The notes below the pieces were generated by a model. That model was not told the DNA's origin. It searched no databases and was given only the letters and a program-made list of their open reading frames with translations. A program made the translations under genes and the position numbers. From positions 372,001 to 436,000 of the forward strand of contig NW_027331842.1 in assembly GCF_033568475.1 (NCBI RefSeq): a stretch of 64,000 nucleotides of DNA, in the 5' to 3' direction. Numbering within the stretch: the first letter of the stretch is position 1; each line of letters begins with the position of its first letter. Origin of the DNA: Henckelia pumila. Lineage: Eukaryota; Streptophyta; Magnoliopsida; Lamiales; Gesneriaceae. This document shows positions 1 through 64,000 of the stretch, piece after piece.

Positions 1-790
1 TATAATTAATTTATTTTTTAAAAAAATTATTACTTTATCTTCTTATCATTATTTTATCAAATCACTTCGTGTTTTCAACTTCTTCATTAAGCATGATTCA
101 TAAATAAAGATTTAAATATCTAAAAATACCAAAATATTGGACCAAATGATAAGTTCAGGAATGTTATTTTTTTGATTTAAAATTATATAAGCATGTTATT
201 TTTTATTATTTATTACAAATTGTGCAATGCATATTCTCGAAAAATTTAAATTTTGGTTCAATAATATATAGTCCTTAATCGAAAAAATAATATGTTTGAA
301 CTTATCAGTTTAGTTCATATTTTGGTACTTGAAATTATTTAAATACTTGTTTATGAATGCATGTTTAATGAAAAGAGTTGGAAATACGAAGTGAATTTAT
401 TAAAATAATGATAACAAGATAAAGTAATAATATCTTTAGAAAATAATTAATTAATGATAATACATTTAAAATAAAAATTAATAAAACAAAAAATATTTTC
501 TAAATATTTATAATTGTATTTTATTAAAAATTGTGTATTATGGGTTGAATAGATTTAAAAATTATTTTTACATCAAATATGCATTTTTAATATTTCACAA
601 AGGTATTTGGTGCAAAAAATATCAAAATCTTTGCTCAGTCGCATGAAGGGCGCGTGCGCAACAATCACTCATCTGAAAGGGCGAGTGTGCTAATTTTTTA
701 AAAGGTTAGGGTTGAAGATACCTATTAAAATTTCACAGGAAATAAATGTGTATTTTTAATATTTCACAGGAGTGGTTGGTGCAAATAACT
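1..790. mobile_element. Right part of a large fold-back DNA element (copy A), cut by the window start
   Basis: This AT-rich stretch matches, over nearly its whole length, the complete element at 27050-28478. The shared right end runs from a GGGCGCG-rich block near 645-690 to the terminal GGTGCAAATAACT at 778-790. The first 170 bases also match the left arm of that other copy (around 27480-27640), so this copy is also a near-palindrome whose left end lies outside the window. No transposase reading frame is seen. It is probably a non-autonomous DNA transposon. The superfamily is not clear, because the target duplication cannot be read here. Confidence 0.6.
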
Positions 791-861
791 CATTACTAAA
801 ATATTTATATCATCGTATCTTGTGTGTCAATTATATTATAACTTTAGCATATTTTAATTTA

Positions 862-1073
862 GAGCCCGTTTGGATTTCATAGTTTTTTTTTCATAAAAAG
901 TGCTTTTTTAAGCCCTAATTTTGAGATTTTAAAAAGCTCTAAATTTGACTTAAAAAAATAATTTTTTAAGCATTTAAATGATTATACAAACATCTTATAA
1001 ACTAAAAAAACAATTTTTTTAAAAAAATAGTGCTTTTCTAATCTGGCTTTTGATACCGAACCAGCCTTAAATC
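862..1073. mobile_element. Possible small MITE upstream of RSZ22
   Basis: The ends are imperfect inverted repeats: AGCCCGTTTGGAT on the left, and on the right the complement of a GGCTGGTTCGGTAT-like sequence. The interior is T-rich, then A-rich, with short matching arms containing AGTGCTTTT. The form is typical of plant MITEs in the hAT or PIF groups. The target duplication is not resolved, so the call is tentative. Confidence 0.35.
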
Positions 1074-1391
1074 CCAAACTGGATATGAATGAAGTTTTAG
1101 TAAAATAAATTTAGTTAAACAGATTAAAATAAATGCATCACCATGGACATATTTTTCATTTAAAAAGAAGTTTCTGGAGTGTAAAAAGATAAATTGATAA
1201 AAATAGATCCGTTTATCCACCCACGTGGGCCTTGTTTTATAGATTTGTGGAGGCCCAAAGAAATTAGGTTTGTCCAGAATAATAGTAGGGCTAAAATGGT
1301 CATTCTACGTGACTACTAAGCCATTTTCGCTGCCCCTTTTCCCGTCTCTCTTTAAACCCACTGGATACGCTAACTCACCGGTCTCGCCTGC

Positions 1392-1419
1392 TAGGGTTAC
1401 CTCAAATTCGATTAGGGTT
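1392..1419 (+). promoter_or_regulatory. Two telo-box-like TAGGGTT motifs in the RSZ22 leader
   Basis: TAGGGTT occurs at 1392-1398 and again at 1413-1419, in the promoter-proximal or 5'UTR part of RSZ22. Telo-box or AAACCCTA motifs are known near the start of plant genes for ribosome and RNA-processing functions. Their role here is inferred. Confidence 0.4.
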
Positions 1420-1766
1420 CCAGGTTCTTCTCTACTCCTTTTCTCTCGTGAAAATCATTTACAGTTTTGGATAGTTGTCGTCTCAGACTGTCTTCTCCTA
1501 GGTTAGGATTGTTCAACAAGGAATTCTTGCGATTTTTTTCACTTTTTTTTCGATTTTGATAAATTTTTACCCGGTTGTCTTCGGATGTTTGCTTATTTAT
1601 TTATTTTTTGAACAAGTCACCTTTTCAATTGCACAAATCAGAGAGCGTGTCTTGGTATATGTCATCAATGGTTTTATTTTTTTCCCCTAAAGTTATGTTT
1701 GATGCTTCAGATTGTTTTTTTTATCATCATATGTATTTTTTTGTTGAACAGGAACTTTGATCCAAG

Positions 1767-3355
1767 ATGTCGAGGGTTTATGTTGGAAATTTGGACCCGC
1801 GCGTATCTGAGCGTGAACTTGAGGACGAATTTCGTGTTTTTGGAGTTATCAGGAGGTAAAAACGTCGAGTATTTTATTTGCTCTGGCGTCGTTTGTTTTA
1901 CTTGATGTTGTATTTTGCATTCTCAAGTGGTTTTTGGTGGTTAACAGCTTATGATTTCAGTTTCAGAAACTCATAGAATGGTTTTGAATGACGAGTTATA
2001 ATGGTTTTGTATGGTTTGACTAAGCTACAGGTGGCCAGCATGGAGTTCTATTCATGCTCAGACTCAATCATTCACTTGCATACACCTTATCTTCTTTAAG
2101 GAGTGCCTTTATGTATATTTGTTGTAACTGGAAAAACTTATTGTGTTCATATGTATTTGAATTTTTTGTGCAGTGTGTGGGTTGCAAGGAGGCCTCCTGG
2201 CTATGCTTTCGTTGATTTTGACGATCGAAGGGATGCTCAAGATGCCATTAGGGAGATTGATGGTGAGATTTTCTTAGTTATCTCCTCAAAAGTTGAGGAC
2301 TTTCTCAGGTCTACTTTTTCCAAGTTTCTAGCTGGTTCTTTTTCTGATATGGGCATATGGCAATTATATCCTTGTTCCCGAATAGGTAAAAATGGTTGGA
2401 GAGTTGAGCTTTCACACAACTCAAAAGGTGGTGGAGGAGGTGGTGGTGGCCGTGGTGGGGGTCGTGGTCGTTCCGGATCTGATTTGAAATGCTATGAATG
2501 TGGCGAGCCTGGCCATTTTGCCCGTGAGTGCAGGGTGCAAGGAGGTTCTGGAAGGCGTAGGAGTCGTAGCCCTCCTAGGTATCGCCGGAGCCCAAGTTAT
2601 GGTAAAAGGTATGATAGGACTATTGAGATGTTTCACTTTAAGACTAAAGTCATTATGGTCGCTCTTAATTTAAACTGTGGTTGCCTGTTTTGGTGGTCAG
2701 GAGTTACAGTCCCCGTGGTCGCACTTCTCGACGCCGCAGCTTGTCTCCCAGGGGTCGCAGCCTCAGCAAGTCTCCATATCGTGGACGAGACGAGGTGCCA
2801 TATGCCAACGGGTGAGATCCTAAGTGTTTCCTGCCGCGTCTTTTAAGTTTTGTGGAGAATTTACGGATACAAGTGCAATGATAAGTTATCAAGTAAAAAC
2901 TCGAGGGCGAGGAGAAAAGAAAACATTGCTGTTTGTTGTTCTAACATAGTTTACAGTTATCATCCAAATTTTTTGTTAAATTACGCGCCTTTTAGCTCGA
3001 ATTAAATTTCAATTGTTGAGATTATATGCACATGTTTGTTAGCATGCACACACTTTAGGCCCCCTGGCAATTCTTTTAGGGAGATGTTTGCCATGTACTC
3101 TCACTTGCAAAAGCTCGCTGTTTATGTTAAGAAGTTCTCACGATGTTTCTGTTTTTTGCATTTTGAGACACAAATGAAATGTATATTATGTATGACATGC
3201 CCTAATGGTATCTTTGTGAACTTCAGGATTTTTTTAGAAAATTATTGACTTTTGTTGTCAAATTATTTAGATATTTACTAATTTGGGTTTGATCGGTATA
3301 TGATTTATGCAGAAATGGCATCAGGGAGAGGCGCAGGAGCAGGAGCCGGAGTTGA
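1767..3355 (+). CDS. RSZ22: Serine/arginine-rich splicing factor with one zinc knuckle (RSZ22)
   Basis: Nuclear SR protein that binds pre-mRNA and helps choose splice sites. Coding exons: 1767-1855, 2174-2262, 2386-2608, 2701-2811, 3313-3355, giving 184 residues; Arabidopsis RSZ22 has about 200. The protein starts MSRVYVGNLDPRV (RNP2 of the RRM) and has RNP1 in GYAFVDFDD. A glycine-rich hinge follows, then a CCHC zinc knuckle (CYECGEPGHFAREC) and an RS/RG-rich tail ending RRRSRSRS. All junctions are GT-AG and keep phase. The 5'UTR seems to hold an intron at about 1502-1751, ending 15 bases before the start codon. A competing donor lies 7 bases upstream of the exon 3 donor (2602 against 2609). 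The 3'UTR probably runs a few hundred bases past the stop. Identification is very secure; RSZ22 against its close paralogue RSZ22a cannot be separated. Confidence 0.95.
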
Positions 3356-5098
3356 ACTTGGATTAGTGAATAATACTTATATGTTTACGCAGGAGAATAT
3401 CCATTGTGTGTTTAGGACTTGGACTTAGTAAGGCCTGTGTAAGTGGGGAGACGCCTACTCTTGGATTTGGTTGATTGTCTTTACTACTTCAGTAGTAAGT
3501 TTGTCACTTTATCCGTTGTTGCCATCTTTCTTACGAGCTTTAACTTTGGACCATGCTCAATCATCTTTTTAGCTCATGGATCAATATCTGTAGCTGATTT
3601 ACTATTAGAACTTCTCATAGATCTTGCTAAAAATCTATGTTTGTTTTTGTCATCGAGGTGTTTACGTGCATCTGCCCCTTTCTTGTGGTTTCGACCTTCA
3701 CTGCACTGCTGTGGGATCTTCAATTCAAAATATTGTTTATCCCAGCTTGCTACTTTCTAGATGCTTCTTTTGATTGCATGTCTGCGGCTGTGATGATTCT
3801 CTCCTCAAATAATTATCGTATTTGATTAGATTTAAGGATGAAGAACGGCTTCACACGCATCTCGAAGGTAATTAATTTATTAAATGAAAGTTGTGTTCGA
3901 CTTTCTGCATTAGCTATTCCTTGGCTTTTCCTATTTAAGCGGGGGGCTGTGGCTTTCCAGCGCGAATATCTACTTTAAAGGGTTTGTCTTTTGAATTTGT
4001 GCCACAAACTTTGGACCTCATCAATTGCAGTCAGTTGCTAAGAAGTGACAATAATCTGACCGTTCTTCTTTTACCCTTGGAAATTTTCTATCGAAACAAT
4101 GAAGTTGGGTCTGAAGTTCGCATCAATTTGGATATCACTTTTTCCCGAGTTAATATGAAAAAGCTATCCATTCTAGCATTCCCATCGGTCCTGCCTTGTC
4201 TTGAAGTCTGGCTGCGTAGGTGAGAATGACACTATAGATCCTTCATGCCCGTCGAAAGTGGGCACGGAAGCTGAGCAGGAAGTCTTATCTACTATGCATT
4301 TTGTTTATTGGTTACATTCCTTCTTTGTTTTCCCTTTAATTTCTGCTGATAATGTGGTTTGTTGGTATAAAGTGCTGGACGAAGCATTGAATGGAGAATT
4401 GTACGCATTATATATACTAACAACGCATGTGCACAAAATATATTTTTATAAATTTGAATTTATTTATAATTTTTTTCTTTCTTTAGGGTAATGGGATAGT
4501 GTTAATTAAATTTGGTTCAAGAAAATGTGGAAAAAATTAGTGGGAAAAGTTTAGTTGAAGTAAAGGTGGACATGTACGGTGAAAAAGTCTACATAACCAA
4601 AGTGATAAAGTTTGGTGGTAACGAAAAAATGGTAGAATTGGAAGGTAATTTTTGGTGTTTCTGTCATTTCACAGTTATTATAAGTCACTCAACTTTTATA
4701 ATATAAAATATATAATATATACTAGCCACATGACACATCAAAAAACAGTTGTCGCTGAATTTTGATAAAACAAAATATATAATATAAACTAGCTACTAAT
4801 GTACACGCAACTGCGGCGGGTGGACTGAAATGCATGTCTTAAACACACTAATTTTTACAATCAATCTTGGTGTATTGGGATAAAAATGAAAGCAAAACTC
4901 CACTAACTGTTAAATGAATGAGGTTTTATGTGAATTAGAATGGAGTAGTGGAGTGGGTAAAAGAGGATTGCTTGGGGAAATAAGTAATACAATGATTGGG
5001 GTTTATTTTGAAGATTGTGGAACAACCAAGTGCTCTGTGAATACAGTTCACCAATCAAATCGAAGCTCCGATTGCTAGTAAAAATAAAAGAGGAATAC
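3356..5098. other. RSZ22 3' flank and intergenic DNA
   Basis: The first 300-500 bases are probably RSZ22 3'UTR. The rest is T-rich, with short open frames but no recognisable domain or splice structure. One frame (4512-4706) looks loosely like a metal-binding fold but lacks the CxxC motif, so it is not called. Confidence 0.5.
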
Positions 5099-5206
5099 CT
5101 TCATTAAATTTGAAGGAGAAAAAGTTAAATAACCTCCATGACCATTGAGTACGAAGTCTCTGCCTCTGAGAATGATTTCTTCTAGAGTTTTGTCAGTTTT
5201 CTCCAT
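5099..5206 (-). other. Orphan exon-like open stretch
   Basis: On the minus strand an ATG at 5206 opens 36 codons beginning MEKTDKTLEEIILRGRDF. They end exactly at a good donor (AAG|GTATTC at 5098-5097). Composition is amino-acid-like rather than AT noise, and the stretch is well above the AT level of its surroundings. No convincing second exon was found downstream, and the family is not recognised. It may be the first exon of a small unrecognised gene or a stranded gene fragment. Confidence 0.25.
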
Positions 5207-5574
5207 AGATTTACTTACACGCTAAATTAAATTCGTTGAAGCCAAATAAAAGCATAAAGAGGTTTTCAACCGAACAATTTAGGAGAAGTTAAAAAAATAG
5301 AAAAAGGGAAGTTATTTTATTAACACGTTTATATCCAGTCAAAAACAATTTATTGTCATATCAAATGTACGAAGAGTTCATTCTTAATAAAATAGAATAT
5401 ATATATATATATATAAAAGACTTTTCAGTTGACCAACAATATTTTTTCACCTCGTTTTCGACCACTAAAATTCGGTACCGAGTTTTAGTTGTTTTTTTTT
5501 TCGCATAATTAAAACACGGTATCGGGTTTTAGTGGTCGGAGACGAGTTGGGTATCATTGGTTGGACAACTGAAA

Positions 5575-5604
<30 letters not shown>

Positions 5605-5605
<1 letters not shown>

Positions 5606-5776
5606 GAGTTTTACTATGATGCTCACCTATCATGCCCACCACCATGCCCACCAACGATGTGACACTATTTTATTGGATGTGATAAAAATATGATAAATTG
5701 TAGGTCCAATAGAATAGCGTCACATCGTTGGTGGACATAATTGGTGAGCATGATAGATGAGCAGCATAGTAAAACT
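5605..5776. mobile_element. Palindromic MITE, subfamily I, in a (TA)n tract (copy 1)
   Basis: Nearly the whole 172-bp element is an inverted repeat. The left end AGAGTTTTACTATGATGCTC pairs with the right end (complement AGAGTTTTACTATGCTGCTC), with arms of about 73 bp around a short AT loop. GCCCACC-like motifs repeat inside each arm. Both ends lie directly against TATATA DNA, so a TA target duplication is likely but cannot be delimited. Other copies: 21822-21982 and 24623-24782. No reading frame is present. Confidence 0.8.
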
Positions 5777-5781
5777 CTATA

Positions 5782-6611
5782 TGTGACGCCCGGGGCTGAG
5801 GAGGCAGGGAGTGATCGTCGGTGCCAAGAGGTTGCACGGACAATGAGCGGCTCCTGGTATGCTTCTAGGCGGAGGGAGACATGAATGAACCGATCCCGTG
5901 CCGGAATGAGAGGGGATTCTGAGACTGTGTAGGTATGAGACTACATAGTTGAAGAGGGCTTAAAAGATTTCATATATACTGCTCATATCAAGAAGGTGCA
6001 TCTTCTTTTCGTGAGCTCATCATATAAGAACTCCAAAGTTAAGCGTGCTTGACTTGGGACAATTTTAGGATGGGTGACCTTCTGGAAAGTTTCTCAGGGT
6101 GCGTGTGAGTGAGAACATAAGCACGCTGAAAAGACCCGTCTTGATATAGTGGGTCGTTACAAATGGTATCAAAGCCGACCTCTCTTAGTACGGTATGGTT
6201 CGGGAACGAACCAAGCGGAAGCTGGTGGGCATGTGACGCCCGGGGCTGAGGAGGCAGGGAGTGATCGCCGGTGCCAAGAGGTTGCACGGACAATGAGCGG
6301 CTCCTGGTAGGCTTCTAGGCGGAGGGAGACATGAATGAACCGATCCCGTGCCGGAATGAGAGGGGATTCTGAGACTGTGTAGGTATGGGACTACATAGTT
6401 GAGGAGGGCTTAAAAGATTTCATATGTACTGCTCATATTAAGAAGGTGCATCTTTTTTTCGTGAGCTCATCATATAAGAACTCCAAAGTTAAGCGTGCTT
6501 GACTTGGGGCAATTTTAGGATGGGTGACCTTCTGGGAAGTTTCTCAGGGTGCGTGTGAGTGGGGATATAAGCACGCTGAAAAGACCCATCTTGATATAGT
6601 GGGTCGTTACA
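5782..6611 (+). mobile_element. Cassandra-type TRIM (LTR element in miniature with 5S rRNA-like promoter)
   Basis: A fossil-class non-autonomous LTR element that looks structurally whole. The two LTRs are 5782-6161 and 6232-6611, 380 bp each, starting TGTGACGCCC and ending TCGTTACA, with a 70-bp interior. The interior opens with a primer site TGGTATCAAAGCC (6164-6176, initiator tRNA-Met type) and ends with a purine-rich tract before the second LTR. Each LTR holds a 5S rRNA-like region with A box (about 6034-6049) and C box (6067-6079), the hallmark of Cassandra. A perfect 5-bp target duplication CTATA lies at 5777-5781 and 6612-6616. The LTRs differ at about 13 of 380 positions, mostly transitions, which points to insertion in the last few million years. 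It encodes no protein. Confidence 0.93.
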
Positions 6612-6612
6612 C

Positions 6613-6647
<35 letters not shown>

Positions 6648-6651
<4 letters not shown>

Positions 6652-6804
6652 TTCTTTTATGGTGCCCAACTCATATGCCCAACTCCATGCCCACCATGTA
6701 CAATATGTGAGTTGACCAACACAATTGATGAGTTGACTTATCACATATTGTACATGGTGGGCATGGAGTTGGGTATATAGAGTTGGGCACAATAAAAGAA
6801 CTCT
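6648..6804. mobile_element. Palindromic MITE, subfamily II, in a (TA)n tract (copy 1)
   Basis: 157-bp inverted repeat. The left end AGAGTTCTTTTATGGTGCCC pairs with the right end (complement AGAGTTCTTTTATTGTGCCC). The arms include CATGCCCACCATGTACAATA. It is bounded on both sides by (TA)n. The related copy is 21990-22109. Its ends resemble subfamily I (AGAGTT), but the arm sequence differs. Confidence 0.8.
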
Positions 6805-6889
6805 ATATATATATATATATTTGTCAGATAACCACTTTTGAGTAATATCTGACAAATAGACATCCGATCCAACTTGCTCGTATGACTTA

Positions 6890-7363
6890 GAGAGTGTTTG
6901 CAAAAGATTATGATTTTATAGAAGTGATGAAACTTATATATTATAAAAAAATTAAGAAAAATCAAAAGTTAGTAGTGTTTGAAAACAAATGTGAAAATCT
7001 AAAAATCCAAGTTGTGTAGTGTTTGATAAATAAGTGATTTAAATGATTTTAATATTGATCTTTTTATTAGAATCATTTTTGGAAAATCATAATCACCATA
7101 TAACTAATTTTTGGATTTCAATTATATTAAGCATTTGCTAACACATAATTTGGGCTTAATTTAGTGTTTTGGAAAGCTTTTAAGAAGCACTTATAAGTTT
7201 TTCCTTAACAAAATTTTAAAACTTTTCGTTAACAAAATTTTTAAGAAAAAGCTGATAAATGCTTTCTAGAAGCTCTCCCAAACACCACCTAAGAAACATA
7301 CAAAATTCATTTTTTAAAATCAAAATCTAACAATTACGTTTTTTTTAGTGATTGCAAACACCC
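6890..7363. mobile_element. MITE with GAGTGTTTGCAA ends, carrying a second MITE
   Basis: The left end GAGAGTGTTTGCAAAAG and the right end (complement GGGTGTTTGCAATCAC) are inverted. A possible 5-bp duplication ACTTA flanks the element at 6885-6889 and 7364-7368. The interior is AT-rich, without a reading frame, and is interrupted by the separate MITE at 7164-7285. Confidence 0.55.
7164..7285. mobile_element. Nested small MITE with GTGTTTGGGA-type ends
   Basis: 122-bp imperfect inverted repeat. The left arm GTGTTTTGGAAAGCTTTTAA pairs with the right arm, whose complement is GTGTTTGGGAGAGCTTCTAG. A related arm, with TTCGTTAACGAAAAAGCTG and CTCCCAAACACCACC, occurs at about 61215-61265, so the family is dispersed in this genome. 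No coding content. Confidence 0.5.
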
Positions 7364-7665
7364 ACTTAATCAAGCTCCGTACATGTGTGTTAATACATAA
7401 GTGTTTCGTGTGTTAAGTTTCTCGCATTACATCTACCGATTCAGTTACGAATCAAGTGGTAAATGAATGAGATATATATGAGGTAAACATGAAACCACGC
7501 TGGCTATTTTGGCTTTTATATTTGAATGTCATGCTATAAAAAAATCACCTTCTATATAAAAAAAAATACAACGGTTTTAAAACTCGACCAACTCGTGAAT
7601 AGAAACTCTAAAATCCCCATCAATAATAACATGTATAAAAGCCCAGCTTCTTGAATGCGCGATTC

Positions 7666-10280
7666 TCATTTTTTATGCATTTCCAAGTCTGCCGTCAACT
7701 TAGGCAACTTGTTTCTCTTCTTCTGCTGATATTTTGAATAAGAATACCAAACACCACCGGCGGTGTTGATCACAAGCCCGGTGACATTTAAAGCATGTAC
7801 TTGTACTCCGCCTAGCAAGACAAAGCCGAGCGTCTGACCAAAACCAAAACGAAAACGAAAACGAAAACGAAAGTAACTTCATAAATCGGATTGAATGGAT
7901 ACAAGGAAAAAAGAGACCATTAATCGTCGCCAACTTACTGTCGAGCCAACACCTTTGAGGACGCCAACAATGGTAGTCGTTAAAGCAGAGTTGACAATGG
8001 TACACAAGAACATGGTGTAATTCAGAACTATTCCCATCACCAGGGAAAGAAGAAGAATGACAAAAAATGCGAGTGAAGTGCTCTGTATTCACGGCAAAAA
8101 TTATGTCTCCTCGTTAAATAATTTTGGTATTAGAAAACAACAGGAAAGTATCACTCCATCTGCAGTCGAGTATAAAAAATAGACTCAAGTGGAAGAAGAT
8201 GTCCTACACAAGATGCTAGCAAAAACACGTCCACAGTGTAAACAATATTTTAAGTGAGGGTCAACGATTCAAGAATCTCCACGTGTTTAACATAGAATAT
8301 GAACAACTGGGAGTCTGGGATGAATGAAACCGAAGGAAGAAACTGACATGACAAATTTATTTATTTCCAAACTAAGAACCCACTCAGGACCTGCTAAAGA
8401 AAACTTTATTCACTCCCAATCCCGTCATTTTTCTCCGTTTAAGTTTCATTGTCGTCGATACAATATCAAGCTATTCCATTACATTCACTTGTGGATCTCC
8501 ATATGTTGGATTAAATACCAAGAGAACTAATCTCAATAACAAGATTTTAGAGCTTCAAGATTTTACAGCTTCAAGAACATGTTCGACGTGATACAATGCA
8601 GCCGAATGATGACCAAAAAACCAGACGTGCGAGAGAGGTGATATTAAAGTTTTGATGACACCAAGTTAATTTATATTGATATTTCGTGATTGTCTGTAAT
8701 TTATTTGAAACAAATTACATCTGCCTTATCACTAAAATTCTCTTGTTTTTAAAGTATTTAGCATTATTGTCTGTAGCCTTTATGCATCAGAAACCACAAA
8801 AGATTTCTAAAGATGAATCTATAAATGTATGAATATGAATCGAGATCCTGACCTTGGAAAAAAGTATGGACATGGAATTCGGAAATTCTCCGGTAGTTAC
8901 GATGAGGAATAGCAGAAAAGGTAACGATAAAACGCTGTTATAAAACATGATTTCAACTGAAGAAAGCCCATCCTCTGCACCTGATCTCTCCACTAATACA
9001 AGGTACATGGTCTGTATATATGTATGGCAAAAAAAATACGTGTTATGCAAGTAACTAGAAATATGATCAAACACTGAGAAAGATACAACGGCAATGCCTA
9101 CAAAATCTAAATGAACAAAGCCAGTTAATTCTACGCTAATCTTTGGGATTTAGAAGGGCGAAAAGCACCTGAAAAAAAACGGAAGTAAGTGCCATTGAAT
9201 ATCCGAAAAGATCAAAAGAAAAATCACCAAGTGCTGCTATAAGAACTCCAGCAGCAGTTAGAAGAACAGACAGAGTAACCTGAAATTTATTGGGAACAAA
9301 CAGTGTATTAGAGAAACTTCTTGAAAACTCAGATGCGAGATTTTATCTATGCTGAAAAAAGTATGAAATTAAAACATTAGTAATAAGAAAGGTAAAGACG
9401 ACATTTTCATATCTGACCATCACTTTTGTGCAAATACTAAAGGCGGACTCCAAAAATTATTTTCTTCCTCTGAACTGAAGTCCTATGTAGGAATCTACAA
9501 GCTTACACAAATGCCATTTTATCGGTACACATGAATTTGAAATTTAACAGAGATGCAATCGACATATGCCCTATGTAATGAGACTACAAGCTTACACAAA
9601 GGCCGTTTATTCGTACAAACAATTTGAAATTCAACAGAGCAGTAATCAACAGAACATGTGGAGCCAACGTCCAGCAATCATCACCGCACAAATAACACCA
9701 TATTTGATGATTGAATAATATGATCATAAAAGGCATTAAATTGGTTCTTTTTATCTTTTTTTTAAAAGGCATAAAACAGCATATTGCAAAGGCTCTGACA
9801 ACAAAACTTCAACAGTATATTAAACCTGAGTTGAAGGTCTCCCCTTTCCTGTAAAGAATCCAGCTACAAGTACAGCAAGTGGTGTTAATCTTTTGATGGC
9901 AATGTACATTGGAATATTTACTCCTTTCAAGCTTGCTAAAGCGAAGGCCACATTAGCATTGTAGAACAAGGAAACTGGAACAAGTTTTTTTGCCGTTTCT
10001 ACATTCAATTCTTTGGCATTTGTATATCCCATAACTCTACTAATCCGTATGAGCAAAGCTGTCATCAATTGCTACAGCACCTCAAATCAATATAAAGAAA
10101 TGCTGAGTAAAGAACCACAAAAGAAAACAAGGTTAGAAGTAAAAATTGCATTCGCGTACACGATTTATGTGTACCTGGAGTGTAAGAAGAGTCATTGAAT
10201 GTGCATACTGCATAAGCACTGCTTTATTGATGAAAACCATAGCCATGGAGGCAATTCCATATGACACGGCAGCAAACAAA
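7666..10280 (-). CDS. UTR7: UDP-sugar transporter, NST/TPT (drug/metabolite) family, UTR7-like; first exon not resolved
   Basis: Multi-pass Golgi/ER-type carrier expected to exchange cytosolic UDP-sugars for UMP. Six coding exons read from high to low: 10175-10280, 9826-10071, 9169-9279, 8853-9011, 7939-8082, 7666-7833, all GT-AG with consistent phase and about 310 residues. Diagnostic stretches: YGIASMAMVFINKAVLMQY, SLFYNANVAFALASLKGVN, LVERSGAEDGLSSVEIMFYN and LCTIVNSALTTTIVGVLKG, ending in a lysine-rich cytosolic tail (KYQQKKRNK...MHKK). These match Arabidopsis UTR7 (At4g31600, about 323 residues) as I remember it. The first exon, about 10-20 residues ending in phase 2, must lie between 10290 and about 11550 but could not be identified. 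The UDP-Gal/UDP-Glc specificity is carried over from the family name and is not visible here. Confidence 0.85.
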
Positions 10281-12067
10281 CTGCATCGCACATGCTCATA
10301 AGTTAATCACAACAACAGAGTCTCAAAATGCTTCAATACTAGGAATCTTATCGTTTTATAGCATTAGCGTAAGCTCAGAATGGACCTGATAATCACTCAT
10401 TCTGAAGGGTTTTTTTCCACACTTTCCCAATATCACACACAAGACACGGAAACTTTCAAACACCATTCAAACGCGGATTCTTATTCTAAATTATTCCAAG
10501 AATCATTTTTCTACACCAACAAATCCTGATAATAGCTAATGAATTAGTTCATGAACTGTTTCTGCTCACAACAGTAGCATGGTAAAAATAAAAAAGTAAG
10601 GAGTCAGGCAAAGAGAAAAAGGTAAATAGAGTGTTTATATTGAAAGCTCCTAAAGTGACAACTCCAGTTATACTTTCAAGATTCAAACAGTACGAATGCA
10701 CACTAAACGGTAAAAATGCTTTGTTCAAAATCCATAAACAGGGAAGAAAGCTTGAATAACAGAAAATGCATCCAAAAGGAATGAGCAAAACTAAGTCAAC
10801 CTTATCTTTAAAAAAGAAAGAGAGGTCAACCTTCAGAGAAAAAATTACTGCTTCTTTCTGTAACCACAGGCTAACATTAAATGAACCTGAAAAACACTGA
10901 CCTCAAGTACGGAGTAGACTCTGTATAATAATCCATGTATAGACCCACAAAAAAGATACCCTTTTTCGATCAAAACAAAGAATCTAAGAACCCCCAACTG
11001 TAGATTGAGCTCAATTACTTTATTAAATCCAGTTATTGTCCGTAGCAGAAACAGGAAGAAAACCACCTGCGAACGAAGGAAAAATAGGTTAAGATTCTGA
11101 AACCTTAAGCAGAAAAATTGGGAGAAGTCGAAAATGAAATCAAGAAAAACACAGCACTCACCAGAAAATGAATCAACAAATGACTTCCGAAACAATTCTC
11201 AATGAACAACGACAGATCATGAAATGGGTCGGTCCAATTGTCATGAATAATTCTTGATAACAACAAAAAAAATACAAAATGGGTCGATCCAATCCAACTT
11301 TTCTTGGATCAAGAAAAAGAAATAGTTTTTGAGGGGTGGATTTAGTGGACACGGATCGTTGTCCGTCCGGGAGATGGGTAACAGGCTACTAACAGCCGAA
11401 GGATGAGGACTGCAAAAGTAATTGATAATTAAAAAAAGAAAATGTCCATGCGTATGTGACAAGTAAAATGGGTGAAAAACTGTAAAAGCAAGCACCAAAT
11501 TTGCGCTATGATCATATGATAAAACCTTAAAATTTAACAAAAATCAGACGTGATTACACATATAATTGTTCGTCGTTCTATATGATCATGGTGGAAAAGG
11601 GTTTAAATCTAATTCATTTATTTGACACATCCGTTGCCCCAATACATGATAGTTATTGGTGTTAATAATTTATAGTTATGATGAATCATAATGTTACATT
11701 TTTATTACCCCATATGCATGGCCGTTCTTCACATTTATTTATTATTTATTTTACTAATATATTTTCATAAACTATGTATATTTCTACTTACTACGCCGTT
11801 GATTTCGGAAAAACACAGTATCATCAAAAATATATATTTAATAACCAAAAGTTCCCCATCATAATCAAGAATATGGGAGGAGGAATCTCGCACGTACGTG
11901 TCAATCCAACTCCATACTCGAGAAACAAGATAAATATATACGATTGTTTGGAAATATTAAAAGCTTCAATCTTGGAAGGTAAACAAATCTGTGATATTTT
12001 GAACTTTGGCCAACCACATCTCATCAAACATCCATTAGCTGTTGCAGAATTTTACAGATTCTCAACC
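10281..12067. other. 5' region of the UTR7-like gene and intergenic DNA
   Basis: This stretch should contain the missing first exon, the 5'UTR and the promoter of the minus-strand transporter. A splice-like pair on the minus strand (donor after about 11160, acceptor near 11069) suggests a leader intron, but no reading frame joins it to the coding exons. From 11560 to 12060 nothing beyond AT-rich DNA was recognised. Confidence 0.4.
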
Positions 12068-12077
12068 TATATATAAG
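12068..12077 (+). promoter_or_regulatory. TATA box of the proline-rich protein gene
   Basis: TATATATAAG lies about 109 bases before the ATG at 12177. A CA-rich leader follows, so it is a plausible core promoter. Confidence 0.55.
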
Positions 12078-12176
12078 TCCCTACACCATACAAACATTTA
12101 CAACTCAAAATCAAATAAATTAAAGTTTTTTTAAAAAAAAAAATCGCTCAAATTTCAACTAAAATAGTGCATATTA

Positions 12177-12581
12177 ATGGCATCCCTCAAGTACCATTCC
12201 CTTGTGTCACTAATCTTGACATTGTCATTCGCATTAAGCCTCCACACTAGTCAAGCATCACGTAGCTTGTTACAAACTATGCCTAACCTACCACCATTGC
12301 CTACGGCGGCACTGCCATCTCTTCCGGCCATTCCGATCCTCCCAACCGCCGCGTTGCCGCCTTTTCCAGCGACTTCATTGCCTAAACAACCGACACTTCC
12401 AACTTTGCCAAACCCCACGTTGTCACCATTGCCCGCCACTATCCCATCATTGCCCACCATGAGTCTGCCGCCATTGCCTACGGCCATGCCCACAATTCCC
12501 ACCAATATGCCTTATAACCTTCCTTTTCTTGCAGCACCTCCAGCCGCCGCCCCCACCATCAGCTCCACTACTAGCCCTTGA
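12177..12581 (+). CDS. Small secreted proline-rich protein
   Basis: Single-exon gene for 134 residues. The N-terminus (MASLKYHSLVSLILTLSFAL) is a clear signal peptide with probable cleavage after HTSQA. The rest is built of loose repeats LPxLPTAxLP, LPTLPNP and LPPLPTAMP, about one third proline, with Ala, Leu and Thr, no Cys, and a Ser/Thr-rich end. It resembles cell-wall proline-rich or extensin-like proteins, but it lacks SPPPP blocks and tyrosine cross-link motifs, so no named family is assigned. Codon use is GC-richer than the surrounding DNA, and a TATA box sits at a normal distance. Secretion to the wall is inferred from the signal peptide and composition. Confidence 0.8.
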   Translation: MASLKYHSLVSLILTLSFALSLHTSQASRSLLQTMPNLPPLPTAALPSLPAIPILPTAALPPFPATSLPKQPTLPTLPNPTLSPLPATIPSLPTMSLPPLPTAMPTIPTNMPYNLPFLAAPPAAAPTISSTTSP

Positions 12582-13359
12582 AATGGATCGACCTTGTGGA
12601 TTGAGTTGTTATATACATATGGTATTTTTCTGTGGTTAATTTGCAATAGTAGGATTTGATTCTAAGGATGTTTTCATTGTATTTTAGGGTGTTTTCGTTT
12701 CTTGTTTCTATTGCTTTGATTTCCATTGTGTAATTTTAATTTTTTTGATGTCATGAGATCAGACAATATATCATTATTCTCATAATGATTATTATAAATT
12801 CAAGTTATTGTGTTAAAGAAGATTTGTTGAGGGTTACGCTTGAAGGATGCTTGGACCGTAAAAAATTGTATACATGTAAAATTGTCTTAATATGAACTTC
12901 AAGCTTGGACCGTAAAAAATTGTATGCATGTAAAATTATCTTAATATGAATCAATTTTTGTAAGATGTGTCTACTATTCAATTCGATTATTTATTATTTT
13001 TGGGTGTAAATATGAGTTGGAGTCATAACACACCTACTCAAATTTGTAATATACTTATGTTTTAGAAATTGGGCCAAGACTTGACTTCAATTTCTAAAAT
13101 AATGAGATGAAATTTGACGCCGCCTATTTCGTATTTTATTTGACCTCATTTTGAGAGAAAAAAAAATCTTCATTTCTAAATTGATGTAACATTGTCTGTT
13201 ACACCAATCAATTCTTGACATATGTTTTTTTTCACAACTACATCAATGTTTAATTTCTCACTTCACCGAATAAATGTCAAGAAATAATTGGTATAACATC
13301 AAATAAATATAAAATAATAATTAGTGTAACATATAATATCACAAAAATTTGTAAGATAG
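12582..13359. other. 3' flank of the proline-rich gene and intergenic DNA
   Basis: T-rich 3'UTR, then AT-rich DNA with one 54-bp tandem duplication (12851-12950). Nothing coding was recognised. Confidence 0.5.
12851..12950 (+). repeat. 54-bp tandem duplication
   Basis: TTGGACCGTAAAAAATTGTA starts at 12851 and again at 12905. The second unit differs at only a few positions. It is a local duplication in the 3' flank of the proline-rich gene. Confidence 0.8.
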
Positions 13360-13640
13360 TTTATTTGATTTGATTGATTAAATTTTATGATAAACATGAT
13401 AAATTACCATTTTATCTTTTTAACAATAAATAAAATTGTAAATAATATTATTTATAATAGGTAATATAGTAATTTAAATTCAATGATTTGATTGATATAA
13501 GATAAATAATTAATGATTTGATTGATGTAGAATAAATAATTAATAGATGGATAAATAATATGACGAGAAAATCGCGAAATTAAGTAAAATAAGTTATACA
13601 TAAATTAATCATAAAAGCTATCAAACGGTACCATAAGTGC
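13360..13640 (+). repeat. Dispersed AT-rich repeat, copy 1
   Basis: The stretch from TTATTTGATTTGATTGATTA through CTTTTTAACAATAAATAAAA and TTAAATTCAATGATTTGATT to about 13640 matches the reverse complement of 31745-32145 along about 250 bp. It probably belongs to an old MITE family whose ends contain CAAACGRT. No coding content. Confidence 0.55.
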
Positions 13641-14149
13641 AAATAATTATGTATTATTTAGTGGGCCCGCTTAAATTTCGGATCGATAAATAAGCTAAAA
13701 TTGAGTCTTGCGGGGAGTCATTAAGTTCCAGCGCCCCAAAATGAATCAAACGTATTCATAATATTTCACTGGAATACAAGAACATCCAAGATTTCTGGTA
13801 AATATCGAAACCATGGAAAAAAATTCCCAGGCATCCATTTGTGACGATGGGATCATTCAATGATATCAACACGAAAAAAATACAATTTTAAATCGATCAC
13901 TGATTACCAATAAATTATTTCTAATGACTTCCACAGTCGAATCTCCAACATCTAACGAACATGAAATGCCTAACTGATCGTGTTAAAATCTTTCACATAA
14001 CCCCCAAGATGATTTCCGACCAATTGCTCATACTTGAATTTGGGACGATATGTGCACCATCCTTAGAAGTCCTTTCAAGTAATTTATCCTAAAAAATGGT
14101 TTGAAGATACTATGTATCCATGGGCTTCACCAATGATCAAGTTTTGATC

Positions 14150-17100
14150 TCATAACTGGAATGTTCCATCCTTGATGATGTTACTTTTGATTCTCTCGCC
14201 ATATGCAGCTTGCTCACCAGAATCTCCATTTTCAAGAACCATAGGTGCAACAGATTTCGTTGACACTTTTCCATTCCCATGTGCTGAAGCCCGCATTTGC
14301 TCATTATTCACGATGCGGCCATTCTGAAATGACAAGCTAGTAGCTTTATTTCGTGGACGTTTATCAAGAAAACCAGGAGCCAAAAGTGGCTTCAACTTTG
14401 CTCCAGAACTTTCTCCATTTGATTTCTTAACTGCATCTGGAGTATCATCAGAGAACATGGAAACATTTCCACAGTTCCCATTTTCAGGAAGCGCTATGGA
14501 ACTGGACGAGTTCTCTTCCACTAGAGCCTCACCATTGGCGAAAGCCTTGAAAGAAACACCTTGTGTGTCAACATTCTCTAAACTGTAGTTTGCAGCGGCA
14601 GTTGGATTTCCACTCGACATTCTAAATAAACTTTCTTTCGTATTCTTTTCACTGCACCAAGCTTCATTTCCAACATCAGATGAGGGGGAGAGATTAACAT
14701 CTGGTTGTAGGGGACAGTTAGCGGTCAAGGAAGTAGTAGCAGGAGCTGGCGGAATAGAATGCTCCGCAGAAAAAGCAACTTCATCGAGTGTCGGGGATAC
14801 ATCTCTACTCTCGTTAAAATCAACATCCATGTCCACAGGAAAACTTTCTTCAGAAGAGAGGGGTTTTATGTCTTCTCTTGCACATTCCACATCAATTACC
14901 ATTGATGATTCTTCATGATTTTTGGAGACCACTGATGTTGAACAATTAGGAGAATACAACTGCTCAGAACTGACTGAGACTGGACTACCAAGCAATTCTG
15001 CAGCTGAACATTCTGCAGGTTGGTTCGGAGAAAGATCTAATTCCTGTAATTTCTTATTCTCCTTTTCTTCTTTTCCTAAAGATTCATCAGGAAGTAAGCA
15101 CAACGGACGAGCACAAATCCTGTCAAAAATAACACATAACAAACGTCATTATACACCAATCGTGATAGTAATTCTCGAGGACATAAAAAGCTGGTCAGCA
15201 CTAGTCATGCACAGCAGCAGATAATTTGAACAGAAGAAAAAAAACTCAAAAGCATGCTTAACCTAGGCAGCACTCTTTTGGCTGTTGTTTTGGTAAGGAG
15301 CCTGTTATGATAGATGAATAATAGGTGAAACAGAAAAGACGAGAGGTATACTCTGAGCTTTCAGAGGTTTGCCATAATTAGAAAATATGATAATACATGG
15401 AGCCTCTGAGATCGAAAATATTGCATCAATACAAATTTATAGGGTAACTTATCTTCTGTGTTAAATGAGAGGACTGACCTGCTATATAAGAGCATATAAG
15501 CTCCTTGCGAAAGCACCTCATCCAAATCAGCCTTAACAACCTAACAAAAGAGAACATTAGCCCATCAGCTAAATCTGTTATGAGAGTTCAGTGCTTGGAG
15601 AAATAATCATAAACACATGTATTCAAACAAAATAAGTTCCTATCATGTTACCTTACAATCATCAATCATGTACCAGTTACCACGAAAGTCCTTAATGTAG
15701 CAGATGTAGTGGCCAAAATATGATGCATTCAGCATGTCCACATGCACAATAACTGCATAGAGCTTGTAAATATCGTTTCCATCTGCTAACTCGCCCATGT
15801 AAGGGCTGAGATCTAGTGTCTCCGGGAATGTCACCCTCTTGTTAAGTTTCCCAAATCTACCACTCTGCAGGAATATGGGGAAAAATTTTCAAGATACACT
15901 CCACAAACAATTGAATGAATCCCTCTAACTAAGGTCTTCTCTCCACCATGGCAAAAGAGGAAAATGAGTCAAAGTGGTAAAAATGGCGGAAAACATTGGA
16001 TTAAGAAGAAAAAGCAGACCTGAAACCTCTTCAGAGCAATTGTAAGGATGTTTGGCGCATGACGGATTGTAAGGCGTTTCCATGCCAGAACATAATCATT
16101 GCAGCTGCAGGGACAACACATGCTAATTGGTCAAATGCAGCATAAGAGTCTATTACGAATCAAATAATATATTATGGGGATCATATTTACAGGATTAAGA
16201 TAATAACACATCTTTTATATGATTTGATTGTTATTTAAATTCAGGAAATACTTCCTACAATATTTACCCCAACAAATTCTCCGTTGCAGAAAGAGATGAT
16301 TTTAAACTACAGATGTTGATAGAGTTTCGGCACTCTGGCATTGTGTCGCTAACGTAGGTCTTTATGATCGAACTAAACAAATACCGAGCTACATTGCATA
16401 CTTACATCACTCAATGTTGCTATTTTAAAATTCACGTGGGATCAAATCAATAATATAGACAAGTTTCCTGACCCATTTGTTATCTACAAATATATCATGA
16501 AAAAAAAGTGACTGGAGGTGATCTTCAAATAGTAACCATACACAGAGCCCAGAAATATGTTCTAGTTATTGTATGTGTACAGCGAAGGAAAAAAATCCAT
16601 ATTTCTAGCAGTCGTATTGCAGTTAAGAGTCAAACAGAGTTACAGACCATGAATCTTTTATCCATCTGTCTGATTTACTCTTTTGTCAGCATATGCATCA
16701 GATTATGTTTTGTTGTTGAATCTATCTGTCCATCTGTTCTCTGTCTCTATGATTTTATATACAACATAGTGCAAAATTTAATAATTCAGTTTTTGCACTT
16801 TATGTTGAAGCTTTCAGTACAAATTTCTGGGTTCAACCTGAGAAATGCTAAAATCAAAGAAAATATTCCATAATCATAGTTGATATCATTAAGATTATGT
16901 GATTTGATATTGATTTAGGTTTAGGAAATATTTTTCTATCACATTTACCCACATATTCCATAATCATAGTTGATATTATTACGTGTAACCTAAACTAAAG
17001 AAAGATTAATAGCAGCTCAGCTCTGTATGCATTTTGTTGTAGATGTAAGTTATTATGACCACACCAGTTGGTGCATGCTATCTTTACTCTATTTCTAATA

Positions 17101-20100
17101 AAGCATAGAGCTTGACAAATCATTTATGTAATAAAATCAGTTTTAAAAAGGGAAAACGCATAGCTCACTTCCAACAGGTATTCTACTTTGTTATTAAGTG
17201 ACTATATTATCGCCGTGAGGAATTCCTTAAAGTTCTTATCACAAGTTTATCAGGATAGCTGTGTTAAGGTGAATTCAACCTAATTTTTAATAGAAAACGC
17301 AAGTCCTAAGGACCATCCATCTTTATGGAATACAAATGATTGAGAAAAGTTCTAGAATATAGGAAGATTACCCATCACATTTATACATATTATCCCCATG
17401 AAGCCATTCTTTGGCAGTGAACTGATCCAAACATTCCTCCAAAGATTCAGCATCCCCATGTATTTCAACAGTTAAATCCATCAGATTCTCAAACTGATTT
17501 GAAACATTATTGCATTTTGTGCATATAACCTGAAAGCATGGGGAAATAATCAAATTATATATAGACATATATATGGATGGCTTAATGAAATTAACAAAAC
17601 TCTAGACAAAGAAGAAACGAACTGTAGTACTGTACAATTCTTTACTTCTCAGCTAAAACAAATGAAACTTCTCCAGTTAATTGCAACATGTTGACAATCA
17701 TGTTATGCGATAGCTCACATGCCATGCGGTTCCAACTTAAGGATCTTTAATCATCTCAGTATAGAAATTGCCAGCTAAAAAAAGGAAATAAATAATGGTA
17801 TAGAAGCTTAAAATTCATCTAGTCAAGCTACCTGAGATTGAAGACGACCACCAAATATATGTTGAATTAGAGTCGTCTCCTGATAGCTAGGATGAATAGC
17901 TTTTTCTCCACCAAATTCATCAAGACAGACTGATTGCATTGTGTCTATGGCAAACCTATATATTAATAAAATTGGTTCTCAACAAGAAGCATTTGAAAAC
18001 AATTTATCAACAATGTAGAAAAACAAAACTGAAGTTAATCCCGCAGCCTAGAAAAGTCTAAAAAGGGGAAGAAATGTCAAATATAACAGATAAGGAGCCC
18101 AGAAATAAGGACCTCATGAACTCGTGAGCGTCCTCCTGTTTCCCATATCCAAGATTGCCACCGATATTAGGCAGTCTAGAAAGGATATTAATAGGAGAAA
18201 ATGGATTAAGACTTCGGCTGGTCCTTTCTACATGAGTTTGAAGCTCACATGTGAAGCACCAATCATCCCTTTGACCTGGTAAATTTTAAAAGATGGACAT
18301 TTAAAAAAAAAAGAAATCTTCAATTTACATAACAAATAAAACAAGTGCTAGATATTTTAAATAACATGTTAAAATGTAAATAGTTTTAATCAATCAACTT
18401 ACATTCTACTCGATGGCCTTTCTCCAGTAGGTAAGCAATAAGTGGACGGGTGTAACCAAGACATTGGAGAACCACGTTAGCAAAGCAGCTGCATAGGGAC
18501 AAAAGTAAACAAAAGGATTGATAGATTGGAAGTTGGCACAGAACTATGGCATGAAAGGGAACATTCACCAACTTACCTGTTTCCACAGTTTAGTAGTCCA
18601 CAAGGAGGATAACCAGGAATGTTCCAATTGAAGAGTTCAACGAATTCCTCGTACGGAAAAAGTATCTGAGACCATAAATGAAGCATAGTTCCAACAATAG
18701 CAGTAAAAAATTACGTAAGCAGTCTACACAACAGATAGATGTTTACCTTCTTTGACTGTTTGAGAATCTTGAAGCTTCCACCTAAAGGAACTATTGATGC
18801 TTTCCTTCCCCTCAATGCAGATGTAGATTGCATGAAATCAGCTTTAGAAGATGTTTGTAGGTCCTTGCATTTTTTCTTGTGCTCTGAATGCCAGTGAGAT
18901 CTTTGACAAACTTCAGAGCTAAATTTCACATGTATAGAAAATTGAGATACGTGGCCATAGCAGTGGAGCATTTGAAAGAACCAGGGAAAATTTTAGCATA
19001 CATTGCTCCTGTTAAACAACGTAAAATGGTATCTGGCATGGGGGCTAACTGCTAAGAATATACAGGTGACAGAATCTACATTCTTTAGTCTCAGTTAGTT
19101 TACAAAGCATTTTGGTGGTCAGTAACCACAATTTGTTAAAAAAAAAAAGAAAAATTAAAAGGGTTAAAGGGAGCAGTTCAATAACTAAACCAAAAACAGT
19201 GTCAGCGTATTAGCATAAAAAATTATGATCGAACAAAGCAGATATGCTGCCTACACGATTGAATTTCAAAAGCATTAAGATAACCAGGTTTCTGTGCGTA
19301 TCCACAAAACCTTCAATTACCCTTCACAGCAAACATTAGAAGTTATTTTCTTGTTAGTTAGGCATGGTCCAGCCTCCAGAAGTAAGAAATAGTGGTCATT
19401 ACACAATTCTTAATAATTAGAGAGACAAAGATTCAGGAAAAACAGTTGTTTAGCATTCCCATTCTGTCAATTACCTCACTAAATGGGATTTAAGCGAGAT
19501 TGAGTTCCAAAACAGGGAATGATTGTAATACAGATAACTAAAAACAATTTGTAGCATAAGTACAGTCAATCAGATGATAGTCAACAGCAATGACGGTACA
19601 GCAAATTTACTCTTTTTACTCGTTAATATTCTTATTATCATATGCCACCACATTGAATAAGCATAAAAATTGAAGATGAGTCAGTATGCACCCGTGCAAC
19701 TACATACAGATCAGTTCCAACAACAAAAGATCAAGCACAAGGCATACCACTAAATAAAGTTCTACATTTCAAAATCAAAATAAATAAATAAGTAGAAATT
19801 CTAATTATCTATTACAAAAACTCGTGCACATAATTCCATTCCAATTCCAAACAATAGTGCATAACTTTACTGAGCAAAATTAAACCCTTTAACCCATATA
19901 ACAATTACCACAAATTAAATTAAATTAAATTAGAAAAATATGCCACTTCATATATAATATAAATGAGTAATAAATAAAGAAGAATCAAATTTAATGACCC
20001 ACTGCACACAGACAAGCGCATAAATACAATTGCAAAACAGCAATACATATCATAATGAACAAAATTAAACCCTGAAAACCCATTAGCAATACAATAGTGC

Positions 20101-20426
20101 CCCCAAATTGTATAGGAAATATATCTACCACATAAATTCGAACACGTAGCATACCAGTACTTGACAATCTTGCAACCGGCACAATGCTTCTTCGTCAAAT
20201 TACCGCAAACCGCGCATGATTCAACACTACCAGCGCAGCCGCCACTGGGGGCCGCCGCCATTTTCTTGGTAACCGACGGATAATCGGAGGCCGAAGAATC
20301 GAAATTGGAGTCCATCATAAAATATCTCGACGCAGTGTTCCGAATCAAATACAGCAATCCCAATACCAACAAAAATGTTGTTACCACGAATTGCAGAAAC
20401 CCGTTGAGATCCACCGCCACATGCAT
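14150..20426 (-). CDS. UBP18: Ubiquitin carboxyl-terminal hydrolase with N-terminal membrane anchor and MYND finger (UBP18/19 type)
   Basis: Cysteine protease that removes ubiquitin from substrates. Exons high to low: 20155-20426, 18747-18918, 18577-18665, 18403-18488, 18113-18275, 17832-17955, 17372-17529, 16020-16104, 15652-15864, 15479-15540, 14150-15119. All are in phase, giving 797 residues. A hydrophobic anchor lies at about 10-29 and a MYND zinc finger (CAVCG...HCAGC...HSEHKKKC) at 71-108. The Cys box is [18 protein letters not shown], with catalytic Cys about 179. The QQD-like box is GKQEDAHEF, the His box is [11 protein letters not shown] (His about 435), and WYMIDDCKV follows. A CxxC pair (TKCN, KCDGC) lies between them. 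The last exon adds about 330 low-complexity residues. This architecture is the plant UBP15-19 group. Length and map position favour UBP18/UBP19, which cannot be told apart here. Confidence 0.95.
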
Positions 20427-21205
20427 TTACAACTTGGAATTTCCTCCTATAAAAATAACTTCCGATTCAATAATAATGAAATTAACCATTAATTGAAGAT
20501 ACAGAACTCTGATTTCGGTGAACCGAGGCGGAGGAGGGATTTCTGGGTTAGTGAAAGATTACGAATTATATATATATTGATCACTGTTGATTTATAGATT
20601 AATAAAGCACTAAACTGTTGTGTTGGATAAAACTGGGCCTCGAACATTTAATGGGCTTCCAGCATTTTTGGGCCGTTCAAGATCCAAATTATATGGATTG
20701 CCCGCCCAAGTACTGATTCGAAGAATATGAAGAAATAGGGGCTCGGTTGAATTAGAGCTCATATATTTCAATTCGGGACTTTTGTACATATATTATCCGT
20801 ATTTATTATATATTTGCATTTGACATTATATCAATTATCAAGTGTAAATGGAAATTTATATTTATAGATATAGATTTAAAATTCATAGATTTTGATTATA
20901 ATTTTATTGTTAACAAACAATAGATCAAATTTTAAATCCACTCATTACTTATTTACATATTATTAATATAAAATAGTGTTGATTTCAAATGAAATTATTA
21001 TTGAATGAATTTAAAATACTTTCATCCAAATCTAACATAAATGTAAAGAAGACGAAGGCAAGAAGCCTGTTTCAATATCTACTTGAAAAAATAAGGGCGA
21101 AAAATGTATTTTAAAATTACATGACATTCTAAGATGTTCTTACAATTATCGCACACCACTCTTCTTCGATAATAATAATAAAATATACAACACGTCAACT
21201 ATTTC

Positions 21206-21237
<32 letters not shown>

Positions 21238-21821
21238 ATATATTGATAAAATCTAAAAATAGATTTTAAATACATGTGATTCCTCTATTTGATTAAAATC
21301 TGGAGACCTCGAAACTTAGCATTTGATAAGACATCATTAGCATAAATATGTGTATTTATTTAATCCATTCCATGTCATGAAAAGCAAGTGGGTTTTGTCT
21401 GTAAATTAAAATAGTGCCAAAAAAAAAAATAGTGCCAAAAAATGGGGGAAAAGAAGAGCACAAACTTGCAAACCAACCAGACCTGGTACTTCCCCTTGTT
21501 TAGGTTGTCTACTTGTCTATGAGATATGTAAAATAAATATCACATGTAAATATTACAAATTTATTAAATTAATCGCTACATTTTTATTTTGATTTTAAAG
21601 AAAAAAATTGCTTTGATGTGATTCTATTACTATTGTGTGATTTTGGTTTTATGGAACTGGAAAACCGAAAATGTCTGTTTCTGCATGGGGAAATTTGTGT
21701 TGATGTGATGGATCAAAATGGATTAGATACTGCCGGGGGCCCAACAAGAAAACCCGGAGTGGTGTTGCCCACTAATTTTTTTTTTATTTTTAAAAAATAT
21801 TATATATATATATATATACAT
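20427..21821. other. UBP18 promoter side and intergenic DNA
   Basis: The 5' leader and promoter of the minus-strand protease, then AT-rich DNA with (TA)n at about 21207-21242. No gene recognised. Confidence 0.5.
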
Positions 21822-21982
21822 AGAGTTTTGCTATCCTGCCCACCCACCGTGCCCACCTAATGTGCCCACCATGAGGTGTCACTCAACTATTGGACGCACA
21901 ATTCATCGCATCCAATAGTTGAGTGCCACCTCATGGTGGACTCATTAGGTGGGCACGATGAGTGGGCAGGATAGCAAAATTG
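21822..21982. mobile_element. Palindromic MITE, subfamily I, in a (TA)n tract (copy 2)
   Basis: 161-bp fold-back with ends AGAGTTTTGCTATCCTGCCC and (complement) AATTTTGCTATCCTGCCCAC. The arms meet at a short ATTCATCGCA loop. (TA)n is present on both sides. Subfamily II copy 21990-22109 follows after only a few TA units. Confidence 0.8.
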
Positions 21983-21989
21983 TATATAT

Positions 21990-22109
21990 ATTCTTTTATG
22001 GTGCCCAACACTATATACACACTTCATGCCCACCATGTACAATAGATGAGTTGACTTGTACATGGTGGGCATGAAGTGAGCATATAGTGTTGGGCACCAT
22101 AAAAAAACT
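21990..22109. mobile_element. Palindromic MITE, subfamily II, in a (TA)n tract (copy 2)
   Basis: 120-bp fold-back. The left TTCTTTTATGGTGCCCAACA pairs with the right (complement TTTTTTATGGTGCCCAACAC). The arms share CATGCCCACCATGTACAA with the copy at 6648-6804. (TA)n flanks it. It is shorter than the other copy because the loop is reduced. Confidence 0.78.
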
Positions 22110-22509
22110 ATATATATATATATATATATATACATAATTTGACATGCATTGGTATGTCTCAAAGTATTTTATAGATTGTTCGAGCTTTATTGTGAGACGG
22201 GTCAACCTTATCAAAATTTACAATAAAAATTAAAAGTAATACTTTTAAACACACACGCAACTCATTTTATTTTCAGATTTAAATTGATTTAAAACAAACA
22301 TATAATATATACATACAATAAATAATATTCGTATTTTAATCACACACGCAACGCGGGTGCAGACGCGACTAGTATTAATGATTATTTATCCAATCATTAA
22401 AAATGTAAATAAATATATTTTTATTTAATTTGTTTGCCCAATATTTTTTTTATCTGCGTGAGAAATGAAGCAAATCTATATAATTGAGATAAGAGAATAT
22501 ATCTATATC

Positions 22510-22540
<31 letters not shown>

Positions 22541-24622
22541 GTATATATATATGTATGTATGTATGTTATTAATTGGTTACAGTGTACGACGATTAATGGT
22601 TAATTACCGGTCAATATAAGAGACAACGATCATATTTGCAACTCAAAACAAGAATAATTTGTGTATGAATCAAATCAAATCTTTAAAACATGTAATTAAT
22701 TTTGAAAAATTGTACAACTTTTATCCACATATGCTATACTATATTCAAAAAAAGCTGGGAGCAAATTCAGTGTAGCTCTATGTCCTATTATGTGACTAAA
22801 TATTTTCCTATGTCTTAAAATTATGAGAGACATGTAGTAATTAAATATCTATATATTAAATGTGATGGAGAATGTATCAACGTAATGTCAATTATGTCAG
22901 AATTAGCGTTCATGATTAGAACAAATCATTGGATGGATGTTTGAACAAGTAAGAATATCCATTACTGTTATGAAATAGCTAGTTAGGGAGTATTTACAGC
23001 CACTAAAAATAAGTGCTTACAAATTATTTTTTTATAAATTTGTTAAAAAAGAAACCATATCACTTAATTTTAAAGTTCGCAAACACTATCTTAGAATATG
23101 CATTATTGTATTTAATTTATACTTTCTATCTAAGAAGAAACTCTTTTCATTTAGCTTTCAAAATACTTATTTCTAAAAATAATAATTGGAGTGTTTGATC
23201 TTCTTAAAAACATTTTACTGTTAAAGTGTATTCATATATCTATGGTTCTCTTATCGATCTATACTATGTGCGTATGTACTAATTAAGGAAGATACTCCAT
23301 ATCAATAATAATTCATATTTTTTTAGCAATAATAATTTATATATATATATGGATTAGCACCATCTTAATTCTTAATTAGTGAAAAATGGATGAAAGATTA
23401 GAGTGTTAATCTCTGGACAAAACCCATAAACCTCGGAGTTATTAATGATAAATCTTGGATTAACGAGGTTCAGCCCCTTTTGTAGTTTCTTTAGGATCCT
23501 TGACCCCTTAAAGTTGAACTTTGGATGTCACATTCGGACGAATAATTTTATCAAAGTAATGGCACATTAATTCAAGGACAAAATACAATAAACAAATTAA
23601 CTCGGAAATCGCACTCTCACGTTTATGCATCGATCGTAAGAGTCACATGCTATATATGAATTTTTTTTATAAAAAAAAGTATATATTCATTATTATTATT
23701 TTCGCTTCTTTGATTTTTTTTCTTAATTATTATTATAATTAATTGAGTGCTGTGTTTATAATCCATATACGAGAATTAGATAGATAGACCTATTAAAATA
23801 AATACTTCTAATAATGATGATGATGATAATGATAATAAGAACCAATGAAATCTTAATTTAGTTATAATTTGGATGATGATTAAGAGGAGGAAAAGCAACG
23901 GGAGGATTAATTGATTAAAAAGAGACCATGCAAAAAAGGCTATTTCCGTACAGAAACAAATCCCAAATTCGGGTCCACTAGGGACCTCATCCGGAGGGTC
24001 CGAATTATTATCACTACTGAAATAACACAAAACACAAGACCCACACTCCCCCGGAAGCACTGGACAACTTTGTTCTTTGATATGAAATCATGAATGAATT
24101 TTTGGTGCGAATCATAATTATGTTTTCAATTGTTTATTATAAAAAAATTATGGTACAACAAATAAATTTGGAAAAAAAATCTATATATTTTATTTGAGTT
24201 TTGACATCTGATAAAAATTTTATGTGTTTCACTCTCTAAACATAAATAGAATTACATGATATCTTCGTCAAAATTATTATAAATCTTTGAAATGCAGCGA
24301 TCATATTCACATGATATATATGCTCGATCGAACCAAAGCTCAATCATATTAGTAGTGCATTTGGGTTGGATTACATGATGCTCGAGTCGATGTGATCGAG
24401 TATTGCTCAATTAGACAAGATGGTGAAAGATAAATTCTACATAAAATTTTCAAATAGAATGTCAGATAAGAAAATTAATAAATTCAAATACAACATCGAC
24501 GTCCAAATCGATTATCGATGTGATCAAGCATTATCAGATACCTCGGTGCTAGATGAGTCGTAATTCGTATAAGATGCTTATCTATATATTTGATATATTA
24601 GATTAGATAGATATATGTATAT
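22110..24622. other. Gene-poor AT-rich DNA
   Basis: Contains a (TA)n/(TATG)n microsatellite at about 22505-22565. It has no supported gene. A 94-codon open frame on the minus strand (23776-24060) has odd cysteine content at its start, then turns into AT-driven hydrophobic residues. It is not called. Confidence 0.45.
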
Positions 24623-24782
24623 AGAGTTTTGCTATGCTGTCTATCTCCCGTGTCCACCTCAATGCCCACTTATGAGGTGGCAATCATCCAATGGATGAGA
24701 TGAATTATATACAAATGGTTCATCCAATGGATGATTGTCACCTCATAGGTGGGCATGGAGGTAGACAACATAGCAAAACTCT
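24623..24782. mobile_element. Palindromic MITE, subfamily I, in a (TA)n tract (copy 3)
   Basis: 160-bp fold-back with ends AGAGTTTTGCTATGCTGTCT and (complement) AGAGTTTTGCTATGTTGTCT. The arms include CCTATGAGGTG and ATCCAATGGATGA. TATA flanks lie on both sides. Unlike the other two subfamily I copies, it has no subfamily II partner. Confidence 0.8.
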
Positions 24783-26379
24783 ATATATATATCCTATAAA
24801 TACTAATTGATTTATTTATTATAAAATGAAAGAAGTCGAAGTTGCACTATCTCTACTATTTGATATAATCTGTATAATCTCTAACCTAAAAATTATTTGA
24901 ACAATTTATCGATTTTTTTTCACACTATATATTTATTTCTTATATTTCCCAATTTTTATAACTTACATAGTTTATATTTATTATGTTATAATGCATCGCG
25001 TGTACTTCGATCATTAGTGTATTTTTAAAACTTAATTAATTATAGAACACAAATTAAATAAGATATATTAGGAAAAATAATCGAAAAATATTAATAAATA
25101 TGGAAATCAGTCTATGTGTATATTTAATATATATAAAAAAGGAAATAAAACTTATATGATTGAGATGGAGAAAATGCATGGTTATAAATTTATTTTATAA
25201 ATGATAAAAAAATCATGAAATTATAAAATATTTCCACATGTGAAAAAAGTCGTATATTTAATCCCTGTACGTAATGCATTCCACGATTTTATGACAATTG
25301 TGTAAGAATTAATGGACTCAATAATTAGACTATTCGCTCACACGTTAGCGACTTTTAATTAAAGGTCAGCTTACAATGCTTTTCTTATTTAATTCTATTA
25401 AATTTGTGCTTTAGGAAATTAATGAAGTGCAAAAATATTCAATTTGAGCACGACGTTATCGTATGTGCAAGTTGACACACAAAATTAGAGCATGACGTGT
25501 GACGATTATTTCAAATTTTTTTAATGTTGGACCTGGATCCAGATGAATATAGTATTAAATATTGAGAAAATTATAACTTATAACAAATAATATTGCTTAA
25601 TCTACCCTTTCAAATTTGGGGATATTATAATTTATAACAAATAACCTTGGTTAAATTATATATATATATATATATGAAAATTTAAAAAGCTAGTGACGTA
25701 CATTTTAAACCAGATATGATTCTTAAGTGTAGGACCATATATTTTTAATCAGATGAAGTTTGTTTTTGGGAATTAGTGTTTGGCGAGAATTATCACCTTT
25801 TTAAAAATGTCTATCAATTTTGCATTAACCACAAGGTATCAAATTTATTTTTTTATATATATAAAAAAAACGAAAATTTTTTGGCCAGGAGTTTGAAATA
25901 TAACATTTTCAATTTTTAACCTTTCGTTTTAGCTTAATTTCATTTGTTATTCTCAACACGTTTAAAGCCTTAAAGGTCATTTAAATTTTTTTTTTATATA
26001 GAAACATGTCTCAAATCAAAATTAATTTTCAAAGATCAATATCATTTCGAGTTTATGATATTTTATTCCAAAGCAGTCAAATTAAATTAAATCTTGAGGT
26101 ATCGTGAAAATTACAATTGAATCAATATATTTAAAATCAGTTGATACCATATAATTTTTAAATATTTATAAAAAAAATATAAAATTTAATTAAATACTAG
26201 CTAGTTCATTTATATTTTGAGCCAAAATACACGATGACTAAGAGAAACAACTTTTGACTCAAAAAGAGGAAAGTAAAAAAAAGAGAAACATCTTTTAAAC
26301 TTAATAAATCAATGTAACAATTGCGCAAATAATCTGTATTTTTCCTATGCGTTTACTCTAAATGATGATATTAAACAAG
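24783..26379. other. AT-rich intergenic DNA
   Basis: No gene or element recognised. Short (TA)n at about 25657-25674. Confidence 0.5.
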
Positions 26380-26960
26380 AATAGATTAAAATATGATTAT
26401 TAAGATAATTTGATAGGATATAGAGTTGTTATGAATAAATAATAATATGTTTAGTTGGATGAATTAAATTTTTTTTCACTCTCTCACCTTGTAAATTAAG
26501 ATTTATAATCCCATGAAAAATTTAGGACTAAAAATCATCCGTGAATCCTATCATTAACGGGCCGAAAGATTTATACTCATTTCAATTTTGCAAGTAAACA
26601 TATATATGATTAGTCGGTATTAATTATGCAATCCTTCATTTATCAGTTTTACAAGGGATTTATGAGATTATGTAAGGATATATTAAAATGTGATTATTAA
26701 TATAATTTGATAGGATATGAAGTAGTTATGTAAAAATAATAATATGTTTATTTTTATAGATTAAATTTGAAATTGATTTTTTTTCTTCTCTTTTCACGAT
26801 GTACATATTTATAATCCCTTCTAAAATTTAAGATTATGAATTATTTGTAAATATCATTATTAACGGGCTTAAAGATTTATAATGATTTTTAATTTTGTAA
26901 TTAAACATATAATTAGTCGGTATTAATTATGTTATCCCTCACTTATCAAGACAAGTAAAT
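26380..26960 (+). repeat. Tandem duplication of a unit of about 297 bp
   Basis: TTGATAGGATAT at 26410 recurs at 26707. Several other marks recur in the same order at the same spacing: AATAATATGTTTA, ATTAACGGGC, AAAGATTTATA and ATTAGTCGGTATTAATTATG. The two units are clearly diverged, so the duplication is not recent. No coding content. Confidence 0.75.
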
Positions 26961-27049
26961 ACAGTCTTAAGATAAAAGCTTAAAAGGATTTATGAACAAC
27001 CACTTTTCATTTGTAGTGTAGTAATAAAAATCTCTCAATATATATGTAG

Positions 27050-28473
27050 AGTTATTTGCATCAAATACCCATGTGAAAATATTGAAAATGCACATTTCTC
27101 GCTCGTGAAATTTTAATCGCATCTTCAACCTTGACTTTTATAAAATTAGCACACGCGCTCCTTCATATGAGCGATTGTTGCACACGCGCCCCTCATGCGA
27201 CTGAGTCAATATTTTGATTTTTTTGGCACCAAATACCTCTGTGAAATATTAAAATTACATATTTGACCCATTGAGAGTATAATTTTTAAATGTATTCAAC
27301 TCATAAGATCCAATTATAAAATATTTATCAAACATTTACATTTTATGAATTTTTATTTTTATTTTAAATTTAATATTATTAATTAATTTATTTCTAAAAA
27401 AATATTATTATTTTATCTTGATATCATTATTTTATTAAATCACTTCGTGTTTTCAATTTCTCCATTAAATTATTTCTAAAAAAATATTATTACTTTATCT
27501 TGATATCATTATTTTATTAAATCATTACGTGTTTTCAATTTCTCCATTAAACATACATTCTTAAACAAGGATTTAAATATCTAAACCTTCCAAAAAATTT
27601 AACCAATATGATAAGCTCATGCATATTACTTTTTCAATTTAAAACTATATATGTTTGAACTAAAATATAAATTTTTCGAAAATATGTATTGCAAAATTTG
27701 CAGTAAATAATAAAAAAGGTAAAGTGGTTATATAATGATAAAATTTACTTTTAAAAAATATTTTTTATAAATAATACTAAGATAAAATAACTAATATTTT
27801 TCATAGTTATTTAATTAAAAATATTATTTTATTAAATTAAATATAGAATTGATAGTAAATTTTATCTTTATACAATCTTTTTATTTTTTTATTATTTATT
27901 ATAAATTGTGCAATGCATTTTTTTAAAAATTTAAATTTTGGTTCAATACTATATATTCCTAAATCAAAAAAGTAATATGCTTGAACATATCATTTTAATT
28001 AGTTTAATATTTTGGTGCTTTTACGTATTTAAATCCTTGTTTATGAATGCATATTTAATGGAAAAGTTGGAAACACGAAGTAAGTTTAATAAAATAATGA
28101 TATCAAGATAAATTTTTTAGAAACAAATTAATTAATAATAATAAATTTAAAATGAAAATAAAAATAAAAATAAATAAAATGTAAATGTTTAATAAATATT
28201 TTATAATTGGATCTTATAGATTGAAAAGATTTAAAAATTATATTCTCAAGGGGTCAAATATGCAATTTTAATATTTCACAGGGGTATTTGATGAAAAAAA
28301 TCAAAATATTTGTCCAGTCGCGTGAGGGGCGCGTGTGCAACAATCGCTCATATAAATTAATAAAGGGGCACGTCTGCTAATTTTATAAAAGGTCAGGGTT
28401 GAAGATGTCTATTAAAATTTCATTAAAAAAAAAGTGTGTATTTTCAATATTTCACAGGGATCTTTGATGCAAA

Positions 28474-28478
<5 letters not shown>
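27050..28478. mobile_element. Complete large fold-back DNA element (copy B)
   Basis: About 1.43 kb, with arms of roughly 600 bp that are inverted copies of each other. The left end AGTTATTTGCATCAAATACC matches the complement of the right end AAATAACT. Further in, both arms hold the block GCACACGCGCCCCTCATGCGAC or its complement (near 27190 and 28320), and TTAAATATCTAAA near 27570 is mirrored near 28030. The left arm has an internal tandem duplication of about 60 bp at 27425-27545. A (TA)n tract lies at the right end, so the target duplication cannot be read. It is non-coding. Copy A at the window start is the same family. Confidence 0.75.
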
Positions 28479-28511
<33 letters not shown>

Positions 28512-28515
<4 letters not shown>

Positions 28516-30039
28516 GTCTGAGTTCGATTTCAAGTGATACATAGCGGAGAAAACCCATTATCATGTATTTAAAAAAGTTTCTATGAGCCTCACATGAAGG
28601 ATTTGTGATTATGGCGAGAAAGCCAGAAACATGAGGAAAGGAATATAGCTTAGTTGTTAGCATCATTAATTAATATTAAGTTGCAATACAAATTGGTTTT
28701 GTTAACATCTTATCATCACTTTTCATTCAATTATTATTATTTTAATAGTGCTTCAAAATTTGCTCTAGGAGATTCCTTAAATCATGTGCTTAATTCATCG
28801 TCTTATCAACAACGAAAGAGTAACTTTTTTTCTCACAATTATGCAAAATCAAAAGTTGACTTGTTTAATAAAATAAAAACTTAATATGATAGATATATAT
28901 ATATATAGATCCTTGGTGAATTTTTAAATTAACCCTCATTAAATTAGGAAAAAATATAGTACGGATTAATATTCATCATGCACTTCGAAGGACTAACATG
29001 ATGATATTTAATTTAAATAGTTTTTAGACATAAATATTTCTAAAAAATATTTAGTGATTTTTTTTTTTAAAAAATGTTTTTAAAATCGAAAGACACAACC
29101 AAAGTCACACACATACACAATATCCCACGATACCAATTACCAACGTTATCCATGTTATGAAAATTAGTTTGTTTGCATCGCACAAAATATAATATTATAT
29201 AAAATTGTCATGAATACAGCTCTAAAACAATGTCGTTTGCCGAAACTTTGCCGACGTTGTAGTCACTTGTGGCCAATTATTGAGTTAACAATAAATAATT
29301 TTTTTCCCAGTCACTATATATAGATACTAAGATATATATGCATTATGCATATAAAAGTGAAATTAAAATGCATCACACACAAACACGAAATCAGTACCCT
29401 TGAATTCATTCATTCAATTCAATGAATCAATACCATGAAATTCAGCGCTACATCAACAAAAATAGCATGGATCATATTCATATACACACGTAATTTATTT
29501 TGTAATCTTGATATTTTATATACGTATAAAAATATTATATCGGGTACTTGAACTGCATCTAGCAATTGAAATATTTCTTATTTATGCAGTATTTGATAAT
29601 AATTTTGAAGCTTTTTTTTTTCTTTTTTCTTTACAAAATTGTCAGATACCACTTTAACTTCTTTGATAGTACCATGCAGTTAGCTTATATAGTACTCAGT
29701 TGAACAGATTCTGGATAGTGTAAACCTAGCTCGGGGCAGAAACAAACCTGGGCACATAAAAAACTGGATCGGCTAAATTCATTCAGCCTAAAAATTAATT
29801 TATGTTAAAGTTCAATGCCCATGATTATTTTGGAGTTTCTTCAAAACATCTAACAGGCGGATACATACTGCATTAAATTGCTTGCAACAACAAGAGGACT
29901 GAGTGAATCATTCAATATGGAACAATGAACATCAACACCACCTACCCTAAATACCCTTTGTGCAATTATTATAATAACGATAAATAATTAACACTCTTCA
30001 TACCTTCAAAAGAGTTGACCCCGAAAAACACTCAATTCC
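28512..30039. other. Intergenic DNA
   Basis: No gene firmly supported. A TATA-like CTATATATAG at 29314 precedes a short hydrophobic frame at 29435 (MKFSATSTKIAWIIFIYT), interrupted at once by a donor-like GTAATT. This could be a small-peptide gene start, but no following exon was found. Confidence 0.4.
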
Positions 30040-30260
30040 ACATGAGTCAGAGGCTCATTGACTCATGCAGGGTTAAATCGAGAGATGTGCACGAGCGACA
30101 TAGACCTAAAAGAGGGAGCAACATGACCAACCCCAGAGCATACCTCTACAATATTTCAGTAGGAAATATGCTCCACACGAGTATCAAACCCGCAACGCTG
30201 TAGAATTTTTTTCCACGTCACCTCAGGTCTTAACAACTTGTCTATGCCCATGTGGGCCTT
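30040..30260 (-). mobile_element. Possible tRNA-derived SINE
   Basis: On the minus strand an A-box-like AAGTTGTTAAGACCTGAGG (30239-30221) is followed about 30 bases later by a B-box-like GGGTTTGATACTCG (30191-30178), the order and spacing of a tRNA-type pol III promoter. A unique-looking body follows to about 30040. The 3' tail and target duplication are not clear, and no second copy is in the window, so the call is tentative. Confidence 0.35.
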
Positions 30261-30976
30261 TCCATGCCTTTATATATACTAGCCGCAACACACACTTTCA
30301 TATATATAACATTATATATAAATATTATGTAATGTGTGTATATAATATAAATTTATCTTTTTTAAAGTACTTGATTTAATTTTTTTTTTTCAAGTTGATA
30401 ATTTTGTGAGGTTTTTTTTTTTAAAAAAAAATTTAAAAGTAAGCGAACCATTAAGGTGGTGCTCTTTTATATATATTAAAAACCCATTTATTTTTGTAAA
30501 TAACAAAAAATAACCTCCTTAAATTATAAATCTTCTAATATAATCTCGAAGGTTTTTTTTAAAAATAATTGCTTGATCCAAATAAATATCCATTTGCAAA
30601 AAGTATTAGTTTATAAACACGTAACATGTGTGTAAGATATATAAGTAATTTATATAATTCATAGTCAATATGTTGAACTATTTTATAGTAGAGCTGTCAG
30701 CAACAGGAATGCATTGATGCAAATGACCTTTTTATTAATAATTAAACTAAAAGGCAAAGAGAGAACCTTTACAAATTATATTATTCCCAACTTCTCTCAT
30801 GTCTTTCTCTGTTTCCGAAGGAGAATTGAGGGAGTTGGGTATGGCATATGTTTATATATATATTTTTAATTAAGGGCAAATAATATTTTTATTTTCTAGA
30901 AGAATCAAATATATCTATTTTTATGCTATTATTATCTCTTAAAATTAAACGCTTAATTTATATCTCACGATTTTCA

Positions 30977-31029
<53 letters not shown>

Positions 31030-31744
31030 TCAATTTTCTTATCTTTATAATATTATATTGTATTATCAAGACACAATACGACATCGACATTTTTTCTGAA
31101 TCTAATGACAATAAAAACCATCTACTCCCGAAAACCATAACCAATCACACGATTCTCCAATTTATTTCGTAGAAATATCATAAAAATCTATAATTTAGTT
31201 CCTTCAATATATATTTTGTAACTTCGGTCACTACATCAAATTTTTTAGTCCATTATTAATTAATTAATAATGCTCGAACACACAAGCATATATTCGTCCT
31301 CGTTGATTTGGACAAAACTCAATTATATCGATTAATATATCAAGGACACCAAATTGTAAATTAATTCTTATTTCTATTTTTATGTTCGTTATTCTAAAAT
31401 TGTTCATTTTAGTTGCCTCCATAAACCCCACAAAATCATAGCAAACTTTCCAACTTCCATAGTCGTAATATCCTAATAAATTATATTTTTATCTTTTATC
31501 TATATTTATGAATTTTAAAATAATTATACACCATAAAATTAAAAAAATTATTTCAAAATAATAAAAAAATATCTTTTATCTGATTTTTTCCATGTTATTA
31601 TTTTAAATTGCAAAATTACCCGTTAACTTTTACAATTTCATTTTATCAATATTTCAAATTGAAGCATCACGTATCATTAATTTTTACGATTAAGAATTGT
31701 GAATACGCATCAAATTAAATAATTATTTAATTATTTAATTCTTA
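30261..31744. other. Intergenic AT-rich DNA
   Basis: Holds an (ATT)n microsatellite of about 50 bp at 30977-31026. No gene recognised. Confidence 0.5.
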
Positions 31745-32145
31745 AAAAATACAATAAGACACGGTTATGTTCACCATATTACTAATATATGTATAACTCA
31801 TCCCATCTCATCCCACGTTCTTCTTATCATATTATTTATCTATATATTAATTATTTATTTTACATCAATCAAATTATTAATTATTTATCTTACATCAATT
31901 AAATAATTGAATTTAAATTATTATATTACCTCGTATAAATAATATAATTGTTATTTTATTTATTGTTAAAAAGATTAAAATAGTCATTTAACATTTTTAT
32001 ATAAAATTTAATCAATCAAATCAAATAAACTATAATTTATCAATCAAATTCAATACTATTTTAACTATCATTTTAAATTTATTTTTTATTATATTATATT
32101 ACTTATTTATGTATTACTTATATCATTAATCAAACTAAACGATGC
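31745..32145 (-). repeat. Dispersed AT-rich repeat, copy 2
   Basis: Reverse-complement match to 13360-13640, but longer at its AAGCATCGTTTAGTTTGATT end (near 32145). It was probably the fuller member of the same old MITE family. No reading frame. Confidence 0.55.
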
Positions 32146-33755
32146 TTAAGCCCTAAATAAACACGCGTTATATATTAGTTAGTACTATTTAGCGCTGGGC
32201 GTTGCCACACGCGCCGTCATATCGTAACCTCATACATGGCGGGGAAGAAAACCCGGAAAAAAGGTCACCCTCTCTCTCTCACACACTACAGAGTCGCAGA
32301 AACACACACTTCACCCCCATACTTTGTGTTGATTATTAATAGATAGAATCATTTCATGTATAGATATGTGTGTAAGTACGTATGTACACACACCAATATA
32401 TAAATATACACACAAAAACAATATTTTAAAAGTCGCCCCATTTTCACCATCAATGCATACCATGAATATAACCAAGAAAATTTACACACAGTAAACACGT
32501 AATGTGTGTGTGTTTGAGAGAGAGGTACAGTGTGGAACAGTGAATAAGCAAATATAGAAGAAGGGTAAGCAACCACTTTCTTGCAATATTTTTCACCTCA
32601 AATGCACATGGATTCTTGAATTTCTTACTATTATCTCTTTCTGTCACACACAAAGTTTCCATTTTTTGTTTGGGGTTTTTCGTTTTTCTTTATTTTCAAC
32701 GGCACATGCAATCCTCTGAGTCCTCTTACCAATATACATTTTTCTATTCGCTCAAAAAAAAAAAAAAAAAAAAACTTGGCCCATTAGTATATATTTTTTC
32801 TCTGTCTCAGCACCCCATAGAGATTCTTTCAGATCTACAGTGAAAAGTTTTGGGACATCAATGAACTTAAGCTTGCGTTCTTCTTCAATTAGAGAAGTGA
32901 ATATCATATAGTTCTTGGAATCATCAAAGGTCAGCTTTTCAGGTCAGTTTGATTTGTTTTTTTTTGCATGGGCTTGTGCGTTTTAATCTTTACTCTGATT
33001 GGCAATGCGTGTTTTTCTCCATTATCATATCTTTGCTGTGTGGTATTAGAGAAGATCGTTGAATCTGAGTTAACCAACATCTGATTTCAAGTTTGATGTA
33101 TTTTCATTTTCGTTCCCTGCGAAAAGAGCTGATGTTTTATTGAACTTAGAGCATGTTTTGTTTTATTTTCTGGAATCAAAGTCAACTATGAACGGGGATG
33201 AATCAGAAAGAAATAAACAACCTTGATTAATAGTTCTGTTCATTCCATTTGATTCTAATGGAAGTCAAACCTTTTTCTTGAAAAATCAATTTCATTCTCT
33301 TCATTTTTGGTATAGAAGTTCATAGCTTATGTATTTGAAAATTTGTGATCGAACTTTTGTTGGGAGAAGGTTGTGGATTTTGACCAAACATCACAATTCT
33401 TTTTCTACATCGTTTCACGGGTGGATTTTGTTCAAAGGCATTGGAAAATCTTGATTCTTGATTGATTTATCGAATATTTTTTTCCTCATTTCTGCTCTAT
33501 TAATCGAAAAGGGACGGCCTTTTTCCATTGTTGATGTTCTAGTCTAGTTTATACTTTTATTTTCCTATCCAACTTTAATCTGAACCGACAGAAATGGATT
33601 TTTTCCCGATGTTTAGGCAAAAGCGTCACACGGTGGCAAGAATCAAGCCTTAATGAGATGTAGTGATTGAGTTAGTCTGAATGGTTTCATTGAATTCATA
33701 GTGAGAATCGATAGTGGAAAAGTCGTCCCTTAGATTTAGTAAGCTGAACTTGAAA
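32146..33755. other. Promoter and 5' leader region of AHK5
   Basis: Contains a CT/CA-rich stretch at 32265-32315, pyrimidine-rich leader-like DNA at 32600-32850, and T-rich DNA that looks like one or more 5'UTR introns up to about 33650. The exact transcript start and leader introns cannot be fixed from sequence. Confidence 0.4.
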
Positions 33756-36700
33756 ATGGGTTGTGAGATTGAGATCGATCAATCAGAAGACATGGACGTT
33801 GTCCTATCGTCGATGTGGCCAGAAGACATAAATGAAGCTGGGAGGCAATTTAACATGGAAAGGCCAGGAGCAGATCAAGATATGTTGGAAGATGTTGTAA
33901 TTAATAAGGAACCAAAGATAGTTGATTTTAAGCGCCTTATGGAGCTAACAAATTATAGTGACAAGGGTAACTGGCAATTGGCAAATTTAGTTAAGAACTG
34001 GGAATATAAGCAGGCTAATGCTGTGCGCCTTCTCAGGGAAGAGCTAGACAACCTTAACAAACAACAGCAAGAAGTTGAACTCAAGAAATTGGAGATATTG
34101 GAGGAGCACCGGTTCGAGAAAGACGGATATGGTGGTGATAAGCGCCCCATTTCTATCCTTGATGAAAATTTGAAATATTTATATCAAGATTCTCCTCAGA
34201 GGAAGAGTACTGTTATTTTCCGAGATGAGAAAGTAGAATTAGATGCTGAATATGACAGTATAATTTATTGGAAGCAACGTGCCATGAGTTTGGAGAAGCT
34301 TCTTGAGGCTAGTATTCGAAGAGAGCAGGTGTTACATGAAAAACTTCAGGAAAGTATCGAAAATCTTGAAAGGCAATCCTCTCCTGTGGAGGAATTATCG
34401 CAGGTTTTGGCGAGAGCTGACAATTTCTTGCATTTTGTACTCCAAAATGCACCGGTTGTGATAGGACACCAGGTAAGTTTTTTGTATACATTTGCGTAAT
34501 AGCTTTACTCTGTTTCGTTTTTGTAAGTTCAGATTAGAATATATTACCATTCATTTGGTTTCAAGAATTGGTTCATATCTTTTACTCATATCACATTCAA
34601 TGCAAATCATCTTTTTGGGTTTTAATCAAATATGCATTTACAGGATAAAGAAATGCGGTACCGATTCATCTTTAACCATTTCCCAAGTTTGCGTGAAGAG
34701 GTAACTATCCCTGATTTCACAAAGCCTATTTAAGAAATTGATTATTCAATCGTACTCAAATTTGTTAGCTGTTTTTACAGGACATAATAGGCAAAACAGA
34801 TGTAGAGATCTTCAGTGGCGCTGGTGTAAAGGAATCTCAAGATTTTAAAAGAGAAGTTCTTGAAAGAGGATTACCAGCAAAAAGGGAAATCACCTTTGAG
34901 ACAGAGCTATTTGGTTCGAAAACGTTCTTGATTTATGTGGAACCTGTTTTCAGTAAAGCTGGAGATACAATTGGTGTAAATTATATGGGAATGGAAGTAA
35001 CTGATCAGGTAATTTCACTTTCTGAACATTTGAGATAGTTTAACCTCCAAACACTCTTTTTACAATACACTAAGTTATGATTAGTGTGCTGCTCATTGCT
35101 GTTTATAAAGGGGAAAATAATTTTATTTTGAGTGTTGCAGTGTCATTTTGTAACAATACCAGTTTCCCTTGGGTAGTCACAGTTGCCCGTAGTCGTGACG
35201 CTATCTATCTGCAGAGAGTTTGAAACATGGTGCTTAAATTGTTGCCTTTTTTGAAAATTTTGAGTTGCACTATTGTCATTAAATGTAGCCTCTGGTACAG
35301 TGCAAGCGCGTCATCCTTTGACTCTTGTTTCTTACTCTTGTGTTTGTGATTGTGCCACAGGTGAGGAAAAGGGAGAAGATTGGAAAGCTCAGAGAGGAAA
35401 TGGCCGTGCAAAAAGCCAAAGAAACAGAACTCAACAAAACAATACACATAACAGGTTATGCAAAATTCATATTGTGTACTCAAATTCGTATCATTTATAG
35501 TTAAAACTCGACCCTCATTTGTCCTTTCTATTGATGTCGCAGAGGAATCAATGCGTGCAAAACAAATGCTAGCAACCATGTCTCATGAGATAAGATCTCC
35601 ACTATCTGGAGTTGTTAGCATGGCAGAGATTCTTTCCTCGACTAAACTCGAGAAAGAACAGCGACAGATGGTGAACGTAATGCTATCTTCTGGTGATTTA
35701 GTTCTTCAGCTGATAAATGACATCCTCGATCTTTCCAAGGTCGAATCAGGTATGACTTTGTAGCTTTTCTTAGCAAATCTTTATCAAGATATATGCTGAA
35801 ATTCGAATAAATCAATCTGTATCATGTTTATTTAGGAGTTATGAAATTGGAAGCTACAAAGTTTAGACCACGAGAGGTAGTAAAACATGTGCTCCAAACA
35901 GCAGCGGCGTCCCTACAGAAGTTCTTAACCTTGGAAGGAAATGTAGCAGATGACGTTCCTGTGGAGGTAATGGATCCTCTTAACTCGAAGCTTATCAAGA
36001 ATGGCAGGCCTATTTGGTTGTAGGTAGTTAATGAGAGAACTCTTGAAATTCAGGTTATTGGAGACGTACTAAGGATTCGCCAGATTCTTACAAACTTGGT
36101 CAGGTAATAAAGTTCGAAACTTCTTTGGATTCTACATATGTTCTATAAAGTCAAACCAAGTTGTAAAGATTTCCAACGTTTAATCTTTAACAGCAATGCC
36201 ATCAAGTTTACTCATGAAGGCAAGGTTGGAATCAACCTTTGCGTGGTCGCTGAGCCATACAATGTGATCCAACAGGACTCTCAGAAGATTTCTTCAAACC
36301 AAACGACTGTCATGGAAAGAACTAGGAATGATTCATCTACATCTCGGGGAAAAGGCGATCAAAATGACAATAAATGTGGAGGTGCAGATTCTGAAGACAC
36401 GCATCGAGACAGTAAACTAAGTGGTAATCCCAGTGGACCAGTAGATCTTTCGGTTCCAATGGAAGAAGATGAAGAGATTCACCCCAATACCGAAGAACAA
36501 GTAGTATGGATTCGTTGTGATGTCTATGACACAGGGATTGGTATACCCGGTAATACTTCAATTGGTGTCCGACTTTCTTGAATAAACATTACTTCAACTT
36601 AGGAAATGTAAATGCCGATATATCTTACAACCCTTTCCAATCTTCATGGAACAGAAAACGCTATATCAACTCTGTTCAAGAAATACATGCAAGTTGGTTC

Positions 36701-38512
36701 GGATACTGCTCGAAAGTATGGAGGAACTGGATTAGGCCTTGCAATCTGCAAACAACTGGTAATATTATCTGAATCTGCGAAATATGTCTCTTCACACAAA
36801 TTTTGGGATCTTTTTTAGGGATTCTAGACAAATTTTTTCCATTTTGCTTGATTTGAATCCTGAAAAAAGTATTCTAAGAAGTAAATATTCTGTCATTTAA
36901 CAGGTTGAGCTCATGGGTGGTTATCTTACGGTATCCAGCGTAGAGCATTTTGGATCAACATTCACCTTTATCATACCTTACAAAGTTTCATCGGCCTATG
37001 ATGGTTCAGATGACCCTGATGAATTATCAGATTTAGACAACCAAGATGTTGCTGACGACGATGATTCAGGTTCAGGTGTTTTCGTGTTTCAACCACGAAC
37101 TTTGGGTTCTTTATTTTCCTCACAAAGTTCTGGAAGGATTCAAAAATTCACAACAAATTGTCTTGGATTTAAGGCCTCGTATAAGTGTAATGGATTGCTA
37201 GAGGATTCCTTGTCCCCTTCTAGTAACATTACATATAAAGAGACCAGTTCGGAAGAAGACACCTGTTCGGCTCAGACTATATCTGAACTTGATGTTAGCT
37301 TATGCGAGAACTTGGATTTGGGTGATGCAAATTCAGCAGCAACATATGAACAGAGTAGCAGTGAAATGGATGGTAGAATACAAAAGCATACAGGTGAAGT
37401 AAAGGCTAGTGTTCACTCAGGAACACATCAGGCACCGGTTCCGACTGAGAGAAATTCTGAGTGTTCTTCAAGTAACAGTCCAGAGATCCTCAAATCTGAG
37501 TTGAAACCAAAGATTCTTCTTGTTGAAGATAACAAGATTAATGTGATGGTAACAAAGTCGATGATGAAGCAGTTAGGCCACAGCATTGATGTGGTAAACA
37601 ATGGTGCAGAAGCGGTTCGTGCGGTTCAACAGCAAGATTTTGATCTGATTCTAATGGTAAGAACAAAATATTGTTGAACTATAAATACTACTGTAACTTT
37701 TATCTCGCGTAAAGTTTGAGGTTTCAAGAATCAGAAAAAGAGGCCACAAATTTGCATCAAATAGACACGATCCACTTGGTGCTGCCACGTACGGCCGTAC
37801 CAACATATACATGTATGTCTTGGATATTAGTTTCGAGTATGCAGTCCTCATTGTATAAATTACTGTGAGGAGGCTTGTTCAAGTACAAGCACTTCTGTTA
37901 GAACACATTTTATGAGTTTTGGCTTTTTGGAACATAGTTTTTTCTAGCAATAGAAGATTCAGAACAAAGTTGACTCTTGAAATTCTTACATGCATCTACT
38001 GTTTTGTACTAACACACCAGAAAATGTGAAACTATTTTCGCAGGATGTATGCATGCCAGTGATGGATGGTCTTCAAGCTACAAGATTGATTCGATCTTTT
38101 GAGGAGACCGGGAGTTGGGAAGATGCAGTTAAGGCAGGAATTGATGTACAGTCGCCACCATCACATTCTTCACCAAATTCTGGGATAGAAAAATCAAGAA
38201 AAAGGATCCCTATCATCGCGGTAAGCACTCGACTTCTCTTAGCCCCAGCAACTGCTATATTTTTCATACCATTCAGCATAAAGTTACCTCGGTATCAAGT
38301 CACCATACATGCTAGTTCAGATTGATTTTGAACATCCTCAATTGGGTCCGAGTCGTTTTTTTAGAAACACGAATGTTGTTCTTTTGCAGATGACTGCAAA
38401 TGCTTTATCAGAGAGTGGAAACGAGTGCTTTGCAAATGGTATGGATTCATTTGTGTCAAAGCCGGTTACTTTCCAAAACTTGAAACAATGTCTAAGCCAA
38501 TATTTACCATAG
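33756..38512 (+). CDS. AHK5: Hybrid histidine kinase AHK5 (CKI2), soluble type
   Basis: Two-component hybrid kinase. In Arabidopsis AHK5 acts in stress, redox and stomatal signalling. Exons: 33756-34472, 34644-34700, 34781-35008, 35361-35454, 35543-35749, 35836-35966, 36054-36103, 36194-36549, 36655-36758, 36904-37656, 38044-38220, 38390-38512, all in phase, 998 residues (Arabidopsis 922). There are no membrane segments. The N-terminus ([15 protein letters not shown]) leads to a coiled-coil/PAS-like region up to about 340. The HisKA H box [13 protein letters not shown] has phospho-His about 380, the N box is [17 protein letters not shown], and the G boxes are DTGIGIP and [13 protein letters not shown] variable linker separates these from the receiver [12 protein letters not shown]...[13 protein letters not shown], where phospho-Asp is about 900, the first codon of exon 11, with Lys in FVSKPV. 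An in-frame ATG at 33714 would add 14 residues. The chosen start fits the Arabidopsis MVCEMETDQ start. Confidence 0.97.
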
Positions 38513-39033
38513 CCAAAGTTATAAATATGCATGAATCTTGTAAATGAACTAGCTAACAAAGTTTTGACGTCATGTATAGTGTTTGTTTTTCGAAAAGAAA
38601 CTCAACAATTAGAGTTTCTGTTCATGTACACAGATCTTTCATTGGAGGAAGATTAGTCATTTTAATAGAGGAAAGTTTTGAGTTGTAAAAAAGTTGACAT
38701 ATATATTATGCTCTAAAAAAGTTGAAATTTTAGAGGACTAAAATTTATGAATTCTTTTCATCAAAGGAATGCCCCGCCTGCACGGCACTCATTTTGGTTT
38801 GGTACAATAATGTTAGAACAATATATAATTATATATATATGATACATAATTTATTTGAGGAAGAAGCCACTAACAATAGCATTATAGCAAGACAAGCAAC
38901 AGTCCTCTATCAATCTTAAGGAAAATAATTCCATTCTTATATTTATTCTTTAGTAAATTTTGCTGAACATAACCACAAAATTCACCGCTTAAAGTCAGAT
39001 TAGAAATAAAAGAAGGCGAAGGTATATAACCAG
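38513..39033. other. AHK5 3' flank
   Basis: The 3'UTR and AT-rich DNA. Nothing else recognised. Confidence 0.5.
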
Positions 39034-39085
39034 GCAATGCTTATCTCTTCACACACATTCACATCCACAACATGCATTGTTTTCT
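39034..39085 (-). pseudogene. Scrap of a second GLR copy (C-terminal exon)
   Basis: These 52 bases match 40591-40640, which lie inside the last coding exon of the neighbouring GLR gene, with about 46 of 50 positions the same and a 2-base indel. The last 26 bases are identical. In the GLR frame the intact gene reads ENNACCGCDCMKRSALQ. Here the frame is lost after a few residues. The match stops in a (CT)n tract at 39085-39106. It is best explained as the last trace of a deleted tandem GLR copy, in line with the duplicated upstream segment at 39400-39965. Confidence 0.6.
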
Positions 39086-39399
39086 CTCTCTCTCTCTCTC
39101 TCTCTCAATTACAATAATCAATAAATCACAATAATTTTCAGTTGAGAATGTACGTATTTTTTGTTTTAAAAAAAAATCTATATGCTATTGTTTATTTTAT
39201 ATTATTCACAAATGCATGTTGATATATGTGTGCGTGTGTGTTTGTGTGTATGCAGCTGCCAGCTATCTTTTGGAAAATTTTATTTGCAAAAAAAAGATGG
39301 TTTCATTTAATTATCGACCGTTCATTTTCGTGTAAATACAAAAAACGATACATATTTAATGATCACATAATAATTAATCGATAATTTATTCTGTATTTA

Positions 39400-39965
39400 C
39401 TTTTGAATTTTACATTCGTTTGGCTAATAATTATAAATGTGCTTTACGTAAACTTATAGTACTTAAGGTAATATTCAAATTTTCGAAAAAAAAGAAAGAA
39501 AAAAGGTAATATTCAATGACAGTGAAAATTCTTGGCCATATTCGTGTTCAATATATTATGTCATTAAAAATTTCAAAAAAAATCTAAAAAAATTGGCAAT
39601 AGTATACAGAACAATTTGTTGCGAATGTATGGAAAATCCTGGAGCGATTTAATCCACGCGAACAAAATTTTCCATTTTAACGTAAAAAACGAAAAAAAAA
39701 AATGCATATAGATATTAAGAATAAATATTATTTACTATATTCAGTATTATTATTTGTTCGGAAAATCCCATTGCATATTGTTAATACATGATAATAGAAT
39801 AATTTCACTCTCCTTATTTGATATTATCACGTGTATAATGAAAAAATAAGGTAGAATTAATGTCGTTCTATATGAAAAAATCAGTCATCGCGCTTATCGA
39901 ACTTCATCAAGTATTTCCTTGAAATCTATTATTATTATTTTCTAAATATCCGAATGCCAAATGTA
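39400..39965 (+). repeat. Segmental duplication flanking GLR, copy 1
   Basis: Matches 47690-48400 in the same orientation and order. Shared marks: TTATAAATRTGSTTTA, TTGGYCATATTCGTG, GGAGCGATTTAATC, AACAAAATTTT, CAGTATTATTATTTRTTCG and GTGTATAATGAAA. The copies are strongly diverged, and copy 2 carries about 150 bp of extra DNA. It is non-coding and probably part of the 5' region of an ancient tandem GLR unit. Confidence 0.75.
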
Positions 39966-40378
39966 GAATAAGACACTAATTGTTTTTCTTAAAAAAAAAA
40001 AAAAAGAGTTTTTGATCAAGGGTTATAATTGATATTAGTTATTTACATTTGGTCAATTTTTCATTTTGAAAAATGACCCTCCTTGTATTTTTCAGGGGTA
40101 TTTATTTATCTTATCCTGGCCAATCAGGACCATTTTCCCATTCATCTTATTCCAAATTAGTTCTTAGAACTAATTAATATATTCTCGGGTTTGAAAATGT
40201 AGCAAAGAATGGTGGAAGCAGACATTGTTCTAAAACAAACTATTTATCTATGTATTTGGGATCAAACTTCAAATCCTATTGAAGACATTTGTTGAATCAG
40301 ATAAGCCATTGAAATGACCACAAATGAAATCAGTAGACTTTCATATGAAAATACTATCCCTTCCATTATTTCTTAATC
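39966..40378. other. 3' flank of GLR
   Basis: The 3'UTR and terminator region of the minus-strand GLR, AT-rich, with a poly-A run at 39991-40006. No gene. Confidence 0.5.
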
Positions 40379-43300
40379 CTAACCAGCCAACCTCTCCTTG
40401 TTCTGCTTTGAATCAACAAGCTCAATTTCCTGAGGTGGCTCTGTTACACCTTCACTTTGCGAATTTGGTCTGGGACTTACTTGATGATCAGTTGCTGTCT
40501 GAAAATGATCCGGACTCGGGTAGCTAGCAGTAGTTGGAGAAATCATCGAAAAAGTCGATGGACTCTGCAGACAATTTACAGCAGGTGATTGCAATGCTGA
40601 TCTCTTCATACAGTCACATCCACAACATGCATTGTTTTCTATTTCTCTTATTTCAATGCCCTTGAAAGTGTGAGAACTGAGATCTCTGTGGTTAAATCTT
40701 CTATATAACTCCACAATCTTGCTGTATACTGTTGCGTCCGGATCAGAACGTTGAATGACACCCCAATTATTATGGAGGAATTTAATCATGTAAATCGTAA
40801 AGGCGGCCACCATGGCTATTCCCACGATTAAAAAGAGACCCCAGAAGCTTTCCAGCCCCAAACTATTGGATGAAAACGAGGTACTGGAGTCTGGACATGT
40901 GGTCTGATCTCCAAACCATTTTGTCTCTATCTTCGTCATCTTTTCACTCTCCGTCACGTTTAAAATTGACCTGGAAACATCAGGTACTAGAGGAGAGCCT
41001 ATCGGAAAGACCTGCGTAGAAAAGAAGAGAAAAAATCATGTCAAAATGTAATGCAGGCCCATTATATATATGTACCACATATCAAAGATAGTAGAGGAAG
41101 TTTGCGTACAAAGCCGAAGCCATCAGCCTTATATGTTGGGCCAACCATGGTGTATCTGGAACAGTATTTGTTGAGAAACAACTTAATGTAAGGGGTCTCG
41201 TCAAACGCAGCAGCTATACCCCCGCGTCCACTCCCTTTGGAGAAAAGCTCATCCATTTCTTCTGGAGAGTTGTAAGTCAAAAGCCTTGACTCATCAAAGT
41301 TCATGCTTATAAGAAGTCCATAAACAAATGATCCCTTTTGGTATCCAACGTATGCATTGCTTTTTAGAAGTTCGTTAACATCAGTTATCGTAGGCTGCAG
41401 CTGCTGAACTGTTAACATGGATGTAAGACTGGCGGTGTAGCTTTGTGTTAGTATTAGAACCACCAAAAACCATATGATCAGCACAAACCTAGACAAGTTG
41501 CTTATCACCCTCTCCTCTGTAGAAAAAAAGGTCAAATTTATTTGTGATATGTCTATATATTTTAACTTCAGTTTATGAATTGCATGGATGTATATATATA
41601 TATATTGATTCCAATGCTGTTAACTTACTATGAGCAAAGACCATGGTCGAAAAGGCGAACCAGAATATCATGCCTACTTGATGCCAAGGAGGGCCCCTAA
41701 AATCTTCATTGATTCGATGTTCAAGAATCCAAATCAATGTGCCAATGAAGACAAATGAACAAAAACTTGTCAACCAAAGTTCCCAAGTAAGTGGCCTCAA
41801 AAACACCCATGCATTTTTGCTCTTATCGTCTTCAATTGGTACAACCATTGAAACGCCAGATTCTGTGTATGGTAAAGTGAAGTCGATGTACTGCGACCTA
41901 TTAGCCACAATAGTTACATCTCCAGCAACGGCATCGAAATTCTGTAGATTATCAGAAGAAATTTAACATCCAAAAATTCAAAAAGAAAATTCTACCATGC
42001 TTCCTAGCTGGCTAGGCAGCGGAAATACTTACCCCAAGGAATACTTGATAAGCCAAATCATTGTAACTTCCTGCACTATGGTGATCAGGTTTTGCAAACG
42101 GAATGTATTCATATGGTACACCATACGGTAGATTTGCCATCACTGCATCGAAAACATCTATGCAGAAGCCTTCAACTTCTGTTGAATTATCAGCATTCCA
42201 AGTGACACGAAGGAATTCTGTGAAACCATCTTTCATAGGTACTCCAATTTTCAGCACCTTTCCATTTGTTGGTACCACCCAACCCTTTGGTGGAGACATC
42301 TTGTCTCCTGGCCAAATGATCGACCCAAAACTAGACTTGGAAATTGAATAAGACGTCGTGTTGGTGAAGTTAAGTTCTCGGACTAGCCCATTATCTTGTG
42401 TCCAGTATCCCACCACCCGAGCTCCTGGACCGACCAGATTCACTATTTCATAAGGAGGTGATTGGAGTTGGCCATCAACTAACTGAAAGTTCCCCGAAAG
42501 ACCTGTGAAATTTGTTCTTGACAAAGCTTCAACGAGATTCGGCCCAGCAGTAAAGACAGGAAAGACATCAAGATCTGTGGATTTTCTTGAAATGTTTGTG
42601 CTCACAAATGTAGCATTTTCTTGTATTATTTTCTCTACAGCTATGGCAATTGCTTTGGCCGAATCATATGCCCATAACCCGAACATGTTCAAACCTGAAT
42701 CAATGGCGGTGGAGTTGTTCTGTGGTAGCCTCTTCTTGTACCTAATTCTGAAGTTATCAAGTTCATCTGTCTGAGGAGTATGAGGTCGTACTCCTAACAC
42801 TCCTAACATCAACCCCATGACAGACGGATCGATCGAATCCAACTCATAAGCCATGCCATCTGTTATGATCCACACATAGCCATCACTCATCATTCCTAGT
42901 TGCTTGGCCTTGGAGAAGAGACGAGAACCAAGATCCGTGAGCATATGTACCACAAATACTCTAGTCTGCATAGTCATCAACTTATAGAGCTCCGCGACAA
43001 TCTGATCATCCGTTGCCTTTGATGGGATGACACTTCTGTAAGGTATGTGAGCATTTAAACTTTCCAAGGCATCAACTAAAGATGGTATGATCCCTTCTCC
43101 AAATTCGTTGTCGACGTAGATAGGAACTACCTCTCTCCATCCAAAGGCTTGGATGATGGCACTTATGGCTTGTACTTGGGATGAGTCATTTAGAGTGGCA
43201 CGAAAGAAGTAAGGGCTTCGAACCGATGAAAGGGAAGGACTAGAGGCTGAAAACGTTATGATGGGAACTTGTGCTTCGTCTCCAAGAGCAATCAAGAAAT

Positions 43301-44433
43301 TGGTCTGCATGGAAGATAAGGGGCCTATGATTGCTTCTACCTCAACATTCTTGAGCAGGTCTAAAGCTGCATTCATGCAGAAGAAAACTCAATATATTAC
43401 TTTCAGACAAACGATCGATGGATACCAAATTGTGGTGGCATATGTTTAAATATTAAATTACTATAGCAGATATTGTTTCCTTTTTGTAAATTCCAAGTCT
43501 ACAAAATCAAGGCATCAGAAGGGTAAATATTTTTAGTCCTAGAAAACAAGAGAATATATACTTTGATTTTTCAACATACATTCAACACGTTAGGAATGAA
43601 AGGATGCAAATAAATTGTTTTAGCCAGCATGAATTAAGCTAAAAAATGAACTACTCTTACGATTACCGATATGTATGTACAAGTAATATTGATTGGAATG
43701 GGTCAATAATACACTTTATTAACAATCTCATGATTTCCAAAATTTTATTTGCGCATATTGATTATTGCAAGTAATAATATATTAACCTTTCGTTCAAACT
43801 ATATATGTATATATATATATATAAACCTTGCAAGCTAAGTGTGTCAAACGTTTAATGGCATATATGCATGAGTTTATTAAGCCAGTTGTCACTTGAAAAT
43901 TCAATCAATATATTGAGATTCCTTTTAAGAGTTGACTTGGAACAAGAAAAAAAACCCAGGTAACGTAACCATTAGACCCCTAAACCATTGCAGAGAAGTA
44001 TATGACCAAATTAAACAACAATCAATCAAACATCTCAGTGAGAATATATATCCCTTCATCCCAAATTTGATATATTAATATCGCATACGGTTTCATTTCA
44101 TTAATTTTAGAGGATGAAATTTAAACAACATATATATAATCATCAGTTTGAGATAATACCTGCAGCAGCTGCCCCAACAACAGTAGTCTTGGAATCTCTG
44201 CTGTATAGAACAACTCTAGTCTTGTAATGTCCATTTGCAGCATAAAAGTCTGATAGAGCCATCGATATACACTTGAAACTCATTTGTCCAACATCGATAT
44301 CCATGTCTACAACGATTCCGATTCTCACTGGGATCACCTTTTTTTGAGCCATGCACATATTCGTCGCCAAAATCTTGAAAAACAAGATGAAGATGATGAT
44401 CAAGAGTAAGTTTCGGCGGCTCAAAGCCTCCAT
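40379..44433 (-). CDS. GLR2: Glutamate-receptor-like cation channel, clade 2 (GLR2.x)
   Basis: Plant ligand-gated Ca2+-permeable channel. Exons high to low: 44160-44433, 42033-43366, 41629-41941, 41110-41516, 40379-41011, all in phase, giving 986 residues. Signal peptide is 1 to about 29 (RRNLLLIIIFILFFKILATN). The amino-terminal ligand domain starts PVRIGIVVDMDIDVGQM and includes IIGPLSSMQTNFLIALGD. S1 begins KVLKIGVPMKDGFTEF. M1 (WELWLTSFCSFVFIGTLIWI) lies at about 590-610, then the pore segment WHQVGMIFWFAFSTMVFAH. M3 carries the channel signature SYTASLTSMLTVQQLQPT. S2 follows, then M4 (WGLFLIVGIAMVAAFTIYMI) and a Cys- and Ser/Pro-rich cytosolic tail. Five exons is usual for the family. 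It sits where Arabidopsis has GLR2.4 (next to TAF10), so clade 2 is likely; the exact number is not assignable. Confidence 0.95.
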
Positions 44434-44724
44434 TTTCTGAAGTTGATTTAGGAGTTGGCGCCGAGTGATATTGGTCTCTGGTTTTATACTGCAAGCTCTT
44501 TTGAGTAAACATCATATATATATATATATATGTCACGTCCACAAGAAATACACGCACTTTGTAGGACCCTAAAAATATTACTTAATTTCTGATTATGCAA
44601 AAATTGGATTTGTGGTAAGAGCAAGAGACGAGTGAGATCAGTAAGAGAGTAGCCATTAGAGAAATATTAATAGGACAAGTAGCTTCGCACCGCGTTCACG
44701 TAATTAATTTATACAAAAAAAATT
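44434..44724. other. Promoter region of GLR
   Basis: AT-rich 5' flank with (TA)n at 44515-44531, about 80 bases before the start codon. No other signal resolved. Confidence 0.4.
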
Positions 44725-44895
44725 ATGCTACATGTATACAAAAGATTACACGTTGGATTACATATTACGTTTGAATTTATATAATTATTCTACATGCATT
44801 TTTTAGAGATTTTTCTAAATAAAATGCAAGGATAATTTTATAATTTCAAATGCAATGTGTAATCCAACGTGTAATTTTTCGTGTGCATATGGCAT
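44725..44895. mobile_element. Palindromic MITE with ATGCYAYATG ends
   Basis: 171-bp fold-back. The left ATGCTACATGTATACAAAAG with ATTACACGTTGGATTACA pairs with the right half, whose complement reads ATGCCATATGCACACGAAAA then ATTACACGTTGGATTACA. The arms are about 75 bp. Flanks are A/T-rich and the target duplication is ambiguous. It is unrelated in sequence to the (TA)n-bound MITEs. Confidence 0.7.
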
Positions 44896-44992
44896 TTCCA
44901 AAAAAAAAAAAAGCCTCGACTTTTTCGTGTTTTTTTTTCCCAATCGACCCATAGATGCCATGAAAATGAATAATTTTAACATGAAAAGTAAT

Positions 44993-45018
44993 ATATTTGA
45001 TGAGTTTAGCTGGGTCGA

Positions 45019-45089
<71 letters not shown>

Positions 45090-45114
45090 TTGATGAGTTT
45101 AGCTGGGTCGAGAA
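44993..45114 (+). repeat. (TA)n tract flanked by perfect 29-bp direct repeats
   Basis: ATATTTGATGAGTTTAGCTG and the next nine bases occur at 44993-45021 and again at 45086-45114, identical. The about 60-bp gap between them is pure (TA)n (about 45022-45083). It is a recent duplication, probably from replication slippage or end-joining at the TA tract. Confidence 0.85.
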
Positions 45115-46639
45115 GTCGTGAGACATGAGTTTGTGGTTATTTATAGAGATTTATTTTTTTATAATCAGATGTCATTGACTTAAAAAAGTCAATGTAAAAT
45201 ATTATTTGTGACATAAATTATGGATAAAGAAAAGAGATTAATACAAAAGCCAAAAAAATAAATATATATTGAACATAAAAATTTATTTAAAATCATTTCA
45301 CGAGTTAATTTTGTGCGATGAAGATCTTATTTGAGTTAATTATTAAATATTATTATTTTTTATGTAAAAAATATTATTTTTTATTATAAAAATATATGAT
45401 TGTCGCAGGGGCAGGCAGGGCCCATGTCCAGGGTGGGGCCCCATATGTATCAAAAAAAATTTATTATAGATATATATTATAAATATTATGTATTAATGTA
45501 GTTTAATTAATTATTATTATATTATATTAGTTATTAAAAAAATCGAAGCTTATTTATACGTCGTCAACAACAAATTAGCTATCACCCAAATTAATATGTT
45601 CAATTTTCGCTTCGTTCACCTCTCAATTTGGCGTTTTTTGTCGTCGACCATCAATTTTCATTGTCGAAACCTTGATCATTGACATTTTTGGCATTGAGTT
45701 TTATAGCTTGATGTTCGACTAATTTTCTTTTGATCTCTGTGTACGTTAAAATTTGACTTATTACTCGTTCAATTTATTTTTGATTTAATGTTATATTTTA
45801 ATATTTATAGTTAATTTCATGTCGCGCTTGAAAATTATGAATTGAAATTTGAAGGTACGAATTTCGAAACTTAATTTTGAAAATTGGGAATTTTATTTAA
45901 TTTATCTTTAATAACTAAATTAACTGCTTTTAAATTAAATTAGCACTTAAATTGTGAGTTTTGATGGTTCAATGTGATTTTTTTTATAATTTTATAATTA
46001 TATTCACAAAATATGAAGATAATTTCGTATAGCTCGATTATATTTGATTTTTTAAATGGAATTTGATATTTACAGTCTATTTTATGTTACCTACATTCCA
46101 ATTCATGTGTAGAATAAAGCGCAAATTTATTTACAAATAAAGTGAAAATAACAAAAAATGAAATGTAAATATCAACTTTTTTTTTAAATAAATTAATGTA
46201 AGAAAATCTTTCTTTAATCTTCGCCCGAGCCTCATGTTCCTTTGGACCACCCATGAATTATCGCATCTAATGGATAAAGATTCGTGATACTCTTTCTCAC
46301 AAGAAACTATTCTATATAGAGAAGCCAGATTTCAGTATGAGACGACAAAGAATTCTAAATAATTTCATTCTCAAAAAAAATGAGAAGAGTTACTAATTTT
46401 TCCTGATTAATTTTAATGATCGAGTATATATACTAGTTGACTTGAATTAAATTCAAGAGTCGTGGTGACATTAATGTTCCTCGACGCGTAATGAACGAAT
46501 TAGGAATTCATCAACCACCAATGATCGATTTTAGTTTAGTATTCATTTCAAGCTACTCGTCTACGTACTACTAGTATTGACTACTTCAAAGGATTAATTA
46601 AATCTTAACATTTGACACCGCGAAATGTCGTAGTCATAT
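45115..46639. other. Intergenic DNA, AT-rich
   Basis: Nothing coding recognised. A G/C-rich island at 45404-45442 (GCAGGGGCAGGCAGGGCCC-like) stands out, and the DNA to about 45780 has the look of a degraded repeat, but no family could be named. Confidence 0.4.
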
Positions 46640-47236
46640 CAGTATTTTCATAACTAGACCGGTGATCGAACCGATCTACCTAAAAAAAATGGTCCAATCG
46701 ATCGGACTGTTTTAACCGGACGGTCCAACCAGAAAACAGTTTATATAATATAATACAATAAATAATATATTTTGAATTTTAAAAACTCAAAAATATATTT
46801 AAATAGACAAAAAAATATATATTTATCATAATTTGAAATCTAAATAAAAATGTTAATATATTCAAAATATCAATTATAGTTATAAATTATTTAAATAATG
46901 AAATATTTAATTTTAAAAAAACAAATAACTATTAAAATAAATTTTTTTAATGAAGTAAAATTTTTAAATAATAATGTATATACATAAAAAAAATTAAATT
47001 TAAAGTTTTAAAAATAAAAATTTAAATTTTCAAAAAAAAAATAAAAAAAAATTCGGAAAACCGGTTCAACCGGTTGAACCGGTTTTTCGGTTATTGACCG
47101 GTCCAACCGGTTCTTGACCGGTTTTGACCGGTTGGACCGGTTTTCCGGTTCTTAGGAGAGAACCGAACCGGACCGGCGACCAGTTCCCGGTCGAACCGGT
47201 CGAATCGGCCGGTCCGGTCCGATTTTAATAACACTG
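46640..47236. mobile_element. Non-autonomous hAT-type element with ACCGGTT-rich ends
   Basis: 597 bp. The left end CAGTATTTTCATAACTAGAC pairs with the complement of the right end, CAGTGTTATTAAAATCGGAC. A perfect 8-bp target duplication AGTCATAT lies at 46632-46639 and 47237-47244, which is the hAT signature. Both subterminal regions are crowded with ACCGGTT/AACCGGT motifs (very dense at 47055-47220, fewer at 46660-46735), likely transposase-binding repeats. The interior is AT-rich without a reading frame, so the element depends on a transposase elsewhere. Confidence 0.88.
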
Positions 47237-47389
47237 AGTCATATATAAGATATATGAAGGAGAATTAATAGTAATAACAATATCCTGTTAATCACAATAT
47301 ATTCGAAATTTTATTGGTCATCTCCTAATCAATAGATCTTCGAATAGATCCTGTTTGTACAGTCGTTTTTTTTAACTAAATTTTTTTTA

Positions 47390-47580
47390 AGAATAAAAAA
47401 AAAAAAAAATTTGAAAAGGAAGGGGAAAAAACTAAACTTTTGATATGGGGTATTTTGAGAATGTTGAAATTGGACATAAAAAAAACAGAGAAGGAAAAAA
47501 AAATATAAAAAGAGAGAGGAAAAAAAAGGCAAAAGGGGGGAAAAAAGTGAAAAAAAAAAAGAATGGCGAAATTGTTTTAC
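47390..47580 (+). other. Long purine-rich stretch
   Basis: About 190 bases that are almost all A and G on the + strand, with runs such as AAAAAGAGAGAGGAAAAAAA and GGCAAAAGGGGGGAAAAAAG. The matching minus-strand frame of Phe/Leu/Ser is a composition artefact. Such tracts can form triplex DNA or exclude nucleosomes; any role is unknown. Confidence 0.7.
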
Positions 47581-47689
47581 CACACAGACAAGTGTGCACG
47601 CTTAATATATAATTAATTAATACATGTCATCTGTTAGTTATTCATTGCTCTATAATTAATTAATACTTTATTTTTTATTTTCTTTCGAA

Positions 47690-48400
47690 TTTGCATTCCT
47701 TTGTGGCTATTAATTATAAATATGGTTTATTTAAACTTATAGTAAGGCAATCAATGAGCGCGAAAAAGCTTGGTCATATTCGTGCTCAATAGTCAATATT
47801 AATATGTTATTAAAAAGTTCCAAAAAAAATCATGTTAATCGTATCGGCTAATTCTGTAGCGCATCATATGACTTGTTTTGCTTCTTCCTCCCACTCATCT
47901 TTTATTTCGATGAATGACGAGTTTCCTTCGTGGTTGGTTAGGTTTGTAACGGATGATTATATTCAATAAATTTACAAGTTTTACCTCAAAAAAAAATTAA
48001 AAAAAATCTAGAAGAAATGGAAATAATATACAGAGCGAATTTATAGAAAATCCGGGAGCGATTTAATCGATACAAACAAAATTTTATATTTTAACATAAA
48101 AAGGAAAAAAAATTATGTAGATGGATAATAAAAATAAATATTATTTTCTAAATGTCATACTCAGTATTATTATTTATTCGACGAATCGCATCGCATATTG
48201 TAAATACATGGAAATAGACTAATTTCACACACCTTATATTGATATTACGCGCGCGTGTATAATGAAATATATGGTAAGATGCCGCTTTATATAAACAAAT
48301 TAGTCGGTCGTCGCTTACACAACATTATCAATTATTTCCTAATAACCACTAGTAATGTATATATTGTATCTTTATCACTATTTTTCTAAATATTCGATTG
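47690..48400 (+). repeat. Segmental duplication flanking GLR, copy 2
   Basis: Diverged match to 39400-39965 in the same orientation, interrupted at about 47836-47985 by DNA absent from copy 1. It lies 3.3 kb upstream of the GLR start, as copy 1 lies upstream of the GLR scrap at 39034-39085. Confidence 0.75.
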
Positions 48401-49442
48401 CCTTCGAGTTTTCGAAGAATGGATCAAATATGTATATCCTGCATTTTTATGCTCTGGAGATTATTTTACAATGGGTGCATAACTGGCTGTGAGTACATTT
48501 TGTTTCTTGGCTCCTTTATTTTATCAACTTGCTGCCAGTTTATTCTGTATTTATTTTCCTGGTATATTCAATGCACGCACATCGATAAATTGGTAAGAGT
48601 TTTGTTTTCCTGGTAAATTTAGTCATGAATATTTACATTTAATTTATTTGAATCTCTAGATTCAAATTTGTTCTGTAAACTGTTATAATTGATAAGATGG
48701 TGACAAAAAATTAATGGAATCAGATTTATTTATTTTTTTTAGAAAAAAGAAATCAGAAACTTTTTATGAAATAAAAAATAATTTAAAAATGTGCTATACT
48801 TTGTGCACTACCATGCTAAATGTAACATACGATAGTACTTATAATTGTTTTCATCGAAAAACAAATTTAAAAATTTATGTAACTCTTAAATTAAAAAAAA
48901 AACGAAAATTTCAAATTATTATTGGCACAAAATGTGTCATCAAATTATCTACATAATATTCAGTCCAACTATAACAGTATAAGATTTGATTTAATCAGAT
49001 ATTTTACATATGCTGATTACGTCAAAGGTAAAATTCCACTCCTCTGACTCAAGAAAATTGAAGAATTTGAAATAGATCATCGGAAGATTAATATATTTAT
49101 ATTTAAAATCGATTTCATTACATCTGGTATACACTAATGACAACAAAATGTTGACCAATTTTCAACAGATTTCAAAATTCGAAGGAAAATTATGGCGAAA
49201 TTAAAACTTTTGGTCATTAAGATCACAAGGCCAGGATATGAATTTAATTAGAACAATCCAAATAATAATTCTTTCTTGCCATAATATGACACACACAATT
49301 TTTGACCCAAAAAAACAAAACTGCATGTATATATATATATATATATACTCCTTAATTCAATCCACACACACACACAAAAATAAAAAATAAAAAAAAAAAA
49401 AAATCGTCTGCATACATATATATTTTCTTGTTTATAATTAAC
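48401..49442. other. Intergenic and promoter DNA of the MADS gene
   Basis: AT-rich. A (TA)n tract at about 49327-49347 and a CA-repeat then A-run (49361-49402) lie just before the MADS start. No other gene. Confidence 0.4.
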
Positions 49443-50441
49443 ATGGAGGCCGAAGGAAGAAGACAAACCAGAGGGCGCCAAAAGATCCCCATGCAACTGA
49501 TCGAGAACCAAGATGATCTTTACGCAACATTTTCGAAACGGCGACTTGGAATCTACAAAAAAGCCACGGAATTATGCACTCTGTGCGATGTGGATATCGG
49601 AATCATCCTGTTTTCTCCGACGGACGTGCCTTATTCCTTCTTCCATCCGAGGATGGAAAGTGTGGTTTCCAGGTCGATGAACCCAGATGAGATTCAACAA
49701 GAATTTGACATTGTAGTTGATTCTCACACTCAAACGAGGATACAGGGGATGAATGTGGAGCTGGACAGGATCATAGCTTCCAGAGAAGCTGAAAGAGTTC
49801 GGTGGCAGCGAGCTATGGAGGAGGTGAAAACTCGGAGTATATGGATGCGCCAGAAGTTGGATACCATCACCAGAGAACAAGCTCTGGTTTGGAGGGCTTG
49901 GTTCAGGGAGTACAAGGTTCGTGTCACTCGGAGGATCGAGCAGATCAAGAATCAGGCTTCGGGTTCGGCCATGCCTCCGCTGCCGCCGCCGCTGGCTGGA
50001 GATAATGTACTGGAGGACATGGTGATTGGGGAAGAATTAGCGGAAATGGCGCCGCCGCCGCCGCCGGGTCAGTTCTATTATCCTGGACAAACGTCCAAAG
50101 AGCCCAACTTCGACGGCGGCGGAGCTCCTTCTGCTCAGTACTATTATCCTACGGAGGGGCAGAATGTGTTCGCCGCCGGCGGCAGCGGCGGCGGAGTGGG
50201 TCCTTCTCAGGAGCTGAACTTGGGTCCACCGGGTTATGACCCGTATTACGTGCTGCCGGCCCCGCCGCCGGACTTCTCGGCGGCAGGCGGAGATGATGTT
50301 GATCCTGGCCAGTTTTATGTTCCTTTTCAGCCGCGTGCCGGTGGAGCTGATGAAGCCGGGCAGTTTTACTTCCCTCCGCCGCCGTATGGCGGTGGGTCGT
50401 ATCAAGATGAAGCTGGGCCTTCCCATCAGAAGGATGATTAG
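49443..50441 (+). CDS. Type I (M-alpha) MADS-box transcription factor, intronless
   Basis: 332 residues in one exon, as is usual for type I MADS genes, which mostly act in female gametophyte, endosperm and seed. The MADS domain is about residues 10-68: RGRQKIPMQLIENQDDLYAT, FSKRRLGIYKKATELCTLCD, then VDIGIILFSPTDVPYSFFHP. It is followed by a charged, helical segment up to about 175 (arginine/glutamate-rich, with WRAWFREYKVRVTRR). The second half is proline/glycine-rich low complexity, with repeated GQFYYP, AQYYYP, GQFYVP and GQFYFP motifs. There is no K domain, which excludes MIKC type. The third base is strongly GC-rich against AT-rich surroundings. An in-frame ATG at 49428 would add five residues; 49443 is preferred because it precedes the conserved basic start. 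Closest known group is AGL62/AGL28-like. Confidence 0.9.
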   Translation: MEAEGRRQTRGRQKIPMQLIENQDDLYATFSKRRLGIYKKATELCTLCDVDIGIILFSPTDVPYSFFHPRMESVVSRSMNPDEIQQEFDIVVDSHTQTRIQGMNVELDRIIASREAERVRWQRAMEEVKTRSIWMRQKLDTITREQALVWRAWFREYKVRVTRRIEQIKNQASGSAMPPLPPPLAGDNVLEDMVIGEELAEMAPPPPPGQFYYPGQTSKEPNFDGGGAPSAQYYYPTEGQNVFAAGGSGGGVGPSQELNLGPPGYDPYYVLPAPPPDFSAAGGDDVDPGQFYVPFQPRAGGADEAGQFYFPPPPYGGGSYQDEAGPSHQKDD

Positions 50442-51429
50442 TTTGCCTAATTTTATTTTATTTTATTTTATTTTCTTGTTTTGTTTTATTATTGCAAAAA
50501 CTTTATGTTTGTTTCTTTATCTAGAATTGTGAATTTGAATGAACATGGTTTATTAATTTGAAGTGTTACTTGTTAGTTTCTGCTCTCCAGTATTTGATTA
50601 CCTATAACTTAGAAAAATCAATTAGCTAGATTTCATGAATTTTGTTGAGCGGCCGATACAATCACGAAAAATTTATAACTATAATATTAATATGTAGGTC
50701 ATATATGGATTTATACAAAAAGTATGAGTAAATACTAAATAAATGTTCGAAAATGGTGTTTGGAATTCGAGTATGCTTTTATCAAGTGTATATTATGTGG
50801 TAATTAACTATGAGAGTGTTTGGTTAAATACAAATAAATTTCTTAGTCTTATATATTTTTTTTGGTAATTTTAAAAATAAAAATATCTTATAATCTCAAA
50901 CACATCAACATATTTAATTTGTTTAAAATAAATTTATCTAAACAATTTAACAACTTAATTTTAAATTAAATTCTTATAACTTATAAAAACCTAAACTAAC
51001 TTATAAGTTCCTAGATCTTATAAGGCGTTTCCAATAAAGTTGTCAAACATATCTTCTAGACAATTAATTAAAATCTACATGTTTCTAAACTTGAGATGTA
51101 TCGATATATTTATTTGAAGTCATATAAAACTCAACAATTAAAAACTTGAAAACAATCTGCTACAGTATCTTTGTTTTTTCCTCTCTCCCAGAGAAAAGAA
51201 TGCATGATATATTTATGTTATATCACTCTCATTAGCTTTGACGATCTATATAATTTTGAATGGGGAGTGGTATGATTATTTAAACTTGTAAAGATTTGGT
51301 GGAAAAAAAATCAAAATTAAATTTTGTGAAAGATAAAATCATATTTGAAGAGAGAAGGTAAACCAACTCTTTGATTTTTTCGACAGTCAACTTTTTGTAA
51401 TTTATTGAGAGACAAAAATGTCTTTAGTT
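50442..51429. other. Intergenic AT-rich DNA
   Basis: Short MADS 3'UTR with TTTTATTTTA repeats, then nothing recognised. Confidence 0.5.
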
Positions 51430-51905
51430 ACAAGATGTATCAATCACAAAAAAAAAAGTCTCCATTTTTTCACACAAAGTTGGAAGAGGAGGAAATAAAA
51501 AAAAAGCAACAATTGAGTGAAAAACTGCATCAGCCGATCGCCGAACATGGCTAAGATACGTGTTAATTTGAGAATTCAAAAGACGTCTGATATCTATAAC
51601 TATGAATCCTGCATAACCGAGATCTTCTTCCATCCTAGTGATTGCTTGCATTGCTAAAAGAGAATCTGAAGTGGCGTGAGTAATCTAAAAATTTTGGGTT
51701 TGATCAATCTGTAACCCATGAGCATAAACAGACTGAGGCTTGATGAGATGGCTAAAAACATTTTCGACAATTTTCTTTTTGGGTGTTATCCAAAAATAAT
51801 AATAAACAGTAAAATATTCCAATTTGAGCAACCGAGAATTAATCACCTTTAAGTTTTTAACCTTGACATTTAAAAAAATGATATTTGGCAGAGCACACTG
51901 CATAT
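51430..51905 (-). pseudogene. Relic of an RNase H-like domain (LINE-type or free RNase H)
   Basis: Minus-strand reading from about 51690 gives DSLLAMQAITRMEEDLGYAG, then FIVIDIRRLL...LSHVRRSADAVFHSI. This has the spacing of the RNase H (RVT_3-like) domain that ends many plant LINE polyproteins: the ILL/DI segment and the SHVxRxAN-like end. A stop separates it from related-looking frame at 51700-51900. No reverse transcriptase is seen nearby, so it is a small degenerate fragment, about 5' to 3' end of the domain only. Confidence 0.5.
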
Positions 51906-52086
51906 TCTAATTGAACGTAGGATCTTCGAGACCAGATAATTAATAATGTGTATTCTACTGCAAATCATTTCAATTTGACAGGGAATATACTTCGATGGAA
52001 TCAAATCTAGCTTTCGATTTTACAACACAACATTAAAATTTCAGATCAAATCCTACGCCGACCCAGTAAAAGCGCGCCTCGGTTGC

Positions 52087-55000
52087 TCACTCATCTCTTG
52101 GAGCAGAATCTAACCCAACAGATGGATTGTCTGCAAAGTATTCTTGATGTTTGACGTTAACACCATACTGCAAAAATTAACACAAAAACAGTCCAACCAA
52201 TATAAGTGATGGTGAAACACGTTCATCCATTCAAGATTAATACAACAAAAAGGATGAAGGATAAACATTTACAAATATGAACACGTTTAATACCGTGCCA
52301 GGAACACATATGAACGTTAATGAAATTATAGTGGTTACCTCCCGCAAAGCCTTGGAAATATCCTCCATGTTCAAGATGAGACGCTTATCCTGTTTCCAAC
52401 CAAGTGTTAAAAATTGTAGATAACCATAGGAAGTGATGATACCAAGCACAATATGCATACCTTCTGCTGCTTATCTCTTTTGTCTTTAACTATAGATGAC
52501 TGTCTGGCCTTGCAATGCCTGAAGATAAATATTATTACCATAGCATTATTACTGGGGAGAATGAAACAGAAAACGAAATTTCAACCGAAAAGAGATAGAT
52601 GAACAATGACATCAAGCTACATAAAATGAAGAACATACTGAAGAGCATCAGTAGCAACGTCTGCGATGAATTTCTGAGTGGCAACTGCTACTAGCCTCGT
52701 CCTGAGGGAAAAAAAGGAAGCTGTGAGAAACAAATCCCGTGCATACAGATGAACAGAGAAAAAGTGAGACAAAAAAAAAAACAGGGAAAAATGGGACAGA
52801 AACAAGATAAAGACTAATTGGAACCAAGTCGTAGAGTTAATGGGTGGCATTGGATTAACACTTCGTAACACCTACAAAAACACCGATGTGATAAATTCAA
52901 ACTCCTACGGTAGTTTACAAAAACTCATTAACGGTACAACTAAGTAAATTTGTAAAGAACAAGTATGATTTTCTCAAGGCAGGCACTATAGGTGTTGGCC
53001 ATTACTTTCTTGAATCATGTCATAATTTTTTCAATATACTTTTTTCAACTTTGCAGAATATTAAAGACTGAAACATACATAAAACATATATATTACATTT
53101 TCTAGGACACAGTATTTCGTATAACTCTTAAGATTTTCTTCGTTGCCTTCAGAATTTGCAATTTAATCAATTATTAGTAGGATAAAACATCATCACTTTC
53201 TAAACAATAATGGAAATAATATCAATTTTTATGAGCAAGTAATAAAACGAGAAAAAAAAAAGCATCTGATAACTTGTTTCCATTCTAATTTCTAATCCAT
53301 GCACCTCATGGTACTAGACAACAAACTTACCAGCGTGACTCAGCTAATAGAAAAGCAACGAGAACAATGTAGCTTCACTGGATAATACAGCTAAATTCAG
53401 CTATTGCCACAGTTGATGGTATCAAGAAATTAAGACAAAAGGTATAATGTCTTTCTAGCACAAGGGACACAATCAAAATAAGGGATCTAGTTCTATCCCA
53501 AGACCCAAGGTAACATTGCTCCAAACATGTATGCTTCAGAAAAATATTAATATGCCGTTTAAATGAATATGACTTGGAACTCGTGCATATACTGTCATGA
53601 TTTCACTCGATGGTGCGGGAACTCCACTTTGAATAGGTCAGCCCTGAAGCTAGACATTGCTCCAAACATGTATGCTTCAGAAAATATTAATATGCCATTT
53701 AAATGAATATGACATGGAACTCGTGTATATGTTGTCATGATTTCACTGGATGGTGCAGGAACTCCATTTTGAATAGGTCAGCCTTGAAGCTAGACATCGT
53801 CGGATGGCACATTGACTGACACGTGGAAAAGGAATCCAATTTTTTTAAAATATCAAATTTCAATGGGAAGTGCTAACCATGGTTTACTCCTAAATCTGAA
53901 AAATTTAAAAAACCTAAAACTTCTTCCCGCGTCGTTCACCATCAGCATTCACTCTCCTCGATTTTGAACTGGACAGTTCAATGCCACTTTGGGCATTGCA
54001 ATGTTCTCGATGCCCTGTGTTTAGATGTTGTGCTAGTTCATTATAGAATGAGGAAAGGCATGGGTTTTGTAATTTATGATGCTTGTGAATAGGATAAAAG
54101 ATTTGAAGTACTGAAAGAATAGAAGCAATAGAGGTATCACAAAATGATCTTTCGATAACTAAATAATCCGGGATCCTACTTTATATATATGGAACTAAGT
54201 TTTAATTTTATTTCCTACCATATCTCAACTAACAACTCCAAACATTTGATAGGGATGGGAATTTTCAGGTTCTGAGGAGGCGGAACAGGAGAATTTTGCT
54301 TTTACTGAAGCAAATTGGACCAGGGGGTTAAGGTCGAGAATGGGGAAAATGGTTGTTGCATTGCTAGTAGAAGGGATTGGGGCAGCTGGTGCAGCCAGAG
54401 GAGCTTAAGGCTCAAAGCGGGATACAATATGAAGAAGATTTACCCGAATTTTATCTAAGCTAGCCTAGTCAGTACCCCTCCCAATTGAAACAATATTGTA
54501 GGCCCGTAACACATGATGGGTTATCTTTTGTTGGGCATCTTGTCTTTCTTTCTAACAAATAGACTTTGTTCAGAATCTTCATTTATCAATTTTTGGGTTG
54601 ATGAGCTTGTACAGATTCGATCATTCGAGCTATGAGAATATCGATCTGTTCAACTAACAATCAAATTAATTTGCATGATGTTCTCAACGTTAGTGGAGTT
54701 TGAATTTGCATGATGTTCTCAACGTTAGTGGAGTCATGCAATTTTTATTTTTTTAATTTCCAAATGTTTTTGTGGTCATTCAAAATGACAGTGAAGAAAT
54801 TATTTGTTTCATTTAGTTGCAATTCTAGTTTGAAAATGGTAGATGACAACTCATTGTCACTTGAAGATTTGGAGGGAGGCTACGATGAAGAAGTCGAAAT
54901 TGGTCATATTCCAAATATGCAATGTGAAGTTCCTGATTTTTCTGTGCAAGAGAATGTTGAGGTACAGAATGAAAATTCTATTACTGATGTTTTAGAAAGT

Positions 55001-58000
55001 AAACTAGAAGTGGTTACGATTGTGAACACTGTGGAATATGCTTATTTGTTGTATTGTCAATACACATGCCAAGAGATTTAGTGTGACAAAAGGTAATCAA
55101 AGATGTTTTTTCCAATAAAAATGAGTTTCAATCAAAGGAATTTAATTGTTCATGTGAAGGTTGGAAAAATGAAAAAAGATCTAGTAAAGATATTGAAGCT
55201 TATCAGAAACCGATCACTAGAACTAATTACAAGGCCAAATTGAAAATTACAAGGGAAAAATGGGTTAATAGAGGTTGAGTAGATTTGTGGAGGACCATAA
55301 TCATGAGATGTTTGCACCTAATCAAGATCACTTGTTAAGATCAGATATATATCACATGCAAAATAGTCTACTTTAGAAGCCATGGCAAATGTTGGAATTT
55401 CTGTCTCTAATACTGTTTCTTTTATGGAAAATGAAGCATGTGGTCCTGAAAACTTAGGTTTTATTAGAAAGGATGCATATGATCAAATGAGTCGGTTGAA
55501 AAAACACCCCAAAGTTGAGAATGGAGATGTCACAACACTTATTCAATATTTTACAAAGAATACGAACAAAGAAAATTATTTTTATTGGAATATGCAATTG
55601 GATGATGATGATATAGTGATCAACTTTTTCTTCAGGGATTATAGATGTGCTATTGATTATGAATGTTTTGGTGATATCTTGTCGATTGATACAAACGTAC
55701 CGACCAAATAAGTATAATTTGATATGTGCTCCTTTTGTTGGTATCAATCACCACATGAAGAATGTGATGTTTTGTGTTGGCATTTTTGTCATATGAAACC
55801 GAAAATTCTTTTGAATGATTGTTTATCACATTTCTTTATTCTATGAATGGAAAACAACCTCAAACTATATTTTCAGATCAATGTCAAGCCATGATAAATG
55901 TCATTGAAACAGTTTTTCCTCGATCACATCATCGTTTATGTACATATAAATCAAAATACTCCTCACTTTGGGAGTTTAAATGACAATTCGGCATTTAAAA
56001 ACTTATGGTATAAGTATATGACTTATTGTGATTCTGAGGCCAAATGGAGAAATATGATTGGTACATATAATTTGGATTATCGTAAATGGTTGAATGACAT
56101 GTATAAACTTAGGAGAAAATGGGTCACTGATTTTAGTAATGAAAAGTTTAGTGCTGGGCTTTTAGCTACTTCAAGGAGTGAGACCACAAATAAAATAAAT
56201 GGCGGGAGAAAGAGAAAGCCGAGGATACCCGATGTCGTCATGGTAATCCTGGACAGATCCATTGTTAATTCATGTTGTTGTGTATACGATTTTCATATAT
56301 CAGTTATTTGAAATGGAATTGGTTGATTCCTTGAATTGCAAATTTGTTAACCACCATCTTGTCATGGTAATGATTGGAATTGGATTGAGGTGACAGTAAA
56401 ATCTCATGATGAACACTCTAGGATGCGGTGTGTGTTGTTCAATAAGCAGACTAAAGAAATAAAGTGCGCAAATGGTGTTTAACTCTATGGATGTAACTGC
56501 TTTGCCCAACTGTTATATTTTGAAAAGATAGGATGAAGAATGTAAGAAATAGAGTGCGGGTGGTCACGTGTTTCAAATGGTGTTTGTCAACCAAATAATA
56601 AGATCAATTTATGTTTGTCTTAAATGGTGTTTGTACAAAGGTGTTTCAACCATTGTTCGACGCCGTTTATTCTAATTAACTATAAATATTATATCCACAA
56701 ACCAACAATGGTTAGATACCAACGTTTACAATCACTTAACGTTTTTGAAATACTAAATACGCTAAACTGGTCTAGCATTACATTACATTTTCTAACACAG
56801 ATTAACCACGACCACTCAATCTCATCTCTTGAATCTTTTGTTTCATCGCATCTATTTTCTCCATAATCTGCAACACATCATTTTGTAAATTAGACAGTGC
56901 ATCTTCCAATTCAACTATTTTGTCAGTTTGACGAGAATTTCTTTGCGAGCTTGAAGTTGCACATGAACTTTCCTCGCCATTTGACTTGAATGAAGTAGTT
57001 GGACCTCTCTTTTCCACATATTCCTCAAACACTCTTATTGCTTCTGCCCTACTCGAGAACTTCTTGTATAAAGCACCTTGTATTCGTTAATTTCAGCATC
57101 CACCCAAGACTCCTAAACACTAGAATTTTTTTCTTCGAATACAACGTACGTTTTCCCCTAAAAAAAATTCACGATTCTATAAAAAATAATCACATTATGA
57201 TAGAGCGTTTGATGGTGAGTCACGGACAGTTAATTGATTTATTTTATGATAATGTGATTATTTTTTATGGAATCATGAATTTTTTTGGGCGAAAATGTAC
57301 GTTGTATTCGAAGGAAAAAATCCTAATGTTTACAAGTTTTGAGTGGAAACACATGCTGAAGTCAACGAATACAAATGTGTTTTATACCAGAAGTTCTCGA
57401 GTAGGGCAGAAGAAATAAGAGCGTTTGAATAATATGTGAAAAGCGACGTTCAACTACTTCATTCAAAGTAAATGGCGAGGAAAGTTCATTTGCAACTTCT
57501 AGCTCAAGCTCGCAAAGAAATTCTCGTCAAGCTGACAAAATAGTTGAATTGGAAGATGCACTGCCTAATTTACAAAATGATGTGTTGCAGATTATGAAGA
57601 AAATGGATGCGATGAAACAAAAGATTCAAGAGATGAGATTGAGTGGCCGTGTTAAGTCTGTGTTAGAAAATGTAATGCTAGACCAGTTTAGCGTATTTAG
57701 TATTTCAAAAACGTTAAGTAATTGTAAACGTTGGTATCTCATAATTGTTTGTTTGTGGATATAATATTGTTAGTTAATTAGAATAAAATACATAAACAAT
57801 AGTTGAAACACCTCTTGTACAAACACCATAAATTGATCATATTATTTGGTTGACAAACACCATTTGAGACACGTGACCACCAGTATTCTCTCTATTTCTC
57901 ACATTCTTCGTCCATCTTTTCAAAATATAACAGTTGGGCAAAGTAATTACATCCATAGAGTATTAAAGTTAAACACCATCAAAACATGCTTACACAGAAT

Positions 58001-61000
58001 TTCCATTGTCTCAAACTTATTCTTTACTATCACCTCAATCTAATTCCAATCATTACCATAACAAGATGGTGGTTCAACAAATTTGCAATTCAAGGAATCA
58101 ACCAATTCCATTTCAAATAACTGATATATGAAAATCGTACACACATCAGCAGTATGAATCAATAATGGATGATTTTTCAAAATCTCTCCAGACTTAACAT
58201 GACGACATCGGGCATCCTCGACCTTCTCTTTCTCCCGCCATTTATTTTGAATTTTTGCATAATTCATCACAAATTCATACAAAGAAATCATTTTGTTACC
58301 CGTTTTTTTCAAAGCTCTATTTGCGGCCTCACTCCTCGAAGTAGCTAAAAGCCCAGCACTAAATTTTTCATTACTAAAATCAGTGACCCATTTTTTCCTA
58401 AGTTTATACATCTCATTCAACCATTTACGATAATCCAAATTATATGTACCAATCATATTTCTCCATGTGATCTCAATTTCATCCTCATATTCACAATAAG
58501 TCATGCACTTATACCACAAGTTTTTAAATGTTGAATTGTCATTTAAACTCCCAAAGTGGGAAATAGTATTTTGATTTATATGTCATTGACATAAACGATG
58601 ATGTGATTGATGAAGAATTGTTTCAATGACATTCATCGTGGCTTGACATTGATCTGAAAATATAGTTTGAGGTTGTTTTTCATTCATAGAATCAAGAAAT
58701 GTGATAAGCAATCATTCAAAAGAACTTTCGGTTTCATCTGACAAAAATGTCAAGCCAAACATCACATTCTTTCATGTGGTGATTGATACCAACAAAAGGA
58801 GCACATATCAAATTATACTTATTTGGTCAGTACGTTGTATCAATCGACAAGATATCACCAAAACATTCTTAATCAATAGCACATCTATAATCCCTGAAGA
58901 TAAAGTTATCACTTTATCATCATCATACATTTGCATATTCCAATAAAAATAATTTTCCTTGGTCGTCTTATACGTAAAATATTAAATAAATGTTGAGGCA
59001 TCTCTATTCTCAACTTTGCTTTGTTTTTTCAACCGACTCATTTGATCATATGCTTCATTTATAATAAAACCTAAGTTTTCAGGACCACATTCTTCATTTT
59101 CCATAAAAGAAACAACGCTAGAGACACAAATTCCAGCATTCACCATGACTTCTAAAGTAGACTTTTTTGCATGTGATATATTTCGTGCTGATCTTAACAA
59201 GTGAGCTTGATCAGATGCAAACATCTCATGATTATGCCCCTCCACAAATCTACTCACTCTCCATTCACCCCTTTTTTCCTTGTCATTTTCAATTTGATCT
59301 TACAATTACTTTTAGTGAACGGTTTCTAATAAACTGCAATCTTTTTACTAGATCTTTTTTCATCTTTCAAACCTTCACATTAACAATTAAATTCCTTTAA
59401 TTGAAGCTCATTTGTATTCGTTGATCACCCTTACTCACACTAAATCCCTTGGCATGTGCGTATTGACTATACAACAAATAAGCATCTTCCATCGGTAATA
59501 GAGTTTTCAATTTGTACCTAACATTCTCTTGCACAGAAAAATCAGGAACTTCACATTGCATATTCACCAATTTCGACTTCTTCACCGTAGTCTCCCTCCA
59601 AATCTTCAAGTGACAATGTTGTCATCTTCCATTTTCAAACAAGAATTGGAGCTGAATTGAAACAAATAATTTTTCCACGGTCATTTTGGATGACCACAAA
59701 AACATTTGAAAATTAAAAAAAATAAAAATTGCATGACTACAAAAACGTTGAGAACATCATGCAAATTCAAATTCTACTAACGTTGAGTACATCATGCAAA
59801 TTAATTTGATTGTTAGATGAAAAGATCGATATTCTCATAGCTCGAATGATCGATTCTTTACAAGCTCATCAACCCAAGAATTGATAAATGAAGATTCTGA
59901 ACAAAGGTTATTCTTTAGAAAGAAAGACAAGAGGCCCAAATATTGTTTCAATTGGTGGGGATATTGACTAGGCTAGCTTAGATAAAATCCGGGTAAATCT
60001 TCTTTATATTGTATCCCGCTTTGAGCCTTAAGCTCCTCTGGGCTGCACCGCAGCACCAGCTGTCCCAATCCCTTCTCCTAGCAATGCAACAACCATTTTC
60101 CCCATTCTCGCCCCTAACATCCCCTCCTGGTCCAATTAACTTCAGCAAAAGCAACAATCTCTAGTTCCGCCTCCTCGGAACCTGAAAATTTCCATCGCTA
60201 TCAAATGTTTGGAGTTGTTAGTTGAGATATGATATGAAATAAAATTAAAACCTAGTTCCATATAAGTAGGATCCTGGATTATTTAGTTGTCGAAAGAGCA
60301 TTTTGTGACACCGCTATTGTTTCTAATCTTTCAGTACTTCAAATCTTTATCCTGCTCACAAGCATCATAAATATAAAACCCATGTCTTTCCTCATTCCAT
60401 AACGAACTAGCACAACATCAGAACACAGTGCATCGAGAACATTGCAAAGCCCAAAGTGGCATTGAACAGTTCAAAATCGAGGATGTCATCCTCACTTCGT
60501 TGATTACACGCATGTAGATGTTAAAGGTAATTGTACAAAATAGAGCCATCAACATACCAGATGTTATTTCATATGTCAAGCGCAGCCATTTGCTCGTAGC
60601 AAGTACTAGAGCTGGAGATGTTAACACTCTGAGACCAGATTGAGAACAAGATATTGTAGCCGCATGTGACTTCTGGTCATTCTCGATGATAAAATTATAC
60701 TCCGATTGCGGACTGGTGAGTGGAGCGACGGCGAGGAGAAGCGGCTCGATTACACTTTGTGTCGGAGTGAAGGCCGGGAAGATGGCGGGCCCGTCAGTGA
60801 CGGCCGAAAAGATGAAGGGCCGGTGAGTGGCGTTGATGGAGAGGAGAAGCGACGCGAGATAAGAGGAATCTTTGGCGGTGGCAGAGAGTGAATGTTGATG
60901 GTGAACGACGCGGGAATTGAATTTTTCAGATTTAGGAGTCAACCATGATTAGCACATCCCATTGAAATTTGATATTTAAAAAAAAAATAGATTCTTTTTT

Positions 61001-61786
61001 TCACGTTTCAGTCAATGTGTCGTTCAAGGCCGACACCATCGACTTAGCCCTACTTTTCCTCAACCATGGTTGAGTTTGAGAGAGAGGGGAGTTGAGGAAA
61101 TGTGAATATCCGAGATAATAAATCAAAGCACATCACATTATTTTTTGTCATTTAAAAAAATTGGGAACACGTGTCAGTCAATGTGCCGTTCAAGTCAATG
61201 CCTTGAACGACAATTTTTCGTTAACGAAAAAGCTGAGAAGTTGTTCGCTCTCCCAAACACCACCTTAGCCTACATTGTCCGATCAAATGCAAGAATACCA
61301 CCAAATCAAGATAATATAGTTAATGTGCTCTCACATCAAAAGACACCTAATGGAAAGTCATGTACAATTCATATCCCCAAAGCATTCAACGGTGATCTAC
61401 ATTTCTAAATCAAGATAAGCTAAAAAGAGTCAATTTATCTAGGTTGAATTTTCCTATGCAAGAATATTAAAGCTGAATTACATAAAACTGTAAATGGTTA
61501 ACAACAACCAGAGCAAGAAAGGGGAAGAGTACCTACAATCTGACATCGGGACACTGGAAGCCGCTTTTTGCCAGGTAATGCTCCACCAATTCATCAGGTA
61601 TCTGTATATTAATATAAAATTGTAATCAACTAAACAAAAAATGGAAGCATCGTCATAGAGTTAACTAGATGTGAAGGCTATCACCGTGGGGGTGTAGTCC
61701 ATTAAAGAGGCGAGGAAATCGGTGAGCGGAGCATCATCGTCATGGCGGCCGTCATTCGGTTGCTGCTGGCTACTTTGGCCATTCAT
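52087..61786 (-). CDS. TAF10: Transcription initiation factor TFIID subunit 10 (TAF10) with an 8.8-kb intron
   Basis: Histone-fold subunit of TFIID and SAGA in the nucleus. Exons high to low: 61685-61786, 61537-61601, 52639-52701, 52461-52518, 52339-52389, 52087-52167, all GT-AG and in phase, giving 139 residues (Arabidopsis 134). The protein starts MNGQSSQQQPNDGRHDDDAP. It contains DFLASLMDYTPTIPDELVEH, YLAKSGFQCPDVRLTRLVAV and ATQKFIADVATDALQHCKAR, the TAF10 histone fold. A basic linker (KDKRDKQQKDKRL) follows, then NMEDISKALREYGVNVKH, ending SAPRDE. Intron 2 (52702-61536, 8835 bases) holds the inverted transposase arms described separately. The other introns are short. The reading frame is intact across the junctions, so the gene looks functional provided the long intron is spliced. 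Confidence 0.95.
53515..53795 (+). repeat. Tandem duplication of 141 bp in TAF10 intron 2
   Basis: Units 53515-53655 and 53656-53795 begin ATTGCTCCAAACATGTATGC and end CCTTGAAGCTAGAC or CCCTGAAGCTAGAC, with few differences. The second unit abuts the left edge of the inverted transposon region at about 53800. Confidence 0.9.
54838..56340 (+). pseudogene. FAR1-related (MULE-type) transposase relic, left arm
   Basis: Broken frames in order read MVDDNSLSLEDLEGGYDEEV, MQCEVPDFSVQENV, SRFVEDHNHEMFAP, FMENEACGPENLGFIRKDAY, the long piece YFYWNMQLDDDDIVINFFFR with DILSIDTNVPTK, QTIFSDQCQAMINVIETVFP, and DYRKWLNDMYKLRRKWVTDF. These follow the order of FRS/MULE proteins: FAR1-like zinc domain, then MULE transposase core. 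Several frameshifts and stops separate the pieces, and no SWIM finger was found, so the gene is dead. It lies on the strand opposite to TAF10. Confidence 0.8.
56802..57032 (-). pseudogene. Unidentified coiled-coil frame, left arm
   Basis: 76 codons with KIVELEDALSNLQNDVLQIM and DAMKQKIQEMRLSGRG, a short heptad-like coil, pointing away from the centre and opposite to the FRS relic of the same arm. The mirrored copy is at 57440-57660 on the + strand. It may be a second protein of the transposon or a captured gene end; the family is not recognised. Confidence 0.45.
57440..57660 (+). pseudogene. Unidentified coiled-coil frame, right arm
   Basis: Mirror of 56802-57032. It contains LEDALPNLQNDVLQIMKKM-like residues and KQKIQEMRLSGR, but the upstream part is shifted or stopped, so it is more decayed than its partner. 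Confidence 0.45.
58040..59640 (-). pseudogene. FAR1-related (MULE-type) transposase relic, right arm
   Basis: Minus-strand pieces, mirror of 54838-56340: MQCEVPDFSVQENV, GFSVSKGDQRI, MSRFVEGHNHEMFASDQAHL, SFMENEECGPENLGFIINEA, and a long open block 58519-58040 with MIGTYNLDYRKWLNEMYKLR, GLLATSRSEAANRALKKTGN and LNCKFVEPPSC. This arm keeps part of the transposase (NRALKKTGN...) that is deleted in the left arm. It has frameshifts and stops and no complete frame. Confidence 0.8.
60418..60942 (-). other. Open frame of 174 codons in the right arm only
   Basis: Minus-strand frame starting MTPKSEKFNSRVVHHQHSLS, rich in Ser, Ala, Pro and Leu in its first two thirds. Most of it (about 60480-60910) is missing from the left arm, where the flanks CATTCACTCTC and CTCGATTTTGAACT are joined. 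It could be transposon leader DNA lost from the left arm, or a captured host fragment. No family recognised, and coding is unproven. Confidence 0.35.
61056..61536. other. Right flank of the transposon region in TAF10 intron 2
   Basis: Holds a perfect 16-bp palindrome CTCAACCATGGTTGAG (about 61059-61074). It also holds a second copy of the arm-end sequence ACGTGTCAGTCAATGTGCCG (about 61168-61187), followed by a MITE-like arm (TTCGTTAACGAAAAAGCTGA to CTCCCAAACACCACC). Further transposon debris seems to have gathered here. Confidence 0.5.
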
Positions 61787-62751
61787 CGATTCGCTAATTC
61801 TGCTTGTTTACCTGTTCTACGGGCGGCGCGTGGCACACGGAGTACACCGTAGATTCAATAGGGCAAAGGCTACTTTTCAGAGTAATGTCGCGTAATCCGC
61901 TTTGTCGAAAGAAATACAATGGAAATTTAAATTTAATAGTTTTTTTTTTTCTAATGATATATGTAAAATATATTCGAATTAAAAGGAAAAAAAAATCGAT
62001 AATCAATATTGTTTTTTTTTCCCTCTTCCTTCCCCCCTTCCTGTTTGGCAATTGAGAATTTTTTGTTAATTTTGTAATGGACCATTTATCACATTTTCAA
62101 TAAAAATTACAAATTTTACCATCAAAATATATATACATATATTACGAACTTTTTTTCGTGTCATGCTCGAACAAAAATCATGTTGTTCAATATTCTAAAA
62201 CAGTTTTAATATTTTTTTAATATTAGTATAATATTATCTATAATTATATCAAAAACTTTCCAAATGTTTATTTTCAAGTTATAGAACATTTTCGATTTTT
62301 TATCATTCGAACCAAACTCAAACCCGAGTATTAATCCGAACCAAGCCTAAAGAGAAAATAATTTAAATTTCAAACTTCCAACGAGCTCGAGCTAAAATAT
62401 GACTATTTTAAGCCGGTTTTGAACCTCAGATTTTTTTTGTATTTCGATCAATTCGTTTACAAACTTGCTCATCATCCAAGATACAAATACAATTAGTTAT
62501 AGAACCAACATCTATAAGACAATTCAAATATTCATAATTGCGTAAATTTTTGTTTAATAAAGAATGGGAATAGGAAATTCTCATTGTTTAAGAAATAATG
62601 TATAAGAATGATCTTTTTTTTTTCTTTACGGTCAAATAAGCTCATAGAACCAACATCACTTTCATCATTCTTGATCAACACAACATGCCAGCCAGCTACG
62701 GTTTAAAAATTTATTCAGGCCTCTACATATAATAGATGGTCAAAACTACGC
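61787..62751. other. TAF10 promoter and 3' flank of the Rossmann-protein gene
   Basis: Short space between two minus-strand genes. A GC-richer stretch at 61812-61850 lies just before the TAF10 start, then AT-rich DNA. No other gene. Confidence 0.5.
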
Positions 62752-63944
62752 CTATCTCTGCTGACTATACCGTAATATTCCATAGACATCGACTACGCCT
62801 GGTGGGAAAACTGGATCCGTTGCCGCCCTAACAGCAACCTTGGCAACTGCAGTGACATTGACTGGAGGAGTGAAAAGGGGTCCAACAAAGGGGACCTGAC
62901 TCAGTGGTTTAGCATGCTGCAGCACCTGCAAAATTTTAGAAATGTCAATAACACGGTGTTCGAAACGGCCAAGGCATTTTCTTCTCTGTCTGGATGGTTC
63001 AACATGCATTAAGGGAAAATTGAGAATAGTAAACAAACAAGAATCATACCATCTCCATTGGAGAACCAATCACACCAAGAGGTACCTTCATGCTCCCAAT
63101 ACGGCGTGTTCCATAAATAAATCCAGGCCTCAGAATTACTCCTAAAACCCAAATCCGATTGCAAAAATTTTCATTAGAGCCACAAATCTGTTTTCTATAT
63201 GCTAAAATTAAGCTTGGCAAAACTACCAAGGAACCTAAGTCACACGAATCTTTCAAAGAAAATAAGCGAAACAGGCCTAAGCATTGAATAAGCATGCTGC
63301 AAACATCCCCATTAAGATCAAGTGAGTATTACATGAGATGGTGATATGATTTTTTTCCCCGGTTCGATATGCAATATTTTCAGCAGGATATAGATAGCTC
63401 ACCTCCGTATGGATATCTCACATGTAATTCTGTCTCAGCTGCTCTCTGCATCACATTGAATGCACAAAAATATTAGGGAGGACATGAAATATAGCTATAA
63501 GGGCATACGGCAAATTCTAGCAAACTTCAAATGCATCTTCCCTTCTACTTTTAAGGGCACACGAGCTTTCTAGTTGCTTTGAATTTATCTCTCCTGTTTT
63601 CACTAAAGCCACATGACAGTTAGTCTTGCCTACTGGCTACTCATCTAATGATGGGAACTGGGAAGCTGGGGGTGAACCGACAAAACTACCTCGTGGTGAA
63701 ACTGTTGGTTTCTAGTATTTAGATAGAAAATGGGTGTTGGGAACCATACTGAGCACATCTTCGGTAGAATGATTGATTAAAATAACACAGGAAAGCAAAA
63801 AATATCCCTGTAGCAACAATAACTTCACAAATGGTACAGCAGAAAGGAGGAATTTTGGCAATACCTTCCCTTCATAATATCCTCGAAGCACGTAATTCAC
63901 CACCCCAAAGTCGGCAGCCGAAATATACACAAATCTCTTTACTC
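62752..63944 (-). CDS. Chloroplast NAD(P)-binding Rossmann-fold protein, At1g32220-like (3' part; 5' part outside window)
   Basis: C-terminal part of an atypical short-chain dehydrogenase/NmrA-like protein; the Arabidopsis protein At1g32220 is annotated as chloroplastic and its reaction is unknown. Visible exons high to low: 63865-63944, 63403-63445, 63050-63141, 62752-62925, all GT-AG and in phase. The residues read GVKRFVYISAADFGVVNYVL, RGYYEGKRAAETELHVRYPY, GGVILRPGFIYGTRRIGSMK, SPMEMVLQHAKPLSQVPFVG and TDPVFPPGVVDVYGILRYSQ. The YISAADFG...YYEGKRAAE block corresponds to the active-site YxxxK region of extended SDRs. The nucleotide-binding glycine motif and transit peptide must lie in exons beyond the window end. 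The gene is cut, not broken. Confidence 0.9.
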
Positions 63945-64000
63945 CTATGAAAATGAAGAAAGAATATTTATTATTTTAAACTGATTTCTTTCACCAGGAG

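Follow-up and report, generated by a model that had tools for sequence, protein, structure and literature searches.

A probable inverted duplication of a decayed FAR1-type MULE in an intron of TAF10 in Henckelia pumila

TAF10 and the inverted repeat in its second intron

The window, that is the whole stretch of 64,000 nucleotides analysed here (Henckelia pumila contig NW_027331842.1, 631 kb and hereafter C88, positions 372,001 to 436,000), encodes TAF10 on its minus strand. Six exons, namely exon 1 from the ATG (61685-61786), exon 2 (61537-61601) with its donor GT from 61536, exon 3 (52639-52701), exon 4 (52461-52518), exon 5 (52339-52389) and exon 6 with the stop (52087-52167), were joined into an open frame of 139 codons in which every intron is of the GT..AG type, and the joined product matched the Pfam family TAF10 (PF03540) at 2e-40. 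The frame, the splice sites and the Pfam match confirm the identity of the gene, the limits of its second intron (61536-52702) and the intact splice sites that the first-pass annotation had proposed. As delimited by exon joining and paralogue comparison, this intron spans 8835 bp, against about 1 kb in the paralogue described below. The gene looks conserved in its sequence, and we infer from the splice sites that the intron is spliced out with the unit it holds and is tolerated.

The search of the species' own genome (885 Mb) recovered TAF10 a second time, at C1:156967219-156969272. In this copy the frame is open, all six exons align and the product differs from that of C88 at 4 amino acids, while a query holding exons 1-2 found no third copy in the same genome. 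The gene had first been described as an essential host; its assignment to TAF10 stands, but it is not a lone essential copy, because the copy on C1 has an open frame and is free of the insert. The C1 copy lacks window positions 53428-61281 (7854 bp, with edges ATCAAGA / ATCAAA in the paralogue alignment), which is somewhat more than both arms of the repeat.

A giant inverted repeat with transposon arms in mirror order had been placed in this intron, and the arm-against-arm alignment suggested with that claim agrees with both the order and the position. The repeat occupies 53787-61050 (7.3 kb, centre at about 57.2 kb), with outer limits set by eye from the ends of relatives, the alignments themselves reaching 53808 and 61019. 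It is covered by local alignments of 53955-56192 with 60483-58318 (85.2%, 2281 columns), of 56192-58248 with its own reverse (81.5%, 2157 columns) and of 53808-53956 with 61019-60884 (81.5%, 151 columns). Substitutions separate the arms at 241 of 2810 sites (8.6%) when two badly aligned blocks are dropped and at 349 of 3210 (10.9%) when these are kept. A chimeric-read artefact is unlikely and hard to fit to arms 8.6% apart, since it would be expected to give near-identical arms.

From the outside to the centre, each arm starts with a MULE-like end, followed by the segment it has in common with a locus on C2, a tnpA remnant reading inwards and a tnpB remnant reading outwards from the centre. 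In the left arm (53787-57202, plus orientation by alignment and relatives), the tnpA-side end is degraded, the tnpA remnant is traced by matches to the relative L019 at 54767-56613 (plus strand), the tnpB remnant lies at 56721-57150 (minus strand, placed from the relative L039, right limit by eye) and about 400 bp present in the right arm at 60484-60883 are missing. Eight nucleotides of filler (57203-57210), recognized in the alignment to relatives, lead to the right arm (57211 to about 61050, minus orientation on the same evidence), where the tnpB remnant starts at about 57297 (plus strand, limit by eye) and the tnpA remnant is traced by matches to L019 at 59702-57827 (minus strand). The outer parts of the arms, on the 5' side of tnpA, align with each other, the inner ends reach close to where tnpB begins, and the left terminus is degraded. 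Outside the unit, the left stretch (53428-53786, 359 bp) holds a tandem duplication spaced by 141 bp (53513-53657 and 53654-53797, 93%) and had no other match in the own-genome search, and the right stretch (61051-61281) contains the MULE end once more at 61168-61194, together with a short dispersed repeat at 61211-61268.

Inspection of the outer ends of the unit by eye, under several choices of ends, gave no clean target-site duplication of 9 bp. The candidate pairs ACATCGTCGGAT / ACATTGTCCGAT and GACATCGTC / GACACCATC were alike within each pair but did not fit the ends of the relatives, and were rejected. L019 does have a duplication of this kind, and any account of how the unit was inserted is accordingly tentative.

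Relatives of the element and origin of the two arms

Eight pieces of the window gave no Pfam match at 0.001, and the best later match, FAR1 at 0.0016 for piece 58985-59299, also misses this cut-off; because the broken pieces gave no match, the family identity rests on the relatives. Through these the MULE/FAR1-type identity assigned earlier holds, as L019 matches MULE (1.5e-30), FAR1 (8.8e-23) and SWIM (5.5e-06), the three Pfam families of FAR1-type MULEs. The transposase frame of L019 is open over 762 codons from stop to stop (746 from the first MEDDN), and the element has clear terminal inverted repeats and a 9-bp target-site duplication, whereas the copies in the window are dead and doubled. 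Over 6.7 kb, L020 and L021 each share 99.2% identity with L019, no lesion was seen in the transposase gene of L020, and intact-looking copies exist among these three relatives. The second gene of L039 matches Cauli_VI (RNase H1 N-terminal domain) at 4.6e-11, and window piece 56805-57086 reaches just 0.03 with the same family. The segment common to both arms (53955-54219 and 54231-54426 in the left, 60708-60233 and 60219-60010 in the right) also occurs at C2:133474736-133475659.

The two arms group as sisters (support 100/98.8) in a tnpA tree of 19 rows, which was built without L022 owing to its poor alignment and distance of 0.41. At polarised sites, 18 changes unite both arms, and only 1 and 2 unite a single arm with L019. 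Both arms share an identical change from tryptophan to stop at a position where the 18 other rows have tryptophan in 15, stop in one (L027) and an unreadable codon in two; the stop of L027 shows that such a change can arise more than once. Differences between the arms are spread evenly over the codon positions (47/493, 50/501 and 35/496), and those between L019 and L024 (79/667, 63/667 and 155/665) show the third-position excess expected for working genes. Besides, tnpA and tnpB lie about 1.7 kb closer to each other in the arms than in three relatives (C1:75.96, C3:27.71 and C3:175.19 Mb), which belong to another subfamily of 72-73% identity.

Taken together, the sister relationship of the arms, the shared stop, the C2 segment and the even codon-position change indicate one inverted duplication of a dead element. 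The same features, along with the loss of both inner ends at points no more than about 40 bp apart, argue against two independent MULE insertions that happened to be neighbouring and of opposite orientation. The family is multicopy, and one of the 18 fetched relatives (L033) has a partial tail-to-tail tnpA neighbour (78% alike, cut by the locus end), as two insertions would produce, while none of the other 17 shows an inverted tnpA copy within the 10 kb covered; given the tnpA tree, the shared lesions and the join, we rejected this explanation as most improbable. Other inverted repeats were seen in the fetched loci L021, L025, L027, L030, L032, L034 and L036, and none of them is a second tnpA copy.

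At the centre of the unit, it is not the ends of two elements that meet. The left arm breaks off at 57202, the right arm stays alignable to the relatives for about 40 bp more, 8 nt lie between the two, and all ten aligned relatives (L039-L048) continue through the centre. Among the 26 centre matches of one search, the two from the window itself were the only ones to cover both sides, so the join was not found elsewhere. That no second copy of the join appeared among these matches and that the unit has no clean target-site duplication also weigh against a palindrome that was itself mobile, as a foldback-type MULE, and entered TAF10 already formed; both outer ends being MULE-end-like and the C1 paralogue lacking the unit are in line with such an entry, which we regard as improbable.

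We therefore favour, with a probability of roughly 0.8, one inverted duplication of a stop-bearing FAR1-type MULE in intron 2 of one of the two known TAF10 copies, which has since decayed without protein-level constraint. The parent would have been a FAR1-type MULE that already carried the stop codon in its transposase gene and the C2-shared segment. A single inverted duplication, most likely through fold-back or template switching where a break fell close to the beginning of tnpB, would have left two tnpA-side ends outside and the join in the middle, and the unit in intron 2 would then have decayed with no constraint on its protein. Any small RNAs arising from it would be incidental.

Divergence from the paralogue and C-to-T decay

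The two TAF10 copies differ at 16 of 420 exon sites and at 103 of 1351 intron sites, and we compared the latter with the divergence of the arms. The arms differ by transversions at 97 of 2810 sites and the paralogue introns at 47 of 1351 (Fisher p 1.0), and for all changes the counts are 241 of 2810 and 103 of 1351 (p 0.31). As the arms have diverged as much as the paralogue introns, no order of events is datable. It is possible that the unit was inserted before the duplication of TAF10 and then lost from C1. Part of the difference between C88 and C1 may likewise be a deletion on C1, since the left 359 bp are unmatched elsewhere and also missing from C1.

C-to-T change affects 53 of 845 sites in the arms; in the L019 row it affects 10 of 533. 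By context, the changes in the arms fall at 1 of 51 CG, 5 of 70 CHG and 47 of 724 CHH sites, and those of the L019 row include 7 of 461 CHH and 1 of 42 CHG sites. There is no extra CG decay in the arms (CG against CHH, Fisher p 0.36), with small counts and an ancestor inferred by majority. These profiles bear on the function of the intron, which might be a block of heterochromatin made tolerable to TAF10 by a system of the IBM2 type. In rice, where transposable elements are frequent in introns, intronic heterochromatin occurs in more than 10% of genes, mostly at transposable elements and repeats (PMC7145194), and the raised C-to-T change of the arms would suit such a state, but the CG sites with no extra decay do not; by analogy with rice we hold this reading as tentative, somewhat short of an even chance. 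TAF10 resembles the genes with OsIBM2-regulated introns (PMC7145194) in its long intron filled with transposable elements and its intact coding sequence, and departs from them in the lack of extra CG decay.

Predicted hairpin and likeness to Mu killer

Mu killer is the textbook case of a transposon family being silenced by an inverted duplication of natural origin. The mirror-image layout of the unit in TAF10 suggests that its RNA should form a very long hairpin, and the long hairpin claimed at first pass was recovered as a prediction: for the unit on the TAF10-sense strand the folding energy is -4641 kcal/mol and 3018 pairs span the centre, against -1628 kcal/mol and 222 pairs for one shuffle of its single bases and -1670 kcal/mol and 164 pairs for a lower-GC stretch of the window (GC 0.28 vs 0.35). 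The predicted fold contains 48 uninterrupted helices of at least 21 pairs, and the arms share 35 perfect matches of at least 21 bases. Exact 21-mer matches to L019-L021 number 180 from the left arm and 207 from the right, and none was obtained from a 7-kb control stretch.

As described in PMC3440606, maize Mu killer derives from MuDR, an element of convergent mudrA and mudrB, has both terminal inverted repeats from the mudrA-side end and carries two partial mudrA copies that end in an inverted duplication. The unit in TAF10 shares three features of this type, namely transposase-side outer ends, two inverted partial copies of one element and a predicted hairpin. As in Mu killer (PMC3440606), an internally deleted MULE, with its transposase-side end twice outside, lies in or beside a gene, and partial transposase copies end in an inverted duplication for which a hairpin RNA was proposed in maize and is here predicted from the layout. 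In contrast to Mu killer, the unit is a FAR1-type MULE and not MuDR, holds a tnpB remnant and the C2 segment in its arms, has arms that have diverged by 8.6%, sits inside an intron of TAF10 and has a putative silencing role.

Compatible with an origin by inverted duplication, and a rival on function only, is the reading that the intron works as a Mu killer driven by its host, in which transcription of TAF10 would yield the hairpin and Dicer-like enzymes would process it into siRNAs that silence the 6.7-kb relatives. The strength and helices of the predicted fold, the 21-mers shared with L019-L021 against none in the control and the presence of intact-looking relatives in the same genome would all suit this reading, as would the raised C-to-T change outside CG, which either RNA-directed methylation or plain mutation bias could cause. 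The arms, however, differ at 8.6% of sites, and their protein shows no sign of constraint. In maize, moreover, as PMC3440606 reports, sense read-through RNA from the flanking gene was present in both plants that failed to silence, and antisense RNA from within the locus accompanied successful silencing. A host-driven silencer of this kind therefore appears rather unlikely. It is unlikely, too, that the intron is a fixed Mu killer, giving a sense-loop-antisense transposase hairpin whenever transcribed, with siRNAs that restrain the 6.7-kb relatives. We class the inverted duplication that we favour as old, intronic and Mu killer-like, and probably as a tolerated relic.

The literature searched for such loci, mainly non-subscription and at the level of titles and abstract openings, named no second Mu killer-like locus. 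In the window the layout is aged (8.6% drift) and lies in an intron of TAF10, which encodes a general transcription factor, and the same genome holds both an insert-free TAF10 paralogue and intact-looking possible targets of the unit. Such a locus bears on the question whether inverted duplications of this kind persist as silencers or just as relics. Apart from Mu killer, the unit also recalls gene capture by Pack-MULEs, in that each arm contains, as a putative capture, the segment that it shares with a single locus on C2.

Relatives of the arm element

Three 6.7-kb MULEs related to the element that forms the arms in TAF10 intron 2 were found in the same genome, and one of them, L019, shares 99.2% identity with each of the other two, L020 and L021. 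Among the three, an open transposase frame was demonstrated in L019, and the opposite strand has a frame that matches the GRF zinc finger (2.5e-08). This family has moved recently.

Comparison of the relatives' loci also placed two copies of the transposase gene tnpA tail to tail in C4:13882400-13892399 (locus positions 4352-6063, plus strand, and 9703-10000, minus strand), a second such pair besides the window arms. The copies are 78% identical to each other, the pair runs off the locus end and it may represent another inverted duplication within the arm-element family.

A segment shared by both arms

A segment inside both arms (53955-54426 and 60708-60010) matches a single locus on contig C2 (C2:133474736-133475659), which holds a possible exon, and the segment is perhaps a captured gene piece.

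Sequences around the arms and TAF10

Beside TAF10, the 2.57-kb stretch 48464-51032, which contains a MADS-type open frame (SRF-TF match, 4.2e-20), has no counterpart next to the intact TAF10 paralogue on C1, where 48463 runs directly into 51033 (window numbering). The left arm is adjoined by a tandem duplication (53513-53797; 141 bp spacing, copies 93% alike), and the sequence holding it had no other match in the genome search. In the right outer stretch, the short repeat 61211-61268 recurs at 32 further places, which account for 36 of the 42 genome-search matches (77-85% identity). Three of these places are inverted pairs spaced by ~70-77 bp, and such paired copies resemble MITE ends.
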